Source: an uncultured Clostridium sp. (lineage in GTDB: Bacteria > Bacillota > Clostridia > TANB77 > CAG-508). Taken from it: a DNA stretch of 64,000 nucleotides. Of this stretch, positions 1-64,000 are shown one piece after another. A program made the position numbers and the translations under genes. The notes under the pieces were generated by a model. The model was not told the origin of the DNA, made no database searches, and saw nothing but the letters and a program-made list of their open reading frames with translations. The stretch is from NCBI GenBank assembly GCA_946497695.1, contig CAMMLJ010000002.1:62001-126000 (forward strand), written 5' to 3'. Every line of letters starts with the position of its first letter. Position 1 is the stretch's first letter.

Positions 1-3000
1 TTTGAGGATTTGTATTTAAAAGAAGATGAAGGATTTTTTAAACTTTTAGAAATTTATACAAGTTATAAAGATGATGAGCCTCTAAAGGATATAGTAAAAA
101 GTATATATAATTTTATTCAAAGTGCACCATTTCCAGAAAAATGGTTAGCTGAAAAAGTAAAATTATTTGATATAGATATCGAAAATACTGATTTTGCAGA
201 GACAGTATGGGGAAAAATTATCTTAACTAATTATAAAGAATGTATTGAAGAAAATATTTTAGGTTTAAAGAAAGTAAAAAAAGAATTAGATGCAGAAAAT
301 GAATTAGAAAAATTTTCGCAAGCAATAAGACTAGATATAGAAAATTTAGAAAGTCTATTATCAAACTTAAATTCATGGGATAAATCATATGAGCTTGCAA
401 GGAATTTTTCTTTTGTTAGATGGCCAAGTAGTAAAAAAATAAATTCAGAAACACCAGTTCTAGTTAAAGAAAAAAGAGATATGATAAATGCAAAATTCAA
501 GAAATTAAAAGATAGCATTTTTATATATACTTCAGCTGAGGTATTAGCAGATTTGAAAGATATGTACGAAGTCCTAAATCTATTACAAGCAATAATTTTA
601 AAATTTAACGAAAATTATAAAAAGGCAAAACTAGAAAGAAATATAATAGATTTTAATGATATAGAACATTTAGCCTTAAAAATATTAATTAAGGACGAAG
701 ATGGAAAATATGTACCTTCAGAGATTGCAAAAAAATACCAGGATAAGTTCGAAGAAATTGCGATTGATGAATATCAAGATAGTAATATGGTACAAGAATA
801 CATATTAACTTCAATCTCTAAAGGCAACAACATATTTATGGTAGGAGATGTAAAACAAAGTATATATAAATTTAGACAAGCAATGCCAGAACTATTTTTA
901 AATAAATACAAAACATATAAATTAAAAAAAGAAAAATCAGAAACGGATGATTTAAAAATACAATTATTTAAAAATTTTAGAAGTAGAAAAAACATACTAG
1001 ATACAACTAATATTATCTTCCAAGAAATTATGAGCAAAGATTTAGGAGATGTTGACTATAACCAAGATGAATATTTAAATTTAGGAGCAAATTATGAAGC
1101 TCCTAAATTGGAAAATATTGATTTTGCAGGAAAAACAGAAATAAATATAATTAATTTGGAAGACACTACAAAAGACGCACAAGAAGATGAAGAAGATAAT
1201 GTAAAAACAGAAAGAATCGAAAATTCTATTCTAGAAGCAAGATATGTAGCCAAAAAGATTAATGAGCTTGTAAATAGCAATTATTATGTGCTAGATAAAA
1301 AAGAAGGTTATAGAAAAGTTACGTATAAAGATATAGTAGTATTACTAAGATCAACAACAGAATTATCACCAATATATGAAAAAGAAATATCGGATCTAGG
1401 TATGCCTGTATATAGTGAAACATCTACAGAATATTTAAACTCAGTAGAAATTCAAATAATTATGTCATGCCTAAAAATAATAGATAATCCAATGCAAGAC
1501 ATACCATTAGTTACAGTTATGAGATCAATGATTGGTGGCTTTACAGATAATGATTTAATAGAGATTAGATTAGCAGATAAATATGAAAACTTTTATGAAA
1601 GTGTTGTAAAAGCAAGAATTCAGGTAAATGAAGAATTACGTAATAAAATTGATTATTTCTTGGAGCTTGTAAATAACTGGAGAGAAGTAAGCGAGTTTTT
1701 ACCATTAGATGAGTTGATTTGGAAAATTTATATGGATACAGGTTATTACAATTATGTTGGATTAATGCAAAATGGAAAGTTAAGACAAGCAAACCTAAAA
1801 ATGCTTTTCGAAAGAGCGAAGCAATATGAGAGCGCATCATTTAAAGGTGTATTTAACTTTATAAACTTTATAGATAAGTTAAAACTTCGTAATAATGATT
1901 TAGGTGCAGCGAAGATAATTGGCGAAAACGAAAACGTAATTAGAATTATGAGTATTCATAAAAGTAAAGGTTTAGAATTCCCTGTAGTATTTTTAAGTAG
2001 TACAGGAAAAAACTTTAATTTAAAAGATTTAAGAGAAAAAATACTAATACATCAAGAGATTGGCTTTGGTCCAAATTATGAGAACAGCGAATTAAAAATA
2101 GAATATCCAACACTTGCCAAAGAAGCAATTAAGATGGTAAGCAAAAGAGAAAGCATTTCTGAAGAAATGAGAGTTCTATATGTTGCTTTAACAAGGGCTA
2201 AGGAAAAATTGATTATCACAGGGATAGAAAAAGATTTACAAAAATCTATCGAAAGCAAAGAGAAAGAACTACAAATTTATGAAACAGAAGATAATGCAAA
2301 AATAAATCCTAAAATACTAGAAAACTATAAATCATATTTAGATTGGATAGAATTAGTTTATTTAAAAAATAAAATTAAAAATTCGGATATATTTGAATTT
2401 AATGTAGTAAGTAAAGCAGAAATACTAAATCAGACTATAGAAAGTGAAACAGAAAGAAAAGATGTATTAAAAGATATAGCAAATAAAAAAGTATCAAAAG
2501 AAAATACAGAAAAAATAAAGAATATTTTGGAATGGGAATACAAATATAAAGATTCTACAGAAATGCCAAGTGAACTTTCTGTCTCTAAAATTAAAGAACT
2601 ATCAAAGGATACTGAGGAAAAGATTGGAATAACATTGAAAAAGCCAAATTTCTTAATAGAAAAGACAGAGCTAACACCAGCAGAAAAAGGTACAATAATG
2701 CACTTATGTTTACAAAAACTAAATTATAAAGAAGAGTACAATTTAGAAAAATTGAAAAATATGGTTAACAACCTAGTAAACAAAGAAATTATTTTACCAA
2801 AAGAAGCGGAAAGTGTAAATTATAATAAAATACTAGCTTTTCTAAGTTCAAATATATGGAAAGAGATGCAAACTGCAAAAGTAGTAGAGCAGGAAAAAGC
2901 ATTCTACCTAAATTTAAAAGCAAATGAAATATACCGAAATAATGCAGAAGATGAAATATTAGTACAAGGTATTATAGATTTGTATTATATAACTAATAAT

Positions 3001-3183
3001 GATGAACTAGTTTTAGTAGACTATAAAACAGATTATGTAGAAAATAATAATGAACAAAGTTTAAAAGCTAAATATAATATTCAACTAGATATTTATAAAA
3101 AAGCTCTAGAAGAATCATTAAATAGAAAAGTTGATAAAGTATACATATATTCAACATGGCTTAACAAAGAAATTGAGATTTAG
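1..3183 (+). CDS. addA: ATP-dependent helicase/nuclease subunit A (5' end outside window)
   Basis: AddA is the helicase-nuclease subunit of AddAB, the Firmicute counterpart of RecBCD, which resects double-strand breaks for recombination. The frame is open from base 1, so the N-terminus with the Walker A motif lies upstream. Visible UvrD/Rep motifs are IDEYQDSN (motif II, about nt 760-790), VGDVKQSIYKFR (III), NFRSRKNIL (IV), IMSIHKSKGLEFPVVF (V, nt 1948) and VLYVALTRAKEKL (VI, nt 2170). The C-terminal RecB-type nuclease is recognised by GIIDLYY followed by LVDYKTD (nt 2970-3035) and QLDIYKKAL. About 1,060 residues are present, against roughly 1,200 in the family. AddB is expected upstream. 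A TTG at base 10 is internal, not the start. Confidence 0.96.
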   Translation, partial: FEDLYLKEDEGFFKLLEIYTSYKDDEPLKDIVKSIYNFIQSAPFPEKWLAEKVKLFDIDIENTDFAETVWGKIILTNYKECIEENILGLKKVKKELDAENELEKFSQAIRLDIENLESLLSNLNSWDKSYELARNFSFVRWPSSKKINSETPVLVKEKRDMINAKFKKLKDSIFIYTSAEVLADLKDMYEVLNLLQAIILKFNENYKKAKLERNIIDFNDIEHLALKILIKDEDGKYVPSEIAKKYQDKFEEIAIDEYQDSNMVQEYILTSISKGNNIFMVGDVKQSIYKFRQAMPELFLNKYKTYKLKKEKSETDDLKIQLFKNFRSRKNILDTTNIIFQEIMSKDLGDVDYNQDEYLNLGANYEAPKLENIDFAGKTEINIINLEDTTKDAQEDEEDNVKTERIENSILEARYVAKKINELVNSNYYVLDKKEGYRKVTYKDIVVLLRSTTELSPIYEKEISDLGMPVYSETSTEYLNSVEIQIIMSCLKIIDNPMQDIPLVTVMRSMIGGFTDNDLIEIRLADKYENFYESVVKARIQVNEELRNKIDYFLELVNNWREVSEFLPLDELIWKIYMDTGYYNYVGLMQNGKLRQANLKMLFERAKQYESASFKGVFNFINFIDKLKLRNNDLGAAKIIGENENVIRIMSIHKSKGLEFPVVFLSSTGKNFNLKDLREKILIHQEIGFGPNYENSELKIEYPTLAKEAIKMVSKRESISEEMRVLYVALTRAKEKLIITGIEKDLQKSIESKEKELQIYETEDNAKINPKILENYKSYLDWIELVYLKNKIKNSDIFEFNVVSKAEILNQTIESETERKDVLKDIANKKVSKENTEKIKNILEWEYKYKDSTEMPSELSVSKIKELSKDTEEKIGITLKKPNFLIEKTELTPAEKGTIMHLCLQKLNYKEEYNLEKLKNMVNNLVNKEIILPKEAESVNYNKILAFLSSNIWKEMQTAKVVEQEKAFYLNLKANEIYRNNAEDEILVQGIIDLYYITNNDELVLVDYKTDYVENNNEQSLKAKYNIQLDIYKKALEESLNRKVDKVYIYSTWLNKEIEI

Positions 3184-3186
3184 GAG

Positions 3187-3276
3187 ATAGGGATTTTAGG
3201 AACGTCCCCAAATCCCGAGGAACGTTCCCAAATCCCAGGGACGTCCTCAAACCCCGAGGAACGCCCCTGTTCCCTA
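3187..3276. repeat. intergenic palindromic repeat, copy 1 (multi-unit)
   Basis: Four degenerate GGAACGTCCC-type cores separated by AAATCCC, bounded by TAGGGA on the left and TCCCTA on the right, immediately behind the addA stop. The same words recur at 9833, 21011, 22900, 23910 and 33247. The unit folds on itself (AGGGATTT pairs with AAATCCCT around a GGAACGTCC core), as REP-type palindromes do. Confidence 0.8.
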
Positions 3277-3301
3277 AAATAAAAAAATATCGCTAGAGAA
3301 C

Positions 3302-3330
3302 TTGATTTTTGGAAATATATGTTATATAAT
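3302..3330 (+). promoter_or_regulatory. sigma-A promoter of the rimP-nusA-infB operon
   Basis: TTGATT (3302-3307), a 17-bp spacer and TATAAT (3325-3330). It lies between addA and rimP, giving a start site near 3337 and a leader of about 70 nt. Confidence 0.75.
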
Positions 3331-3353
3331 ACGAATATAGCAAAATACATTAC

Positions 3354-3384
3354 ATAAGGAGTGGGAACAAATCCCACTCCTTAT
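3354..3384 (+). promoter_or_regulatory. perfect 13-bp hairpin in the rimP leader
   Basis: Arms ATAAGGAGTGGGA (3354-3366) and TCCCACTCCTTAT (3372-3384) pair perfectly around a 5-nt loop. The hairpin ends ten bases before the rimP ribosome site at 3394-3400 and itself contains an AAGGAG. There is no T-run, so it is not an ordinary terminator. It may influence translation or stability of the operon leader. Confidence 0.6.
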
Positions 3385-3406
3385 GAGTGTAAAGGGAGGT
3401 AAAATC

Positions 3407-3850
3407 TTGTCTAAGATAGAAAAAAATGTAGAAGAATTAATAAATCCTATAGTAACAAATTTAGGATATAAACTTTATGATGTCATTTACGAAAAAGAAG
3501 CAAAAGACTATTATTTAAGAATTTTTATAGATAATGAAAATGGCATAAGTTTAGAAGATTGCGAAAAAGTAAATAATGCTATTACAGAGATTCTAGATGA
3601 GAAAGACTATATAAAGGATCAATACTTTTTAGAAGTATCATCACCTGGAATAGAAAGAGTATTAAGAAAAGATTGGCAATTAGAAGAAAGCATAGGGCAA
3701 GAAGTAGAATTAAAATTATTTAAACCATTTAATGGCGAAAAATTAATAACAGGAATTTTAAACGGATTTAATGAAGAAACAATAAATATAGATGAACAAG
3801 AAATACCTAGAAAAGATATTTCATTAATAAAAATAAAATATAATTGGTAA
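3407..3850 (+). CDS. rimP: ribosome maturation factor RimP
   Basis: RimP binds the 30S subunit and assists its late maturation. The 147-residue product shows the family core: the N-terminal alpha/beta domain with LGYKLYDVIYEKE and the SSPGIERVL motif (about residues 77-86), then a C-terminal SH3-like barrel. The TTG at 3407 is chosen because GGGAGGT (3394-3400) sits 6 nt upstream. The ATG at 3383 has no ribosome site and overlaps the leader hairpin. First gene of the nusA operon, 14 nt before nusA, the usual order in Firmicutes. Confidence 0.93.
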   Translation: MSKIEKNVEELINPIVTNLGYKLYDVIYEKEAKDYYLRIFIDNENGISLEDCEKVNNAITEILDEKDYIKDQYFLEVSSPGIERVLRKDWQLEESIGQEVELKLFKPFNGEKLITGILNGFNEETINIDEQEIPRKDISLIKIKYNW

Positions 3851-3864
3851 AAGGAGTGTAAGTA

Positions 3865-4989
3865 ATGAGAGAGGAAGGAATAGACAATAAACAATTAATA
3901 GTTGCAATACAAGAATTAGAAAAGGAAAAAGGAATCAAAAAAGATTATTTATTAGATTCTATAGAATCAGCATTATTAACAGCATATAAAAGAAATTATA
4001 ATTCACAAGAAAATGTTAAAGTAGTAGTAGACAGAGAAACAGGAGCATCACACTTATATTCTGTAAAAGAAGTTGTAGAACATGCAGAAAATCCAATTTT
4101 ACAAATATCATTAGAAGAAGCAAGAAAAATAGATAAAGAAGCACAAATTGGTTCAACAGTTGATGTAGAATTAGTTCCAAAGAACTTTGGAAGAATTGCA
4201 GCACAAACTGCAAAACAAGTAATTATTCAAAAATTAAGAGAGGCAGAAAGAGAAATTATATATAGCGAATATAGCGAAAGAAAAGGTGAAATCGTTTCTG
4301 GAATAATCCAAAAGGCAGATCAAAATATCGTAGTTATGGATTTAGGTAAAGTAGAAGGAGTTATGCCAGCAAAAGAACAAATACCAACAGAGAAATATCA
4401 TGTAAACGATAAAATAAAAGGATATATACTAGATGTAGAAAAAGGGGCAAAAGGTGTTCCACAAGTTATAATTTCAAGAGCATGTCCAGAATTTGTTAAG
4501 AAATTATTCGAATTCGAGATACCAGAAATTTATGAAGGTGTTATAGAAATAAAAGCAGTATCTAGAGATGCAGGTAGCAGAAGTAAAGTAGCTGTATATT
4601 CACCAAACGAAAATATAGATCCAGTTGGTTCTTGTGTAGGACAAAAAGGAGTAAGAATTCAAAATATAATTAATGAATTAAATGGTGAAAAAATAGATGT
4701 AATAGAATGGAATGCAGATTTATCTATTTATATATCTTCAGCTTTATTACCAGCACAAGTAATGGCTGTAGACATAGATGAAGAAAACAGAATTGCACAA
4801 GTAATTGTACCAGATGACCAATTATCATTAGCAATTGGTAAATCAGGACAGAATGCAAGACTTGCTGCTAAACTAACAGGATTATCAGATTGGAGAATAG
4901 ATATAAAATCAGAAACTCAATTTAGAAATATATTAATGGAAAAACAAGCTGAGATGGAAAATGCTAACGAAGATAATGATGCAGAATAA
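3865..4989 (+). CDS. nusA: transcription termination/antitermination factor NusA
   Basis: NusA binds RNA polymerase and RNA and controls pausing, termination and antitermination. The 374 residues follow the family layout: an N-terminal polymerase-binding domain, an S1 domain (GEIVSGIIQ, about residue 141; [11 protein letters not shown]) and two KH domains ([12 protein letters not shown] near 254 and [16 protein letters not shown] near 321). It lacks the C-terminal acidic repeats of Proteobacteria, as is normal for Firmicutes. AAAGGAGTG lies 8 nt before the ATG. It is followed by rnpM after 48 nt. Confidence 0.97.
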
Positions 4990-5037
4990 TAAACATATAA
5001 ATAGGCAAAAGCAAGTATAATATAAGGAAGTGTTAGA

Positions 5038-5298
5038 ATGAAAAAAATACCACAAAGAACTTGCATAGGATGTAAAGAAAAAAAAGATAAAAAAGATTTA
5101 ATTCGTATAGTAAAAGATAAAGATGGTAACATTACATTAGATAGAACTGGAAGAGCAAATGGCAGAGGAGCATATATTTGCGACAATATTCAATGTTTAG
5201 AAAAAGCAATAAAAACTAAAGCTTTAGCAAGAACTTTTGAAATGAATATAGATGAAACAGTTTATGATGAATTAAGAGGTGTAATTAGTGAAAAATAA
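5038..5298 (+). CDS. rnpM: RNase P modulator RnpM (YlxR family)
   Basis: Small RNA-binding protein of the YlxR family, shown in Bacillus to bind and modulate RNase P. The 86-residue product has the signature RTCIGCKEKK at residues 6-15, then GRGAYIC and a second cysteine in QCLEKAIK. The position between nusA and ylxQ is the conserved one. Its last codons overlap the ylxQ GTG start by 11 nt, implying translational coupling. Confidence 0.92.
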   Translation: MKKIPQRTCIGCKEKKDKKDLIRIVKDKDGNITLDRTGRANGRGAYICDNIQCLEKAIKTKALARTFEMNIDETVYDELRGVISEK

Positions 5299-5605
5299 AA
5301 TTTTAAATTTACTTGGGTTAGCAACAAGAGCTGGGAATATAGTTGCCGGGAATAATGCATGCGAGAATGCACTAAAAATGAAGAAGATAAAAATGCTAGT
5401 AATATCTGAGGAAGCCTCAGATAAAACCAAGAAAAATTATAAATTTTATGCGGAAAAATATAATATTCCAATTATTTTTATAGGAACCATAGAAGAATTA
5501 AGTAAAGTAATAGGTCAGAAGAACAAAGCAATAATAGGAATTAAAGATATAAATATAGTAAAAGGAATACAAAAATTAATTAACGGGGGTGAAGCTATTG
5601 GGTAA
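5288..5605 (+). CDS. ylxQ: L7Ae-family ribosomal protein YlxQ
   Basis: Kink-turn RNA-binding protein of the L7Ae/L30e/S12e family, probably ribosome- or RNase P-associated. The 105-residue product shows [17 protein letters not shown] near the N-terminus and the L7Ae-type helix and strand pattern ([34 protein letters not shown]). It starts at GTG 5288 inside the end of rnpM and overlaps infB by 8 nt at its 3' end, so the three genes are translationally linked. Confidence 0.88.
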
Positions 5606-8480
5606 AATAAAAATACATGAAATAGCAAAGAAGTTGGGGCTTACAAGTAAGGAAGTTTTGGAAAAAGCTAAATCTTTAAATTTTGATGTAAAAAGTCATT
5701 TAAGTGCAATAACAGATGAAGAAGCTAAAAAATTAGAAGAAGAATTAAAGAAAAACAACAAAGGTAATCAAAAAAATAAACCTGCCAAAAAGCAACAAGC
5801 ATCAAATAAAAAAGATGAACCTGTAATAATAAGAAGAGAAGTTATTATTTCTGACGAAGAAATAGTAAAAAAGGAAGAAGAAGAAAAACAAAAAAGACAA
5901 AAGGAAAGAGAAAAACAGTTAGGTTTTGTAGAAAGAAATAAAAGCAAAGATTTTAATATTGTTTATAGAAATAAACAAACAAAACCACTTACTGTAGAAG
6001 AATTATTTGGATTAAAGAAAAAAGAAGAACCAAAGAAAGAAACTCCAAAAGTGGAAGAAAAGGTAGAAGAAAAACAAGAGCCTAAAACAGAAGAGGTAAA
6101 AGAAATAGTAAAACCAGAACAAAAAATAGAAAATAAAAAAATAGAAAAAAGTGAAAGAGAGAATATGATAGGGGTACAAAACAGCAAAACAACAAAACAA
6201 ATTGAATCAAATAAGAATGAAGAAAGAGACTTTTCAAAGAGAAACAATAATTTTAATAATAGAAAAGATAATAAAAACTTCAGAAATAACAATAATAATA
6301 GAGATGGTTATAGAAATAATAATTATAAAAATAACAATAATAACTTTAGAAACAATAATTATTCTAAAGGTCCTAGACCAATGGATGAAAGAACTATCGA
6401 AAAGAATATAAAAAATATAATGTCTTCAGAAGTACCAGAAAAAGAAGTTATAAGAGAATATAGCAAATCAATGGAAAAACAAAAAAATAATAAATATGAA
6501 GAGAACAAAACAAGAAAATCTGCAAAAGCAAGTAAAAGATTTAGCGATGAAGATATAAATGAGAAAAAATTACAAGACTTAAAACAAACTAATAGCTTAT
6601 CTACAATGTTTTCTGACCAAGATGGTGGAATGTTAGATTATTATGACCTATCTACAAGAAGAGGAAAGAAGAATAAAAAGAAAAATGCTAAAAATCAAAA
6701 GCCAACTGAATCAAAGCAAAAGATATTTAAACTTACAGAAATTACAATACCAGAAACAATTTCTGTTAAAGATTTAGCTGCAGAATTAAAGAAAACAAGT
6801 AGCGAAGTAATAAAGAAATTATTAGGCTATGGTATTATGGCAACAATAAATAATGACATAGACTTTGATACAGCTTATTTAATAGCTCAAGAATTTGGTG
6901 TAACTGCTAAAAAGAAAAATATTGTTAAAGAAGAAGATATATTATTTGATGAATCAGAAGATAAAGCTGAAGATTTAGTACCAAGAGCACCAGTTATTGT
7001 TGTAATGGGACATGTAGACCATGGAAAAACTTCACTTTTAGACGCAATACGTTCAACTAATGTAATAGAAGGTGAAGCAGGAGGAATTACACAACATATA
7101 GGTGCATATCAAGTTAAAGTTAACGGAAGAGACATTACATTCCTAGATACACCAGGACACGAAGCTTTCACAAGTATGCGTGCAAGAGGAGCTCAAATTA
7201 CAGATATAGCTATATTAGTTGTTGCTGCAAATGATGGTGTTATGCCACAAACAGTAGAAGCTATAAACCATGCCAAAGCTGCAAATATACCAATAATTGT
7301 GGCAATAAATAAAATCGATTTACCGGGTTCAAATGTAGAAAAAGTTAAAGAAGAGTTAATGAAATATGAATTAGTTCCAGAAGAATGGGGAGGGGACACA
7401 ATATATGTTCCAATATCTGCTAAAACACATCAAAATATAGACCAACTATTAGAGATGGTATTATTAGAAGCAGATATGCTAGATTTAAAAGTAAATCCTC
7501 ATAAACAAGCTAAGGGTGCTGTAATTGAGGCTAGACTTGATAAATCAAAAGGTCCAATTGCATCATTATTAGTACAAAGAGGAACTTTAGATGTTGGAGA
7601 CACAATAGTTGTAGGTTCTTCTATAGGAAGAATTAGAGCTATGAAAAATTATAAAGGACAAAAAGTTAAAAAAGCTGGTCCTTCAATGCCAGTAGAAGTT
7701 ATGGGACTTACAGAAGTTCCTGTAGCAGGTGAAACATTCTACGAGGTAAAAGATGAAAAAATGGCTAAACACTTAATAGAAAGAAGAAAGAGACAAGAAA
7801 GAGAAAAATCAATAAATCAAGTAAATAAAGTTACATTAGACAATCTATTTAGCCAAATGGAAGAAGGAAAATTAAAACAATTAAACTTAATTATAAAAGC
7901 AGATGTACAAGGTACTGTAGAAGCTGTAAAACAATCATTAGAAAAATTATCTAATGAAGAAGTTAGAGTTAAAGTAATTCACTCAGCAGTTGGTGCTGTT
8001 ACAGAATCTGATGTTACACTTGCAAATGTATCTAATGCTATTATAATTGCATTTAATGTAAGACCTGTACCAACAGCAAAAGCACAAGCTGAAAAAGATA
8101 ATGTAGAAATAAAACAATATTCAATTATTTATCAAGCTATAGAAGATGTAGAAACAGCCATGAAAGGTATGTTAGATCCTAAATATGTAGAAAGAATTAT
8201 AGGAACAGCAGAGATAAGACAAACATTTAGAATTTCAAGCGTTGGAACAATAGGTGGAGCTTTTGTACTAACAGGAAAAATAGAAAGAAATGCAGGAGTT
8301 CGTGTAATACGTGATGAAGTAGTAATTCACGAAGGCAAGCTAGCTTCATTAAAAAGATTTAAAGATGATGCAAAAGAAGTTAACAAAGGCTTCGAATGTG
8401 GTATGCAAATAGAAAATTACAATGATATAAAAGAAGGAGATATTATAGAAGCATTCGTAATGGATGAGGTAAAAAGATAA
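5598..8480 (+). CDS. infB: translation initiation factor IF-2
   Basis: IF-2 is the GTPase that brings initiator tRNA to the 30S subunit and promotes subunit joining. The 960-residue product has an N-terminal IF2_N domain ([14 protein letters not shown]), a long charged linker, an asparagine/arginine-rich stretch (about residues 217-256), a second IF2_N domain, and the GTPase with GHVDHGKTS (about 471-479), DTPGHEAF (about 517) and NKIDLPG (about 571), then domains II-IV. TTG 5598 is preferred to GTG 5589 because GGGGGTGA (5585-5592) is then correctly spaced and the protein starts MGKIKIHE, as usual. The linker is unusually Asn-rich. Confidence 0.95.
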
Positions 8481-8498
8481 TATCCAAAGGAGGTATAT

Positions 8499-8876
8499 AT
8501 GCCTAAAAAAGACTCAAACAGATTAAATAGAATTGATGAAGAAATGAAAAAGGAAATAAGTCATATTATAACATATGACTTAAAAGATCCTAATATAACT
8601 GGATTAATAAGTGTAACAAAAGTAAAAGTTAGTGGTGATTTAAAATATGCTAAAGTTTATGTAAGTATGCTAAATGCAAAAGACAATAAACAAGTGCTAG
8701 CAGCATTAAAAAAATCAGCAGGTTTTGTAAGAACAGAAGTTGCAAAACGAATTAACTTACGTACAACTCCAGAAATTATATTTATATTTGATGATTCAAT
8801 AGAATATGGTGCAAGAATTGATACAATTTTAAAAAATGTTATAAAAGACATTAAGCCAGAAAATAAAGGAGAATAG
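8499..8876 (+). CDS. rbfA: 30S ribosome-binding factor RbfA
   Basis: RbfA is a cold-shock-type 30S maturation factor with a type II KH fold. The 125 residues show the family start RLNRIDEEMKKEISHII, then DPNITGLISVTKVKVSGDLKYAKVYVS and IIFIFDDSIEYGARID near the C-terminus. An AAGGAGG ribosome site precedes the ATG. The gene sits 18 nt behind infB and 2 nt before nrnA, the standard operon order. Confidence 0.95.
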   Translation: MPKKDSNRLNRIDEEMKKEISHIITYDLKDPNITGLISVTKVKVSGDLKYAKVYVSMLNAKDNKQVLAALKKSAGFVRTEVAKRINLRTTPEIIFIFDDSIEYGARIDTILKNVIKDIKPENKGE

Positions 8877-8878
8877 TT

Positions 8879-9835
8879 ATGACAACATTAGATAATATTG
8901 TAGAAGAGATAAAAAAAGCAGAAAGTATAGTTGTTTTAACACACGAAACACCAGATGGTGATGCGATAGGAAGTAGTTTAGCAATGTATAATGCGTTAAA
9001 ACAAATTGGAAAAAATGTAGATGTTATAATTCCAGAATGTCCTAGAAATTTTGATTTCTTAGCAGGAGCAAAAGATGTAAAAAAAGAAGGCAAAACAGAT
9101 AATTATGATTTAGCTATTGCTTTAGATTGTGCAACAATAGATAGATTAAATGGTTGGAAAAATTATTTAGACGAAGCAAATGTAACTATTAATATTGACC
9201 ATCATACAAAAAATGGAATGTTTGCAGATTATAACTATGTTAATCCTGCAGCTCCTGCTTGTGCACAAATATTAATAATAGTACTAGAAGCATTAAATAT
9301 AAAGATAACAAAAGACATAGGTTCATGTTTATTAGCAGGAATTATAACAGATACAGGAGGATTTAAAAATCAAGGGGTATCAGCAGAGACATTTCAATTT
9401 GTTGCTTGGCTTTTACAAACAGGAGTAAATGTTTCAGAAGTATATAAGCATGCATATCAAGTACGTACAAGATCTAGTTTTGAATTATCAAAGAAAGCAA
9501 TGGATAGGCTAGAATTTTTAGAAGATGGTAAAATAGCATTTACATATATAACAAAACAAGATGAATTAGAAGTAAATGCAGAACCAGGAGACCATGAAGG
9601 AATAGTAGAAAAAGGTAGAGACATTGAAGGAGTTGAAGTTTCTGTATTTTTACGCCAAAGAGATGACAAAACATTTAAAGTATCATTACGTTCTAATGAC
9701 TATGTAAATGTATCAGATGTTGCAATAGTATTTGGTGGTGGAGGTCATGTAAAAGCAGCAGGTTGTAGAATATCTGGAACACCAGAACAAATAAAATCTA
9801 CATTAGTAGGTATAATAAAGAAATATTTAAAATAG
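8879..9835 (+). CDS. nrnA: bifunctional oligoribonuclease / pAp phosphatase NrnA
   Basis: DHH/DHHA1 phosphoesterase that degrades nano-RNA and dephosphorylates pAp. Of the 318 residues, metal-binding motifs are DGDAIGSS (about 25-32), LDCATIDR (about 83), NIDHHTKN (about 105) and TDTGGF in the DHH domain. The RNA-binding DHHA1 domain ends with FGGGGHVKAAGC (about 284-295). It is placed after rbfA as in many Firmicutes and followed directly by repeat copy 2. Confidence 0.93.
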   Translation: MTTLDNIVEEIKKAESIVVLTHETPDGDAIGSSLAMYNALKQIGKNVDVIIPECPRNFDFLAGAKDVKKEGKTDNYDLAIALDCATIDRLNGWKNYLDEANVTINIDHHTKNGMFADYNYVNPAAPACAQILIIVLEALNIKITKDIGSCLLAGIITDTGGFKNQGVSAETFQFVAWLLQTGVNVSEVYKHAYQVRTRSSFELSKKAMDRLEFLEDGKIAFTYITKQDELEVNAEPGDHEGIVEKGRDIEGVEVSVFLRQRDDKTFKVSLRSNDYVNVSDVAIVFGGGGHVKAAGCRISGTPEQIKSTLVGIIKKYLK

Positions 9836-9923
9836 GGATTAGAGGACATTCCTTTTTTCCCTATTCAAGATAGGGGATTGAGGGACGTTCCTTAAAATCC
9901 CTATTTGAACTTTAGGGATTGTC
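9833..9923. repeat. intergenic palindromic repeat, copy 2 (two units)
   Basis: Two units follow the nrnA stop codon: TAGGGATT...TTCCCTATT (9833-9864) and ATAGGGGATT...AATCCCTAT (9870-9904), each around a GGACATTCC or GGGACGTTCC core, then a decayed third (TTTAGGGATTGTC). The first unit has an internal T6, so it may also act as a terminator between nrnA and truB. Confidence 0.75.
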
Positions 9924-9942
9924 TTTAAAGTTCATTTTTTTA

Positions 9943-9972
9943 TTGTATAGGAAAATAATCTAATCTTATAAA
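9943..9972 (+). promoter_or_regulatory. possible promoter for truB-birA
   Basis: TTGTAT (9943-9948), an 18-bp spacer and TATAAA (9967-9972), 18 nt before the truB start. The match is moderate. A promoter here is plausible because the repeat separates truB from the upstream operon. Confidence 0.4.
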
Positions 9973-9989
9973 TAATAAAGAGGTCAGAT

Positions 9990-10856
9990 ATGGATGGAAT
10001 TATAGTAATAAACAAAGAAAAAGAATATACATCACATGATGTAGTAGCAAAATTAAAGAAAAAATTAAATATATCAAAAGTTGGGCACACAGGAACTTTA
10101 GATCCAAATGCTACAGGTGTTTTGCCAATCCTAATAGGTAAGGGAACAAAGTTTTCTAAGTATCTAATTAATCATGATAAAATATATGAAGTACAATTGG
10201 AGCTTGGGAAAAAAACTGACACTGCAGATGTAGAGGGAAAAATAATAGAAGAAAAAAAAGTGGATGAAAAATATATAAAAGAAAATTTATTACAAGTTTT
10301 AGCAAGCTTTGTAGGAAAACAAGAACAGATTCCACCAATGTATTCTGCAATAAAAAAGAATGGCAAAAAACTTTATGAATATGCACGTGCAGGAGAAAAA
10401 GTTGAGCTAGAAGCAAGGAAAATAGAGATTTATAAAATAGATTTAAATAAATATGACAAAAATATTATAAGTTTTATTGTAAGCTGTTCAAAAGGTACAT
10501 ATATTAGAAGTTTGTGTGAAGATATTGCAGAAAAATTGAATACAGTAGGATATATGAAAAACTTAAAAAGGCTACAAGTAGGAGAGTTTAATATTAAAGA
10601 TGCAGTTTATATAGATGATATAAACTTAGAGAATGTTGATGAACATTTAATTACTTTAGAAGAATTATTAAAAAGAACTGAAAGTATAAGCTTAAATGAA
10701 AAGAAACTTAAATTATTTTTGAATGGAGTACAATTAACTTGTAATAACAACGATGGGCTTTATAAAATATATGTAGCTAACAAATTTATAGGAACAGGAA
10801 CAATAAAAAAAGGATTATTAAAAAGGGATATTATAATTTCGAAAGAGGTATGCTAG
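9990..10856 (+). CDS. truB: tRNA pseudouridine(55) synthase TruB
   Basis: Makes pseudouridine at U55 of the tRNA T-loop. The 288 residues begin with GIIVINKEKEYTSHDVV and carry the catalytic motif GHTGTLDPNATGVLPI, with the nucleophile Asp38. The KGTYIRSLCEDIA motif of the RNA-binding core follows near residue 167. Length is normal for Firmicute TruB, with a C-terminal PUA-like tail. The last codons overlap the birA ATG by 7 nt. A RibF gene, often next in this operon, is not present. Confidence 0.95.
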   Translation: MDGIIVINKEKEYTSHDVVAKLKKKLNISKVGHTGTLDPNATGVLPILIGKGTKFSKYLINHDKIYEVQLELGKKTDTADVEGKIIEEKKVDEKYIKENLLQVLASFVGKQEQIPPMYSAIKKNGKKLYEYARAGEKVELEARKIEIYKIDLNKYDKNIISFIVSCSKGTYIRSLCEDIAEKLNTVGYMKNLKRLQVGEFNIKDAVYIDDINLENVDEHLITLEELLKRTESISLNEKKLKLFLNGVQLTCNNNDGLYKIYVANKFIGTGTIKKGLLKRDIIISKEVC

Positions 10857-11431
10857 TAGTGGATATAGAAAAAATTAAAAGAGCAAAAACAAAGTATATT
10901 GGAAAGCAACTAAAATTTTTTAATGAAATTGATTCAACACAAACAGAGGCAAAAAGAAATGTAGAAAAATATAGTAATGGAACAGTAATTATAGCTGATA
11001 TGCAAACAGCTGGAAGAGGAACACACGGTAGAGTGTGGCATACAAAAACAGATAATATAGCCATGACTATAATATTAAAACCAGAAATTAATATTTCAAA
11101 ATTAGAGGGTTTTACTGTTGCGATTGCAGAAAATATAAAGCAAGCAATTAAAGAGCTATATGGAATAGATTTAGAAATTAAATTACCTAATGATTTATTA
11201 TTAAACAAGAAAAAAATATGTGGAATATTAACAGAGGTAGTTACAATAAAAGAAATAGTTAAAGAAATTTTTATTGGAGTAGGATTTAATGTTAATGAAA
11301 GTGATTTTTCAAGCGATATTTCTAATATTGCAACATCACTTTATAAAGAAACAAAACAAGTTTATTGTAGAGAAGATATCATTTGTAAAATAGTAGAAAA
11401 CATAGAACAAGAATTAGAAAAAAGAATATAA
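10850..11431 (+). CDS. birA: biotin--[acetyl-CoA-carboxylase] ligase, catalytic domain only
   Basis: Attaches biotin to the AccB carrier lysine, linking it to accB at 20.5 kb. The 193 residues start in the catalytic domain with FNEIDSTQTEAKR, contain the ATP/biotin loop TAGRGTHGRVWHTK (about residues 53-66) and the PNDLLLNKKKICGILTE segment. No N-terminal helix-turn-helix is present, so this is a non-regulatory (group I) ligase, and the C-terminal SH3-like domain is very short or missing. Overlaps truB by 7 nt. Confidence 0.9.
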   Translation: MLVVDIEKIKRAKTKYIGKQLKFFNEIDSTQTEAKRNVEKYSNGTVIIADMQTAGRGTHGRVWHTKTDNIAMTIILKPEINISKLEGFTVAIAENIKQAIKELYGIDLEIKLPNDLLLNKKKICGILTEVVTIKEIVKEIFIGVGFNVNESDFSSDISNIATSLYKETKQVYCREDIICKIVENIEQELEKRI

Positions 11432-11444
11432 GAATAGTTTTAGC

Positions 11445-11479
11445 ATTCCTTCATAATATGAAATATGGAGGAATTTTTT
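11445..11479 (+). terminator. rho-independent terminator after truB-birA
   Basis: ATTCCTTCAT (11445-11454) pairs with ATGGAGGAAT (11465-11474) with one G-U pair, followed by a T6 run. It lies 14 nt behind birA. Confidence 0.8.
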
Positions 11480-11521
11480 ATGATTAAGAAAATAAAAAAC
11501 GAACAAAATTTCATATTTATA

Positions 11522-11550
11522 TTGACAACTTATAATGCAAAATATAAAAT
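11522..11550 (+). promoter_or_regulatory. promoter of the MazG-like / methyltransferase pair
   Basis: TTGACA (11522-11527), a 17-bp spacer and TAAAAT (11545-11550), just behind the birA terminator and 21 nt before the next start codon. Confidence 0.65.
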
Positions 11551-11571
11551 GTCAAAAAACGAGGTGGTAGT

Positions 11572-12282
11572 ATGATATATAAATATAACAAGCTTGTAAG
11601 AGATAAAATTCCAGAAGAAATAGAAAATCAAGGGAAAGAATGCAAATATGAGATTTTAGATGATGAAAAATATAGTAAAGAACTAGATAAAAAATTATTA
11701 GAAGAAGTTAATGAATATATATCAGACCATAGTGAAAAAGAAATGGCAGATGTACAAGAAGTATTAAAGGCTATTATTAAATATAGGAATATAGATGAAA
11801 AAAGAGTTGAAGAATTAAGAAAAGCTAAAGAGCTAAAAAAAGGTGGTTTCTATAATAAAATATATCTAACAGAAGTACTAGAAGGTAAAAATGAAAAGCA
11901 GGAACAAAACAAAATAAATACACAAGAAGGGCTTTTAACCAATATAGATAAAAGCAGTACTTTAGACGAATTGCAAGAATATATAAGAAGCGTAATTAGA
12001 ATACGTGGATTTGAAAAACAAGAGATAGAAAAAACAATGCTTTTATTATTAGAAGAAACAGGTGAACTTGCAAAAGCCATAAGAAAAGATTATACAGATA
12101 TGAGAATAGATTATAAAAAATTAAATCATTATACAAATATTGAAAATGAAATAGCTGATGTATTCATAGTACTTACTTGCATATGCAATAAATTAAATAT
12201 TAATTTATTTGATGCTGTGTATAAAAAAGAAACAGAGAATGTAACTAGAAATTGGGATAAAAAGGAGAATAAAAATGGATAA
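11572..12282 (+). CDS. tandem MazG-type nucleotide pyrophosphohydrolase
   Basis: Two all-alpha NTP pyrophosphohydrolase (MazG/PRA-PH) domains in one 236-residue chain. Domain 1 (about 1-100) has the short house-cleaning type start YNKLVRDKIPEEIE and LLEEVNEYI...KEMADVQEVLKAI. Domain 2 (about 130-232) has LLLEETGELAKAIRKD and ENEIADVFIVLTCI, the E..E..E..D metal-binding pattern. Such enzymes remove non-canonical or excess NTPs; the substrate cannot be read from sequence. GAGGTGG precedes the ATG. It overlaps the next gene by 8 nt. Confidence 0.82.
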   Translation: MIYKYNKLVRDKIPEEIENQGKECKYEILDDEKYSKELDKKLLEEVNEYISDHSEKEMADVQEVLKAIIKYRNIDEKRVEELRKAKELKKGGFYNKIYLTEVLEGKNEKQEQNKINTQEGLLTNIDKSSTLDELQEYIRSVIRIRGFEKQEIEKTMLLLLEETGELAKAIRKDYTDMRIDYKKLNHYTNIENEIADVFIVLTCICNKLNINLFDAVYKKETENVTRNWDKKENKNG

Positions 12283-13066
12283 TGTACAAAGTATTCTAAA
12301 TAATTATTATAATGAATATGACGAAGATGGAAGACTAGAAAAAGACAAGGCACATAGTATAGAATTTATAACAACAACAAAATATATTGAACAATATTTA
12401 AATGAAGGAGATAAAATATTAGAGATAGGAGCTGGCACAGGTAGATATACCTTGTATTATGCTAAAAAGGGCTTTGATGTAAGTGCAGTAGAATTAATAG
12501 ATAGTAATTTAGATAAATTAAAAAGTAAAATAGAAGAAGGGATGTGCGTAAAAGCAGTACAGGGAAATGCAATGGATTTAAGTCTGTTTGAAGATAATAC
12601 ATTTGATATAACATTATCTTTAGGACCTTTATACCATTTATTTACTGAAGAAGATGTAAATAAAGCTGTAAGTGAAGCAATAAGAGTAACAAAACCAGGT
12701 GGAAAAATATTTTTCGCATATATTACTAATGAAGCTGTAATTTTTAATTATGGTTTAAAAAAAGGTCACTTAAAAGAAATAGAAGAAATGTGTGATGATA
12801 ATTTTAAAGTTCCAAATATTCCAGAAGAAATTTTTGCTGTAAGATATATAAAAGATTTTAATAAAACAATGTCAAATTATAAAAATATTAAGAAACTTAA
12901 AGAACTTGCAACAGACGGAATTGCTGGAGGTATTGGTGCTATATATGTAAATGAATTATCTGATGAAGAATTTAAAATATGGATAAACTATCATCTAGCA
13001 ACTTGTGGAAGAGAAGATTTAATGGGTTGTAGTAATCATATTTTATATATTGCAGAAAAAATATAA
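12275..13066 (+). CDS. class I SAM-dependent methyltransferase
   Basis: A 263-residue soluble methyltransferase. The SAM-binding motif I is ILEIGAGTGRYTLYYAKKG (about residues 46-64), motif II around FDVSAVELIDSN, and the post-motif DNTFDITLSLGPLYHL (about 107-122), a pattern of UbiE/Methyltransf_11 type enzymes. C-terminal sequence resembles small-molecule methyltransferases, but the substrate is unknown. It starts 8 nt inside the end of the MazG-like gene behind AAAAGGAG, so the two are one transcription unit. Confidence 0.8.
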   Translation: MDNVQSILNNYYNEYDEDGRLEKDKAHSIEFITTTKYIEQYLNEGDKILEIGAGTGRYTLYYAKKGFDVSAVELIDSNLDKLKSKIEEGMCVKAVQGNAMDLSLFEDNTFDITLSLGPLYHLFTEEDVNKAVSEAIRVTKPGGKIFFAYITNEAVIFNYGLKKGHLKEIEEMCDDNFKVPNIPEEIFAVRYIKDFNKTMSNYKNIKKLKELATDGIAGGIGAIYVNELSDEEFKIWINYHLATCGREDLMGCSNHILYIAEKI

Positions 13067-13084
13067 AATTTAATAAAACATAAA

Positions 13085-13116
13085 ATGAGGCATAACTTTA
13101 ATCTGTTATGCCTCAT
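13085..13116. terminator. bidirectional terminator between convergent genes
   Basis: Perfect 12-bp stem: ATGAGGCATAAC (13085-13096) with GTTATGCCTCAT (13105-13116), 8-nt loop. It separates the plus-strand methyltransferase from the minus-strand radical SAM gene and overlaps the stop codon of the latter. Confidence 0.75.
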
Positions 13117-14026
13117 AAAATTTTCCTTGCCATAAATCTTGTTCTACTAAACGTTTTTCAAATCCATTTAAAACCCATTTTTTATGCAAATTCCATTCTG
13201 GTGCAACGAGTAAGTCCTTTGGAGCATCACCAGAAATTCTATGTATAATTAAATCTGGTCTTACATGTGTTATAACATATGTAAGACCATCTAGATAATA
13301 GTCTAATGTGATTGGTTCATATTCTTTGTTATAGTACATATTTGCAAGTACAGTATTTTTTACAATATATGTTGAATGTATTTTTAGTCCTTGAATATCA
13401 TGATTATTTATAAATGTAACTGTATCTTTTATATCTTCAAAACTTTCTTTAGGAAGGCCAATCATCATATGTGCGATAATCTCTATATTATATTTTCTTA
13501 AAATATTAACAGCTGTTGTAAATTGCAAGCTAGAATAACAACGATTAATAATTCTACCAATATTGTCATTTGAAGTTTGTAGCCCAAGTTCAACAGATAC
13601 GTCATATTTATCAGAGTATGATGCAATTAATTTTGCAATATCTTCTGTAATACAATCAGGTCTTGTTGCAATAGAAATACCAACAATTTTATTGCTAACA
13701 TTTAAAGCGGAATCATATTTTTCTTTTAGATTTTCTAGTGTATCATATGTGTTAGTAAAATTTTGAAAATATGCGATAAATTTATTAGCTCGCAAACCAC
13801 GATAACTATTTAAGAAATTAGTTACTTGATCTGCTATATGTTGATTAGCAAATTTAATCAATTCACCAGAACCTTTTTCACTACAAAAAATACAGCCAGA
13901 AGTGCTTAAAGTTCCATCACGATTAGGACATGTAAAACCTGCATCAATACAGATTTTTAATGTCCTTTCTCCAAATTTATTTTTATAATAAGTATTTAAA
14001 TGATTATATCTTTCTTGATTTTCCAT
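13106..14026 (-). CDS. radical SAM protein, YhcC family (TIGR01212-like)
   Basis: Elongator-like radical SAM protein of 306 residues. The iron-sulfur cluster cysteines lie in FTCPNRDGTLSTSGCIFCSEKG (Cys33, 45 and 48), the elongated spacing typical of YhcC rather than the common CX3CX2C. Further family words are VGISIATRPDC, VELGLQTSND and IIAHMMIGLPKE. The family's reaction is not well defined; a tRNA-modification role has been suggested for relatives. Monocistronic, convergent with the methyltransferase gene. The tail is short and carries no extra domain. Confidence 0.9.
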   Translation of the reverse strand: MENQERYNHLNTYYKNKFGERTLKICIDAGFTCPNRDGTLSTSGCIFCSEKGSGELIKFANQHIADQVTNFLNSYRGLRANKFIAYFQNFTNTYDTLENLKEKYDSALNVSNKIVGISIATRPDCITEDIAKLIASYSDKYDVSVELGLQTSNDNIGRIINRCYSSLQFTTAVNILRKYNIEIIAHMMIGLPKESFEDIKDTVTFINNHDIQGLKIHSTYIVKNTVLANMYYNKEYEPITLDYYLDGLTYVITHVRPDLIIHRISGDAPKDLLVAPEWNLHKKWVLNGFEKRLVEQDLWQGKFYEA

Positions 14027-14079
14027 AATGTGTGTATTATATCAAACATTCCAGAATAAGACAAATATTCACAGACAGA

Positions 14080-14109
14080 TTGACATAAAGTAATAAAAAA
14101 GAGTATAAT
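14080..14109 (+). promoter_or_regulatory. promoter of the 74-aa protein gene
   Basis: TTGACA (14080-14085), an 18-bp spacer and TATAAT (14104-14109), both consensus. The -10 element lies about 44 nt before the start codon. Confidence 0.75.
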
Positions 14110-14153
14110 TATAGTGATGCTAGAGTAATATAACTTTAAAGGAGGGTTTGCCT

Positions 14154-14378
14154 ATGAAACAGATTTTCATATGGGGCAAAAGAACATCATTGGAACGGGC
14201 CAAGAAAATAACAAAGCAGGCATATGGTTCCAACAATTTCAAAGCAAGATATAAGAGAGGAGAAGTACAGCTGTATTTTCCGAACTACATCTCTGCAAAA
14301 GAAGTAGAAATAATTGCAAAGGAACTGAGGCTTAAGGTAATTAGTCTTGGAACCAAAGCAATTTTAGATGTCGATTAA
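14154..14378 (+). CDS. 74-aa protein of unknown function
   Basis: Not recognised. A small basic protein (MKQIFIWGKRTSLERAKKITK at the N-terminus) with an alternating alpha/beta pattern and a central RYKRGEVQLYFPNY strand. No cysteines, signal peptide or membrane segment. The ATG at 14154 lies 8 nt behind GGAGG (14141-14145). It has its own consensus promoter and terminator, and codon choice is richer in G and C than in the flanking housekeeping genes, so it probably belongs with the genes to 16.5 kb to an acquired block. Confidence 0.7.
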   Translation: MKQIFIWGKRTSLERAKKITKQAYGSNNFKARYKRGEVQLYFPNYISAKEVEIIAKELRLKVISLGTKAILDVD

Positions 14379-14392
14379 AAACCCTTTTGAGT

Positions 14393-14438
14393 TCCCTTGG
14401 GATATGTAAGTAATAAGAGCATATCCTGGGGGATTTTT
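14393..14438 (+). terminator. terminator after the 74-aa gene
   Basis: TCCCTTGGGATATG (14393-14406) pairs with CATATCCTGGGGGA (14420-14433) through three G-U pairs, followed by T5. Confidence 0.75.
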
Positions 14439-14486
14439 CCTTATATAAGAAAATAAAATTGTAATTTTATGGTGGAGTAAGAAAAG

Positions 14487-14515
14487 TTGACTAAGGTAAC
14501 ATAATTTGATAAAAT
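14487..14515 (+). promoter_or_regulatory. promoter of the P-loop kinase gene
   Basis: TTGACT (14487-14492), a 17-bp spacer and TAAAAT (14510-14515). An upstream in-frame start at 14506 would fall inside this promoter, which supports the ATG at 14575. Confidence 0.6.
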
Positions 14516-14574
14516 ATAAGATGAAGTTTTTTGAATTTAGCAAATACTTGTTTAAAAGATGGGAGGACAACAAG

Positions 14575-15207
14575 ATGAATATATCATGTAAGTTATTGGA
14601 AGAAGATTTGTTAAAGGCTACAACTAAATTACCAAATAAACGTAGTCGGTATTTTTATAAGAATGAAATAAAGATACCAAAAAAATCTTTGGTTATGATG
14701 TGTGGTACGCCTGGAGCTGGAAAGACCACTATTGCGCGAAAAATTTGTAGTCAATTGAAAGATTCAATCCACGTTGATATTGACTATTTGTTTGATTGTG
14801 CAACAAAAACTCTTTATCCAAATGCTCAGTATTTATCTGCAGAGGATATTGACTTTATTGGAAAAGAGGCCTTTGATAAAGCATATCGAAATGCAGAAGA
14901 TGCTTTATCAAAGGAAAAGAATGTAATATGGGATAATTTGGGAATATTCCCAACAGAAAGAGCAGAGGTGCTAACTAGACTGAAAGATAAATATTATTCT
15001 GCAATACTGATAATAATGAATTGTGATAAATTGCAGGCTATTATCCGGTCGATTGCTCGAGGTGACACGCAGAATAGAACCAATCTAATCTTAAGTACAG
15101 ATATGTATTTGCAGCCTCAACTTTATCAGCCAAGTAAATACTTTATTGGGTTTGATGAAGTCTACATCATTGACGGAACACAAGAAGTAACAGTAAAGGA
15201 GCCATGA
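14575..15207 (+). CDS. P-loop kinase / zeta-toxin-like ATPase
   Basis: A 210-residue AAA_33-type protein. The Walker A motif CGTPGAGKTTIARK is at about residues 43-56, followed by HVDIDYLFD (a DxD-like substrate-side motif) and VIWDNLGIFPTERAEVL, then a lid-like segment with RSIARGDTQNR. This layout resembles polynucleotide-kinase-like and zeta-toxin-like phosphotransferases; the phosphate acceptor is unknown. GGGAGG lies 8 nt before the ATG. No antitoxin-like gene is adjacent, which argues against a simple toxin-antitoxin pair. It sits between the 74-aa gene and the first 135-aa paralogue. Confidence 0.7.
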   Translation: MNISCKLLEEDLLKATTKLPNKRSRYFYKNEIKIPKKSLVMMCGTPGAGKTTIARKICSQLKDSIHVDIDYLFDCATKTLYPNAQYLSAEDIDFIGKEAFDKAYRNAEDALSKEKNVIWDNLGIFPTERAEVLTRLKDKYYSAILIIMNCDKLQAIIRSIARGDTQNRTNLILSTDMYLQPQLYQPSKYFIGFDEVYIIDGTQEVTVKEP

Positions 15208-15349
15208 GAGTGGCTCTTTTACTATGTCAGATAATTTTTACGAAATGTAAGATAATTCTTGAAAGATTATGTAAAGTATGATAGAATATACAAGTCGCAA
15301 AACAATGTTGAGTTTTAACTACCATAAGGTAGAGAAAGGAGTTGCCATA

Positions 15350-15757
15350 ATGATAAAAGTGGCACTTAAAAACGGATACACTGTATATGGAAGACTTATA
15401 GAAGAGAATTCATCTTCCATAATACTTGTAGCACAGCGGGAGCTGATTCCAGAGATGAGAATTTCTCATATCCGTTGTTCAAAAGACATCGGCGAGAAAA
15501 TCGTCATTGACAGGAATCAGGTGGAAGAAATAGAGGAAGTCTCATATGATGAGATGGAATTTGTTGGTGAACCCGAGAAAGAGTGGTCTTTCTGGTTAGG
15601 TTTTAGTGAGCATTTATCTGCCGGCCAGCTTGAACCAGGAATTACTCAATATGACGAGGGATCGGTCAATCCAATTAGCGAGGAATTAAATCTGGAGCCA
15701 AAAGTTGAATTGGAGGAAGATCCAGAAGAAGAACTCGACGATGGGCTTGACATGTAA
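15350..15757 (+). CDS. 135-aa protein of unknown function, paralogue A
   Basis: Not recognised. Exactly the same length as the next gene and clearly related to it: shared elements are YGR/CGR near residue 15-30, IRCSKDIGEKIVI against IRCSQDFGNAISI, FVGEPEKEWSFW against FIGEPEEKDYFW, and ITQY further on. The N-terminal half (MIKVALKNGYTVYGRLIEENSSS) looks like a small beta-barrel of SH3/Sm type; the C-terminus is very acidic (EEDPEEELDDG). ATG 15350 is chosen for the AAAGGAG 7 nt upstream. Higher G+C codon use than neighbouring operons. Confidence 0.65.
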   Translation: MIKVALKNGYTVYGRLIEENSSSIILVAQRELIPEMRISHIRCSKDIGEKIVIDRNQVEEIEEVSYDEMEFVGEPEKEWSFWLGFSEHLSAGQLEPGITQYDEGSVNPISEELNLEPKVELEEDPEEELDDGLDM

Positions 15758-15803
15758 AATAATGACCATAGTGCACGCACATGCACTGTGGTCATTATTT
15801 TTT
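15757..15803 (+). terminator. strong terminator after paralogue A
   Basis: Nineteen-bp stem with one G-U pair (15757-15775 with 15782-15800), outer part AAATAATGACCA / TGGTCATTATTT, followed by T-rich sequence. Confidence 0.88.
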
Positions 15804-16068
15804 ACTAAATATATGCTAGTTTAAAATATTGCTAGTATCGTTTTTTAAAATTTCAAGATGGATGTAAAAGCTATTAAAACACCGCCTAAATCAAATATAA
15901 TATTTTTTATCATAATTAGTACTCCTTATTTAAGTTTAGTTAATGTAGATTATAACATGTTATGGTTAATTAGCCAATATACAAAAATAAAATAATATGC
16001 TATAATAACCGTGGTAACAAAAAGCAGAGAGAACTTACAAAAAATATGTAAGGAAAAGGAGGTTCTTT
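15804..16068. other. intergenic region between the two paralogues
   Basis: Holds the HAD stub on the minus strand and, on the plus strand, an extended -10 promoter for paralogue B (TGCTATAAT, ending at 16006). The 5' leader of paralogue B contains a short ACTTACA/TGTAAG hairpin and GAAC/GTTC outer arms around the AAGGAGG ribosome site, so partial masking of the start is possible. Nothing else seen. Confidence 0.5.
15845..15913 (-). pseudogene. remnant of a HAD-family phosphatase gene (first 22 codons)
   Basis: On the minus strand AAGGAG precedes an ATG at 15913 and 22 codons reading MIKNIIFDLGGVLIAFTSI..., then TAA. FDLGGVL is the N-terminal motif of HAD phosphatases (compare IIFDLGNVIL in the intact gene at 30137). 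The rest of the gene is missing and the region beyond it holds the terminator of paralogue A. I read it as the 5' stub of a gene removed when the neighbouring block arrived. Confidence 0.6.
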
Positions 16069-16476
16069 ATGGATGCGAAAAAGGATTCTATTATAAATGT
16101 ATTTACCAAATCAGGTAAAAGTATTTGTGGTAGATATGTAGGAGAAAGGAATGGAGCTATACGGATAGCACTTCAGCAAAGGATTATACCAGACGACAAA
16201 TTGCTGGGAAAAGGCGTACATGACAGAACGCTTATAAGATGCTCACAGGACTTCGGAAATGCTATTAGCATTCCTAGAGCAGAACTCAAAGTATGGAGTT
16301 ATGCAAGATACAATGAGATTTGCTTTATAGGAGAGCCTGAAGAGAAAGACTATTTCTGGCCATTTTTTCATTTTTATGATGCAAGGTATTTGAACATCGA
16401 AAACACTGTGATAACACAGTATAACTCAGCAGGGTACTCTAAGGGCAGAGAAAAAGAACCGCAGTTAGAAGAGTAA
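16069..16476 (+). CDS. 135-aa protein of unknown function, paralogue B
   Basis: Not recognised; paralogue of the gene at 15350, with the same length of 135 residues. Conserved with it: CGRYVGERNG near residue 20-30, LIRCSQDFGNAISIPRAEL, a hydrophobic EICFIGEPEE, the aromatic YFWPFFHFYDAR and VITQYNSAGY. The invariant-looking GEPE followed by an aromatic cluster could be a binding surface. No signal peptide or membrane helix. AAAAGGAGG precedes ATG 16069. It is followed by a long hairpin rather than a classical terminator. Confidence 0.65.
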   Translation: MDAKKDSIINVFTKSGKSICGRYVGERNGAIRIALQQRIIPDDKLLGKGVHDRTLIRCSQDFGNAISIPRAELKVWSYARYNEICFIGEPEEKDYFWPFFHFYDARYLNIENTVITQYNSAGYSKGREKEPQLEE

Positions 16477-16504
16477 TGCTAACTGTAAAGCAAACAGATT
16501 TTAA

Positions 16505-16560
16505 TCATAGAGATGGAGTAATTAACAAGAAAGAAACGTTGTTGGTTTCTCCATCTCGAT
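16505..16560 (+). other. long imperfect hairpin behind paralogue B
   Basis: CATAGAGATGGAG and CTCCATCTCGATG flank a 30-nt loop that contains AACAA/TTGTT. It is followed by A6, not T, so it is a poor rho-independent terminator on the plus strand, though it may still stop readthrough or protect the 3' end. Confidence 0.45.
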
Positions 16561-16567
16561 GAAAAAA

Positions 16568-16581
16568 TCTGACCAGTCAGA
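16568..16581 (+). promoter_or_regulatory. palindromic operator candidate of the fab operon
   Basis: TCTGAC-CA-GTCAGA, a perfect 6-bp inverted repeat with a 2-bp centre, 65 nt before fabH. Fatty-acid operons of Firmicutes are controlled by FapR or MarR-type FabT repressors binding short palindromes at this place. No regulator gene lies next to the operon, so which family binds here cannot be told. Confidence 0.5.
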
Positions 16582-16646
16582 CTAATTAAAAATAGGCTAA
16601 AAAACAGTAAAATATTATAGGGAAATATATAGGAATAGGAGCAAAT

Positions 16647-17564
16647 ATGAGCAATATACAAATAATTTCAAGCGGAAAATATATTCCTGAAATAAAAATA
16701 ACAAATGAAGAATTAGAAAAAAAATATCAAGTAGAAGAAAATTATATTTTAAAAAGAACAGGAATAAAACAAAGATATTATACTAATGAAGAAATAGAAC
16801 AATTAGCAATTAAAGCTTCAAAAGAAGCGTTACATAACGTAAAAGAAAAGATAGATTTAATAATAGTAGCATCTATATCAGGAAGGTGCCAAATGCCAAG
16901 TATATCTTACGAGCTACAAAAATATTTCGACATAAAAAATTGTATGTGTATGGATATTCTAGCAGGATGCGCAGGTTTTATAAATGCTCTAGATATAGCA
17001 AAGTTATATATAGATAGTGGAAGAGCAAATACAGCATTGGTTGTAGGAGTAGAAAAATTATCAACACATCTTGATATAAATGATATAAATACAGAGATTC
17101 TGCTTGCAGATGGTGCAGGTGCAATTGTTATAAAAAAGAGTAATGATGATAAATTATATGATTCATATATAGAAAGCAAAGGGCAAAAAGGCGAAATTCT
17201 AACATGTGTAAATAACGAAAAAATATATATGGATGGTAAAGAAATATATAAATATGCTGTAACAGATACAGTAAAAAATATAACTAAGCTTTTAGAAAAA
17301 AATGAAATAGCCATGGAAGAAATAACTTATGTAATTCCACATCAATCTAATAGCAGAATTTTGTCATCAATGGCAACTAAATTAAAACTTCCAAGTGGCA
17401 AGATGTATTCAAATGTAGAAGAATACGGAAATACATTTTGTGCAAGTATTCCAATAGCACTAGATGACATGTTTAAACAAAATAAATTAAAAGAAAATGA
17501 CAAAGTAATTTTAATAGGATATGGTGGCGGATTAAACACAGGAAGTATCTTATTAGAACTATAA
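16647..17564 (+). CDS. fabH: beta-ketoacyl-ACP synthase III
   Basis: Starts fatty acid synthesis by condensing acetyl-CoA (or a branched starter) with malonyl-ACP. The 305-residue thiolase-fold protein has the catalytic triad Cys108 (ILAGCAGF), His232 (IPHQSNSRI) and Asn262 (YGNTFCASIP), and the C-terminal GYGGGLNTGSIL. The usual GNTSAAS reads GNTFCAS here. Slightly short for the family (about 310-330). AATAGGAG precedes ATG 16647. First gene of the fab operon, 22 nt before fabD. Confidence 0.93.
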   Translation: MSNIQIISSGKYIPEIKITNEELEKKYQVEENYILKRTGIKQRYYTNEEIEQLAIKASKEALHNVKEKIDLIIVASISGRCQMPSISYELQKYFDIKNCMCMDILAGCAGFINALDIAKLYIDSGRANTALVVGVEKLSTHLDINDINTEILLADGAGAIVIKKSNDDKLYDSYIESKGQKGEILTCVNNEKIYMDGKEIYKYAVTDTVKNITKLLEKNEIAMEEITYVIPHQSNSRILSSMATKLKLPSGKMYSNVEEYGNTFCASIPIALDDMFKQNKLKENDKVILIGYGGGLNTGSILLEL

Positions 17565-17585
17565 AACAAAGGAAGGAAGATTGTA

Positions 17586-18524
17586 ATGAAAATAGCTTTT
17601 ATGTTTCCAGGTCAAGGAGCACAAACTGTAGGAATGGGAAAAGATTTATATGACAAGTATGAAGAAATAAGAGAAGTATATAAAAAAGCTTCAGAAATAT
17701 CAGGAAAAGATATAGCAGAATTAACATTTAATTCTACAATGGAAGAATTAAGTAAAACAGAAAATACACAACTTGCAATAGCAACAATGAGTTTAGGAAT
17801 TTTAAAAGTATTAGAAAATAAAGGAATAAGACCAGACATAACAGTAGGATTAAGCTTAGGAGAATATCCAGCATTAATAAGTGGAGGATACTTAAGTTTT
17901 GAGGACGGAATCACGTTATTAAAGCATCGTGGATATTTAATGGGAAATAAAGTAGAACCAGGAAATTACAGTATGGCTGCAATAATCGGTTTGGATAGCA
18001 AAATCATAGAAGAAGTATGCTCAGAAATTGCAGCAAAAGGAATATTTATTTCACCTGCAAATTATAATTATTCTGGTCAAACAGTAATTTCAGGAGAAGA
18101 AGAAGCTATTAATTTAGCAATAGAAGCTTTAAAAGAAAAAGGAGCAAAAAGAGCTTTAAAATTAGCAACAGGAGGACCTTTCCATACAACAAAATTAAAT
18201 GAAGCAAAAGAACTATATACAGAAAAATTAAAAGAAGTAAAATTTAATACACAAGCTCCAAAAGCAAAAGTAATAAAAAATCTAGATGGAACATTTTATA
18301 ATGAAAATGATGATATGGTAGATGTTTTATCAAGACATATCGTAAGTTCTGTAAGATTTGACAAAGCAATACAAACAATGCAAGACAATGGAATAGATAC
18401 ATATGTAGAAATAGGACCAGGAAAAACACTAACAGGCTTTGTTAAAAAAGAAAACAAAGAAGCAAATGTTATTAATATTAATAGTGTAGAGTCACTAGAA
18501 GCATTTTTGGATAGTTTAAAATAA
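17586..18524 (+). CDS. fabD: malonyl-CoA:ACP transacylase
   Basis: Transfers malonyl from CoA to ACP, supplying the extender unit. The 312-residue product begins with IAFMFPGQGAQTVGMGKD, has the nucleophile motif GLSLGEYPAL (Ser90), and the catalytic His200 in GGPFHTTKL; VEIGPGKTLTGF near the C-terminus is also typical. AAGGAAG lies before the ATG. The acpP gene that often sits between fabH and fabD in clostridia is absent here. Confidence 0.95.
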   Translation: MKIAFMFPGQGAQTVGMGKDLYDKYEEIREVYKKASEISGKDIAELTFNSTMEELSKTENTQLAIATMSLGILKVLENKGIRPDITVGLSLGEYPALISGGYLSFEDGITLLKHRGYLMGNKVEPGNYSMAAIIGLDSKIIEEVCSEIAAKGIFISPANYNYSGQTVISGEEEAINLAIEALKEKGAKRALKLATGGPFHTTKLNEAKELYTEKLKEVKFNTQAPKAKVIKNLDGTFYNENDDMVDVLSRHIVSSVRFDKAIQTMQDNGIDTYVEIGPGKTLTGFVKKENKEANVININSVESLEAFLDSLK

Positions 18525-18562
18525 TTTTTTTAAGTAAAAATTCAAATAAAGGAGAGAAAAAA

Positions 18563-19297
18563 ATGGAAAAGAAAGTAGCTTTAATTACAGGAGGTTCAAG
18601 AGGAATCGGAAAGGCAATTGCAGAGAAATTTGCTAAAAATGGATATGATTTAGTAATAAATTATGTTTCAGACAATACAGACTTAGATGCAATTAAAGAA
18701 GAATTTAAACAATATGGTTCAGAAGTATTAATGGAAAAAGCAGATGTAAGTAATTATGAAGAATGCGAAAAAATGGTAATATCAGCAATAGAAAAATTTG
18801 GAAGAATAGATGTATTAGTAAACAATGCTGGAGTTACAAGAGATAATTTATTAATGAGAATGAAAGAAGAAGACTTCGATAAAGTAATTTCTATAAATCT
18901 AAAAGGAACATTTAATTTAACAAAATTAGTAACACCATATATGATGAAAAGAAGAGAAGGAAGAATAGTAAGTATATCATCTGTAGTTGGAGTTATGGGA
19001 AATGCTGGACAATCAAATTATGCGGCATCAAAAGCAGGAATTATAGGATTTACAAAAAGTGTTGCAAAAGAACTTGCATCAAGAAATATATTAGCAAATT
19101 GTGTAGCTCCTGGATTTATAGCTACAGATATGACAGCAGTATTAAATGATAAGGTAAAAGAAAGTATTAATGCACAAATTCCTTTAAAGAGAATGGGAAC
19201 TGCAGAAGAAATTGCAAACGCAGTTTACTTCTTAGGAGGCGAAGAAAATACATATATAACAGGTCAAACATTAAATATAGATGGGGGTATGATTTAG
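18563..19297 (+). CDS. fabG: 3-oxoacyl-ACP reductase
   Basis: NADPH-dependent reductase of the beta-ketoacyl-ACP intermediate; short-chain dehydrogenase of 244 residues. The cofactor motif GGSRGIGKAIA is at about residues 10-20, NNAG at about 89-92, and the catalytic Ser in SISSVVG with Tyr153 and Lys157 in NYAASKAG. The C-terminal YITGQTLNIDGGM is characteristic. AAAGGAGAG precedes the ATG. It is followed by fabF after 1 nt. Confidence 0.95.
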   Translation: MEKKVALITGGSRGIGKAIAEKFAKNGYDLVINYVSDNTDLDAIKEEFKQYGSEVLMEKADVSNYEECEKMVISAIEKFGRIDVLVNNAGVTRDNLLMRMKEEDFDKVISINLKGTFNLTKLVTPYMMKRREGRIVSISSVVGVMGNAGQSNYAASKAGIIGFTKSVAKELASRNILANCVAPGFIATDMTAVLNDKVKESINAQIPLKRMGTAEEIANAVYFLGGEENTYITGQTLNIDGGMI

Positions 19298-19298
19298 A

Positions 19299-20540
19299 AT
19301 GGAAAGAAGAGTTGTTGTTACAGGTATAGGAGCAGTTACACCAATAGGAAACACTGCAAAAGATTTTTGGGCAGGAATTAAAGCTGGAAAATGTGGTATT
19401 GATGAAATAACAAAAGTTGATACTGGTGATTTGAAAGTAAAATTAGCAGCAGAAGTAAAAGATTTTAATCCAGAAGACTATTTTGACAGAAGAACAGCAA
19501 GAAGAATGGATTTATATTCACAATATGCTGTAGTAGCATCAAGAGAAGCTTTAAAAGATAGTGGAATTACAGAAGAAAATACAGATATGACAAGAGTAGG
19601 AACTGTTATAGGTTCTGGAATTGGTGGATTAAATACTATGGAAAAAGATATTGGAGCATGTGCATTAAAAGGACCAGATAGAGTATCACCAATGTTTATT
19701 CCGATGGGAATACCAAATATGGCAGCAGGAAATGTGACAATAGACTTAGGGCTTAAAGGAGAATCTGTTGCAATGGTAACTGCCTGTGCAACTGGAACGC
19801 ATTCAATTGGAGAAAGTTATAGAATGATTAAACATGGTTACCAAGATGCAGTACTTGCAGGAGGAACAGAAGCACCAATTACAAAAACAGGTATAGCAGG
19901 TTTCCAAAATATAAAAGCATTAACACAAGCTACAGATAAAAATAGAGCAAGCATACCTTTTGACCTAGAAAGAAGTGGATTTGTTATGGGTGAAGGTGCT
20001 GCTGTTATAGTTCTAGAAGAATTAGAACACGCTAAAAAAAGAGGAGCACATATATATGCAGAAATAGTAGGATATGGAGCATCATCAGATGCATATCATA
20101 TTACATCACCATCACCAGACGGAGAAGGTGCAGCAAGAGCCATGGTATCTGCAATGGAAGATGCTAAAATTAAACCAGCAGATGTTACATATATAAATGC
20201 ACATGGTACATCAACACATTTAAATGATGCTGGAGAAACTATGGCGATAAAAAAAGCTTTAGGAGAAGAAGCAAGCAAAAAGGTTTTAGTAAGTTCTACA
20301 AAGAGTAATACAGGACATTTATTAGGTGCAGCTGGAGGAGTTGAAGCTATTGTTTGCGTTAAAGCAATAGAGGAAGGCTTTGTACCAGCAACAATAAACT
20401 ATAAAGTAGAAGACCCTGAATGTGATTTAGATATAGTTCCAAACGAAGGAAGAAATGTTGAAGTAAAATATGCAATGTCAAATTCATTAGGATTTGGTGG
20501 ACATAATGGATCAATAATATTTAAGAAATATGAAGACTAG
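19299..20540 (+). CDS. fabF: beta-ketoacyl-ACP synthase II
   Basis: Elongating condensing enzyme of type II fatty acid synthesis. The 413-residue protein has the active-site Cys163 in TACATGTHS and the two histidines in [11 protein letters not shown] and [12 protein letters not shown], plus the C-terminal [12 protein letters not shown]. Length is standard for FabF. Its ATG starts one base after the fabG stop, with the ribosome site GGGGGT inside fabG, so the genes are translationally coupled. Confidence 0.96.
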
Positions 20541-20551
20541 GGGGAATAAAA

Positions 20552-21004
20552 ATGGAATATTCAGATATTAAAAGATTATTAGATGATATGGGAAATTCTA
20601 AAGTTGATAGTTTAGATATCGAGTTCCCAGATGGAACAAAAATTAAAATGAAGAAAAATGAAGCTAAAATTATAGAAGCTATAGAACCAAGACCAGTACC
20701 AGCTGTAAAAGAAGTTACTTTACCAGCTGAGACAAAAGAAGAGTCAAAAGCAGTAGTAACTACAGAAAATTACAAAGAAGTAAAATCACCAATGGTAGGA
20801 ACATTTTACAGTGCCCCATCACCAAAAGATGAACCATATGTAAAAGTTGGAGACAAAGTAAAAAAAGGTGATGTACTTTGCGTAGTAGAAGCCATGAAAT
20901 TAATGAACGAAATAGAAGCAGAATTTGACGGAGAAATAGTAGAAATCTGCGTTAAAAATGAAGATATGGTAGAATATGGAACTACATTATTTAAAATAAA
21001 ATAG
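20552..21004 (+). CDS. accB: biotin carboxyl carrier protein of acetyl-CoA carboxylase
   Basis: Carries the biotin that moves CO2 from AccC to the carboxyltransferase. The 150 residues comprise an N-terminal acidic helix, a proline/alanine/glutamate-rich linker and the C-terminal biotinyl domain with SPMVGTFY and VEAMKLMNE, where Lys116 is the biotinylation site (substrate of the BirA at 10.85 kb). GGGGG lies before the ATG, 12 nt behind fabF. Repeat copy 3 follows. Confidence 0.95.
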
Positions 21005-21010
21005 GGATTT

Positions 21011-21047
21011 AAATAGGGATTTGGGGACGTTCCTTTTTTCCCTATTT
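21011..21047. repeat. intergenic palindromic repeat, copy 3
   Basis: AAATAGGGA and TTCCCTATTT arms around TTTGGGGACGTTCC and a T6. It lies between accB and fabZ, inside the fatty acid operon, where it could attenuate expression of fabZ and accC. Confidence 0.8.
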
Positions 21048-21103
21048 AGGATTAGGTTTTATAAGATAAGTATGTTTGAAAATTTTATAAAGGAGAAAAA
21101 ATT

Positions 21104-21526
21104 ATGCTAAATATAAATGAAATAATGGAAATAATTCCACAAAGACCACCATTTTTAATGATAGACAGGGTAGAAGAATTTGTTCCAGGAGAAAGCTGTG
21201 TGGCATATAAAAATGTATGTATAAATGAACCACACTTTCAAGGACATTTTCCTAGAAATCCAATAATGCCTGGAGTTCTTACAATAGAAGCACTAGCACA
21301 AACAGGTGCAGTTGCAATTCTTTCTATGCCAGAAAACAAAGGTAAAAATGCGCTTTTTGGTGGTGTAGATAAATTAAGATTTAAAAGGCAAGTAATTCCA
21401 GGAGATGTTTTAAAATTAGAAGTTAAAATCATCAAAAGAAAAGGTCCAATAGGAGTTGGAGAAGCAATAGCAACAGTAAATGGAGAGGTAGCTGTAAAAG
21501 GTGAACTTACATTTGCAATAGTATAA
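21104..21526 (+). CDS. fabZ: 3-hydroxyacyl-ACP dehydratase
   Basis: Hot-dog-fold dehydratase that forms the trans-2-enoyl-ACP. The 140 residues have the start [20 protein letters not shown] and the active site [23 protein letters not shown], with His48 and Glu62. AAAGGAG precedes the ATG. It stands 100 nt behind accB with repeat copy 3 in the gap, and runs directly into accC. Confidence 0.95.
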
Positions 21527-21555
21527 TTGTGGATAAGAAAGGATTTGAAATTGAT

Positions 21556-22899
21556 ATGTTAAAAAAGATATTAATTGCAAACAGAGGAGAAATAGCTGTA
21601 AGAATTATAAGAGCTTGTAGAGAAATGGGAATAAAAACCGTTGCAGTATATTCAGAAGCTGACAAAACAGCATTACATACAAAACTTGCAGATGAAGCAA
21701 TATGTATAGGTCCTGCTCCTTCTGTAAAAAGTTACTTAAATGTAAAAGCTATAATAGAAGCAGCTTGCTTAACTGGTGCAGATAGCATTCATCCAGGCTT
21801 TGGATTTTTATCAGAGAATAGCAGCTTTGCAAAGATGTGTGACGAAATAGGTTTAAAATTTATTGGACCAAAACCAGAAATTATAGAACTTATGGGAAAT
21901 AAATCTAAAGCAAAAGAGACTATGAAAAATGCAGGAGTTCCAGTTGTTCCTGGGTCAGACGGATTAATATATACAATGCAAGAAGCAATAAATATATCAA
22001 ACCAAATAGGATATCCAGTAATGCTTAAAGCATCTGCTGGTGGTGGCGGAAAAGGTATAAGAGTTGCATACAATGAAGATGAACTAAAAAAAGCATATGA
22101 AGTTGTAAAACAAGAAGCAGCAATATCTTTTAATGATGATAGTATTTATATAGAGAAATTTATAGAAAATCCAAGACATATAGAAATTCAAGTAATGGCT
22201 GATGAACATGGTAATGCAATCCATTTAGGCGAAAGAGATTGTACTGTACAAAGAAGAAATCAAAAAATGCTAGAAGAAACACCTTCAGGAATAATAGATA
22301 GCAAATTAAGAGAAAAAATGGGAGCTGTAGCTGTTAAAGCTGTTAAGGAAGTTGGATACACAAATGTTGGAACAATAGAATTTTTAGTAGATAAAAATAA
22401 AGATTTCTATTTTATGGAAATGAATACAAGAATTCAAGTAGAACATCCAGTAACAGAAATGGTAACAGGATTAGACTTAATAAAAGAACAAATTCGTATA
22501 GCTTCAGGCGAAAAAATGAAATATAAACAAAAAGATATTATATTTACAGGACACAGTTTAGAAGCTAGAATAAATGCAGAAAATCCAGCTAAAAACTTTA
22601 TGCCATGCCCAGGATTAATAGAAGAATTACATCTTCCAGGTGGAAATGGTGTAAGAGTTGATACAGCTGTATATGCAGGATATAAAGTTCCTCAAAATTA
22701 TGATTCTATGATTGCCAAAGTAATTGTATATGGAAAAGACAGAAAAGAATCAATTGCTAAAATGAAAAGTGCATTATCAGAATTAGTAATTTCAGGAATA
22801 GAAACAAATACAGACTTCATATTAAAAATATTAGACAATGAAAAATTTAAAGCCAATGATTATGATACATCATTTATAGAAAAAGAATTTGGAAAATAA
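21556..22899 (+). CDS. accC: biotin carboxylase subunit of acetyl-CoA carboxylase
   Basis: ATP-dependent carboxylation of biotin on AccB. From ATG 21556 the protein is 447 residues, the usual size, beginning MLKKILIANRGEIAVRIIRACREMG. The ATP-grasp glycine loop is KASAGGGGKGIR (about 156-167); ERDCTVQRRNQK and EMNTRIQVEHPVTE are diagnostic. A GTG at 21529 would add nine residues but has no ribosome site. accD and accA, normally next, are not here. Confidence 0.95.
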   Translation: MLKKILIANRGEIAVRIIRACREMGIKTVAVYSEADKTALHTKLADEAICIGPAPSVKSYLNVKAIIEAACLTGADSIHPGFGFLSENSSFAKMCDEIGLKFIGPKPEIIELMGNKSKAKETMKNAGVPVVPGSDGLIYTMQEAINISNQIGYPVMLKASAGGGGKGIRVAYNEDELKKAYEVVKQEAAISFNDDSIYIEKFIENPRHIEIQVMADEHGNAIHLGERDCTVQRRNQKMLEETPSGIIDSKLREKMGAVAVKAVKEVGYTNVGTIEFLVDKNKDFYFMEMNTRIQVEHPVTEMVTGLDLIKEQIRIASGEKMKYKQKDIIFTGHSLEARINAENPAKNFMPCPGLIEELHLPGGNGVRVDTAVYAGYKVPQNYDSMIAKVIVYGKDRKESIAKMKSALSELVISGIETNTDFILKILDNEKFKANDYDTSFIEKEFGK

Positions 22900-22946
22900 G
22901 GATTCGGAACGTTCGGGATTTGGGGACGTTCCTTTTTTCCCTATTT
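22900..22946. repeat. intergenic palindromic repeat, copy 4
   Basis: GGAACGTTCGGGATTTGGGG followed by the ACGTTCC, T6 and CCCTATT words, directly behind the accC stop. Nearly identical to copy 3 over its right half. It may serve as the operon terminator. Confidence 0.8.
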
Positions 22947-23058
22947 TGAAAAATTATACTCTTTGTATCAATATTTTGAAAATGAATATAACTGTTGTAA
23001 AAATTATTTCTTATCGATATAATGTAAAATAGAAAAAAAGTAGTAGGAGAGATTAGAG

Positions 23059-23688
23059 ATGAAAGATACTATCATTTACTTAATTAGGCATGCTGAAACT
23101 ATTGATGAGAATGGAATTAGAAATACAAATGAAGATTTTCAAATGATTAATGAAAAAGAAATATTATCTGTACAGGGTGAAGAACAAGCTAAGAAATTAA
23201 GTGAAAATATTGAGTTGCAAAATATTGATGTTATTTGGTCAAGTAATTACACAAGAGCAAAAGCTACTGCAAAATATATTGCTAATAGAAATAATTTACA
23301 ATATAATTTAGACGAAAGATTATGTGAGAGAAAACTTGGTAATATAGAAGATTTAGCAAAATTTATGAATGATAAAGAAACTAGAGATCCATCCCGAGAA
23401 CAATTAGCTTTTCCAGAATTTAAAACTCGTGATGGTGAAAGTGCCAATGATACTAATAAGAGAATGAATGAATTTGTTAATGAAGTACTTGAAAAATACA
23501 ATGGAAAAAGAATTGCAATTATAAGTCATGGTGGCTCAATCAAATTTTATTTATTAAGTTATTGTAAGGTAAATGAAAGATTAAATCTTGAATACAAAGA
23601 AAAAGAATTGTCTATAACTTCACCTTGTTTATTAAAAATGATTTTTAGAGATAATAAATTAATAAATTTAGAACGAATAAATTACTAG
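23059..23688 (+). CDS. histidine phosphatase family protein (phosphoglycerate-mutase-like)
   Basis: A 209-residue member of the cofactor-dependent phosphoglycerate mutase/acid phosphatase superfamily. The RHG motif is YLIRHAETIDENG (His near residue 11), the second active-site segment is SSNYTRAKATAKYIA, and the C-terminal histidine is in IISHGGSIKFYLL. Reaction: phosphate monoester hydrolysis by a phosphohistidine intermediate; substrate unknown. AGGAGAG precedes ATG 23059. Monocistronic. Confidence 0.85.
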   Translation: MKDTIIYLIRHAETIDENGIRNTNEDFQMINEKEILSVQGEEQAKKLSENIELQNIDVIWSSNYTRAKATAKYIANRNNLQYNLDERLCERKLGNIEDLAKFMNDKETRDPSREQLAFPEFKTRDGESANDTNKRMNEFVNEVLEKYNGKRIAIISHGGSIKFYLLSYCKVNERLNLEYKEKELSITSPCLLKMIFRDNKLINLERINY

Positions 23689-23785
23689 AAAAAACTATTA
23701 AAGATTATACTTGTACTGTTATAGATGAAAATACAAAGGAGTATTTTAAAATTAGCCTAGCAATAAGTAAACAATAACTGAACTC

Positions 23786-23826
23786 AAATCCCAGTAAAAG
23801 GATAGTATCTTTTTACTGGGATTTTT
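23786..23826 (+). terminator. rho-independent terminator
   Basis: AAATCCCAGTAAAAG pairs with CTTTTTACTGGGATTT around a 9-nt loop, followed by a T-run. It ends the phosphatase transcript. Confidence 0.85.
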
Positions 23827-23909
23827 CTGTTTATAAAAAATACATACTAATCTTGATAGGTTGTATGAGCAAAATTAAGATTAAGAAGAGAGATTAATTA
23901 AATGCAAAA

Positions 23910-23941
23910 AGGGATTTTAGGAACGTCCCCAAATCCCTATT
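23910..23941. repeat. intergenic palindromic repeat, copy 5 (single unit)
   Basis: The cleanest single unit: AGGGATTT and AAATCCCT arms around TAGGAACGTCCCC, itself a partial palindrome. Opposite orientation to copies 3 and 4. Confidence 0.8.
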
Positions 23942-24004
23942 GTCATATATAAAATTTTGGTATAAAATGAAGTCGTAAAAAAGAGAAAAAAGGATGTGCT
24001 TAAA

Positions 24005-25432
24005 ATGAAAAATTATGATGCAATTGTTATAGGAATGGGACCAGGAGCAATATTTTTTGCATATGAGATGATTCAAAAAAATCAAAATAAAAAAATATTG
24101 TTAGTAGAACAAGGAAAGAGAGTAGAAGATAGAAATTGCCCTATAGAAACAATAGGAAAATGTGTAAAATGCAAACCATTTTGTAATATTACAAGTGGAT
24201 TTTCTGGAGCAGGTGCATTTTCTGACGGAAAACTATCTTTATATAATAAAGAAGACGAAGACTTCTATGTAGGAGGAGAACTACATAATTACGTTGGAGT
24301 AAAAGAAACAAAGAAATTAATAGATTATACAGACAAAATATACTTAGATTTTGGAGCAGATCCAAAACTAGAAGGAACGAAGTATAAAAACGAAATAAAC
24401 GAGATAAAGAAAAAAGCCAAAAAAGAAGAAATAACATTAATAGATATTCCAATAAGACATCTAGGAACGGAAAAAGCACATGAACTATACAAAAAATTAG
24501 AAAAATATTTAGAAGAACATAATATAGATTTAATGTTCGAAACAGAAGTAAAAGATTTAATAACAGAAAATAACGAAGCTAAAGGAATTATTGTACATAA
24601 TATAAAAGAAAATTCCGAAGAAAAGGTATATGGAAAAAACATAATAATAGCAGTAGGAAGAAAAGGAGCAAACTGGCTAGTAGACATGTGTAATGCCCAT
24701 AACATCAAAACAGAAGCTGGAGTAGTAGATATAGGTGTAAGATATGAGCTTTCAGACGAAGTAATGAAAGATATAAATACATATATGTACGAAGGTAAAT
24801 TTATCGGTTATCCAGGACCTTTTAAAGATAAAGTAAGAACATTTTGTCAAAATCCAAGCGGATTTGTTTCATCAGAAGTATATGATGAAGGAATAAACTT
24901 AGTTAATGGACATTCATATAAAGACAAGAAAAGCACACATACAAATTTAGCAATACTAGTATCACATCATTTTAATTATCCATTTGATAAACCAATAGAA
25001 TATGGAAGAAATATAGCTAAAAATATAAATGAATTAGGAAATGGAAATATAGTAGTTCAAAGATTAGGAGATATTTACAGAGGAAAAAGAACTTGGGATG
25101 AAGAATTACAAAATAATAAAATTAAGCCAACATTAAAATCAGCAGTTGCAGGAGATATAACATTTGCACTTGGATATAGAACTATGACAGATATTCTTCA
25201 ATTTATAAGGAGTATGGACAAAATAGTAGAAGGATTTGCAAATCCAGAGAATCTATTATATGCACCAGAAATAAAATTTTATAGTAATAAAGTCGTAATA
25301 GACAATAATTTTGAAACAAGCGTAAAAGGATTATATTCTATAGGAGATGGTGGAGGAATGACGAGAGGATTAATGATGGCATCAGCATCTGGAGTGCAAA
25401 TGGCAAGGAATTTAATAAATAAAGGAGTATAA
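24005..25432 (+). CDS. NAD(P)/FAD-dependent oxidoreductase (COG2509 type)
   Basis: Flavoprotein of 475 residues. The Rossmann dinucleotide motif VIGMGPGAIFFAYEMI is at about residues 8-23, and a cysteine-bearing stretch NCPIETIGKCVKCKPFCNITSG follows, with GAGAFSDGKLSLY, the hallmark of the COG2509 dehydrogenases. The C-terminal GLYSIGDGGGMTRGLMMASASG closes the FAD site. Reaction unknown. ATG 24005 is preferred over GTG 23996 because of the AAAAGG spacing. It is followed 1 nt later by a Nudix gene. Confidence 0.85.
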   Translation: MKNYDAIVIGMGPGAIFFAYEMIQKNQNKKILLVEQGKRVEDRNCPIETIGKCVKCKPFCNITSGFSGAGAFSDGKLSLYNKEDEDFYVGGELHNYVGVKETKKLIDYTDKIYLDFGADPKLEGTKYKNEINEIKKKAKKEEITLIDIPIRHLGTEKAHELYKKLEKYLEEHNIDLMFETEVKDLITENNEAKGIIVHNIKENSEEKVYGKNIIIAVGRKGANWLVDMCNAHNIKTEAGVVDIGVRYELSDEVMKDINTYMYEGKFIGYPGPFKDKVRTFCQNPSGFVSSEVYDEGINLVNGHSYKDKKSTHTNLAILVSHHFNYPFDKPIEYGRNIAKNINELGNGNIVVQRLGDIYRGKRTWDEELQNNKIKPTLKSAVAGDITFALGYRTMTDILQFIRSMDKIVEGFANPENLLYAPEIKFYSNKVVIDNNFETSVKGLYSIGDGGGMTRGLMMASASGVQMARNLINKGV

Positions 25433-25433
25433 T

Positions 25434-25880
25434 ATGCATATAAGTGTTAGAGGAATAGTAGAAAAAGATGATGGAATCATCTTAATACATAGAATAAAAC
25501 CAAGAGAAGATGGTACATTAAGAGATTATTTTGTTGTACCTGGCGGAAAGCAAGAAGAAGGGGAAAGCAATTTAGAAACACTAAATAGAGAAATAGAAGA
25601 AGAACTAGGAATTACAGTAGATGTAAAAGAAAAATTAATAGAATATGATGACCAAGCGTATAATGATAGCATTCAAATATTTTACATATGTACACATAAA
25701 GACGGAATAATAGGAACAGGAAATGGCCCAGAAATGACTAATAAAAATGAATATAAAGGTACCTTCGAGCCAGTAGTTGTAAAATATGAAGAACTAAAAA
25801 ATGTGAATTTAGTACCAGAAGCTATTAAAGACTTACTAGTAGAAAGATATGAGGCAATAAAAAATGAAAAGAAGTTATAG
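25434..25880 (+). CDS. Nudix hydrolase
   Basis: A 148-residue Nudix pyrophosphohydrolase. The Nudix box is GGKQEEGESNLETLNREIEEELGI (residues about 38-61), matching GX5EX7REUXEEXGU. The N-terminal IILIHRIKPREDGTLRDYFVVPGG resembles ADP-ribose or NTP-cleaning members; substrate undetermined. AAAGGAG lies before ATG 25434. Overlaps the next gene by 17 nt, indicating coupled translation with the kinase-like protein. Confidence 0.88.
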   Translation: MHISVRGIVEKDDGIILIHRIKPREDGTLRDYFVVPGGKQEEGESNLETLNREIEEELGITVDVKEKLIEYDDQAYNDSIQIFYICTHKDGIIGTGNGPEMTNKNEYKGTFEPVVVKYEELKNVNLVPEAIKDLLVERYEAIKNEKKL

Positions 25881-26553
25881 TTATTTTATAGTAAAACCAG
25901 ATGGGATAAGATATTTAGATGAAATATTAAAAGATTTAGAAGGGAAATTTCAAGAAATAAAATATTATGCAGTAGATGATTTCGAAAGTTTAATTAAAAA
26001 ATTATATCATAGACATTATGAACAAAAAGGTAGTAATTTTGCAAAAGCGTATGCTTCATATTTATATGGAATTAGAGAAATTTTTGGTAATAAAGCATTG
26101 TTAGTATTAGTAGGTGATAGAGAAAAAACATATGAAGAATTATCTAATGATATTTTTGCAGAGAAAACATTAATAAGACAAAAATATATTAATAATAATG
26201 TTGGTATAATTACAAATTTAGGAGATGAAAGAGTTAACTATATAAGATATGTAGACCAAAAAGGAAATTTAAAAAAGCCAAGAATTCTAAATGGAATGGG
26301 TAATATAAGAATAAGCGATATGAATATTATTCATTCACCAGATCCTAATGAAGCAACAACAAAAGAAGAATTACAAATTATTATAAATAGTGGAATTTTA
26401 CAAGACAAAAATCTATTAACGCCAGACACTATTAAAAAAATAAGAGAATATGGAACATTTAATTTTTTTAATGATATGAAAAAAGATGATTATCAGGGAA
26501 ATATAGGACCAGATATATCTGGATTTATTAAATCAGAAATAGACGAAAGATAA
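25864..26553 (+). CDS. nucleoside diphosphate kinase-like protein with insertions
   Basis: A 229-residue protein that keeps the landmarks of nucleoside diphosphate kinase: the N-terminal FIVKPDGIRY (the catalytic-site lysine motif), GNIRISDMNIIHSPDPNEATTKEEL, in which HSPDPNEA corresponds to the family HGSDSxEsA and its phosphohistidine (near residue 157). Ordinary NDKs have about 140-150 residues; here an insert lies between the two motifs and a C-terminal extension follows. Probable NTP/NDP phosphotransfer or binding. Located between Nudix and MazG genes. Confidence 0.65.
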   Translation: MKRSYSYFIVKPDGIRYLDEILKDLEGKFQEIKYYAVDDFESLIKKLYHRHYEQKGSNFAKAYASYLYGIREIFGNKALLVLVGDREKTYEELSNDIFAEKTLIRQKYINNNVGIITNLGDERVNYIRYVDQKGNLKKPRILNGMGNIRISDMNIIHSPDPNEATTKEELQIIINSGILQDKNLLTPDTIKKIREYGTFNFFNDMKKDDYQGNIGPDISGFIKSEIDER

Positions 26554-26571
26554 TATACAAGGGGGAAAAGT

Positions 26572-27450
26572 ATGGAAGAAGAATTAGAAAATGGAATAGC
26601 TTTAATGGATGGAATATTACAAAATTGGGCAAATGAAAACAAAGGAAAGTATCATATATTCTTTCCGAAATGTACAAAAGAAAATGACAAGGATGTTGTG
26701 TTATTCCCAATATTTGAAGAAAATAAAAATGGAACTTTAAACCTAAAAGTATGGGCAAAATACAATTTAGAAAATTATTCTTTGGAGGATTATTTGGATG
26801 TAAAAAATAAAATTATATTATTTGATAAAAAATTAATAAATTATAAAAAGAAAAAATTTGCACAAAATGTAATTGCATTAATAGAAATATTTTATACAGC
26901 CCAAGAATTTATGGAACTTTCAGAAGATAGTATAGAATACATAGCAAATCAAGAATTGTTAGAAGAGAAAATTGATGAATATAAACAAAAATTTAAAACA
27001 ATTCTTGCTGAAGAAGAACTAGCTATTGCATATGGAGTAAAAAAGAATGAGCCAGTAAAAACAGAAAAAGCGAAACTTCCAGTTACAAATACACAGCCTA
27101 TTGAAAATAAGAAAGAAGAAACAAAAGAAAAGAGAACAGTAAAAATACCAGATTTAACGATAAAAAAATTACAAGAAAGTATATCTAAGATAGACCATAA
27201 AAATAATTCAAAAGAAAAATACATGTTAAAACTTATGGAAGAAGTTGGCGAGCTTGCAAAGGTTGTAAATGAAGATGTACGAATGAAAGATAAAGAAATT
27301 AAAGGAACAATAGAAGAAGAATTACAAGATGTGTTATATTATATAACATGCTTAGCAAATATTTATGGAATAGACTTAGAAGAATGTATATATTTAAAAG
27401 AAGAATTAAATTGTAAAAAATATAATAGGAAAAATATGTTTAAAGACTAA
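26572..27450 (+). CDS. unknown N-terminal domain fused to MazG-type pyrophosphohydrolase
   Basis: 292 residues. The C-terminal part (about 200-285) is a MazG-like domain: YMLKLMEEVGELAKVV and GTIEEELQDVLYYITCLA give the E..E..E..D metal site. The N-terminal 150 residues (starting NGIALMDGILQNWANENKGKYHIFFP) are not recognised and are joined by a Lys/Glu/Thr-rich linker. Likely hydrolyses an NTP or nucleotide derivative. AAGGGGGA precedes ATG 26572. Same operon as the NDK-like and Nudix genes. Confidence 0.7.
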   Translation: MEEELENGIALMDGILQNWANENKGKYHIFFPKCTKENDKDVVLFPIFEENKNGTLNLKVWAKYNLENYSLEDYLDVKNKIILFDKKLINYKKKKFAQNVIALIEIFYTAQEFMELSEDSIEYIANQELLEEKIDEYKQKFKTILAEEELAIAYGVKKNEPVKTEKAKLPVTNTQPIENKKEETKEKRTVKIPDLTIKKLQESISKIDHKNNSKEKYMLKLMEEVGELAKVVNEDVRMKDKEIKGTIEEELQDVLYYITCLANIYGIDLEECIYLKEELNCKKYNRKNMFKD

Positions 27451-27466
27451 AATTAAGGAGTAATTA

Positions 27467-28090
27467 ATGAGCAAAGTTGCAAATATGTTAAATATGGTAA
27501 AAATTCTGGAAGATTGTAAAATACATACAATACAAGATTTAGCAAATGAATTAGAAGTATCTACTAGAATGATAAGGATATATAAGCAAGAATTAGAACA
27601 AGCAGGAATATATATTCAAGGCAAGCAAGGAATAAATGGTGGGTATATTTTAGATAATATGAAAAACACTATTGATATAGGGCTAACAGGAGAAGAAATA
27701 TATCAGCTAAAAAATATGAAAAAGAATGAATTAGACGAAGCTATAATAGACAAGATTATTAAAGCATATATTACTAATGAACATAGAAAAGATAGTACTA
27801 AAAGTGAACAGTTAATGCCAGAATTTACAGAAATATATAAAGATTTTAGGCTAGCTATCAATAACAGAAATAAAATCTATATTGAGTTTAAATCTGTCAA
27901 TTCAGGGATAACCAAAAGAATAATACATCCGGCAGAACTATTTACATATTTAAATAATTGGTATGTTGCAGCATTTTGCGAATTAAGGAATGAAATTAGA
28001 CTATTCAAATTAAATGACATACTCTCATATAAAATATTAGACGAAAAATATGAAGAAGAAGTAAATTTAAAAATCTGGTCAAAAAATTAA
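27467..28090 (+). CDS. WYL-domain transcriptional regulator
   Basis: A 207-residue regulator. An N-terminal winged helix-turn-helix (TIQDLANELEVSTRMIRIYKQEL, about 20-43, then GGYIL) is of the HTH_11/DeoR-like kind; the C-terminal half holds a WYL domain (IYIEFKSVN...IIHPAELFTYLNNWYVAAFC, about 136-177), which binds nucleic acid or nucleotide-type ligands. It follows the MazG fusion gene by 16 nt and is the likely regulator of this operon, by position only. A strong hairpin lies behind it. Confidence 0.8.
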   Translation: MSKVANMLNMVKILEDCKIHTIQDLANELEVSTRMIRIYKQELEQAGIYIQGKQGINGGYILDNMKNTIDIGLTGEEIYQLKNMKKNELDEAIIDKIIKAYITNEHRKDSTKSEQLMPEFTEIYKDFRLAINNRNKIYIEFKSVNSGITKRIIHPAELFTYLNNWYVAAFCELRNEIRLFKLNDILSYKILDEKYEEEVNLKIWSKN

Positions 28091-28105
28091 ACTGACAATT
28101 ATATT

Positions 28106-28148
28106 TCCTCTTTTTGTGATAAAATAAAATCACAAAAGGAGGATTTTT
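28106..28148 (+). terminator. terminator that also masks the HAD ribosome site
   Basis: A 15-bp stem with one G-U pair (28106-28120 with 28129-28143) followed by T5 and immediately by the ATG of the HAD gene. The 3' arm contains AAAAGGAGG, the ribosome site of that gene. Transcripts from upstream would end or be untranslatable here; a start inside the loop would free the site. Confidence 0.75.
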
Positions 28149-28847
28149 ATGTATAAAACAATAATATTTGATCTAGATGATACCTTAAATGATGATACAA
28201 AAAATATGCAAGAAGCATTTAAAATACTAACAAAAGATAAATATAGTGACGAAGAATTTAAAAAATTTCAGACAATAGATAAGAATTACTGGAAAGAAAG
28301 GGCCGCAGGAATAGTAAAAGATCCTAGAGAAGGGATGTCAAAAGCGGAAAAAGCAGAGTGGAATAGAGCACAAAGATTTTTAAGATATTTTAAAGGAATT
28401 TCTTATGAAGAAGCGGTAAAAATGAATGAAATATATACAGAAGGACTAAAACGAAAAGTACAAGAAATAGAAGGAGCTAAGGAAATCATAAAATATTTAA
28501 AAGACAAAAAGTATAAGCTTATAATTGCAAGTAATGGACCAAGCACAGCAATACCATCAAAATTGAAGGGATTAGGAATAAATGAATATATAGATGAAAC
28601 CTTTGCAGCAGATGAATGTGGAAGTATGAAACCACACACATATTTTTATGAAGCTTTATTTAACAAAATAAATAACCATAATACGAAAGAAATGTTATAT
28701 ATAGGTGATGAGTTAGAAAAAGATATTAAAGGTGGAAACGAAGTAGGAATGGATACATGCTGGTTTAATATTAGGAATGAGAATGTTAGTATTTATAAGC
28801 CAACATATGAAATACATAAGTTAGAAGAATTAAAAAATATATTATAA
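28149..28847 (+). CDS. HAD-superfamily hydrolase (YjjG/PhnX-like subfamily)
   Basis: A 232-residue phosphatase. Motif I IIFDLDDTLNDD (nucleophile Asp near residue 8), motif II IIASNGP, motif III lysine in MKPHTYFYEAL, motif IV YIGDELEKDIKGGNEVG. The order and the cap inserted after motif I match the pyrimidine nucleotidase (YjjG) and haloacid dehalogenase type 1 group. Likely substrate: small phosphate esters, possibly nucleoside monophosphates given the neighbours. Its ribosome site lies inside the preceding hairpin. Confidence 0.85.
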   Translation: MYKTIIFDLDDTLNDDTKNMQEAFKILTKDKYSDEEFKKFQTIDKNYWKERAAGIVKDPREGMSKAEKAEWNRAQRFLRYFKGISYEEAVKMNEIYTEGLKRKVQEIEGAKEIIKYLKDKKYKLIIASNGPSTAIPSKLKGLGINEYIDETFAADECGSMKPHTYFYEALFNKINNHNTKEMLYIGDELEKDIKGGNEVGMDTCWFNIRNENVSIYKPTYEIHKLEELKNIL

Positions 28848-28936
28848 AAAGGGAGATTTATTATATAGGTAGCTTAGTTTGAGGTTATATAAATATAGTA
28901 AAGTAAAAATTATTGTAAAGAAAGGAATGGAAAGTT

Positions 28937-29518
28937 ATGGAGGAAATAGTATTTGTAACACATAATAAAGGAAAAATAGCATCTGCGCAAAAACAACTAG
29001 CAGGAGTAAATGTAAAAATATTTGAATACGAGTTAGATGAACCAAGAAGTGATGATATAAAATTTATTTCAAAAGCAAAAGTAGAAGAGGCGTATAAATT
29101 AGTAAAAAAGCCATGTATTTCTTTAGATTGTGGCTTCTGGATAGAAGAGTTAAATGGTTTCCCACGAGCATTTGTCAACTTTTCATTAGAAACATTAGGA
29201 CTAGAAGGAATCTTAAAATTAATGGAAGGAAAAGAAAACAGAAACTGCAAGTTCACAGAATGTTTATCATACTATGATGGAAAAGAAGTACATCAATTTA
29301 TGGGAGAACACAAAGGGAAAATATCAAAAGAAATATTAGGGAATGATACAAACGAAAAATGGTCAGATTTATGGTATATCTATATACCTAGCGGATATGA
29401 AAAAACATTAGCACAAATGACAAAAGAAGAACGAGCTACAAGGAAAAAGTATGAAAGTAAAGATGCAATGAAAATATTCGCAAAGTGGTATTTAGAAAAT
29501 AAAGCAAATTTATTATAG
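28937..29518 (+). CDS. HAM1/RdgB-type non-canonical purine NTP pyrophosphatase
   Basis: A 193-residue protein of the Ham1 fold. The N-terminal EEIVFVTHNKGKIASAQ matches the family FATxNxxKxxE motif; LDCGFWIEELNGFPRAFVNF corresponds to the SGL.V..L.G.PG..SA motif, and the length (about 195) is right. The classic SHR triad near the C-terminus is replaced, so it is a divergent subfamily. Predicted to remove ITP/XTP-like nucleotides. AAGGAATGG precedes the ATG; probably own promoter in the 89-nt gap. Confidence 0.75.
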   Translation: MEEIVFVTHNKGKIASAQKQLAGVNVKIFEYELDEPRSDDIKFISKAKVEEAYKLVKKPCISLDCGFWIEELNGFPRAFVNFSLETLGLEGILKLMEGKENRNCKFTECLSYYDGKEVHQFMGEHKGKISKEILGNDTNEKWSDLWYIYIPSGYEKTLAQMTKEERATRKKYESKDAMKIFAKWYLENKANLL

Positions 29519-29589
29519 AGTTTAAAATTTTGCATAGTTGGATATAAATATTTGGATAAAAAGTAGTAAAATACAAGCTTTTATGATAT

Positions 29590-29651
29590 AGTTCTTTAAA
29601 AAAGGAACCGCAAGTTTAATATGTGAATATTAGAATCACATATGCTGGCGA
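29590..29651 (+). promoter_or_regulatory. structured 5' leader of the second Nudix gene
   Basis: Two stem-loops: GTTCTTT with AAAGGAAC, and ATATGTGA with TCACATAT (29620-29643 region), the latter ending about 10 nt before AAAGGAG. The match to any riboswitch class I know is poor. Confidence 0.35.
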
Positions 29652-29666
29652 ATAAAGGAGTATATC

Positions 29667-30119
29667 ATGAGAGCTAATTTTTTTGGGAGTACAGCATGTT
29701 ATTTAAAGAAAGACAACAAAATATTATATATAAAATTTAATAAGAAATGGGGACAAGTATATGCTCCAATAGGTGGCAAAATAGAAGCAGGAGAAACACC
29801 TACAGAATGTTTATTAAGAGAATTTAAAGAAGAAACAGGTCTAGAATTAAAAGATCCAAAACTTAAGGGAATTTCATTTTGGAAAGATAGTACAGAGGGT
29901 ATAATATTTATATATACTGCCGAAAACGTTGTTGGAGATATGCAAGAATCAGAAGAAGGAAGATTAGAATGGATAGATATTAGAGAGTTAGACAATATAA
30001 AACAATTTGATATGAACAGTAAATTTACTAAATATATATTTGAAGAAGGCATGTTTGAAGGAAAATTTATTTTAGATGAAAATGCTAAAGTACTTGATTA
30101 TAAAATAAAAAAGATTTAA
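29667..30119 (+). CDS. Nudix hydrolase (MutT-like)
   Basis: A 150-residue Nudix protein with the box GGKIEAGETPTECLLREFKEETGL (about 34-57) and the preceding KKWGQVYAPI. The N-terminal start ANFFGSTACYLKKDNKILYIKF and the C-terminal WIDIRELDNIKQFD are of the 8-oxo-dGTP diphosphatase (YtkD/MutT) type. Likely removes damaged or excess nucleoside triphosphates. AAAGGAG before ATG 29667. Followed 17 nt on by a HAD gene. Confidence 0.87.
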   Translation: MRANFFGSTACYLKKDNKILYIKFNKKWGQVYAPIGGKIEAGETPTECLLREFKEETGLELKDPKLKGISFWKDSTEGIIFIYTAENVVGDMQESEEGRLEWIDIRELDNIKQFDMNSKFTKYIFEEGMFEGKFILDENAKVLDYKIKKI

Positions 30120-30136
30120 TGAGAAAGGATTAATGG

Positions 30137-30775
30137 ATGATTAAAAATATAATATTTGACTTAGGAAACGTAATATTACAATGTTCAACAATAGAAGTAA
30201 TGTATAATTTTACAGCCAGTGAAGAAATGGCTAAAAATCTAATAACATATATATTTAAATCAGAAGAATGGAAACTATTAGATTTAGGAAATATAAGTAA
30301 AGAAGAAGCTATATCAAGAATACAAGGAAGGGTACCAGACGAATATAAAACTTTAATAAAAGTAGTTATGGATAACAGAGCAAAATATTTAAAGTTGAAT
30401 GAAGGTACAATAGAAATTGCAAAACAATTAAAAGATATTGGATATAAAATTTATGTGTTGTCAAATATGGCGATATTTACATATGAATATTTTAAAGATA
30501 ACGAATTTTTCAAGTTATGTGATGGAATAGTAATTTCAGCATATGAACATGTTAAGAAACCAGATGAAGAAATATTTAAAAGATTATTAGATAGATATAA
30601 GCTAGTTCCGGAAGAATGTTTATTTATAGATGATGACGATACAGGAAGAAGTTTTGATACAGCAAATGCATTAGGTATAAATGGAAGAAGAGTCCTTCCG
30701 AATAATAGTGCAGATGTTCTAAAATTATTAGAAGAATATAATATAAAATTACAAGGAAAAATGGAGGAAATATAG
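30137..30775 (+). CDS. HAD-superfamily hydrolase (haloacid-dehalogenase-like)
   Basis: A 212-residue HAD protein. Motif I is IIFDLGNVILQ (Asp near residue 8), motif II VLSNMAIFTYEYF, motif III KKPDEEIFKRLLDRY and motif IV CLFIDDDDTGRSFDTANALGI. FDLGNV is the IA subfamily variant 3 start seen in YihX-type sugar or nucleotide phosphatases. The motif IV DDDD is unusual in having two extra acidic residues. AAAGGATTA precedes the ATG. Part of the run of nucleotide/phosphate enzymes. Confidence 0.85.
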   Translation: MIKNIIFDLGNVILQCSTIEVMYNFTASEEMAKNLITYIFKSEEWKLLDLGNISKEEAISRIQGRVPDEYKTLIKVVMDNRAKYLKLNEGTIEIAKQLKDIGYKIYVLSNMAIFTYEYFKDNEFFKLCDGIVISAYEHVKKPDEEIFKRLLDRYKLVPEECLFIDDDDTGRSFDTANALGINGRRVLPNNSADVLKLLEEYNIKLQGKMEEI

Positions 30776-30801
30776 AACAAATAATATAGGGGGAAATACA
30801 T

Positions 30802-32118
30802 ATGCTAAGATTTGAAGAAATAGATGACAAATATTGCAACCAATATATAGAGATGTTACAAGAATGGAAAGAGAGCAATACATCTTTAACACCAGATATT
30901 TTAGAAATACCTTGTAATAATGAAATAGAATATAGAAATATAGTTTTAACAGCTAAAAATGCAGCTGTTGGAATGCACGAAGATAGAGACTGGTATGAAA
31001 TATGCAATTATTATTTAGTTGTAAACGATCAAGATAAATTAATAGGAATAACTGCAATAAGAAGCAATTTAACACAATTAGGAAAAGATACATTAGGAAA
31101 TATTGCATATGGCATACGTCCAACAGAAAGAAGAAAAGGATATGCAAAAGCAGTTGCAAATATGCTAGTAAATAAATGTAGAGAATTAGGAATGAACGAA
31201 ATTGTTGCATGCCATTATATAGAAAATGATGCATCAAAAAGAGTTTTAGAAAGTGCAGGAGCAATTCCTACAGGAGTGCTGACATCAGAATATTCTGGCA
31301 AAAAGATAAAACGCTACATAATAAGAACAAATACAAGTAGCGAAATAAACTTTACAATGGCAAAACAAGTTTTTAATGACTATGTAAAACAATTTGACAA
31401 AGAAGATGGAAGCATTTTATTAAAAATAACACATACATACCATGTTGTAGATTTAAGTGAATATATAGCAAAAGAACAAGGGTTAGATGAAGAAAATGTA
31501 ACTTTAGCTAAATTAATAGCATTATTACATGATATAGGAAGATTTAAACAAGTTACATTACTTAGAAACTTTTCTGATAAAGGATTTGATCATGCAGATT
31601 ATGGGGTTAAAGTTCTATTTGAAGAAAATTTAATAAGAAAATTCATTCAAACAAATAAATATGACGAGATAATAAAAAAAGCGATATATACTCATAATAA
31701 ATACAAAATAGAAGATGGATTAAATGAGTTTGAAGAACTACATTGTAAAATTATAAGAGATGCAGATAAATTAGATAATTTCAGAGTAAAAGAAGAAAAT
31801 AAATTTGAAGATAGTTTTCCAGAAACTAAAGAAGCAGCAGGGGAGCTTTCTTATTCTGCGATGTCTGATGTAGTATATAATGACTTTTTAGCACATAAAT
31901 GTATCAAACTAGAAGATAGAAAAAATTTAATAGATTATTGGGTATGTATACTTGCATTTATATTTGATTTATACTTTAAAAGCTCATTAAAATATATTAA
32001 AGACAAAAATTATATAGATATTTTAATTGATAAAATAGAATATAAAAATGAAGAAACAAAAGCAAGAATGGAAGATATAAGAAAATGTGGTAAAAAATAT
32101 ATAGAAGATAATATTTAA
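30802..32118 (+). CDS. GNAT acetyltransferase fused to HD-domain phosphohydrolase
   Basis: 438 residues with two domains. The N-terminal GNAT part (about 1-175) has RPTERRKGYAKAVANMLVNKCRELG as the acetyl-CoA loop and ENDASKRVLESAGA. The C-terminal part (about 205-420) is an HD domain: HTYHVVDLSEYI, the HD pair in LLHDIGRFKQ (near residue 243), THNKYK and IIRDADKLDNFR, a full set of metal ligands. The combination suggests acetylation and phosphohydrolysis of one substrate or signal, not known. TAGGGGG before ATG 30802. Confidence 0.8.
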   Translation: MLRFEEIDDKYCNQYIEMLQEWKESNTSLTPDILEIPCNNEIEYRNIVLTAKNAAVGMHEDRDWYEICNYYLVVNDQDKLIGITAIRSNLTQLGKDTLGNIAYGIRPTERRKGYAKAVANMLVNKCRELGMNEIVACHYIENDASKRVLESAGAIPTGVLTSEYSGKKIKRYIIRTNTSSEINFTMAKQVFNDYVKQFDKEDGSILLKITHTYHVVDLSEYIAKEQGLDEENVTLAKLIALLHDIGRFKQVTLLRNFSDKGFDHADYGVKVLFEENLIRKFIQTNKYDEIIKKAIYTHNKYKIEDGLNEFEELHCKIIRDADKLDNFRVKEENKFEDSFPETKEAAGELSYSAMSDVVYNDFLAHKCIKLEDRKNLIDYWVCILAFIFDLYFKSSLKYIKDKNYIDILIDKIEYKNEETKARMEDIRKCGKKYIEDNI

Positions 32119-32130
32119 GGAATGTAAAAA

Positions 32131-32556
32131 ATGATTAGGATAAGTACTAATAACGATATAGAAAGAATTATGCAAATATGGCTAGATACAAATATTTCGG
32201 TACATAAGTATATTCCACAAGAATATTGGACTAGTAATGCAAAATATGTTAAAGAAGCAATACAAGAAGCAGAAGTATATGTGTACGAAGATAACAAAGA
32301 AATAATAGGATTTATTGGAATAAATAAAGGGCATATAGAAGGAATATTTGTAGAAGAAAAATATAGAAATCAGGGAATTGGAAAAGAATTAATAGCTTAT
32401 TGTAAAAACAAATATAATAAGCTAACACTAGAAGTATATAAGAAAAATACTAAAGCGATAAAATTTTACGAAAGAGAACAATTTAAACTAATAAAAGAAG
32501 ATATTGAAGCAGCAAATAATGAAGTAGAAATACTTATGGAATGGAATCAAAATTAA
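32131..32556 (+). CDS. GNAT family N-acetyltransferase
   Basis: A 141-residue GNAT enzyme. The acetyl-CoA pyrophosphate loop is VEEKYRNQGIGKELIAYCKNKY (about 69-90), followed by LTLEVYKKNTKAIKFYEREQF, the usual motif B. The IMQIWLDTNISVHKYIP start resembles YjaB/PhnO-like acetyltransferases. Acceptor unknown. It begins 12 nt after the GNAT-HD gene and ends with EILMEW as many small GNATs do. Confidence 0.85.
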   Translation: MIRISTNNDIERIMQIWLDTNISVHKYIPQEYWTSNAKYVKEAIQEAEVYVYEDNKEIIGFIGINKGHIEGIFVEEKYRNQGIGKELIAYCKNKYNKLTLEVYKKNTKAIKFYEREQFKLIKEDIEAANNEVEILMEWNQN

Positions 32557-32640
32557 AAGAGATTGCTTTGATTTTTTGATATATTTGAAGGATGAATCCT
32601 TTTGAGGGTTAAATATAATAAAATAAAAAAGGAAGTTAAT

Positions 32641-33246
32641 ATGAAAATACGTTTAGAAGAAGAAAAAGACTATTTTATGAATGAAAATTTAACACGAGAA
32701 GCATTTTGGAATGTATATAGACCAGGTTGTTATGAGCATTATATTCTTTATAAAATTAGAACAGATGAATGCTATGTAAAAGAATTAAGTTATGTAATGG
32801 AAGAAAACAACAGGCTAATAGGAAGTATAGTTTATGCAAAAGGAAAAATACAAAATGAAAATGGTGTACATGAAGTTTTACTATTTGGCCCAGTAAGTAT
32901 ACTTCCAGAATATCAAGGAGCAGGATATGGAAAGAAACTAATAAAATTTACTTTAAAAAAGGCAAAGGAATTAGGATACCCTGCAGTAGTAATAACAGGA
33001 AAACCAGAATACTATGAAAAATTTGGATTTAAGCCTGCATCAAAATATAATATATTTTATGAAGGAATGGAAAATGAAGAAAATCCATTTTTTATGGTAA
33101 AAGTTTTAGACAGACATAAAATGAAAGGTATATATGGGATATATACAGATCCAGAAGTATATATGGTAGACCAAGAAGAGGTAGAACAATTTGATAAGAA
33201 ATTTCCAAGAAAGAAAAAAGAGAAGAAAGAAGGACAATTAGAGTAA
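32641..33246 (+). CDS. GNAT family N-acetyltransferase (YhbS-like)
   Basis: A 201-residue GNAT protein, from ATG 32641 behind AAGGAAG; the upstream TTG at 32602 has no ribosome site. Key segments are LFGPVSILPEYQGAGYGKKLIKFTLKKA (about 82-110; acetyl-CoA loop QGAGYG) and VVITGKPEYYEKFGFKPAS (about 114-133), as in YhbS-type N-acetyltransferases. Its C-terminus is an Arg/Lys/Glu-rich tail. Followed by repeat copy 6. Confidence 0.83.
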   Translation: MKIRLEEEKDYFMNENLTREAFWNVYRPGCYEHYILYKIRTDECYVKELSYVMEENNRLIGSIVYAKGKIQNENGVHEVLLFGPVSILPEYQGAGYGKKLIKFTLKKAKELGYPAVVITGKPEYYEKFGFKPASKYNIFYEGMENEENPFFMVKVLDRHKMKGIYGIYTDPEVYMVDQEEVEQFDKKFPRKKKEKKEGQLE

Positions 33247-33328
33247 TAGGGATATAGGATGTTCTGGGGGATTTAGGAGTGTCATTTTTTTCTATTCGGG
33301 ATTTAGGGACGTTCTTTAAATCCTGATA
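33247..33328. repeat. intergenic palindromic repeat, copy 6 (degenerate, two units)
   Basis: TAGGGATATAGGATGTTCTGGGGGATTTAGG... then TCTATT, and a second unit GGGATTTAGGGACGTTCTTTAAATCC. More diverged than copies 3-5. Confidence 0.65.
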
Positions 33329-33345
33329 TTGAAAATAAGTAAAAG

Positions 33346-33371
33346 TAATTTGTTCTGAGCAGAACAAATTA
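33346..33371. promoter_or_regulatory. perfect 26-bp palindrome
   Basis: Arms TAATTTGTTCTG and CAGAACAAATTA, 12 bp each, with a central AG. It lies between the GNAT gene and the terminator of the minus-strand Nudix-APH pair, not followed by a T-run. Could be a protein-binding site or a 3'-end hairpin. Confidence 0.5.
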
Positions 33372-33411
33372 ATGAATGATGTATAAATATAAATATTAGA
33401 ATTATGTTAAA

Positions 33412-33444
33412 AGCCATCAACGACATTTTGCATTCGTTGGTGGC
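33412..33444 (-). terminator. terminator of the Nudix-APH unit
   Basis: CCATCAACGA pairs with TCGTTGGTGG (one G-U pair) around a 10-nt loop. On the minus strand it is followed by CTTTTAAC, and it lies just behind the stop codon at 33460. Confidence 0.6.
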
Positions 33445-33459
33445 TTAATTACTTGGAAT

Positions 33460-34272
33460 CTATAAAATTAAACGGTTCCAAAAATCCATATATATGTTTA
33501 TGTCCTGTTTATGATATTTTAAACATCTAGCAATTCTACAATATATAACAACAATTAACATAGCTTTAATCTTTTCATGAGGCTCAGAAAGTAAGCTATA
33601 AATTTTATCAAGAGAAATATTTTTTATAACACTTGCATTACTAACGATGGCAAATAAAGTGTCGTATAAACTATCTCCAAGCACAGGCATTGGATCAATA
33701 ACGCCAGCAAATTTACCATTAACTTTTATAAAATTGTGAGTACCAAAATCCCCATGAATTAATTTTTTGTCAAATTTATAATTTTCTAATATTTTTACTT
33801 GCTCTAAAACAATAGAATTATCTGGAATATAAGTTGCTAAGTTTTTAGAAGAATCAGTTATTTCATCAATCAAAAACTCTGACCAACTTGCTTTTTCTTC
33901 ATAGAGATAACCAAAACCGTAATACTCAATAGTTTTATAATTTTTTGTAATATAAAGAATATTTTCTAAAAAATCATCAATATCATCAACTTGTTTCATG
34001 ATATCTCCTTGAATGAATTCATAAACAGCAAATCTATATGCAGGGTCAAAATAAATAATTTTTTGCATTTTAGGACTAGGGTTTAAATTTAGAAACTTGA
34101 TTTCAGCTTTTATGGCATAAGGAGTACTTCTTTTAATTAAGTATTTGTTGTTTAGCAGAATTACATGACTTGAAACACCATCTGTAAAATACTTGTGGCT
34201 TTCATAAGGTGCATTTAATAGTTTTAATACAAATTCAATTATATTTTTATCTATTTTGTTATCAATATTCAT
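33460..34272 (-). CDS. aminoglycoside-phosphotransferase-fold kinase
   Basis: A 270-residue APH-family (protein-kinase-like) phosphotransferase. The catalytic loop is KLIHGDFGTHNFIKV (HGD..N, near residue 160-175) followed by the metal-binding GVIDPMPVLGDSLYD. A phosphate-anchoring lysine is likely in KYLIKRST. Similar genes include antibiotic kinases, choline kinases and homoserine kinases; no substrate can be named, so it should not be called resistance. Its start lies 9 nt behind the Nudix gene stop, with GAGG upstream. Confidence 0.8.
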   Translation of the reverse strand: MNIDNKIDKNIIEFVLKLLNAPYESHKYFTDGVSSHVILLNNKYLIKRSTPYAIKAEIKFLNLNPSPKMQKIIYFDPAYRFAVYEFIQGDIMKQVDDIDDFLENILYITKNYKTIEYYGFGYLYEEKASWSEFLIDEITDSSKNLATYIPDNSIVLEQVKILENYKFDKKLIHGDFGTHNFIKVNGKFAGVIDPMPVLGDSLYDTLFAIVSNASVIKNISLDKIYSLLSEPHEKIKAMLIVVIYCRIARCLKYHKQDINIYMDFWNRLIL

Positions 34273-34281
34273 ACTTTACCT

Positions 34282-34704
34282 CTAGATATATTTTAAAAAT
34301 CCCTCTGGATAGATAATTTTTTTACCAGATTTAAAATCATCAATATCTACCCATACAGCATTATACTCATCAGCTTCATCATCAATTTCATATTCATCTT
34401 TGTAAGTATCCTCTGGAATTTCTATAGAATAAAGAAATACGATTTCATGTCCTTTTTTTCCTTGATAGGTAAAAATATTCTCTGTTACGCCAAGAAGGTC
34501 ATTTACTGTAATATCTGCGAGAATTTCTTCCTGAAATTCTCGTTTAATAGCATCTTTACTTGTTTCGCCAAATTCGATACCTCCACCTAAGGCACGGTAA
34601 AAGGTTTGTTTTTTTACTTTGTCATATCCGATGCCGACTAAAATTTTGTTGCCTTTTTTTGCAATACCTAAAGCTATAGGACGGATAGAATCAGATTTAA
34701 ACAT
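34282..34704 (-). CDS. Nudix hydrolase
   Basis: A 140-residue Nudix protein on the minus strand. The Nudix box GGGIEFGETSKDAIKREFQEEILADI (about 40-65) has GIEFGET rather than GxxExGE but keeps REFQEE. The IRPIALGIAKKGNKILVGIG start is common in ADP-ribose or NTP-directed members. ATG 34704 is preferred over an earlier start because AAAGGAG lies upstream. First gene of a two-gene unit with the APH-fold kinase. Confidence 0.85.
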   Translation of the reverse strand: MFKSDSIRPIALGIAKKGNKILVGIGYDKVKKQTFYRALGGGIEFGETSKDAIKREFQEEILADITVNDLLGVTENIFTYQGKKGHEIVFLYSIEIPEDTYKDEYEIDDEADEYNAVWVDIDDFKSGKKIIYPEGFLKYI

Positions 34705-34943
34705 TTTATACACTCTCCTTTGTTTTAGTTTGGTAAGCAAGTGTTTAAATTGTTTGTGACTAGTTAAAGGGATAATGCTGATTTTTGTAAAAACTTATGA
34801 AGATGAATACTGCTTGCCAATTCAATTATGTTATAAGTGTAGCATATGGAAATATGGAGTACAAGAATAATTTGGAAAATGTTGAAAAATTAATTAAGAG
34901 TAATAGAAAATAAAAGAAGAGGTAAAAGTCAATAAAGTTAAAT
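34705..34943. other. intergenic region upstream of the minus-strand Nudix gene
   Basis: AT-rich, with a long-range inverted repeat (TTGGTAAGCA near 34731 and TGCTTGCCAA near 34815) spanning the likely promoter of the Nudix-APH unit. No open frame with a ribosome site. Ends at the presumed left end of the IS30-type element. Confidence 0.4.
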
Positions 34944-35027
34944 AAAAAGTTAAATGCACAATTAACATAAGAATAATGCATTTAGTAATAGAAAAAATAA
35001 GATAAATTAGTAATTAAAAAATTCATG

Positions 35028-35058
35028 AGGAGGTTAACATGATTTGTGTTAACCTCCT
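35028..35058 (+). terminator. hairpin in the IS leader
   Basis: AGGAGGTTAACA (35028-35039) pairs perfectly with TGTTAACCTCCT (35047-35058). Not followed by a good T-run. It stands before the TATAAT at 35069 and probably blocks readthrough from outside into the transposase, a common safeguard of insertion sequences. Confidence 0.5.
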
Positions 35059-35115
35059 TAAATAAAGTATAATATAATAAAATGTCTGCTTGTTGTTTGT
35101 TAGGAGGAATAGTAT

Positions 35116-36390
35116 ATGGAAATAAGGAAAGCGCCTAATAAACATCTAACATATGATGAAAGAAACTTCATAGAGATTGGTTTAAATAACGGAAGAAATT
35201 TCGCTAAAATAGCAAAAGATTTAAATAAAAGCAGAACAACAATAATGCGAGAAGTACGAGGACACAGATTTAGGAAAAATCCAAGTGGTTTTAACAACAG
35301 AAAAAATTTATGTAAAAACAGACGAGAATGTAAAAAATTTGATTGTACTAATAAAGAAAAATGTTATGAAGAAGAAATTTGTTACAAATTAACAGGAGCA
35401 CCATATGTATGTAATGGTTGTGAAGAAAAGAATGTATGCAGAAAAATAAAATATTACTACTATGCAAAATTTGCTAATGATGAATATAGTGAAAAGTTAA
35501 GAATAGCGAGATACGGAATAAATCAAACAAAAGAAGAAATATACGAATTGGATAGATTGATAACACCATTGATAAAAGAAAAACATCAGAGTATAGGCCA
35601 TATATATGCAAATCATCCAGACGAAATAACATTTTCAAGAGCGACGATGTATAACTATGTAAATTTAGGAGTTTTCTCGTTTAAAAATATTGATTTACCA
35701 AGGAAAGTGAAATACAAAAAGAGAAAAGAAAATAAAAAACAAAGGATAAGACGAGAAACAGCGATACGTAAAGGAAGAACATATGAAGATTTTAAAGAAT
35801 ATATAGGAAAGCATCCAGAGTGTTCAATAGTAGAAATGGATACAGTAGAAGGAAGAAAAGGTGGAAAAGTATTCTTAACGCTACTGATTAGACAAAGTAA
35901 ATTCATGTTGATCTACTTAATGGAAAATAAAACAATGGAATTTGTAGAAGAAGTATTTAAAGGTATAAAGAAAGCAATTGGAATAGAATTATTCAAAAAA
36001 ATATTTGAAGTGATTTTAACGGATAATGGTTCAGAGTTCTTTAATCCAATTAGTATAGAAAAAGATGAATAAACAGAAGAAATATTAAGCCATGTGTTTT
36101 ACTGTGATCCAGGAGCAGCATGGCAAAAAGGGGCAATAGAAAAAAATCATGAATATATAAGATATGTATTACCTAAAGGAAGTTCATTTGATAAATTAAC
36201 ACAAGAAAAAGTAAATATGTTAATGAGCAATATAAATAGTACAAGTAGAGATATATTAAATGGTAAAACACCATATAATGCAATATTATTAACATTGGAC
36301 GAGCAAATAATAAATAAATTAGGAGTAAGAAAAATACAAACAGATGAAGTGAATTTGTCACCGAGGTTATTAAAGGTAGGTGATAAATAA
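35116..36390 (+). pseudogene. IS30-family transposase interrupted by an in-frame TAA
   Basis: Reads as a transposase of about 424 residues: N-terminal helix-turn-helix (YDERNFIEIGLNNGRNFAKIAKDLNKSRTTIMREV), a cysteine-rich middle (CKKFDCTNKEKC, CNGCEEKNVC) and the DDE catalytic core (VEMDTVEGRKGG, ILTDNGSEF, and KGAIEKNHEYIR after the stop). TAA at 36070-36072 separates the second Asp from the Glu; frame is unchanged on both sides, so one base change explains it. AGGAGG precedes ATG 35116. Confidence 0.85.
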
Positions 36391-36596
36391 TGGATTACAA
36401 TAACTTTTTTAAGTGGTTAGAGAATTTTTACAGAATAGATATAGATAAAGAACTCCAAAACACACTTATTGAGCATTTTGGAGCAAACTTAAATATTTAT
36501 ACAGAACAAGATTTGTATGAGCAATCTCGAAAAATCATACAAATCCATAAAGATAAAATCAAAACCAAGTATAAAAAATACTGGTTTGATAATTAA
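36390..36596 (+). CDS. 68-aa accessory protein of the IS30-type element
   Basis: Not recognised. Starts one base inside the transposase stop codon (TAATG), the arrangement of translational coupling, and lies within the inverted repeats. MDYNNFFKWLENFYRIDIDKEL at the N-terminus and a basic tail (HKDKIKTKYKKYWFDN). No ribosome site of its own is visible. Either a real accessory protein or chance reading in the 3' part of the element. Confidence 0.5.
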   Translation: MDYNNFFKWLENFYRIDIDKELQNTLIEHFGANLNIYTEQDLYEQSRKIIQIHKDKIKTKYKKYWFDN

Positions 36597-36673
36597 TATT
36601 CAATAAAAATTAGTAAACAATAAGCAGACAAATAATTAAATAAATTAAAGTAGCAAAAGTGCATTTAATTTTT

Positions 36674-37067
36674 GACTTTTTTTAAAATAAATGTATTTTT
36701 GCTATTTGTCATGCATAAAAATAATGATAATTTTATTGAATACAATATTATTATATCATTTTTAAATAAAAAAAGGTATAGAAAAAGAAAAAAACTTAGG
36801 TATATCGTGCATTTAATCTTATATATGGATATAAAAATATTAAATGTGCATTTAGAATTTAATTCAACCTGTGCATTATATTGTATAAATTACATTTTTA
36901 ATACTGCTTTAATTAGTTTTTTATGCTATAATTTTAATAAACTAAATTTAACTTATATTATATCAATATCTTTTATAGTTAACTTAATAATATGGATAAT
37001 AATTGGAATTTTAAAGAAAAGAGTATATAGTATAATATAAATAAATTTAGTACAGAAAGGAATTATT
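36674..37067. other. AT-rich region to the right of the IS
   Basis: A 122-codon frame (36672-37040) has no ribosome site and a composition of plain AT-rich sequence, so it is not called. GTGCATTTAAT, part of the IS end, occurs again near 36807 and as GTGCATTTAGA near 36847. TATAAT near 37030 and AAAGGAA before 37068 serve the next gene. Confidence 0.4.
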
Positions 37068-37829
37068 ATGATTTATATTACAGGTGATTGCCACAGTGAT
37101 TTTTCACGATTTGAAATTGATAAATTCCCTATACAAAATGAAATGACTAAAAATGATTATATTATTATATGTGGTGACTTTGGAGGATTATGGAATTACT
37201 TAGTAGAGAGCACATATGAAAAATATTGGTTAGACTGGTTAAATGAAAGAAATTTTACTACTTTATTTGTAGATGGAAACCATGAAAATTTTACAAGGTT
37301 ATATAAATATCCAGTAGAAGAATGGCATGGTGGAAAAGTACATAAAATAAGAGATTCAGTAATACATTTAATGCGTGGGGAAATATTTGATATAGACAAC
37401 AAAAAATTCTTTACTTTTGGTGGCGCTAAATCACATGACATACAAGATGGAATACTAAATTTAGATGAAGAAGAAAAAATATATACATTTAGAAAAAGAG
37501 GAGCATTTTTTAGAATAAGAGATTATTCATGGTGGGACTTAGAAATGCCAACAAAAGAAGAAATGGAAAATGGAATAAGAAATTTAGAAAAAGTAAATTT
37601 TAAAATAGATTATATTATAACCCATTGTTGTCCTACCAGTGTACAAGCCATACTTAGTGGAGGATTGTATAAAAAAGATTGTTTAACAGATTATTTGCAG
37701 AAAATTTCAGAAAAATGTAAATTTAAGAAATGGTATTTTGGTCACTATCATGAGAATAGACAAGTTAATTCACAGTTTGTTTTGCTTTATGAAGATATAG
37801 TACCATTGAAATATGAGAGTATATTTTAA
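37068..37829 (+). CDS. metallophosphoesterase
   Basis: A 253-residue calcineurin-type phosphoesterase. The five motifs are visible: ITGDCHSDFS (GDxH, near residue 5), ICGDFGGLW (GDxG, near 36), VDGNHENF (GNHE, near 68), ITHCCPT and FGHYHENR (GHxH). Dinuclear metal centre predicted. The GNHE segment and insert pattern resemble the smaller subfamily that includes phage and stand-alone accessory enzymes; substrate unknown. AAAGGAA precedes the ATG; a hairpin terminator follows. Confidence 0.87.
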   Translation: MIYITGDCHSDFSRFEIDKFPIQNEMTKNDYIIICGDFGGLWNYLVESTYEKYWLDWLNERNFTTLFVDGNHENFTRLYKYPVEEWHGGKVHKIRDSVIHLMRGEIFDIDNKKFFTFGGAKSHDIQDGILNLDEEEKIYTFRKRGAFFRIRDYSWWDLEMPTKEEMENGIRNLEKVNFKIDYIITHCCPTSVQAILSGGLYKKDCLTDYLQKISEKCKFKKWYFGHYHENRQVNSQFVLLYEDIVPLKYESIF

Positions 37830-37854
37830 ATAAAAAATGTCGCTTTAGAGAAAA

Positions 37855-37880
37855 AATGTCGCTTTTAAGCGATATTTTTT
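37855..37880 (+). terminator. rho-independent terminator
   Basis: AATGTCGCTT pairs with AAGCGATATT around TT, followed by T5. An AATGTCGCTT half-copy also sits 20 nt upstream (37836-37845). Confidence 0.75.
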
Positions 37881-38018
37881 ATGACTTAAAATTAAAATAG
37901 TTTTATAAATTGATATTTTGTAAGAAATAGATACTTGAAAATTCTAATATAAAATAATAATATTCAATACAAAAACGAATAAAAAACGCAAAAATACAAA
38001 AAATATTATTGAAATCAG

Positions 38019-38046
38019 TTTACTTTTTGCAAAAATAGTATATAAT
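38019..38046 (+). promoter_or_regulatory. promoter of the AAA ATPase gene
   Basis: TTTACT (38019-38024), a 16-bp spacer and TATAAT (38041-38046), ending 20 nt before the ATG at 38067. Confidence 0.6.
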
Positions 38047-38066
38047 ATATAAGAGAGGTGAGCGAA

Positions 38067-39347
38067 ATGCTAGTTGAATTTAGTGTAAAAAATTTCATGT
38101 CATTTAAAGATAAGGTAACCTTTAGTATGGAAGCAGCAACAGGAACAGAAAATGAAGAAAATATAATAAGTATATCAAATATAAATGAAAGAATTTTAAA
38201 AAGTACAGCAATATATGGAGCTAATGCATCAGGAAAAACAAATTTAATAAAAGCATTTACAGCTGCGATATTAATGGTAAGAAAATCCAATAATAGACAA
38301 GTGGGAGAAAAATTAATGGAAATGGAACCATTTGCCTTTGATGAAAAAGCTAAAGTAGAACCTTGTGAATTTGAGTTTGTTTTTTATGCAAAAGAAATGA
38401 AATATATATATGGATTTATAGCAGATAAAGAAAAAGTATATGAAGAATATTTATATCAGTACTTTACAGCAAAACCAACAAGAATATTTGAAAGAACTAA
38501 TGTAAATGAATATAAATTCCTACAGGCAGATGAAGGAAAATTAAATTCTATAAAAACACAAAATATAGATAACAAATTGTTTTTAGCTACAGCAACAACA
38601 TGGAATTATGATAAAACAAAAGAACCATATTTGTGGTTTGCAAAAAATATAGACACATATTCTGGAGGAATGCTATTAAATGATTTTGTAGTAGAGTCAT
38701 ATAGCAAGGATGAAGGAGAAGAATTAAAGAAATTTACATTAAAATTATTAAACGAAGCAGACATTGTAATAAAAGACTTTAGTGTAGAAATCGAAGAACG
38801 TGATGTAGATAGTAATATGCTAATGTTATTAAAGAATTTTAATATTCCTTCACCAATGTTACCACAAAAACAAAGGGATGTAAAAATAAGAATGACACAT
38901 GAAGTTACTAATGATGAAGGAAATATGAAAAACTATGAATTAAATTTAAACAATGAATCTTCAGGAACACAAATTCTATTTTCATTTGCTCCAATACTAA
39001 AAGATGTTTTTGAAAATGGAAAAATATTAGTAATAGATGAAATAGAAAGGAGTTTGCATCCTAGTTTAGTAGAAATGATTATTAAATTTTTCCATAATCC
39101 AAAGATAAATAAAGGTAATGCACAGCTAATATTCAATACTCATGATACAAACTTATTATCTTTAGATATATTTAGAAGAGACCAGATATGGTTTGCAGAA
39201 AAAGATCCAAAGAAAGGGGCTACTGATTTATATCCTCTTGATGACTTTTCAGTTAGAAAAAATGAGAATATCCAAAAAGGATATTTGAATGGTAGATATG
39301 GAGCGATTCCTTTTGTGGCTACAGGTGATAGCTTATGGGAAGATTAA
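38067..39347 (+). CDS. AAA/SMC-type ATP-binding protein (COG1106-like)
   Basis: 426 residues of the ABC/SMC-like AAA15/AAA21 class. MLVEFSVKNFMSFKD is the family N-terminus, Walker A is AIYGANASGKTNLIKAF (about 50-66), and Walker B is ILVIDEIERSLHPSLVEMI, then the switch histidine region FNTHDTNLLS. Members with nuclease or effector partners act in phage defence (AbiL, RloA, PARIS AriA); alone, the role is not known. ATG 38067 is preferred behind GAGAGGTGA. It is followed by a small gene after 72 nt. Confidence 0.8.
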   Translation: MLVEFSVKNFMSFKDKVTFSMEAATGTENEENIISISNINERILKSTAIYGANASGKTNLIKAFTAAILMVRKSNNRQVGEKLMEMEPFAFDEKAKVEPCEFEFVFYAKEMKYIYGFIADKEKVYEEYLYQYFTAKPTRIFERTNVNEYKFLQADEGKLNSIKTQNIDNKLFLATATTWNYDKTKEPYLWFAKNIDTYSGGMLLNDFVVESYSKDEGEELKKFTLKLLNEADIVIKDFSVEIEERDVDSNMLMLLKNFNIPSPMLPQKQRDVKIRMTHEVTNDEGNMKNYELNLNNESSGTQILFSFAPILKDVFENGKILVIDEIERSLHPSLVEMIIKFFHNPKINKGNAQLIFNTHDTNLLSLDIFRRDQIWFAEKDPKKGATDLYPLDDFSVRKNENIQKGYLNGRYGAIPFVATGDSLWED

Positions 39348-39419
39348 GATTAAAATAAACAATTATTCGAGTTGATAAATAAATATGTTATAATATATAT
39401 TAATAGTGAGGAGGAAAAA

Positions 39420-39788
39420 ATGGTAAGTGATTATGATAAGAAATTAGCTGAAAAAATGATTTATTATATTGAAGAAGCTTATACTATAATGAAAATGATT
39501 AATACTAAAGAAGATAAAGAAGAAATCAAAATAAGATATAAAAGATTGAAAGAAAATATAAAAAACGAAGCTCATAGATGCGATTTAGTTGCAAATAGAA
39601 AAAAATTTACGCAATTTGAAAAGCAATATTATGCTCCATCTATTAAAGAAGCAAATGCATGGGGCTTTACATCACCTATTAATGCCAAAATAAATAGAGA
39701 TTTTTATAATTCGGTAGAAGAAGCACATTATAAACTTAGAAAATATATTAGTTTAGAGGATTTAAAAAGAATGATAGACGAAAAATAA
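39420..39788 (+). CDS. 122-aa helical protein of unknown function
   Basis: Not recognised. 122 residues, starting at ATG 39420 behind GAGGAGG; the earlier in-frame start at 39372 lacks a ribosome site. Predicted largely helical (KLAEKMIYYIEEAYTIMKMIN..., EEAHYKLRKYISLEDLKRMI), with an AHRCDL and an aromatic QYYAPSIKEANAWGF segment. It does not show the TOPRIM acidic motifs of DUF4435/RloB effectors. Probably its own small transcription unit, since TATAAT-like sequence precedes it. Confidence 0.6.
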   Translation: MVSDYDKKLAEKMIYYIEEAYTIMKMINTKEDKEEIKIRYKRLKENIKNEAHRCDLVANRKKFTQFEKQYYAPSIKEANAWGFTSPINAKINRDFYNSVEEAHYKLRKYISLEDLKRMIDEK

Positions 39789-39837
39789 ATTAATAATAGG
39801 ATAAATATATGGCATAATATAAAATGAAAGGAGAGAA

Positions 39838-41268
39838 ATGAGTATGGATTATGATGAATTACCAGCTAATCTTCAAAAAGTGATAGAAAAAGGTGAAAGT
39901 ATAACAGTTGAATTTAAAGAAGCAAAGAAAAAATTACCATCTAGCTTATTTGAAAGTGTGTGTTCAATGCTAAATAGAAATGGAGGACATATTTTTCTTG
40001 GTGTAAAAGACAATGGTGAAATAGTAGGAATTTATAAAGAGTATATAAAAGAAATGCAAAAAGATTTTGTATCACAATGCAATAATCCAGAAAAATTATT
40101 TCCAACAGCTCATTTGGATATAAAAGAATATGTTTATAAAGAAAGACATATTTTGTATATTTATGTTTATGAGAGCTCAGATGTTCATAAAACGGGAAAT
40201 AAAATATATGATAGAAATGTAGAAGGAGACTTTGATATAACAAATAATACCACATTAATATCTAATTTATACATAAGAAAAAGTAGTACTTATATTGAAA
40301 ATAAAATATTTCCTTTTGCAACTTTAGATGATTTAAGAATAGATTTAATTGATAAAGCAAGGATTATGGCCTCAAACAGAACTTCAAATCATCCTTGGTC
40401 TAAAATGACGGAATTAGAAATGTTAAGGAGTGCAGCATTATATGAAAAAAATTTGCAAACGGGAGAAGAAGGTTTTAATTTAGCTTGTATATTATTATTT
40501 GGAAAAGATGATGTAATTGCTTCGGCATTATCCTATTATAGAACGGATGCTATTTTGAAGATAAAAAATTTAGAAAGATATGATGATAGGGATGATATAA
40601 AAACAAACTTATTAGAAAGTTATGAAAGATTAACGGATTTTATAAAGAAACATTTAAATGATAAATTTTATATTGAAGATGATCAAAGAGTTAATGTAAG
40701 AGATGTAATTGCTCGTGAATTATGTGCTAACTTATTAATTCACAGAGAATATTCTAATCCGTATCCAGCTAAATTAATTATTACAAATACAGATATTTTA
40801 ACTGAAAATGCAAATAAACCAAGAATTATAGGATATATAGATTTAAATAATTATTCGCCATATCCCAAAAATCCCAAAATTGCTAATTTTTTTAAAGAAA
40901 TAGGATTGGCAGACGAGTTGGGTTCTGGAATTAGAAAGATTGTAAAATATACTAAAATATATAGTGGTAGTTTACCAGAATTTATGGATGATGAAATATT
41001 TAAAGTTAAAATTCCATTAATTAGAGAAAAAACGGATGAAATGGAGTATATAGGGCCAGTAACATTAAGAAATATAGTCTTTGAATATATTAGTCAAAGT
41101 GAAGGGAGAACTAGACAAGAAATAAATAATTATATATATCCGATATTGAATACAGATGAAACAACAATGAATAATAGAATAAGGACAGCTTTAACATATT
41201 TAAAAAGAAAAGATAAAATAGAAAATTTAGGTTCTGATACTAAATCATTGTGGAAAATTAAAAAATAG
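39838..41268 (+). CDS. ATP-binding AlbA_2-domain protein (COG2865-like regulator)
   Basis: 476 residues. The N-terminal AlbA_2/Schlafen-like domain is marked by GESITVEFKEAKKKLPSSLFESVCSMLNRNGGHIFLGVKDNGEIVGI (about 14-60). The C-terminal part has a GHKL/HATPase-like fold with ARELCANLLIHREYSNP (about 298-314) and LADELGSGIRKIVKYT, and ends in a winged-helix region (RTRQEINNYIY). Such proteins are DNA- or RNA-binding regulators often found in accessory regions. ATG 39838 and ATG 39844 are both possible behind AAAGGAG. A dense palindromic repeat follows. Confidence 0.82.
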   Translation: MSMDYDELPANLQKVIEKGESITVEFKEAKKKLPSSLFESVCSMLNRNGGHIFLGVKDNGEIVGIYKEYIKEMQKDFVSQCNNPEKLFPTAHLDIKEYVYKERHILYIYVYESSDVHKTGNKIYDRNVEGDFDITNNTTLISNLYIRKSSTYIENKIFPFATLDDLRIDLIDKARIMASNRTSNHPWSKMTELEMLRSAALYEKNLQTGEEGFNLACILLFGKDDVIASALSYYRTDAILKIKNLERYDDRDDIKTNLLESYERLTDFIKKHLNDKFYIEDDQRVNVRDVIARELCANLLIHREYSNPYPAKLIITNTDILTENANKPRIIGYIDLNNYSPYPKNPKIANFFKEIGLADELGSGIRKIVKYTKIYSGSLPEFMDDEIFKVKIPLIREKTDEMEYIGPVTLRNIVFEYISQSEGRTRQEINNYIYPILNTDETTMNNRIRTALTYLKRKDKIENLGSDTKSLWKIKK

Positions 41269-41317
41269 GAATTCTCTGCAGAGAATTCTGCAGAGCTCTG
41301 CAGAGAATTCTGCAGAG
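41269..41317. repeat. tandem overlapping palindromes of GAATTC/CTGCAGAG
   Basis: Forty-nine bp made almost only of GAATTC, TCTGCAGA and GAGCTC words, directly after the AlbA_2 gene stop. It contains two nested 18-bp palindromes (AATTCTCTGCAGAGAATT and TCTGCAGAGCTCTGCAGA). The G+C-rich character is unlike the flanks. Confidence 0.85.
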
Positions 41318-41328
41318 TTTGTAAAAAA

Positions 41329-41366
41329 GTGAGCAAAATTATAAGATTTATATTGTTCACCTTTTT
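41329..41366 (+). terminator. terminator after the AlbA_2 gene
   Basis: GTGAGCAA (41329-41336) pairs with TTGTTCAC (41353-41360; one G-U pair), followed by T5. Confidence 0.65.
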
Positions 41367-41505
41367 ATAAGTAATGAATTAGAAACAGTAAACAAATTTG
41401 ATTAAAATAGTGTTTAAAAGTGATATTTCAAAACATTATTTTAATAGAATTATCAATGAAAAATAATATTGATAAACGACAAAAAACGCTCCAAGTCTAC
41501 ATAAT

Positions 41506-41534
41506 TTGATATTTCATTTAAAATAGTATATAAT
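41506..41534 (+). promoter_or_regulatory. promoter of the primase-helicase gene
   Basis: TTGATA (41506-41511), a 17-bp spacer and TATAAT (41529-41534), 28 nt before the TTG start at 41562. The region 41367-41505 shows nothing further. Confidence 0.72.
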
Positions 41535-41561
41535 ATACAGACATAAAAGGAGGGAATAGCT

Positions 41562-43916
41562 TTGTTAGAAAAATTAGGAAAAGAAGAATTAATAGAAAGA
41601 TTAAAAGAATTAGAAAAAGAAAATAAAGAACTAAAAGAAAAATTGTATGGAAAATTAGACAGAAAAGTAGAAGAAAAAGAAATAAGTAAAGAGACAAAAG
41701 CTATTTCAACTGAAGAAAAAATAAAAATATTTATGGAAATATTTAAAGGGAGGACAGATATTTATGCAAAAAGGTGGACAAGTAGTACAACAGGAAAATC
41801 AGGGTATTCACCAGTATGTATAAATGAATTTAATACATATAAATGTGATAAACCAAGAGTTAAATGCAATAATTGTGGTTTTAGAGAGTTACAACCTTTA
41901 ACAGAAAATGTTATATTAAAACATTTACAAGGAAAAATAACTATAGGAATTTACCCATTATTACCGGGAGATTTATGTAATTTTCTAGCAATAGATTTTG
42001 ATAAAAAGACTTATGAGAAAGATGTATTAGCATTTTGGAATATATGTGATGAACTAAATATACCAATATATGTTGAAAAATCGCGATCTGGAAATGGAGC
42101 GCATGTATGGATATTTTTTGAAGAAAGTATGCCAGCAAATGTTGCTAGAAAAATGGGAAATATTCTTTTAACAAAAACGATGGAGAAAGAATCATTGGAT
42201 TTAGACTCATATGATAGGTTATTTCCAAACCAGGATACAATGCCTAAAGGTGGATTTGGCAATCTTATAGCATTACCTTTTCAGGGCGAAAGTAGCAAGA
42301 GTGGAAATACAGTTTTTGTAAATAAATATTTTGAGCCAGAAAAAAATCAATTTGAAATTTTGGAAAATATAAAAAGAATTAAAAGTGATGATGTTTATAA
42401 TTTTGTTAATAAATATAGGGAAGATGATTATAAAGAACCTGATGTAGAGCAGATAGAAGAAGATGAATTGCCTGAAAAAGAAAATTTAAGAGAAGCTAAA
42501 TTTGTAAATAATGTAGAATGTATATTTGATAATATGATTTATGTTAAAAAACTAAAATTGTTACCAAATGAAGTATCCTATTTAAAAAGATTAGCTAGTT
42601 TTACTAATCCAGAATTTTATGAAAAACAAAAATTAAGACTACCTATATATAAAACACCAAGAATCATAAGTTGTTTTGAGGAAGATGATAGATTTCTAAA
42701 ACTACCTAGAGGATGCATAGATAAAATTAAAGAAGTATGTGAAAAAAGCAATGTTAAATTAATTATAAAAGATACAAGAGAGGAAGGAATTAATACAGAT
42801 TATACATTTATAAGAAAACTAAATAAAAAGCAAGAAAATGTAAAAAATGAGTTATTAAAATATGAAACAGGAATATTATGTGCTACTACAGGTTTTGGAA
42901 AAACTGTTATAGGAGCTAAAATTATTTCAGAGTTAAAAACAAATACTTTGATTATAGTAAATAGAAATAATTTATTAGAACAATGGAAAGAAAGGTTATC
43001 TTATTTCTTAAATATAAATAAAAAAGAAATAGGACAAATTGGAGCGAGTAAAGAAAATTTAAATGGTAAATTAGATGTAGCTAGCTTTCAATCGTTAGCT
43101 AAGAAAGACAATTTAGATGAGATAGTTAAGGATTATGGGCTTGTTATAATAGATGAATGTCATCATGTTGCAGCATTTAGTTTTGAAAAGGTATTAAAAG
43201 CTATAAGAAGTAAATATGTATATGGGTTAACAGCAACACCTACAAGAAAAGATGGATGGCATAAAATTATTTATATGCAATGTGGAGACATAAGAGTTAG
43301 AGTAGCAAATCGCGAATTAAAACAAAATAAAGAAATGGAACATGTAGTAATTGTAAAGAGTACAGGTTATAAATATATTTCTACTGAAGAAAAAGACAAA
43401 ACACAAATTTCAGAAATCCTAAATGACATGTGTCATAATATATTTAGGAATAATATGATAGTTCAAGATATAAAGAGATGTGTTTTAGAGGGTAGAATTC
43501 CTATTGTTTTAACAGAAAGGGTAGAACATTTGAAAATATTAAAAGAAGAATTAGATAGTATAAATGTTCCAGTTGTTATTTATAAAGGCGCAATGGGAAA
43601 GAAAAAAGCAAAAGAAATTCGAGACATTATTGATGAAGCTGATAAAAATAATAAACCAAGAATAATATTGGCGACAAGTAGTTCTATAGGAGAAGGTTTT
43701 GATGATAGTAGATTAGATACACTATTTTTGACCATGCCAGTTTCATGGAAAGGAAGAATCTTGCAATATGTAGGAAGACTTCACCGAGAACATGAAGATA
43801 AAAGTAAAGTAATTGTTTATGATTATTTGGATAATATGAAAGTTTTAGAAAAAATGTATTTTAGAAGAATAAAAGGATATAAGATTGCTGGATATGAGAT
43901 TATAGAAGAAGCATAA
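41562..43916 (+). CDS. AEP primase-SF2 helicase fusion (TOTE-type conflict protein)
   Basis: 784 residues in one chain. A coiled-coil start (GKEELIERLKELEKENKELK) and a zinc knuckle (CDKPRVKCNNCGF, about 92-104) lead into an archaeo-eukaryotic primase domain: LAIDFDKKTY (about 144, catalytic acids), KSRSGNGAHVWIFF (about 172-185, the sxH signature) and PKGGFGNLIALPFQG (about 228-242). The second half is an SF2 helicase: ATTGFGKTVIGAK (about 441), IIDECHHV, GLTATPTRKDG and YVGRLHREH. Such fusions are the core of TOTE-type conflict systems thought to act on invading nucleic acid. TTG 41562 behind AAGGAGGG. Confidence 0.85.
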   Translation: MLEKLGKEELIERLKELEKENKELKEKLYGKLDRKVEEKEISKETKAISTEEKIKIFMEIFKGRTDIYAKRWTSSTTGKSGYSPVCINEFNTYKCDKPRVKCNNCGFRELQPLTENVILKHLQGKITIGIYPLLPGDLCNFLAIDFDKKTYEKDVLAFWNICDELNIPIYVEKSRSGNGAHVWIFFEESMPANVARKMGNILLTKTMEKESLDLDSYDRLFPNQDTMPKGGFGNLIALPFQGESSKSGNTVFVNKYFEPEKNQFEILENIKRIKSDDVYNFVNKYREDDYKEPDVEQIEEDELPEKENLREAKFVNNVECIFDNMIYVKKLKLLPNEVSYLKRLASFTNPEFYEKQKLRLPIYKTPRIISCFEEDDRFLKLPRGCIDKIKEVCEKSNVKLIIKDTREEGINTDYTFIRKLNKKQENVKNELLKYETGILCATTGFGKTVIGAKIISELKTNTLIIVNRNNLLEQWKERLSYFLNINKKEIGQIGASKENLNGKLDVASFQSLAKKDNLDEIVKDYGLVIIDECHHVAAFSFEKVLKAIRSKYVYGLTATPTRKDGWHKIIYMQCGDIRVRVANRELKQNKEMEHVVIVKSTGYKYISTEEKDKTQISEILNDMCHNIFRNNMIVQDIKRCVLEGRIPIVLTERVEHLKILKEELDSINVPVVIYKGAMGKKKAKEIRDIIDEADKNNKPRIILATSSSIGEGFDDSRLDTLFLTMPVSWKGRILQYVGRLHREHEDKSKVIVYDYLDNMKVLEKMYFRRIKGYKIAGYEIIEEA

Positions 43917-43924
43917 AATATTTT

Positions 43925-43963
43925 AAAGTGGACAATGAAAATTCAAATTGCCCACTTTATTTT
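43925..43963. terminator. bidirectional terminator between convergent genes
   Basis: AAAGTGGACAAT (43925-43936) pairs with ATTGCCCACTTT (43947-43958) with one mismatch, followed by TATTTT on the plus strand and preceded by TTTTA on the other. Confidence 0.7.
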
Positions 43964-43968
43964 ATATG

Positions 43969-44259
43969 TTATGAATTTAAAGCATTAGCAATAAATTTAA
44001 TAACATCATTAATTCCAGTCGTATAATATTTTTCATTCCAATAAACACAATGAGTTAATAACTCTTCTCTAAAATTATCAAGAATATCAGAAATATAATC
44101 AGAATCTTTATCTGGAATAATATCAAGAATCTTTTCACAAAAAGTATCATAATTAAGAGCGTGTTTTTTATTTTCGTCAGTTAAATTAATTTTCAATTTT
44201 TCAAATCTAAATTCTATCCAATCTTTTAATAATTCATCATCCTTATCATTTGAATTCAT
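43969..44259 (-). CDS. 96-aa protein of unknown function
   Basis: Not recognised. A helical, acidic protein (MNSNDKDDELLKDWIEFRFEKL...) with a C-terminal VYWNEKYYTTGINDVIKFIANAL resembling the repeat ends of small mobile-element proteins. No ribosome site precedes ATG 44259; a TTG at 44298 lies only 2 nt behind GAGG and would add 13 residues. Its 3' end meets the terminator shared with the primase-helicase gene. It may be the last host gene before the integrated element or its first. Confidence 0.5.
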   Translation of the reverse strand: MNSNDKDDELLKDWIEFRFEKLKINLTDENKKHALNYDTFCEKILDIIPDKDSDYISDILDNFREELLTHCVYWNEKYYTTGINDVIKFIANALNS

Positions 44260-44298
44260 ACTATTAAAACAACAAAAACATTTTCTATTTATAATCAA

Positions 44299-44868
44299 AA
44301 CCTCTATAAATCTAAATGAATTACAAAATTTTCTTCAAAAATTTTGCATACTTAGACTGTAGCAAACAAGCTTTAACAGTCTGAATAATTGGGCTCGAAA
44401 TGGGCACACAACTGCCCAAAAATGAACCAAAATCACATAAATTTACAAAGTCAAAAAATTGGGCACATCAAATATACCAACAAATACAGCTCGAAACTAG
44501 ATTTACCAATGCTTTGCGAGCTTTACTCATAACTCTAAGGTGAGTTTGAAATAATTTCACTTTATAATTTTGGCTTAATCGTTACAGCTTGAGTGGTTGT
44601 AGTGTTTTTTTCTATTCCTCAATTAGTTAACAATAATGACTAAAAATAGGCGTTTTATGTGAAATTGGGGAAAAGTTGGGGAAGAAAATCTCCCAAAACG
44701 TTTATATTTCTAATAAAAATCCAGTAAAAGACTATGGGAAACCTAATTTTATAAATAGTAGTCTTTTACGTTACACATATAATCGTTGGAACAAAATCAA
44801 AAATTTTGACAACGATTTATTTTTATCGTGAAAAGTCTAATGACTTTAGTGAAATCTGAAAAAAGATT
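44299..44868. other. non-coding left flank of the integrase (probable attachment region)
   Basis: 570 bp without a convincing gene. It holds AGACTGT/ACAGTCT arms (44354-44382), repeated TTGGGC(ACA) and GGGCACA words (44390-44470, some inverted), TTGGGGAA repeats near 44665-44685, and a perfect 11-bp GTAAAAGACTA hairpin (44724-44769). The 3' side of a tyrosine integrase gene is the usual place for att core and arm sites, and the short repeats fit integrase arm sites. The core cannot be fixed because the other end is outside the window. Confidence 0.45.
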
Positions 44869-46068
44869 TTAGACTAATTTTTGTTGTGGCAGTAGCAAGT
44901 TTTCTAAAGCATTTCCTGCATTTCTATTATGAGAAATAATAGGATGCACATAGAAATTAAATGTTGTTGTAATTTGTGCATGTCCAAGTCTTGCTGCTAC
45001 AACTGCTACATCAATATTTTGTGATATTAAAAGTGTAGCATTTGTGTGTCTTAATCCGTGAAAATTAATTACAGGTAGTCCTATTTGACCAACATATTTT
45101 ACAAACCATTTGCTTATTGTAGAAGGGTGCATAGGTTTGCCATCAGATTGTACAAATAACCTATTAGAATCAGTCCATAATTCACCATAGAACGATTTTT
45201 GTTCATCATACCATAACTTATATTGCTCAAGTAGAGAAACAACGAAATCAGGAATTGCAACTTCTCTGATAGAACTTTCTGTTTTAGGTGTTTTTGTAAA
45301 TACACCTTTGTCAGCTAAATATTGGCTAGAACGATTTATACTAACAATTCCTGTTTTTAAATCAATATCTTGCCATTCTAATCCCATTAATTCACCTAAA
45401 CGAACACCAGTAAATATTGTTAATATGATTGCAACTTTGTATTTAATTTGTTCTTCACCAAGTTCGGTTAAATTTTCTAGTAGTATTTTACATTGTTCAT
45501 CATCATAATATCTTCTTTTAGGTTTCATTGCTTTAGGTGGTTGAACTCTTTCTGCAGGATTACATACAATTAATTGCCAATATATAGCTTTGTGTAGCAT
45601 TGCACGAAGTAGTCTATGATGCTCTAATATTGTCTTACCAGATAAAGGTTTTATTGTTTTCTTACCATTATTACTCTTCTTCCTAACTAATTGTGTATCT
45701 CTACTTAGTAAATCATAAAATTGCATAATATCTGTAGGTTTAATTTTGTTAATATAGAAATGTCCAAAGTAGGGAAGAATTCTTGTTTCTAACATTCTGC
45801 AATATCTTTTATATGTTGAAGGTGCAAGTTCTTTTGAACCATAATCTCTTTTCCATATTTCAGTGAATTCAGAAAATTTAAGAGATTTTCCTTCAATTAC
45901 AAGACCGTTTTGAACATCAGCAACAAATTTAGCAAGTTCTATTTGAGCATCTTTTTTTGTTCCGTGTATTGTTTTTGTATGCTTAATTATATTTCCATTT
46001 AAGTCATAGCCATTTGTACATACTAACCTGTAACTATCTTTTCCTCTTTTTTCAATACTCCCAGCCAT
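44869..46068 (-). CDS. tyrosine site-specific integrase
   Basis: 399 residues of the phage/Tn916 integrase class. An N-terminal AP2-like arm-binding segment (MAGSIEKRGKDSYRLVCTNGYD), a SAM-like core-binding domain (KFSEFTEIWKRDYG...) and the catalytic domain with Arg in TGVRLGELMGLEW, HGLRHTNATLL (HxxR) and LGHAQITTTFNFYVHP, whose last segment has His and the nucleophile Tyr. ATG 46068 is preferred over GTG 46080 because AAAGGAGG is then properly spaced. It integrates and, with Xis, excises the element. Confidence 0.93.
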   Translation of the reverse strand: MAGSIEKRGKDSYRLVCTNGYDLNGNIIKHTKTIHGTKKDAQIELAKFVADVQNGLVIEGKSLKFSEFTEIWKRDYGSKELAPSTYKRYCRMLETRILPYFGHFYINKIKPTDIMQFYDLLSRDTQLVRKKSNNGKKTIKPLSGKTILEHHRLLRAMLHKAIYWQLIVCNPAERVQPPKAMKPKRRYYDDEQCKILLENLTELGEEQIKYKVAIILTIFTGVRLGELMGLEWQDIDLKTGIVSINRSSQYLADKGVFTKTPKTESSIREVAIPDFVVSLLEQYKLWYDEQKSFYGELWTDSNRLFVQSDGKPMHPSTISKWFVKYVGQIGLPVINFHGLRHTNATLLISQNIDVAVVAARLGHAQITTTFNFYVHPIISHNRNAGNALENLLLPQQKLV

Positions 46069-46119
46069 TACCTTTTTCACCTCCTTTCAGGCATAACTAT
46101 GAGTGGGAGAGGATAATAT

Positions 46120-46164
46120 ATTGTTAACTGAAGATATTATACTATAATTGTTAACAATATGCAA
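46120..46164 (-). promoter_or_regulatory. integrase promoter with GTTAAC operators
   Basis: On the minus strand, TTGCAT (46164-46159), a 17-bp spacer and TATAAT (46141-46136). The spacer starts with a perfect 12-bp palindrome ATTGTTAACAAT (46147-46158); a second half-site ATTGTTAAC (46120-46128) lies just past the -10 at the start site. The same word recurs upstream of the excisionase at 50454-50554. Confidence 0.75.
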
Positions 46165-46201
46165 GGGATAGAGAAAAGAAACTAAAAAAGTATTTGTCGA
46201 A

Positions 46202-46253
46202 TTTTGTAACGTTTTGTAAAAGTATTGAGAATATAAAGGTTTTTTGTTATAAT
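46202..46253 (+). promoter_or_regulatory. Gabija promoter with direct repeats
   Basis: TTGAGA (46225-46230), a 17-bp spacer and TATAAT (46248-46253). Just upstream, TTTTGTAA occurs twice exactly 10 bp apart (46202-46209 and 46212-46219), one helical turn, as for binding of a protein dimer or pair. Confidence 0.6.
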
Positions 46254-46272
46254 TTCAAAAGAGGTGGATATG

Positions 46273-47925
46273 ATGAATATAACAAAAGTTAAAATAAATA
46301 ACTTTAAAACACTAAGAAAATTTGAATTTGAACCATATAGTGGAATGAATATATTAGTAGGTAATAATAACGAAGGAAAATCCACTATTTTTGAAGCAAT
46401 TCACTTAGCACTAACAGGTTATTATAGAGGAAAATATATAAGAAATTCTGTTACTCAAGATATTTTTAATGAGGAATGTGTAAATGATTATGTTTCTAAA
46501 ATAAACACTGAAAAAAATACTCCTTTGCCTAAATTAAATATAGAATTATTTTTTGATTCTGCTCCAGAACTATTAGGAATTAACAATTCTGAACAAGAAG
46601 ATAAGCCATCAATTAATTTTTCTATCGAATTTGATAGTAGTTTTGAAAAAGAATATGAAGAGTTTGTAGAAAAAGGAAATATTACAACGTTACCAATAGA
46701 ATATTACAAAATATCATGGCATTGTTCAGCAAATGATGATAATGAAATGACCACAAGATCTATACCAATTAAATCAGTTTTGATAGATACATCAGATTCA
46801 AATTTAAGAAATAGCTCTGATACATGTATATCAAAAATAATAAAAGAAAAGTTAGAAGAGACAGAAATAATAGATATTTCTCAAACATATAGAAGTGTAA
46901 GAGATGAATTTATTAATAGTACTACTATAAAAAACATTAATGAGAGATTAACAAAAGAAGATCATCTTATGGGTAATACTATACAAATGGATATAGAAAT
47001 GTTAAATAAAAACGAATGGGAAAAATCAATTATAACTAAAATTAATTCTACACCATTTGAGAATGTAGGAAAAGGAGAACAAGCTACATTAAAAATAGAA
47101 TTATCACTTAAAAATCCTAAAGCAGAGAAAGCAGGAATAATATTACTAGAAGAGCCGGAGAATCATTTGACATATTCAAAATTGAGTAGGTTGTTAAATG
47201 ATATAGAAAAAGTAGGTAGCAGCAAGCAGATATTTGTGACAACGCACAGTAGCTTTGTTGCAAATAAATTAGGTCTAAAAAAGCTAATATTATTAAAAAA
47301 ACAAAATACTATGAAGTTTAGTGATTTGAGTGAGGATACACAGGATTTTTTTATGAAAAAGCCTGGTTATGATACATTAAGATTTTTATTATGTGCAGAG
47401 GCAATTTTAGTGGAAGGAGATGCGGATGAATTAGTTGTCCAAAGAGCATATAAAGATAAATATAGCAAATTACCAATAGAAGATGAAATAGATATAATAT
47501 CTGTAGGAACTACTTTTTTACGTTTTTTGGAAATAGCAGAAAAACTTGAAAAACAAACAGTTGTTGTAACAGATAATGATGGAGATATAAGAGCACTAGA
47601 AAGAAAATATTCGAATTATATCGGAAAAAATTCCAAGGAGTATATAAATATTTGTTATGACAATAAAATGCATACAAATCAAGGTAGTCTAGTAGCAAAG
47701 AACGGAGGAAAGTTTAATTATGATACATTAGAACCTTGTATAGTTAGAGCTAATTCTCTAGAAAAAATAAATAAAATTTTGAATAAAAATTATACATCAG
47801 ATGATGATTTAATAGAATATATGATAAAAAACAAAACAGATTGTGCTTTAAAAATTTTTAATGCAAAAGAAAATATTAATTATCCAAATTATATTAAGAA
47901 GGCGATAGGTGATTATGGAGAATAA
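46273..47925 (+). CDS. gajA: GajA-like ATP-dependent OLD nuclease
   Basis: 550 residues (ATG 46273, behind GAGGTGG). Walker A GNNNEGKSTIFEA (about 31-43), the ABC signature-like VGKGEQATLKIELS and Walker B IILLEEPENHLTY form the OLD-type ATPase, followed by the switch TTHSS. The C-terminal TOPRIM nuclease shows AILVEGDADELVVQ (Glu, about 381) and VVVTDNDGDIRALER (Asp motif, about 432). Gabija GajA is the nuclease triggered by nucleotide depletion in phage infection. Paired with the next gene, overlapping by 11 nt. Confidence 0.87.
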   Translation: MNITKVKINNFKTLRKFEFEPYSGMNILVGNNNEGKSTIFEAIHLALTGYYRGKYIRNSVTQDIFNEECVNDYVSKINTEKNTPLPKLNIELFFDSAPELLGINNSEQEDKPSINFSIEFDSSFEKEYEEFVEKGNITTLPIEYYKISWHCSANDDNEMTTRSIPIKSVLIDTSDSNLRNSSDTCISKIIKEKLEETEIIDISQTYRSVRDEFINSTTIKNINERLTKEDHLMGNTIQMDIEMLNKNEWEKSIITKINSTPFENVGKGEQATLKIELSLKNPKAEKAGIILLEEPENHLTYSKLSRLLNDIEKVGSSKQIFVTTHSSFVANKLGLKKLILLKKQNTMKFSDLSEDTQDFFMKKPGYDTLRFLLCAEAILVEGDADELVVQRAYKDKYSKLPIEDEIDIISVGTTFLRFLEIAEKLEKQTVVVTDNDGDIRALERKYSNYIGKNSKEYINICYDNKMHTNQGSLVAKNGGKFNYDTLEPCIVRANSLEKINKILNKNYTSDDDLIEYMIKNKTDCALKIFNAKENINYPNYIKKAIGDYGE

Positions 47926-49054
47926 ATTAATAATAGCTGGAGCAGGTACAGGGAAAACAAAATATTTAATAGATAGAGCCATAGAAATAAAAGAAAGAGT
48001 CTTAATAACCACATTTACCATTAATTGCAAGAATGAAATTATAGACAAGATTATTAAACGAAAAGGATATGTTCCTAAAAATATAAATGTACAAACATGG
48101 TTTTCAGTATTACTTCAGCATGGAGTAAAGCCATATAAAAGAACATTTAAAATTAATAATGTAAAAGGTGTTAATATGACACAAGGCAGATCTGGATTAA
48201 GATATCGAGGAAAAAGAGGTCCTGTGTATTGGGGAGAAGAAAACTTTGATAAATTTTATTTTGACTCTAATAATAACATATATACAGATAAACTATCTAA
48301 ATTAGTTATAAGAATAGATAATGAAACACATGGAAAAGTAATAGATAGATTGACATCGATTTATAATAATATATTTTTAGATGAAGTACAAGATATGGCG
48401 GGATATGATTTAGAATTTATAAAAAGATTGATGAATTCAAATTCAAATATTATTTTAGTTGGAGATCCAAGACAGACTGTTTATAAGACACATTATGAAC
48501 AAAAATATAAAAAGTATTCAGATGGTAATATTGAAAACTTTATAAGAGAAGAATGTAAAAAAATAGAGTGTGATGTAGATAATACAACATTAAATAGATG
48601 TTATAGATGTCATAAAGATATAATTACTTTTGTAAATAATTTTTATAATGATTTCACTCCAATGAAATCTACAGAAATCGAAGAAAAGGAACATCAAGGA
48701 GTCTTTACTATAAAGAAAAGTCAAATTGAAGAATATATAAGAAAATATAATCCAGTTCAAATTATTTATGATTCAAGAACTATCACTAGTAAACTTTCAC
48801 AGACAATTACTATGGGAAAATCAAAAGGAGCAACTTATAATAGAGTATTACTATATCCTACAGGAGAATTCAAAAATTATATTATAAATGGAAATGCAAG
48901 CATTAATATTGGAACTAAAAACAAATTATATGTAGGAATGACAAGACCTATAAATAGTTTAACATTTGTAATTGACGATGATAATAATGCTTTTCGGATT
49001 AAAAAATGGTTTGGAAGAGGTTTAGAAAATGATACAAAGAAATTCATTATTTAA
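47915..49054 (+). CDS. gajB: GajB-like UvrD-type helicase
   Basis: 379 residues. Walker A IIAGAGTGKTKYLID (about 6-20), motif II FLDEVQDMAGYDLEF (about 153), motif III LVGDPRQTVYKTHY (about 183), motif IV-like NRCYRCHKDIITFVN and C-terminal KLYVGMTRPINSLTFVI (motif VI). Shorter than the roughly 490-residue Bacillus GajB; some subdomain insertions are missing. Starts inside the last codons of gajA (ATG 47915, or GTG 47909), so the pair is one transcription unit. Confidence 0.82.
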   Translation: MENKLIIAGAGTGKTKYLIDRAIEIKERVLITTFTINCKNEIIDKIIKRKGYVPKNINVQTWFSVLLQHGVKPYKRTFKINNVKGVNMTQGRSGLRYRGKRGPVYWGEENFDKFYFDSNNNIYTDKLSKLVIRIDNETHGKVIDRLTSIYNNIFLDEVQDMAGYDLEFIKRLMNSNSNIILVGDPRQTVYKTHYEQKYKKYSDGNIENFIREECKKIECDVDNTTLNRCYRCHKDIITFVNNFYNDFTPMKSTEIEEKEHQGVFTIKKSQIEEYIRKYNPVQIIYDSRTITSKLSQTITMGKSKGATYNRVLLYPTGEFKNYIINGNASINIGTKNKLYVGMTRPINSLTFVIDDDNNAFRIKKWFGRGLENDTKKFII

Positions 49055-49354
49055 AATGGGAATGCTTGAACATTTTTTGATTTAACTTATTTGAATAAAT
49101 AGTGTATATAGTAAATATAATTAGATTATGAGTAGATTGTTAAAATAAAAAAAGAGTTCGCATAATCCTTTTTACGCAGAAATACAATTATAAAAAATAA
49201 AGGGCTATAAAAAAGCCCTTTTAAAATTCTATAAATAAAGTTAATTTTTTTATTTGAATAAATTTGCCACTACTTGACCATAAAATTTACTTTGTAATAT
49301 TAAAATAGATCTATTTATAACACGACTTCAGAATAATTTAAAGATTATACACAG
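49055..49354. other. intergenic region with bidirectional terminator
   Basis: A terminator at 49199-49224 (AAAGGGCT with AGCCCTTT, A-rich before and T-rich after) serves both the Gabija unit and the convergent DUF6076-like gene. The rest is AT-rich with no gene or repeat seen. Confidence 0.7.
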
Positions 49355-50443
49355 TTATTTGTTTTCATCTAACCATTTATCAAATTCATCATAAGTTTTT
49401 ATTCCTTTTTTTATATCATTTATAAAAGTGCGAGTTTCTTTCTTCCATTTTTCATATTGTGATTGAACAGAGTCAATATCAGAATTCCTTTTAACATTCA
49501 TTCTTTTTTTTGCATAAATATTTCTATATCTTTTATATACAGGATTATGGGCTTCTTTTTTCTTTTGAGAAAGTAGGCTTCCAAGTTGTTTACAAGTTTT
49601 ATTATCTTCAAATATATTATCACAATATACAGTATTATTTTTGTTTGATAAAAAATATTTACCACAATTTTTACACTTCTTTATATAGGTATTAGTGATA
49701 AAAGTTAAATTATATAAAGTAATATATAAGGCTGAAAAGATACTTTGACATTTATAATAGTTATCATTAGTTAGTTTTTTTCCATTAGGATCATATTCTA
49801 TAATTCTTTTAATATATTGCTTCTCAGTTCTTGGCTTTGTAGAATGAAACTCATTAGGATAATTAAAAGTAAAACTTGGCTGATTATCTAGTTCCATTGA
49901 AAGTCTGAGAAAATCTTTATTAAAAATAGAAGTTAAATAAAATCTTTGTTGAAAATTAAGTGGTTTTAAATCTTCTCGTTCCTCTATATTATAAATATAT
50001 TCTACAACATTTCTGAATATTTTCTGAAATCTTTTTACTTTTGACTTATCTGTTTTATATATTTTCTTGCTTAGTGAAACAACTTTGTCAGAAGGATAGC
50101 TTGGAATAGATTCCAATTCATAGAATTCATCAGTAGTTAATTTATCATAATATTTTCCAAAATATTTTGTAAAATATATAAAATAATCCTTAAATTCATC
50201 AAAGTTAAAGTTCAAAAATTCTATCAAGGTGCTTCCGATAGGTAAAGTATAACTAGTTGTGCCTAAATCAAAATTTTTATTTATTTTATTAAGATTATCA
50301 TTATACCCAAATAAGTTAACATTATTGTTATATAAATCATCTTCAGTATTAAAATAGCAAATTGATGAAAAAAATAAATATTCTTCTTGCTTAAATAAGT
50401 CCAAAATTAAAGTTATATCATTTAAATTAGTCTCAAAACTCAT
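49355..50443 (-). CDS. DUF6076-like zinc-binding protein
   Basis: 362 residues, soluble. The long N-terminal part is unknown; the C-terminal third has a zinc-binding segment KKCKNCGKYFLSNKNNTVYC and a fourth cysteine in NKTCKQLGS, then a basic helix (HNPVYKRYRNIYAKKRM). This order is the one of DUF6076 proteins, frequent on integrative elements; function unknown. AAGGAGG precedes ATG 50443, and that ribosome site overlaps an operator-like TTGTTAACAA. It is divergent from the excisionase/replication genes. Confidence 0.65.
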   Translation of the reverse strand: MSFETNLNDITLILDLFKQEEYLFFSSICYFNTEDDLYNNNVNLFGYNDNLNKINKNFDLGTTSYTLPIGSTLIEFLNFNFDEFKDYFIYFTKYFGKYYDKLTTDEFYELESIPSYPSDKVVSLSKKIYKTDKSKVKRFQKIFRNVVEYIYNIEEREDLKPLNFQQRFYLTSIFNKDFLRLSMELDNQPSFTFNYPNEFHSTKPRTEKQYIKRIIEYDPNGKKLTNDNYYKCQSIFSALYITLYNLTFITNTYIKKCKNCGKYFLSNKNNTVYCDNIFEDNKTCKQLGSLLSQKKKEAHNPVYKRYRNIYAKKRMNVKRNSDIDSVQSQYEKWKKETRTFINDIKKGIKTYDEFDKWLDENK

Positions 50444-50453
50444 AAAAACCTCC

Positions 50454-50554
50454 TTGTTAACAATTATTAATAGTTATTTTATAAAAGTTCTATTGATAAC
50501 TAAAAAATACAATACATATTGATTAACAATTTAAATTATAGTACTATTGTTAAC
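50454..50554. promoter_or_regulatory. divergent control region with GTTAAC operators
   Basis: Sites: TTGTTAACAA (50454-50463), ATTGATAAC (50492-50500, variant), ATTAACAAT (50522-50530) and ATTGTTAAC (50546-50554). The plus-strand promoter is TTGATT (50519-50524), 17 bp, TACTAT (50542-50547), so operator copies cover its -35 and its -10/start. It drives the excisionase-replication genes to the right; the DUF6076-like gene reads left. Confidence 0.65.
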
Positions 50555-50599
50555 AGAAGTCAACACTTCAAATTAAATAAAACAACAGGAGGTGATTTT

Positions 50600-50632
50600 A
50601 TGGAATTATCAAAATACAAAGAACAACACTAA
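50600..50632 (+). CDS. 10-codon leader frame before the excisionase
   Basis: ATG 50600 has an excellent GGAGGTGA ribosome site but reads MELSKYKEQH and stops at TAA 50630-50632, two bases before the excisionase ATG. If the frame from 50600 shifted by one base it would run straight into the excisionase (via RTTLTMKEAAEYLG). So this is either a coupling leader or a frameshift scar. Confidence 0.5.
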   Translation: MELSKYKEQH

Positions 50633-50634
50633 CA

Positions 50635-50799
50635 ATGAAAGAAGCAGCAGAATATTTAGGAATCTCTTATTGGCTAATAAATCAATTAGTAAGAAGAAAA
50701 CAAATACCATGCTCAAAAGTTGGTGGAAAATTTCTATTTAGAATTCAAGTATTAGACGAATATCTAAATAGGAAAGAAAAAGAATCAATTAAATATTAA
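50635..50799 (+). CDS. excisionase / HTH_17 protein
   Basis: 54 residues: MKEAAEYLGISYWLINQLVRRK is a MerR-like/excisionase winged helix, then IPCSKVGGKFLFRIQVLDEYLNR, the standard HTH_17 sequence. Binds DNA to direct the integrase toward excision. ATG 50635 lacks a ribosome site of its own; the good one belongs to the leader frame just upstream. First functional gene of the replication-mobilization operon. Confidence 0.75.
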   Translation: MKEAAEYLGISYWLINQLVRRKQIPCSKVGGKFLFRIQVLDEYLNRKEKESIKY

Positions 50800-50825
50800 T
50801 TGAAAGAAAGCGAGGAAAGGAGGCT

Positions 50826-51345
50826 ATGTATGAAATACCGTGGTTTAAAACAGAAACTACAATATTTTCAAACAGGAAAATTCAAATAATTCTAAAACTT
50901 CCTGAAGGAGATACTTATTTTAGAGTGTGGATTCAATTAATCGCATTAGCAGTTGAATGTAATAATAGAGGAAGATTAGAAATTGGAACAAATAATCCAA
51001 TGACAATTCAAAATTTTTCAAAGATTATGGGAAAATCTAATAAAAAAATTGAAAAAATTTTGAAAGAGTTTCTAGAATTAGAAATGTTAAAAAAAAGAAG
51101 GGGAAACATTTCTAATAAAAAATTGGGACAAGTATCAAAGTATTGAAAAATATGAAAAACATCAAATGCAAAACAGAGAAAGACAAAGAAAATATCGTGA
51201 AAAGCATAAAAGTGAAATTGAAAAAAGTAACGTTATACAAGAGTTAGGTAACGGAGAAGAGGAAAACAAAAAAGATTTAGAAGATAAGAAAGAAAAAAAT
51301 ATAAGAGAGGAGAACGAGAATGGATTTAGACAATACAAAATCTGA
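50826..51345 (+). pseudogene. replication initiator (phage replisome organizer type), frameshifted
   Basis: Starts MYEIPWFKTETTIFSNRKIQIILKLPEGD and IWIQLIALAVECNNRGRL, the N-terminal winged-helix domain of phage/ICE replisome organizers. At the run of eight A residues (51089-51096) the frame is lost; with seven A residues it would continue as LKKEGETFLIKNWDKYQSIEKYEKHQ, the expected next segment, and a basic tail ending at TGA 51343-51345 inside dnaC. In the present frame it stops at 51146. Real mutation, sequencing error and polymerase slippage all remain possible. Confidence 0.75.
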
Positions 51346-52138
51346 TGAAATTATTCACAAAGAGTTCAAAAAGTGTGGATTTTGTGGCAAAGAATTAGCA
51401 CCAATAGGACTTGATTATTTATATGCTAATATATCTCCAGAGGCAGTTAAATATGAAAGATGTAATTGCAATGAGGCACAAGAATACTGGAAAAATGTAG
51501 ATGAGCAAGAATATGAAAAGGAAAAAAGAAAACATTTTAGAAATATTATAAACAAAATTTACAAGCAGAACTATGTCGGAAGAAAATTTCAAGAACAGAA
51601 CTTTGAAAATTTTGATATTAATTCAGGAAATGAAATTGCAGTAGAAGTTGCTAAAGACTATACCGATAAAAGTATAGAAAGAATGCAAAATTACGGACTG
51701 ATAATAACGGGCGAGTCAGGAGTTGGAAAGACACATTTAGCAGCATCAATTGCTAACAAATTAATTGAAAATGATAAGATTGTTTTGATGGGAAGATTAA
51801 CAATGTTATTGGACATGATCAAGGAAACATTTAGAGACAATACAAAGTCGGAAAATGAATTAATAGAACTATATTCAAATGTAGATATGATCATAATTGA
51901 TGATCTTGGAACAGAAAAAATAAGCCAGTGGGCATTAGAAAAATTGTATACAATAATTCAAAATAGAAATGAAAATGGATTACCAATAATAATTACAACA
52001 AGGTTTGATAAACATGGATTAATAGAAAGATTCAGTCAAAGTCAAGATGAACAATTAGTAGATGCAATAATATCAAAATTGTATCAAATGTGTTATGGAA
52101 TAACACTAAAAAAGGTAAAAGAAAAAGAGTTAGTATAA
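51320..52138 (+). CDS. DnaC/IstB-like replication helicase loader
   Basis: 272 residues. An N-terminal zinc-binding part (CGFCGKELAP...ERCNCNEAQEYW) precedes the AAA+ ATPase: Walker A TGESGVGKTHLAASIANKL (about 134), Walker B MIIIDDLGTEKIS (about 192), sensor 1 PIIITTRF. Such proteins load DnaB-type helicase at element or phage origins. GAGAGGAG before ATG 51320; overlaps the end of the replication initiator frame by 26 nt. Confidence 0.9.
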   Translation: MDLDNTKSDEIIHKEFKKCGFCGKELAPIGLDYLYANISPEAVKYERCNCNEAQEYWKNVDEQEYEKEKRKHFRNIINKIYKQNYVGRKFQEQNFENFDINSGNEIAVEVAKDYTDKSIERMQNYGLIITGESGVGKTHLAASIANKLIENDKIVLMGRLTMLLDMIKETFRDNTKSENELIELYSNVDMIIIDDLGTEKISQWALEKLYTIIQNRNENGLPIIITTRFDKHGLIERFSQSQDEQLVDAIISKLYQMCYGITLKKVKEKELV

Positions 52139-52411
52139 GCCGCAAAACTAAAATACCAACCCAAATCTTTATACAATTATTGTAGTACAAAAATATAAAA
52201 AAGTAAATAGAAAATGAAAGAAAAAATACTTGGATTTTGATAGAAAACTCCAAGTATTTTTCAAAATATTGTGTGTATTTGATAGAAAAAGTAAGGGTTT
52301 TAGTACTAAAAAAGAGTGCAGTATTGTCCTAACAAGCAATGAATTTCGTCAGCTCGAAATTCTAAATGGGGAAAATCCCCAATCCCCTTTTAAGATGGGA
52401 GGAGAGAGCAA
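52139..52411. other. oriT candidate region upstream of the relaxase
   Basis: 272 bp with a terminator (52223-52261: AAAATACTTGGA pairs with TCCAAGTATTTT, T-run), TTGATAGAAAA twice as a direct repeat (near 52236 and 52279), GTGCAGTATTGTCCTAACAAG near 52316, and a G/C-rich GGGGAAAATCCCC(AATCCCC) run near 52367-52385 before the relaxase. Relaxase genes of this type lie next to their oriT, so the nick site should be in here. Confidence 0.5.
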
Positions 52412-53809
52412 ATGGCAACAACAAAAATATGGAAAGTACAAAAGAGATTAGATCATGTAATTGTTTATGCAACAAATGAAGAAAAGACAAGAAAAAATTC
52501 TAGCGGATATGGAATGGATAGATTTGATAGTATCAGACAAGTAATGACATATGCAACTAATCCAGATAAAACAGAAAAACAATTTTATACAACAGGCATA
52601 AATTGTGAAGTAAAAGATTCAGTTAAACAAATGCAACTTGTAAAAATGATATATGGAAAAGAAAATGGTATATTAGCATTTCATGCTTATCAATCTTTTA
52701 ATGAAGGAGAAGTTACTCCAGAAATTGCTCATGAGATTGGAGTAAAACTTGCAAATGAAATGTGGGGAGACAGATTTCAAGTTGTAGTATCTACTCACTT
52801 AAATACTCAACATCTTCATAATCATTTTGTCATCAATTCAGTTTCATTTAAAGATGGAAAGAAGTATTATAGTAATTTAACTAATACTGCATTGTTAAGA
52901 AAAACATCAGATGAAATATGTGAAGAATATGGCTTAAGTGTTTTAAAAGAAAAGACATGTAAATCTGGAATCAATTTTGAAAATTTTTATAAAAAATCTA
53001 TGAGAGATTCAGACTATTATAAATTTGCAAAAGAAGATATAGATTATGCTATAAAACGATCATATACTTTAAAACAATTTCAACAGATGTTAGTATCAAT
53101 GGGATATAATTATTGTTATAGAGCAGACAAATTAAGTGTGAGAAGAGATCCATACAAAAGAAATATAAGAATCGAAAGAGCATTCGGAGAAGAGTATTCA
53201 TTGGAAAATATCAAAAGAAGAATATTTGAAAATGATTATATAAGATCAGAAAAAATACTTCCATATATTATAGTAAAAAACAAACATTTTACAACTAGAA
53301 ATAAAGTAAGGAAGAAATATAGACCAAAAGGGATTATTGCATTGTATTATTATTATAGATATTTGCTAAAGTTATATACCAAAAAGAATATACAATATAA
53401 ATTAACTCCTGAAATGAGGGCAGAAGTAAAAAAGATGGATGAGTATTCGGAAAGAATTAGATTTTTATGTAAGTATAGAATTGAGACTATGAGCGATGTT
53501 GATAATATTAAAGAACAGAAACAAGAAGAATTGCAGAAAATTTTGAATATTAGGAATAGACTTTATTATAAGAGACAAAAGTTAGATAGTGGAGTTGAAA
53601 AAGATAGTGTTACTAAAGAAATAATTGATGTTACTTCTGTTTTAACAAAGGTTAGAAAAGAGATTAAGTTATGTGATGAATTTTATGATGATGTGCCAAA
53701 GATGAAGGAGCAATTAAAAGAACTATATGATAAAGAAAAGCAGAAGATAAAAGAAAAAGAACAAGAGAAAAATTTAAAAAGGAAGAAAGATGATAGATTG
53801 ATAAATTAG
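52412..53809 (+). CDS. MobA/VirD2-type relaxase (MobP)
   Basis: 465 residues. The N-terminal relaxase domain has the HUH-like histidine motif THLNTQHLHNHFVINS (about 128-143; H.N..H.HNH), preceded by FHAYQSFNEGEVTPEIAHEIG, and the AHxxxxF-type ligand order of the PF03432 relaxases. The catalytic tyrosine is likely in the MTYATNPDKT region (about 45). The second half is basic and coiled-coil rich (KQEELQKILNIRNRLYYKRQ). It nicks oriT and leads the transferred strand. AGGAGAG precedes ATG 52412. Confidence 0.88.
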   Translation: MATTKIWKVQKRLDHVIVYATNEEKTRKNSSGYGMDRFDSIRQVMTYATNPDKTEKQFYTTGINCEVKDSVKQMQLVKMIYGKENGILAFHAYQSFNEGEVTPEIAHEIGVKLANEMWGDRFQVVVSTHLNTQHLHNHFVINSVSFKDGKKYYSNLTNTALLRKTSDEICEEYGLSVLKEKTCKSGINFENFYKKSMRDSDYYKFAKEDIDYAIKRSYTLKQFQQMLVSMGYNYCYRADKLSVRRDPYKRNIRIERAFGEEYSLENIKRRIFENDYIRSEKILPYIIVKNKHFTTRNKVRKKYRPKGIIALYYYYRYLLKLYTKKNIQYKLTPEMRAEVKKMDEYSERIRFLCKYRIETMSDVDNIKEQKQEELQKILNIRNRLYYKRQKLDSGVEKDSVTKEIIDVTSVLTKVRKEIKLCDEFYDDVPKMKEQLKELYDKEKQKIKEKEQEKNLKRKKDDRLIN

Positions 53810-53851
53810 AAAAAACAAGTTCGCCACATGTAAAAAATATATTTTTATATT

Positions 53852-53892
53852 AACTTGCGAAAAAAAGATAAAAATATTAAAAAACTTGCGAA
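53852..53892. promoter_or_regulatory. direct repeats upstream of the BREX operon
   Basis: AACTTGCGAA occurs at 53852-53861 and 53883-53892, 31 bp apart (about three helical turns), 105 nt before brxA. A weak TGGATA-17-TAAAAT promoter (53929-53957) follows. No regulator gene of the BrxR kind lies in the window. Confidence 0.45.
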
Positions 53893-53996
53893 TATATACT
53901 TACTTTTTCTTATTTTTTAGCAAAATAGTGGATAATTTTTACAGTATATGATAAAATGTAAGCAAATTTTATATTATAGTTAGGAGTAAGAAGAGT

Positions 53997-54593
53997 ATGG
54001 AAGATTATAGCGCAAAATTAACAGCAGAGCCTTTCTTATATAACGAAACAAAAACAATTGCAAAATTTTTGCTTGATGGAGAAGAAGAAGAGAAACTTCG
54101 CAAAAGAAATATAGAAGAAAATTTAATTAAATATAAATCACCCAAAAGCATTGTTCGAGTAAATTCTCCAATATTTAGAAGACTAGATGCTATGGATAAA
54201 GAAATGCTTGAAGATTTTGTGTATTCTGATATAGAAAATAGCAAACACATACTTTTATACGCAATAATGAAAACAGATAAACTTGTAAGAGATTTTATAT
54301 TGGAAGTTTATAAAGATAAATTGATGATGAGAAAAGAATATATAGAGAAGTTTGATATAGATAATTGGTATGAAGAAAAATGTATATTAAGTAATACCCT
54401 AAAAGAGAGAAGTGAAACAACATCAGCAAAATTAAAACAAGTAATAATGAAAATTATGCAAGATTCTGGATTAGTGATAAAAGAAAAAACAAGATTTAAA
54501 ATTGTAAGACCATTATTAAAAGAAAAATTTATAAGTATGTTAGATAAAAATGGGGACTTAGAATATGCAAAAGCAATAGGGGGGCTATTATGA
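53997..54593 (+). CDS. brxA: BREX system protein BrxA (DUF1819)
   Basis: 198 residues, first gene of the BREX operon. The N-terminal YSAKLTAEPFLYNETKTIAKFLLDG is the family start; later SPIFRRLDAMDKEMLEDFVYSDIENSKHILLYAIMKTD and VRPLLKEKFISML. BrxA has a NusB-like fold and binds DNA in other BREX-1 systems; its exact role is unclear. TAGGAG lies before the ATG. It overlaps brxB by 4 nt (ATGA). Confidence 0.9.
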   Translation: MEDYSAKLTAEPFLYNETKTIAKFLLDGEEEEKLRKRNIEENLIKYKSPKSIVRVNSPIFRRLDAMDKEMLEDFVYSDIENSKHILLYAIMKTDKLVRDFILEVYKDKLMMRKEYIEKFDIDNWYEEKCILSNTLKERSETTSAKLKQVIMKIMQDSGLVIKEKTRFKIVRPLLKEKFISMLDKNGDLEYAKAIGGLL

Positions 54594-55162
54594 AAAGTAT
54601 AAATGCAAGATTAGACGAAATGACAAAGAAGTTAAGCAGTAAAGATTTATTTGAATCCAATGGACTAGGTAATGAAATAAATTTTCATGTATTTGATTAT
54701 GATCCTGAAGATGAATATATTGTTAGAGAATATCTTGAAAATTACTTACTAAAGAAAGAAAAATTGAATATAAAAGTATTTGATATATATGACATAATAA
54801 TAGATATTTTAAAAGAAAAGGGATTTTTAGAGAAAGTATTTGCATTTGAAAAAAACAAAGGAACAAAATACATAAATGAAATAATATCAAAAACATTAGG
54901 CATAGGCTCTAACAATGATTTGATTATGAAAAAGATTAGGGAAGAGGTGCAACCTGATCAAATAATACTAATAACAGGAATAGGTAAATGTTATGGAATT
55001 GTGAGAGGGCATACGATTTTAAATAATTTACATAGTGTTATAACAAACAATCCATTGTTAATGTTTTATCCAGGTAGTTATGATGGACAAAGTTTCAAAC
55101 TATTCAATAGATTAGAAAATGATAATTATTATAGAGCATTCCAATTTGTAGGAAGAAAATAG
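54590..55162 (+). CDS. brxB: BREX system protein BrxB (DUF1788)
   Basis: 190 residues. Family words: DEMTKKLSSKDLFESNGLGNEINFHVFDYDPEDEYIVREYL at the start and LITGIGKCYGIVRGHTILNNLHSVITNNPLLMFYPGSYDGQSFKLFNRL in the second half. Function within BREX is not established beyond being needed in several systems. Its ATG overlaps the brxA stop, and it is 13 nt before brxC. Confidence 0.92.
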   Translation: MKSINARLDEMTKKLSSKDLFESNGLGNEINFHVFDYDPEDEYIVREYLENYLLKKEKLNIKVFDIYDIIIDILKEKGFLEKVFAFEKNKGTKYINEIISKTLGIGSNNDLIMKKIREEVQPDQIILITGIGKCYGIVRGHTILNNLHSVITNNPLLMFYPGSYDGQSFKLFNRLENDNYYRAFQFVGRK

Positions 55163-55175
55163 GGGGAATAATGAA

Positions 55176-58100
55176 ATGGAAAATTTAAAAAGAATTTATG
55201 CAAAAGACATAGACAGAGAAATACAAGGAGTTATAAAAGTAGATGATGAAAGCTATATAAGTCAAGAATTAGAAGAATATGTAGTAACAGATGAATTACT
55301 AAAACACTTCAACAGCTTTTTTGAAGCATATAATGCTGGAATAAACTCTAATACAGAAAAAATGGGAGTTTGGATTTCTGGTTTCTTTGGTAGTGGTAAA
55401 TCACACTTCTTAAAAATTATTTCTTATCTATTAGAAAATAAAATTGTAAATGGAAAACCAGCCGTTGACTACTTTGATGACAAAATTCAAGATAAAATGT
55501 TACTTGCAGATATAAAAAGAGCAGGAAGTATTCCTACAGATGTTATTTTATTTAATATTGACTCAAAAACAGAAAACACAAATGGAATGAAAGATAAAAT
55601 ACTAGATGTATTTGAAAAAGTATTTAATGAGAAAATGGGATTATCCATAACTCCTTTCGTAGCTGAAATTGAAAGATTTATAATTAGTCAAGGAAAATAC
55701 GAAGAGTTTAAAGAAGAATTAAAAAATATTTGTGGACAACCCTGGGAAGAGATGAGAGATGGTATTCAATTCGTTCAAGACGAATTTAGCAAAGCATATT
55801 CTAATGTACTTGGAAAAACAATAGAAGAAGCAAACGAAGTAATTGATAGAACAGAAAAAAATTATTCTTTATCAGTTGAAAAATTTGCTGAAAGAGTAAG
55901 AGATTATATAAAATCAAAAGAAAATAACCATCATGTAATATTCTTAGTTGATGAAATAGGACAATATATTGGAGATGACAGATCTTTAATGTTGAATTTA
56001 CAGACAATAGTTGAGGATTTAGGACTAGAATGTGGTGGAAAAGCATGGGTTATAGTAACTAGCCAAGAAGCTATTGACGATGTTGTAAAAGTACAAGGAA
56101 ATGATTTTTCCAAAATTCAAGGAAGATTTGATACAAAGTTATCTTTATCATCATCTGATATTGACGAAGTTATTAAGAAGAGAATTTTAGGCAAAACAGA
56201 AGAAGCAGAGAAGAGCCTTGAATTAATATATGAAAAAGAAGAATCAATAATAAGAAATTTATTGACATTTAAAAATGCATCATACCAAAAAGTATATGAA
56301 GATGCAAAAGACTTTGCTGATACATATCCATTTATTCCATATCAATTTAAACTATTACAAGATGTATTTACAGATATAAGAAAGCATGGATATGCAGGAA
56401 AGCACTTATCAAGTGGAGAAAGATCATTATTAGGAGCATTCCAAGAAACAGCCAAAAGATTTGCAGATAGCGAAATTGGAACAATAATTCCATTCTATGC
56501 TTTTTATGACACAATAGAACAATTCCTAGAACATCAAATAAAAATTGTTATAAAAACAGCTATGGATACAGTTCAAAGTGGAGAATTAAAGGACATTGAT
56601 GTAAAAGTATTAAAAATGTTATTTATGCTAAAAAATATTAAAGAAATACCAGCTAACATTGATAACCTAGCTACTTTATATGTTTCAAATATAAAAGATG
56701 ATAAGATTTCAATTAAGAAAGAAATAACGGACTCTTTGAGAAGACTTGAAGCCCAAACATTAATACAAAGAAATAATGATGAATACAAATTCTTAACGGA
56801 CGAAGAACAGGAAATAAATAGAGAAATTAAGCAAATAGTAATAGATCAAAACAGAATTACAGATTACCTAAAAAGAATAGTATTTGATTATATTTATACA
56901 GATAGCAAATTTACCTATAAGAGTAAGAACTTTCCACTAACAAAATATATAGACAATATAAAATATTCTCAAGAATATGAAATTGGAATTAAAGTTATTA
57001 CAACATCTCCAGAGAGAGATGATACAGAAATAATAATGCAGTCAGCAAGAGAAAACAAGTATGTATTTGTAAAACTAGAGATTTCAACATTAATATATGA
57101 TGAAATAACAAACTTCTTACAAGTTGAAGAATATAGAAGGAGTAAAAGTGGTATTTTCCAAACACAACAGGTTGAGGATATTATCAGAGCAAAACAAAGA
57201 GAAATAGAAAATGCAGAAATTAGAATCAGAGATAATGTAAAAGAAAATCTAAATAATGCTGAAATAATTATAGCAGGGGATAGACAAAACATAAATTCAA
57301 GAGAGGCAAAAACAAGAATAAATGAAGCACTAGAGATATTGATAAATAATATTTATACAAAATTCACTTATATTAAGCACAATTATACAACACAGGACAT
57401 AAAAGAACTATTCCATCAAAATATGCAAATGACAATTGGAAATGAAGTTGAATTTGTAAATAAAAAAGCTTACGATGCAATGAAAGAATATTGTGAAGAA
57501 AAAAATGCTTTTAGTATGACAATGACAATCAGAACAATATTACAAGATTTTAGTACAGCACCTTATGGGTTTTTAGATGAAGATATACTTTATTTATTAA
57601 CAAGATTATTAAAAGATGAAGTTATATCACTAATCTATGGAAATGAAGTTCAAAATATAACAGCTGAAGAAACACTTACAAAAATATTAAAAAGAGAATA
57701 TTATGATAGAACAATTGTGAAAATTAGACAAAAAATATCATTAGAATTGATAAATAACTTAAAGTCAGTTGCAAGAAGCTCTTTTAATGTAATTAATCTA
57801 AGAGATGATGAGGATGGAATGGTTGCAGACTTCAAAGCAAATTGTCTAACAGATACATTAAATAGATTAAGAAATATTTTGGCAAATTACGGATATGGAG
57901 CAAGAACATATCAATATCCAGGAAAAGATGTAGTTGAAAGAGCAATTAGTTTATATAGTGATTTATTAAAAATAAGAGATGTGTCAGAATTTTTCAAGGT
58001 TGTTACAGAGAAAAAAGATGAAATTAATGAAATATCTCCAAAAACAGAAATGGTATTAGACTTTTTCAAAGGTATGCAAAGAGAACAATTTGATAATGCA

Positions 58101-58712
58101 AGAAAAACATTATTAATATATGATAATAACAAAGATTTTGCAGATAAAACTGATGAATTAAAAGGCGTTGTAGATGAAATTACAGAAATACTAAATAGCG
58201 AAGAACCTTATAGTGAAATTCATAATTTACCAATGTTAAGAAAAGACTTAATTGATTTATTAAGCAAAATGTATGATGCAAAATCTGAACCAATAATCAA
58301 TATGATAAACGATACTATTGCTTATATTGAAAATGAAGTAAAAAATGCAGAAGTTAGAGAAGATTTCGGATCAAGTTATATAAGAACATGTAAAGACGTT
58401 ATAAATACACTAGAACATTCTAACGAATTAAAAGATATATATGCTCAACAAACAAGAATAGATCAACTAAAAGACAGATTTATAAATGCTTTAGAATACG
58501 AAAAGAGCAAAGCAAAAATAATTGAAGAAACAGGAAAAGAACCAGAAGAAGAAAAAGTTGTAATTGTACCAAGAAAAGTTATAAGAACAGATGTGCTTAT
58601 GAATCGTTCTTATGAAATTAATTCAAGAGAAGATATAGACAGATATGTAGAAGAATTAAAATCAAAATTGTTAAAAGAATTTGATAAAAATAATAATTTA
58701 ACAATTAGATAG
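55176..58712 (+). CDS. brxC: BREX system P-loop ATPase BrxC
   Basis: 1,178 residues, the expected size. Walker A WISGFFGSGKSHFLKI is at about residues 66-81; Walker B is VIFLVDEIGQYIG (about 250). The long C-terminal region is helical, with acidic/basic coiled-coil stretches (EDIIRAKQREIENAEIRIRDN). Needed for BREX-1 defence and methylation in known systems, probably as an oligomeric AAA+-like motor. GGGGGAA precedes the ATG. Followed 11 nt on by pglX. Confidence 0.95.
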   Translation: MENLKRIYAKDIDREIQGVIKVDDESYISQELEEYVVTDELLKHFNSFFEAYNAGINSNTEKMGVWISGFFGSGKSHFLKIISYLLENKIVNGKPAVDYFDDKIQDKMLLADIKRAGSIPTDVILFNIDSKTENTNGMKDKILDVFEKVFNEKMGLSITPFVAEIERFIISQGKYEEFKEELKNICGQPWEEMRDGIQFVQDEFSKAYSNVLGKTIEEANEVIDRTEKNYSLSVEKFAERVRDYIKSKENNHHVIFLVDEIGQYIGDDRSLMLNLQTIVEDLGLECGGKAWVIVTSQEAIDDVVKVQGNDFSKIQGRFDTKLSLSSSDIDEVIKKRILGKTEEAEKSLELIYEKEESIIRNLLTFKNASYQKVYEDAKDFADTYPFIPYQFKLLQDVFTDIRKHGYAGKHLSSGERSLLGAFQETAKRFADSEIGTIIPFYAFYDTIEQFLEHQIKIVIKTAMDTVQSGELKDIDVKVLKMLFMLKNIKEIPANIDNLATLYVSNIKDDKISIKKEITDSLRRLEAQTLIQRNNDEYKFLTDEEQEINREIKQIVIDQNRITDYLKRIVFDYIYTDSKFTYKSKNFPLTKYIDNIKYSQEYEIGIKVITTSPERDDTEIIMQSARENKYVFVKLEISTLIYDEITNFLQVEEYRRSKSGIFQTQQVEDIIRAKQREIENAEIRIRDNVKENLNNAEIIIAGDRQNINSREAKTRINEALEILINNIYTKFTYIKHNYTTQDIKELFHQNMQMTIGNEVEFVNKKAYDAMKEYCEEKNAFSMTMTIRTILQDFSTAPYGFLDEDILYLLTRLLKDEVISLIYGNEVQNITAEETLTKILKREYYDRTIVKIRQKISLELINNLKSVARSSFNVINLRDDEDGMVADFKANCLTDTLNRLRNILANYGYGARTYQYPGKDVVERAISLYSDLLKIRDVSEFFKVVTEKKDEINEISPKTEMVLDFFKGMQREQFDNARKTLLIYDNNKDFADKTDELKGVVDEITEILNSEEPYSEIHNLPMLRKDLIDLLSKMYDAKSEPIINMINDTIAYIENEVKNAEVREDFGSSYIRTCKDVINTLEHSNELKDIYAQQTRIDQLKDRFINALEYEKSKAKIIEETGKEPEEEKVVIVPRKVIRTDVLMNRSYEINSREDIDRYVEELKSKLLKEFDKNNNLTIR

Positions 58713-58723
58713 GAGAGAGAATA

Positions 58724-61700
58724 TTGGATAAATCTGTATTAAAAAAGTTTGCAATAGAATCAAGACAAGATTTAATGCAAAGAATGGAAAACAAAATAAA
58801 AACATTCTATATTGATGAAGAATTTTCAAAACAACAAAGTGGAGATGTTTATATTCTTGCTAATAGTAAACATAGCTTAAATTTGTCAAAAGAAGAATAT
58901 ACCAAAAGAGAACTTCTTATAAAAAGAATTAATGAATTAGGATTAGAACAAGTTATAGAGGAAGCTGCATATACTTGGTTTAATAGAATAGTGGCAATAA
59001 GATATATGGAAATCCATGATTATTTACCACTAACACGAGATAATCAAAGTTTAGGAATAAGAGTATTGTCATCAAAAGATAATACTCCAGATCCTGAAAT
59101 AATGAAATTTACAAACTTAGTAAACCCAGAATTAGATATTGACTTTAAGAAAGAAAAATATGTTGAACTAAAAGATGATAATGAAAAGTTTAAATATATT
59201 TTACTTTTAGTGTGTAGAAAACTTGGAAGAGTTATTCCTCAAGTGTTTGATGGGATAACAGATTATGTAGATATCTTAATACCTGATAATTTATTAAATG
59301 ATACAGGATTTATTACTAAAGTAATATATGAAGTATCTGAAAATAATTATAACCAAGTTGAAATTATCGGTTGGTTATATCAATACTATAATCAAGCTGA
59401 AAAAGATAGAGTAATATCTGCAAAAAAACCATATAAAAAGAATGAAATTGCTTATGCAACACAATTATTTACTCCTGATTGGATTGTTAAATATATGGTA
59501 GAAAATTCACTAGGAAAGTTTTGGATTGAACATGGTGGAAATAAAGAATTAATTAATAATTGGAAATATTACATTGATGGTAAAATAAATTATAAAAATG
59601 AAAGTATAAATCCTCAAAATATAAAGTGTTTTGATCCATGTATGGGTAGTGGGCATATATTGGTATATCTTTTTGAAGTACTTTATCAGATATATGAATC
59701 TTTCGGATACAATAAGAATGATATTCCAGAATTAATATTAAAAAATAATATACATGGACTTGATATTGATGATAGAGCAGGACAACTTGCAATATTATCT
59801 GTATTATTAAAAGCTAGAGAGTATGATAGAAATATATTTAATAAAAATATTTATCATGACTTAAAAATTCAGAGTATTTCCGAAAGTAATAACTTTGATT
59901 ATTCATTAATTCAAATTTTAAATGAAAATGAAAAAGAAATAGTAGAAAATTTAATAAAGTGCTTTAAAGATGCTAAAGATATAGGTTCATTAAATAAATT
60001 AATTGATATTGATTTAAAAGCTTTAAAAAATTTAAAAGAAAAATTACATAAAGGAAATGATTTGTTTACATATCAACTAAAATATATGTTTTATCCAATT
60101 ATTAGAGAATATATTATTTTGAAAAATAAGTATGATGTGGTAGTTACTAATCCACCTTACATAAGATTGTCAAAGACCTCAAAAATTCTTAATAACTATC
60201 TGGCAAAGAATTATAAGACGACTAAATATGATTTATATTCAGCGTTTATTGAAAAGATTATTAATATGCTCGATAATAAAGGAATAATGTCGATGATTAC
60301 TCCACAGGCATGGATGTTTTTAACTACATTTGAAGATTTAAGAAAAAATATTATTAATAATATGAATATAGACAATGTTATACAATTAGGTACAGGAGCA
60401 TTTGACTGTGGTTTTGGTACGGCTTCATTTGTTTTAAGAAAAGAAAAATGTGATGCAAAAAGTTGTTTTTTAAAATTAGACTTATTTGACACGGAAGATG
60501 AAAAAATAAAAAACTATTTTATAGATAAAAATAAATATTATATTGAGCAATCAAAATTTTTGTCAATTCCATCTACCGCGTTTGCATATTGGATATCAGA
60601 TGGATTTATGAATGCTTTTAAAAATAAAAGGATTAAAGACTATTATGAAATGGAAAGTGGTATTGTAACAGGAAATAATGAAAAATATTTACGATATTGG
60701 TATGAAGTTAATGATAATTTAATATGTAAGAATAATTTAGAAACTGAAGTAATAACTTCCTCAGACTTAAAATGGTTTAAATGCAACAAAGGTGGAGGAT
60801 ATAAACGATGGTATGGTAACATGGAATATGTTGTCGATTTATATCATAATGCAAAAAATATTAGAGAAAATATTTCACCAGATATTTATCGTTTAAGAAA
60901 TATAGATAACTATTCAAGAAAGGCTATTACTTGGCCACTTATTGGAGATAAGAAGTTTAGTGCTAAATTTCTTCCTAATGAAGTAATTAATAATAAAGCC
61001 GCAAATGCGTTATATTTAAATGATGAACAACAGTTACATGTAATGGGATATATGAATTCAAAAGTATTTAATGAAATAATAAATATGATTAATCCGACCG
61101 TTAGTTATCCAATTGTTGATATTGAAAAAATTCCTGTAATACCAATAAATGATGAAACTATAATAAAAAAAGTTAAAGAAAATATCAAAATTTCAAAAGA
61201 AGATTGGGATTCATTTGAAACAAGTTGGAATTTTACAAAACACCCATTATTAAAGCCAATGTTAAAGGGTTCGACAATAAGAGATTCATTAGCAAATTGG
61301 AATACTTATACTTATCAACAAAGGAGTTTATTAAAGCACAATGAAGAAGAACTTAATAAAATATTTATTGATATATATGGATTAAATGATGAACTAACGC
61401 CAGAAGTTGATGATAATGATATAACTATAAGAAAAGAAGATAAAGTAAGAGATATTAAATCTTTTATAAGTTATGCAGTAGGTTGTATGTTTGGTAGATA
61501 TTCATTAGATAAAGATGGGGTGATATTTGCAGGTGAAACTTTTGATGAAAATAATTATAAAACTTTCAATGCTGATAATGATAATATTATTCCAATTACT
61601 GATAAAGCATATTATAGTGATGATATTGTTGAAAGATTTAAAACATTTATAAAAACTATATATGGAGATAATACATTTAATGAGAATATGGATTTTATTG

Positions 61701-62161
61701 CTGAAGCGTTAGGAAAAAAAGGAACTGAAACAAGTGAAGAAACCATAAGAAGATATTTTGTAAATGATTTCTTTAATGATCATTGTAAAATATATCAAAA
61801 AAGACCTATTTATTGGTTATTAGATAGTGGAAAGAAAAATGGATTTAAGGCCTTAATTTATATGCATAGATATAATGAAAACCTAATTCCAAAGGCAAGA
61901 CTTGATTATTTACACAAAGTTCAGACAACTTATGAAAAATTATTATCTGATGTAAATTATAAACTTACAACAGATTTATTAATGGTAGATAAAAAAGATG
62001 CACAAAAAAGACAAGCAGACTTAAATGCGAAACTTCAAGAAATTAAGGAATATGATGAAAAAATAGCTCATATTGCAAATCAAAGAATTAGTATTGATTT
62101 GGATGACGGAGTAAAAGTAAATTATGAAAAATTTAAAGAAATATTAGCAAAGATAAAGTAA
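58724..62161 (+). CDS. pglX: BREX adenine-specific DNA methyltransferase PglX
   Basis: 1,145 residues; an N6-adenine methyltransferase that marks host DNA. SAM motif I is FDPCMGSGHILVYLFEV (about 302-318), the catalytic NPPY is VVVTNPPYIRL (about 472-482), preceded by GLDIDDRAGQLAILSVLLKA, the gamma-class order. A middle target-recognition part and a C-terminal coiled coil (AQKRQADLNAKLQEI) complete it. TTG 58724 behind GGAGAGAG fits the start MDKSVLKKFAIESRQDL typical of BREX-1 PglX. Confidence 0.95.
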   Translation: MDKSVLKKFAIESRQDLMQRMENKIKTFYIDEEFSKQQSGDVYILANSKHSLNLSKEEYTKRELLIKRINELGLEQVIEEAAYTWFNRIVAIRYMEIHDYLPLTRDNQSLGIRVLSSKDNTPDPEIMKFTNLVNPELDIDFKKEKYVELKDDNEKFKYILLLVCRKLGRVIPQVFDGITDYVDILIPDNLLNDTGFITKVIYEVSENNYNQVEIIGWLYQYYNQAEKDRVISAKKPYKKNEIAYATQLFTPDWIVKYMVENSLGKFWIEHGGNKELINNWKYYIDGKINYKNESINPQNIKCFDPCMGSGHILVYLFEVLYQIYESFGYNKNDIPELILKNNIHGLDIDDRAGQLAILSVLLKAREYDRNIFNKNIYHDLKIQSISESNNFDYSLIQILNENEKEIVENLIKCFKDAKDIGSLNKLIDIDLKALKNLKEKLHKGNDLFTYQLKYMFYPIIREYIILKNKYDVVVTNPPYIRLSKTSKILNNYLAKNYKTTKYDLYSAFIEKIINMLDNKGIMSMITPQAWMFLTTFEDLRKNIINNMNIDNVIQLGTGAFDCGFGTASFVLRKEKCDAKSCFLKLDLFDTEDEKIKNYFIDKNKYYIEQSKFLSIPSTAFAYWISDGFMNAFKNKRIKDYYEMESGIVTGNNEKYLRYWYEVNDNLICKNNLETEVITSSDLKWFKCNKGGGYKRWYGNMEYVVDLYHNAKNIRENISPDIYRLRNIDNYSRKAITWPLIGDKKFSAKFLPNEVINNKAANALYLNDEQQLHVMGYMNSKVFNEIINMINPTVSYPIVDIEKIPVIPINDETIIKKVKENIKISKEDWDSFETSWNFTKHPLLKPMLKGSTIRDSLANWNTYTYQQRSLLKHNEEELNKIFIDIYGLNDELTPEVDDNDITIRKEDKVRDIKSFISYAVGCMFGRYSLDKDGVIFAGETFDENNYKTFNADNDNIIPITDKAYYSDDIVERFKTFIKTIYGDNTFNENMDFIAEALGKKGTETSEETIRRYFVNDFFNDHCKIYQKRPIYWLLDSGKKNGFKALIYMHRYNENLIPKARLDYLHKVQTTYEKLLSDVNYKLTTDLLMVDKKDAQKRQADLNAKLQEIKEYDEKIAHIANQRISIDLDDGVKVNYEKFKEILAKIK

Positions 62162-62171
62162 AGGAGAAAAA

Positions 62172-63270
62172 ATGTCCAAAGAACCATATACAAAATGTCA
62201 TTATATACCCCAAGTATATTTAAGACAATGGAGGTATGATAAAAAAAACGAAAAAGAATATGCAGAAGTACAAGTTTATGATAAAGTTAATCAAAAGAAA
62301 CTTTATAAAAAAATAGAAGATAACTATTATGTGGATGATTTATATAATCCATATTTAAAAGAATCACTGGATTTATATTGTAATTTACCACAAAATATGA
62401 AAGAAAGTTTTATAAGTAAGATAGACGACTATACAAAAAATAATAATATAGAGATATATTATGGACAGGAAAATCTTAAATACAAAGAAAACCTTAATAT
62501 ATTATACTTAAATAACCAAGAAAAAATTAAATTTAAAAAAAAATGACAAATTTGTTTCTGATACTGCAAACAAAGAAATATATAATAAGTTAATGAGTAT
62601 CAAATGTACAAACATAGAACAAGATTTTAATAAAAAAATAGAAACATTCTGGAATGATTTTATCCAAAAGCTAGATAAAGGAAAAACAGAATTTGAAAAA
62701 GATTCATCACATAACATTGTATCTCTTAGTACTAAACAATTGAATTATTTACATGATTTTATCATTACAATGATAACCCGAATAAAGAATATTCCAGGTA
62801 TTCAAGGATATGATTTGGAAATAAAAAATATAAGTAAATTTGTTGATAATTCTGTTATAAAATCAATGTTTGAAGGAATTGAAAAAGCAAGTACTCCTTG
62901 CAATAAATTTCCAGATTATCATTTTATAACGCAAAATTATGATTTATTGAATAAAAAAAACAACCACTTTAAAGAATCATTTTTTTATAATGAAAATAGA
63001 AATTGTCAAATGCTTATAATAAGAGATAACAATGATTTAGAATTTTATACAAGTGATGTGCCATGCTTTCTCGAAGAAGAAAGTAATACTATATATTGTC
63101 CTGCTACAGACAAAATATTTTTAATGTTTACTAAAGAAGATACACAGAATAGTAATATAAAGATTGTAGAAGCATCTGCCGACGATGTATTAAGGCTTAA
63201 TGACTTAGTTTGTGAACACGCTAAAAACGATATCATTTTTAAAAATAAATGGAGGTCAACTAATGTTTGA
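62172..63270 (+). pseudogene. DUF4238-like protein frameshifted at a run of nine A (BREX operon insert)
   Basis: The N-terminal frame (62172-62546) begins KEPYTKCHYIPQVYLRQW, the DUF4238 hallmark HYxPQxYLRxF. A run of nine A (62535-62543) is followed at once by TGA. Removing one A joins the frame to the rest (FKKNDKFVSDTANKE..., running to 63270) with YTSDVPCFLEEE, typical of the C-terminal DUF4238 segment. The restored protein has about 366 residues. It lies between pglX and pglZ, where standard BREX-1 has no gene, and overlaps the pglZ start by 8 nt. Function unknown. Confidence 0.75.
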
Positions 63271-64000
63271 TGAAGTTACACAACTTCTTTTGGATACAAT
63301 AAACGGAGAATTTTCAAGAGACAATGAAAAAAAAAGAACTAGAAAAATAATATTCTGGTATGATCCAAAAGAAGAATATAAAGAATTAATAAATGAATTG
63401 AATATAGAAGATACAGAAATAATTGTATATGACAATAATAGTTTCTGGATAAGGTATCATATTGAAAAAGAAGAACTAACAAAAAACATAGTTATTTATC
63501 TTCCTTTTGAAAGACTAAAAGGAACAGATAATGAACTATTAGACATAGAAAGTTCAAATAGCGATTTACTTTTCAATCCTGATGCTACAACAATGAGATT
63601 AAAAAATCTTGAACTAACAGAAAATTGCAGAAATATAATTAAAAATTACAGCAAATTTTTCAACAACAAAAAGAGAGAAAGTGATTTTAAAGCATTTGAT
63701 GTTGAAGAAAAAACACCAGACAATATTGATTATATAATTACTGCAATATTGCTAGAAATTAAATCTATTAGTGAAGATGACATACTAAAAGGTATAATAA
63801 AATTATATTTTGAAGACTCTAAAAAATACGAAAATCTATTTAAATTTGGAAATGAACAATTTATAATAAACTTGTTTAATCATACATTTGGAAGCTCTAT
63901 AAAAAGCTCTAAAGAGCTTCCAGAGGTATATAAAGCTCTTGTATTTACATACTTTGCTTCTAGTATAGCTGACAAAAACAAAATAGGAAGATTCAGCAAA
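63263..64000 (+). CDS. pglZ: BREX alkaline-phosphatase-fold protein PglZ (3' end outside window)
   Basis: The first 246 residues; open to the window end. The start MFDEVTQLLLDTINGEF and RKIIFWYDPKEEYKELINEL, with IVIYLPFERL, are the N-terminal domain of BREX-1 PglZ; the catalytic phosphatase-like core lies beyond. GGAGG lies 7 nt before ATG 63263, inside the end of the DUF4238 gene. A run of nine A at 63327-63335 lies in the frame here, and the frame is intact. brxL would be expected next. Confidence 0.87.
   Translation, partial: MFDEVTQLLLDTINGEFSRDNEKKRTRKIIFWYDPKEEYKELINELNIEDTEIIVYDNNSFWIRYHIEKEELTKNIVIYLPFERLKGTDNELLDIESSNSDLLFNPDATTMRLKNLELTENCRNIIKNYSKFFNNKKRESDFKAFDVEEKTPDNIDYIITAILLEIKSISEDDILKGIIKLYFEDSKKYENLFKFGNEQFIINLFNHTFGSSIKSSKELPEVYKALVFTYFASSIADKNKIGRFSK

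Follow-up and report, generated by a model that had tools for sequence, protein, structure and literature searches.

The window, by which we mean the whole stretch of 64,000 nucleotides analysed here, carries a type 1 BREX operon of an uncultured Clostridium sp. Matches to Pfam and PADLOC profiles establish that the operon is complete and keeps the core gene order, brxA-brxB-brxC-pglX-DUF4238-pglZ-brxL, with one additional gene, of the DUF4238 family, lodged between pglX and pglZ (Table 1). The first four core genes lie inside the window, and pglZ and brxL run on past its end. All six core genes are intact, including the 847-aa pglZ and the 674-aa brxL, both of which are in frame and free of stops. 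Between pglX and pglZ no terminator is predicted on the forward strand, and promoter-like sites occur there at chance level only.

The operon is part of a defence island. A gajB gene for a Gabija helicase is located upstream (window 47909-49054), and an AbiL-like pair consisting of an AAA ATPase and RloB follows downstream of the operon, on contig C2 beyond the window (L002:19115 to L003:979). Directly 5′ of brxA, at window 50826-53809, there are replisome-organiser, DnaC-like and MobA/VirD2 relaxase genes, which may be what is left, or a portion, of a mobilisable element that could have brought in the BREX operon.

Table 1. Features of the BREX-1 operon and of its interrupted DUF4238 gene in the window
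Feature	Position	Strand	Evidence
brxA	53997..54593	+	Pfam BrxA 1.2e-43, PADLOC BrxA 1.6e-48
brxB	54590..55162	+	Pfam BrxB 4.2e-40
brxC	55176..58712	+	PADLOC BrxC, E=0, 1253 bits
pglX (BrxX methyltransferase)	58724..62161	+	PADLOC PglX, E=0, 1290 bits
DUF4238 accessory gene, interrupted, one protein in two frames	62172..63270	+	Pfam DUF4238 matches
5′ ORF, 124 aa, with conserved HYIPQxYLRxW motif and AAGGAG ribosome site upstream	62172..62546	+	
A8 run in the DUF4238 gene	62241..62248	+	
3′ open frame with conserved E, R, FxTSDxP and N positions; first ATG 62593, no clear ribosome site	62512..63270	+	
A9 run where the frames part, within a long insert missing from most DUF4238 homologues	62535..62543	+	
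A8 run in the DUF4238 gene	62953..62960	+	
GGAGG ribosome site of pglZ, within the 3′ end of the DUF4238 gene	63251..63255	+	Read from sequence
pglZ, 5′ part, intact, 847 aa, continuing past the window end on contig G000:C2	63263..64000	+	
In-frame A9 run in pglZ, coding E-K-K-R	63327..63335	+	

The DUF4238 gene is interrupted, and its two frames lie back to back and are collinear with the Pfam DUF4238 profile (PF14022), matching positions 3-57 and then 55-280 of 281. The C-terminal part scores 51.6 bits against a cut-off of 27, whereas the N-terminal part alone, with 22.6 bits, stays below it. A frame-crossing translation, built for searching only, yields a single DUF4238 match over profile positions 3-280 with 56.7 bits. 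These results bear out the preliminary description, which had reported a single DUF4238 gene, broken at a run of nine A (A9), inside a BREX-1 operon between pglX and pglZ, with the break placed here at or beside that run; the gene overlaps pglZ, as described there, by 8 nt (63263-63270). Both A9 runs that it had listed, in the DUF4238 gene and in pglZ, are present exactly at the positions that it gave.

Since the open 3′ frame (252 aa) extends back to about 62512 and the 5′ frame closes at 62546, the break is confined to an interval of 35 nt (62512-62546). The longest run in this interval is the A9, which is thus the likeliest break site, and an A6 at 62521-62526 also falls inside it. Apart from this one break the gene is open along its full length, and an alignment shows that the positions conserved in the family (HYxPQxYL, E, R, FxTSDxP and N) are all kept in the window protein, as would be expected if the break were young. 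No close relative of the protein was found in 144 related genomes or in the genome_contigs, viral_contigs, plasmids and phages collections, so that, with no second copy of the gene, the age and the ancestral state of the break are not directly visible.

It might be supposed that the two pieces form a working two-subunit protein, of 124 aa and of about 225 aa starting from ATG 62593, with the break located in a linker. The break does fall within an insert of low predicted order (residues 91-147 have pLDDT <50, in a model of the frame-crossing protein that is poor overall, with pLDDT 53), and ATG 62593 stands just ahead of the conserved central part. However, this ATG has no ribosome site before it, the ATG that overlaps the stop (62543) opens a third frame, and the confident model of a family member (locus L161, pLDDT 85) does not show the N-terminal motif as a long domain of its own, making such a protein very improbable. 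Translational restart at 62543 was rejected as a candidate in its own right, given that this third frame runs for no more than about 20 codons.

The genomic context of the gene was analysed through two surveys of the pglX-pglZ junction. Among 20 BREX-1 loci of the same class, about half hold at least one gene at this position, the cargo comprising AlbA_2, DUF2971, AbiH, nucleotidyltransferase-HEPN (MNT-HEPN), DUF4357 and others. A search for DUF4238 genes between pglX and pglZ in other genomes, as put forward in the preliminary description, returned none in these 20 loci. The second survey covered 80 named loci gathered by BrxL, one of which (L161) has a DUF4238 gene after brxL, and seven of which form a closest set with BrxL 83-85% identical and a readable junction. 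The junction is empty in five of these seven, pglX and pglZ being 11-14 nt apart, and the remaining two contain one Apea-HEPN gene and one small, apparently broken gene. Cargo in the wider set is varied and of defence type, including OLD-like ATPases, SIR2, reverse transcriptase, RhuM and AlbA_2. With the junction empty in most of the closest loci and other cargo present elsewhere, the DUF4238 gene is best described as an insertion in a recognised cargo slot, and probably as a recent gain.

Both components of this arrangement have been published. A single DUF4238 gene provides strong T7 resistance in E. coli (PMC9122126), the Salmonella BREX operon has an ATPase-DUF4435 pair in the pglX-pglZ slot, which is a known cargo site (PMC9009780), and more than half of the systems that are BREX or related to BREX have been reported to have auxiliary effectors (PMC12839542). 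Given a family published as a single-gene anti-T7 defence and a slot already known, defence cargo in a BREX slot is of a known kind. The preliminary description could not place a DUF4238 BREX accessory with such a switch; the family's anti-phage role and the slot are both on record, but we found no published report of DUF4238 in the pglX-pglZ slot. DUF4238 as cargo of this slot is new here, and the family joins the list of defence cargo seen at this junction.

Comparison with the closest known systems delineates the specific features of the locus. The DUF4238 gene of an E. coli P2-phage hotspot (Rousset et al. 2022, PMC9122126) shares with it the Pfam family and the single-gene format and, like it, is defence cargo that occupies a slot within a larger element; the E. 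coli gene is stand-alone, prophage-borne and intact, whereas the window gene, which is interrupted and contains a long insert, is part of a BREX-1 operon on the chromosome. Published anti-phage activity concerns the E. coli member only. PARIS (ariA-ariB, ATPase + DUF4435) in the Salmonella StySA BREX operon (PMC9009780; PMC12839542) is likewise an accessory defence, occupies the same BREX-1 junction and is missing from sister operons, but it comprises other proteins and two genes, which are intact. The BREX-1 operon at L161 (Bacillota SKS3.bin19) also has a DUF4238 gene attached in the same orientation. There, in contrast, the gene is intact and lies downstream of brxL, SIR2 and HerA, and the best alignable stretch of the two proteins is 27% identical over 64 residues.

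The reading that we favour, with a probability of roughly 0.6, is that a mobile defence gene in the BREX cargo slot was broken by slippage, accidentally and perhaps reversibly, and does not form a demonstrated switch. The pglX/pglZ slot of the type 1 BREX operon would have acquired a mobile cassette made up of one phage-defence gene, of the DUF4238 family, and in the assembled genome this cassette would be off, through a frame break in or beside the A9, inside a poorly conserved insert. Ribosomes would halt after 124 residues, ahead of all conserved central and C-terminal positions, presumably with loss of function for as long as the gene is broken. The likeliest cause would be ordinary slippage in a run of A that has so far escaped removal by selection, in a gene that is recent or dispensable; such a break can revert, and the population may consequently be mixed. 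The occurrence of decayed DUF4238 genes elsewhere supports an accidental break, as N-terminal DUF4238 stubs are present at L073, L074 and L216 and the gene evidently decays often. Against it, the otherwise open frame also fits a gene under selection that is on part-time.

To set the A9 in the context of its genome, homopolymer runs were counted in coding sense in a 493-kb sample of the same genome and compared with a codon shuffle. A7 runs number 415 against 432 expected; A8 runs drop to one fifth of expectation (41 against 190) and A9 runs to one sixteenth (5 against about 81), and runs of at least 10 are absent (0 against about 70). Of the five coding-sense A9 runs, one belongs to a 71-aa ORF that is spurious. 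The same depletion is seen in other low-GC genomes, among them isolates, and thus reflects biological purging and not an assembly quirk. With A9 runs this rare, the presence of two of them within 0.8 kb is mildly unusual (a rough count of pairs gives about 3%, for a pattern noticed post hoc).

The DUF4238 gene holds three runs of at least 8 A (A8, A9 and A8) against about 0.2 expected at the purged level of the genome, a difference with a Poisson P of about 0.001 in a comparison chosen after the fact; from the gene's own lysine codons, unpurged, 1.5 runs would be expected (P=0.19 for three). The three runs point to a gene that selection against slippage has not reached: it may be a newcomer or dispensable, or it may benefit from switching, and the counts fit both. 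The latter case would correspond to evolved phase variation, with the A9 kept as a contingency switch so that a costly defence of the abortive type is active in a minority of the cells. The retention of long runs in a genome that strongly purges A9, together with the intact remainder of the frame and its conserved residues, is in line with such a switch, and an A9 is also found near the 5′ end of two of 23 other DUF4238 genes (L178 and L187), both intact, the other 21 having none at any position. However, nine A is short for a bacterial contingency tract, the run is at nt 364 of the gene, within a variable insert, and none of the homologues examined, all of them distant, has a run at that site. 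Moreover, most DUF4238 homologues lack any run of at least 8, and the number of runs in the window gene is close to the lysine-codon chance level given above. On/off variation in a BREX-family operon is on record for pglX of the Streptomyces coelicolor Pgl/BREX type 2 system (cited in PMC9122589). It is the core methyltransferase gene that varies there, and switching is demonstrated, whereas in the window the A run belongs to an accessory gene and is a candidate tract. We consider an evolved switch unlikely, and the DUF4238 tract gives no apparent sign of being kept as one.

Slippage might also take place during transcription, in which case a minority of mRNAs would carry the full-length frame and provide low-level function with the DNA unchanged. 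An A9 is within the range of known bacterial RNA polymerase slippage, and downstream an open frame of 252 codons retains its conserved residues, but the sequence gives no sign that slippage would be favoured in the required direction, and this possibility is a rather weak one in our estimation.

As the genome is metagenome-assembled, a further concern is that the break could be an artefact of assembly or consensus calling and the true tract intact. The genome is a draft in 52 contigs with completeness and contamination values of 92.87 and 5.89, and assembly errors usually occur in homopolymers. Nevertheless, A8 and A9 counts are alike in other low-GC genomes, including isolates, and in-frame A9 runs occur in pglZ and in the two other real coding instances checked, an intact essential gene that we take from its sequence to be rnpA and another intact gene of the same genome (C1:25569). 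Assembly does not, therefore, routinely break A9 runs, and an error at this particular one seems quite improbable.

The preliminary description had also considered the A9 in pglZ as a second switch, and the length state of the DUF4238 gene as a control on pglZ through translational coupling; neither idea is supported. Where the window reads GAA AAA AAA AGA, the nearest pglZ genes read GAA AGA AAA AGA, so that a single G-to-A change (AGA-to-AAA, Arg to Lys) makes the pglZ A9. The tract is not conserved, with A5 to A7 at the site in the seven nearest pglZ genes. Judged from these sequences and from the in-frame A9 of rnpA, the pglZ run looks like a coincidence, and nothing marks it as a switch. 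As for coupling, the GGAGG of pglZ stands 7 nt before its ATG, and in the operons with an empty slot pglZ comes after pglX with its own ribosome site. Given this strong site and the empty slots of the relatives, pglZ does not need coupling to the cargo gene and would be translated whatever the state of the latter. The untranslated 0.7 kb upstream could bring some polarity on pglZ.

Of the genomes sampled from this class and phylum, about 4% have a DUF4238 gene, and the family also occurs on viral contigs. Matches on plasmids amount to 407 records, and the gene looks stand-alone in the three regions examined. Type I restriction genes lie within a few ORFs in 8 of 39 other DUF4238 loci (L065, L066, L068, L070, L186, L187, L213 and L215), these being raw counts for defence genes, which cluster anyway. 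In four of the eight (L066, L068, L070 and L187) an intact DUF4238 gene immediately precedes hsdR, with both on one strand, the two genes abutting or overlapping by 4 nt at L066 and L068; at L215 the remains of a DUF4238 gene hold this place. The repeated DUF4238-hsdR neighbourhood in several type I restriction operons is new here. The window gene is directly upstream of pglZ, whose product has been described as the BREX nuclease (PMC11974810). The recurrent place and the T7 activity suggest a possible guard role against anti-restriction proteins. In its full form, the proposal would be that DUF4238 guards restriction systems from a position upstream of hsdR or pglZ, acts when these are blocked by, for instance, T7 Ocr, in the manner of PARIS, and is here also phase-variable via the A9; we regard this combined proposal as doubtful. 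A guard role, if true, would account for the T7 activity of a family with no convincing fold match here, and the switching claim would matter only if reads showed tract variation.

In structural searches with the confident L161 model, Foldseek against the PDB gave no match (best E 0.38), and the VIA comparison reached Z values up to 3.4 only, over a helical part; the one good structural match is an uncharacterised protein of Stenotrophomonas phage Smp131. A profile search of PDB sequences returned nothing convincing. Missing structural matches of this sort do not show the DUF4238 fold to be new.

Two observations on pglX emerged from the surveyed loci. In Marinitoga lauensis (L160 3993-7450) pglX is split into two overlapping ORFs (524 + 628 aa). 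G runs occur at nearly the same place of pglX in Pelotomaculum (L113, nt 2128, a G8 at the conserved GGG motif) and in Paenibacillus faecis (L165, nt 2159, a G9), in genomes of 44-50% GC, and by analogy with pglX of Streptomyces may be considered possible phase-variation sites.
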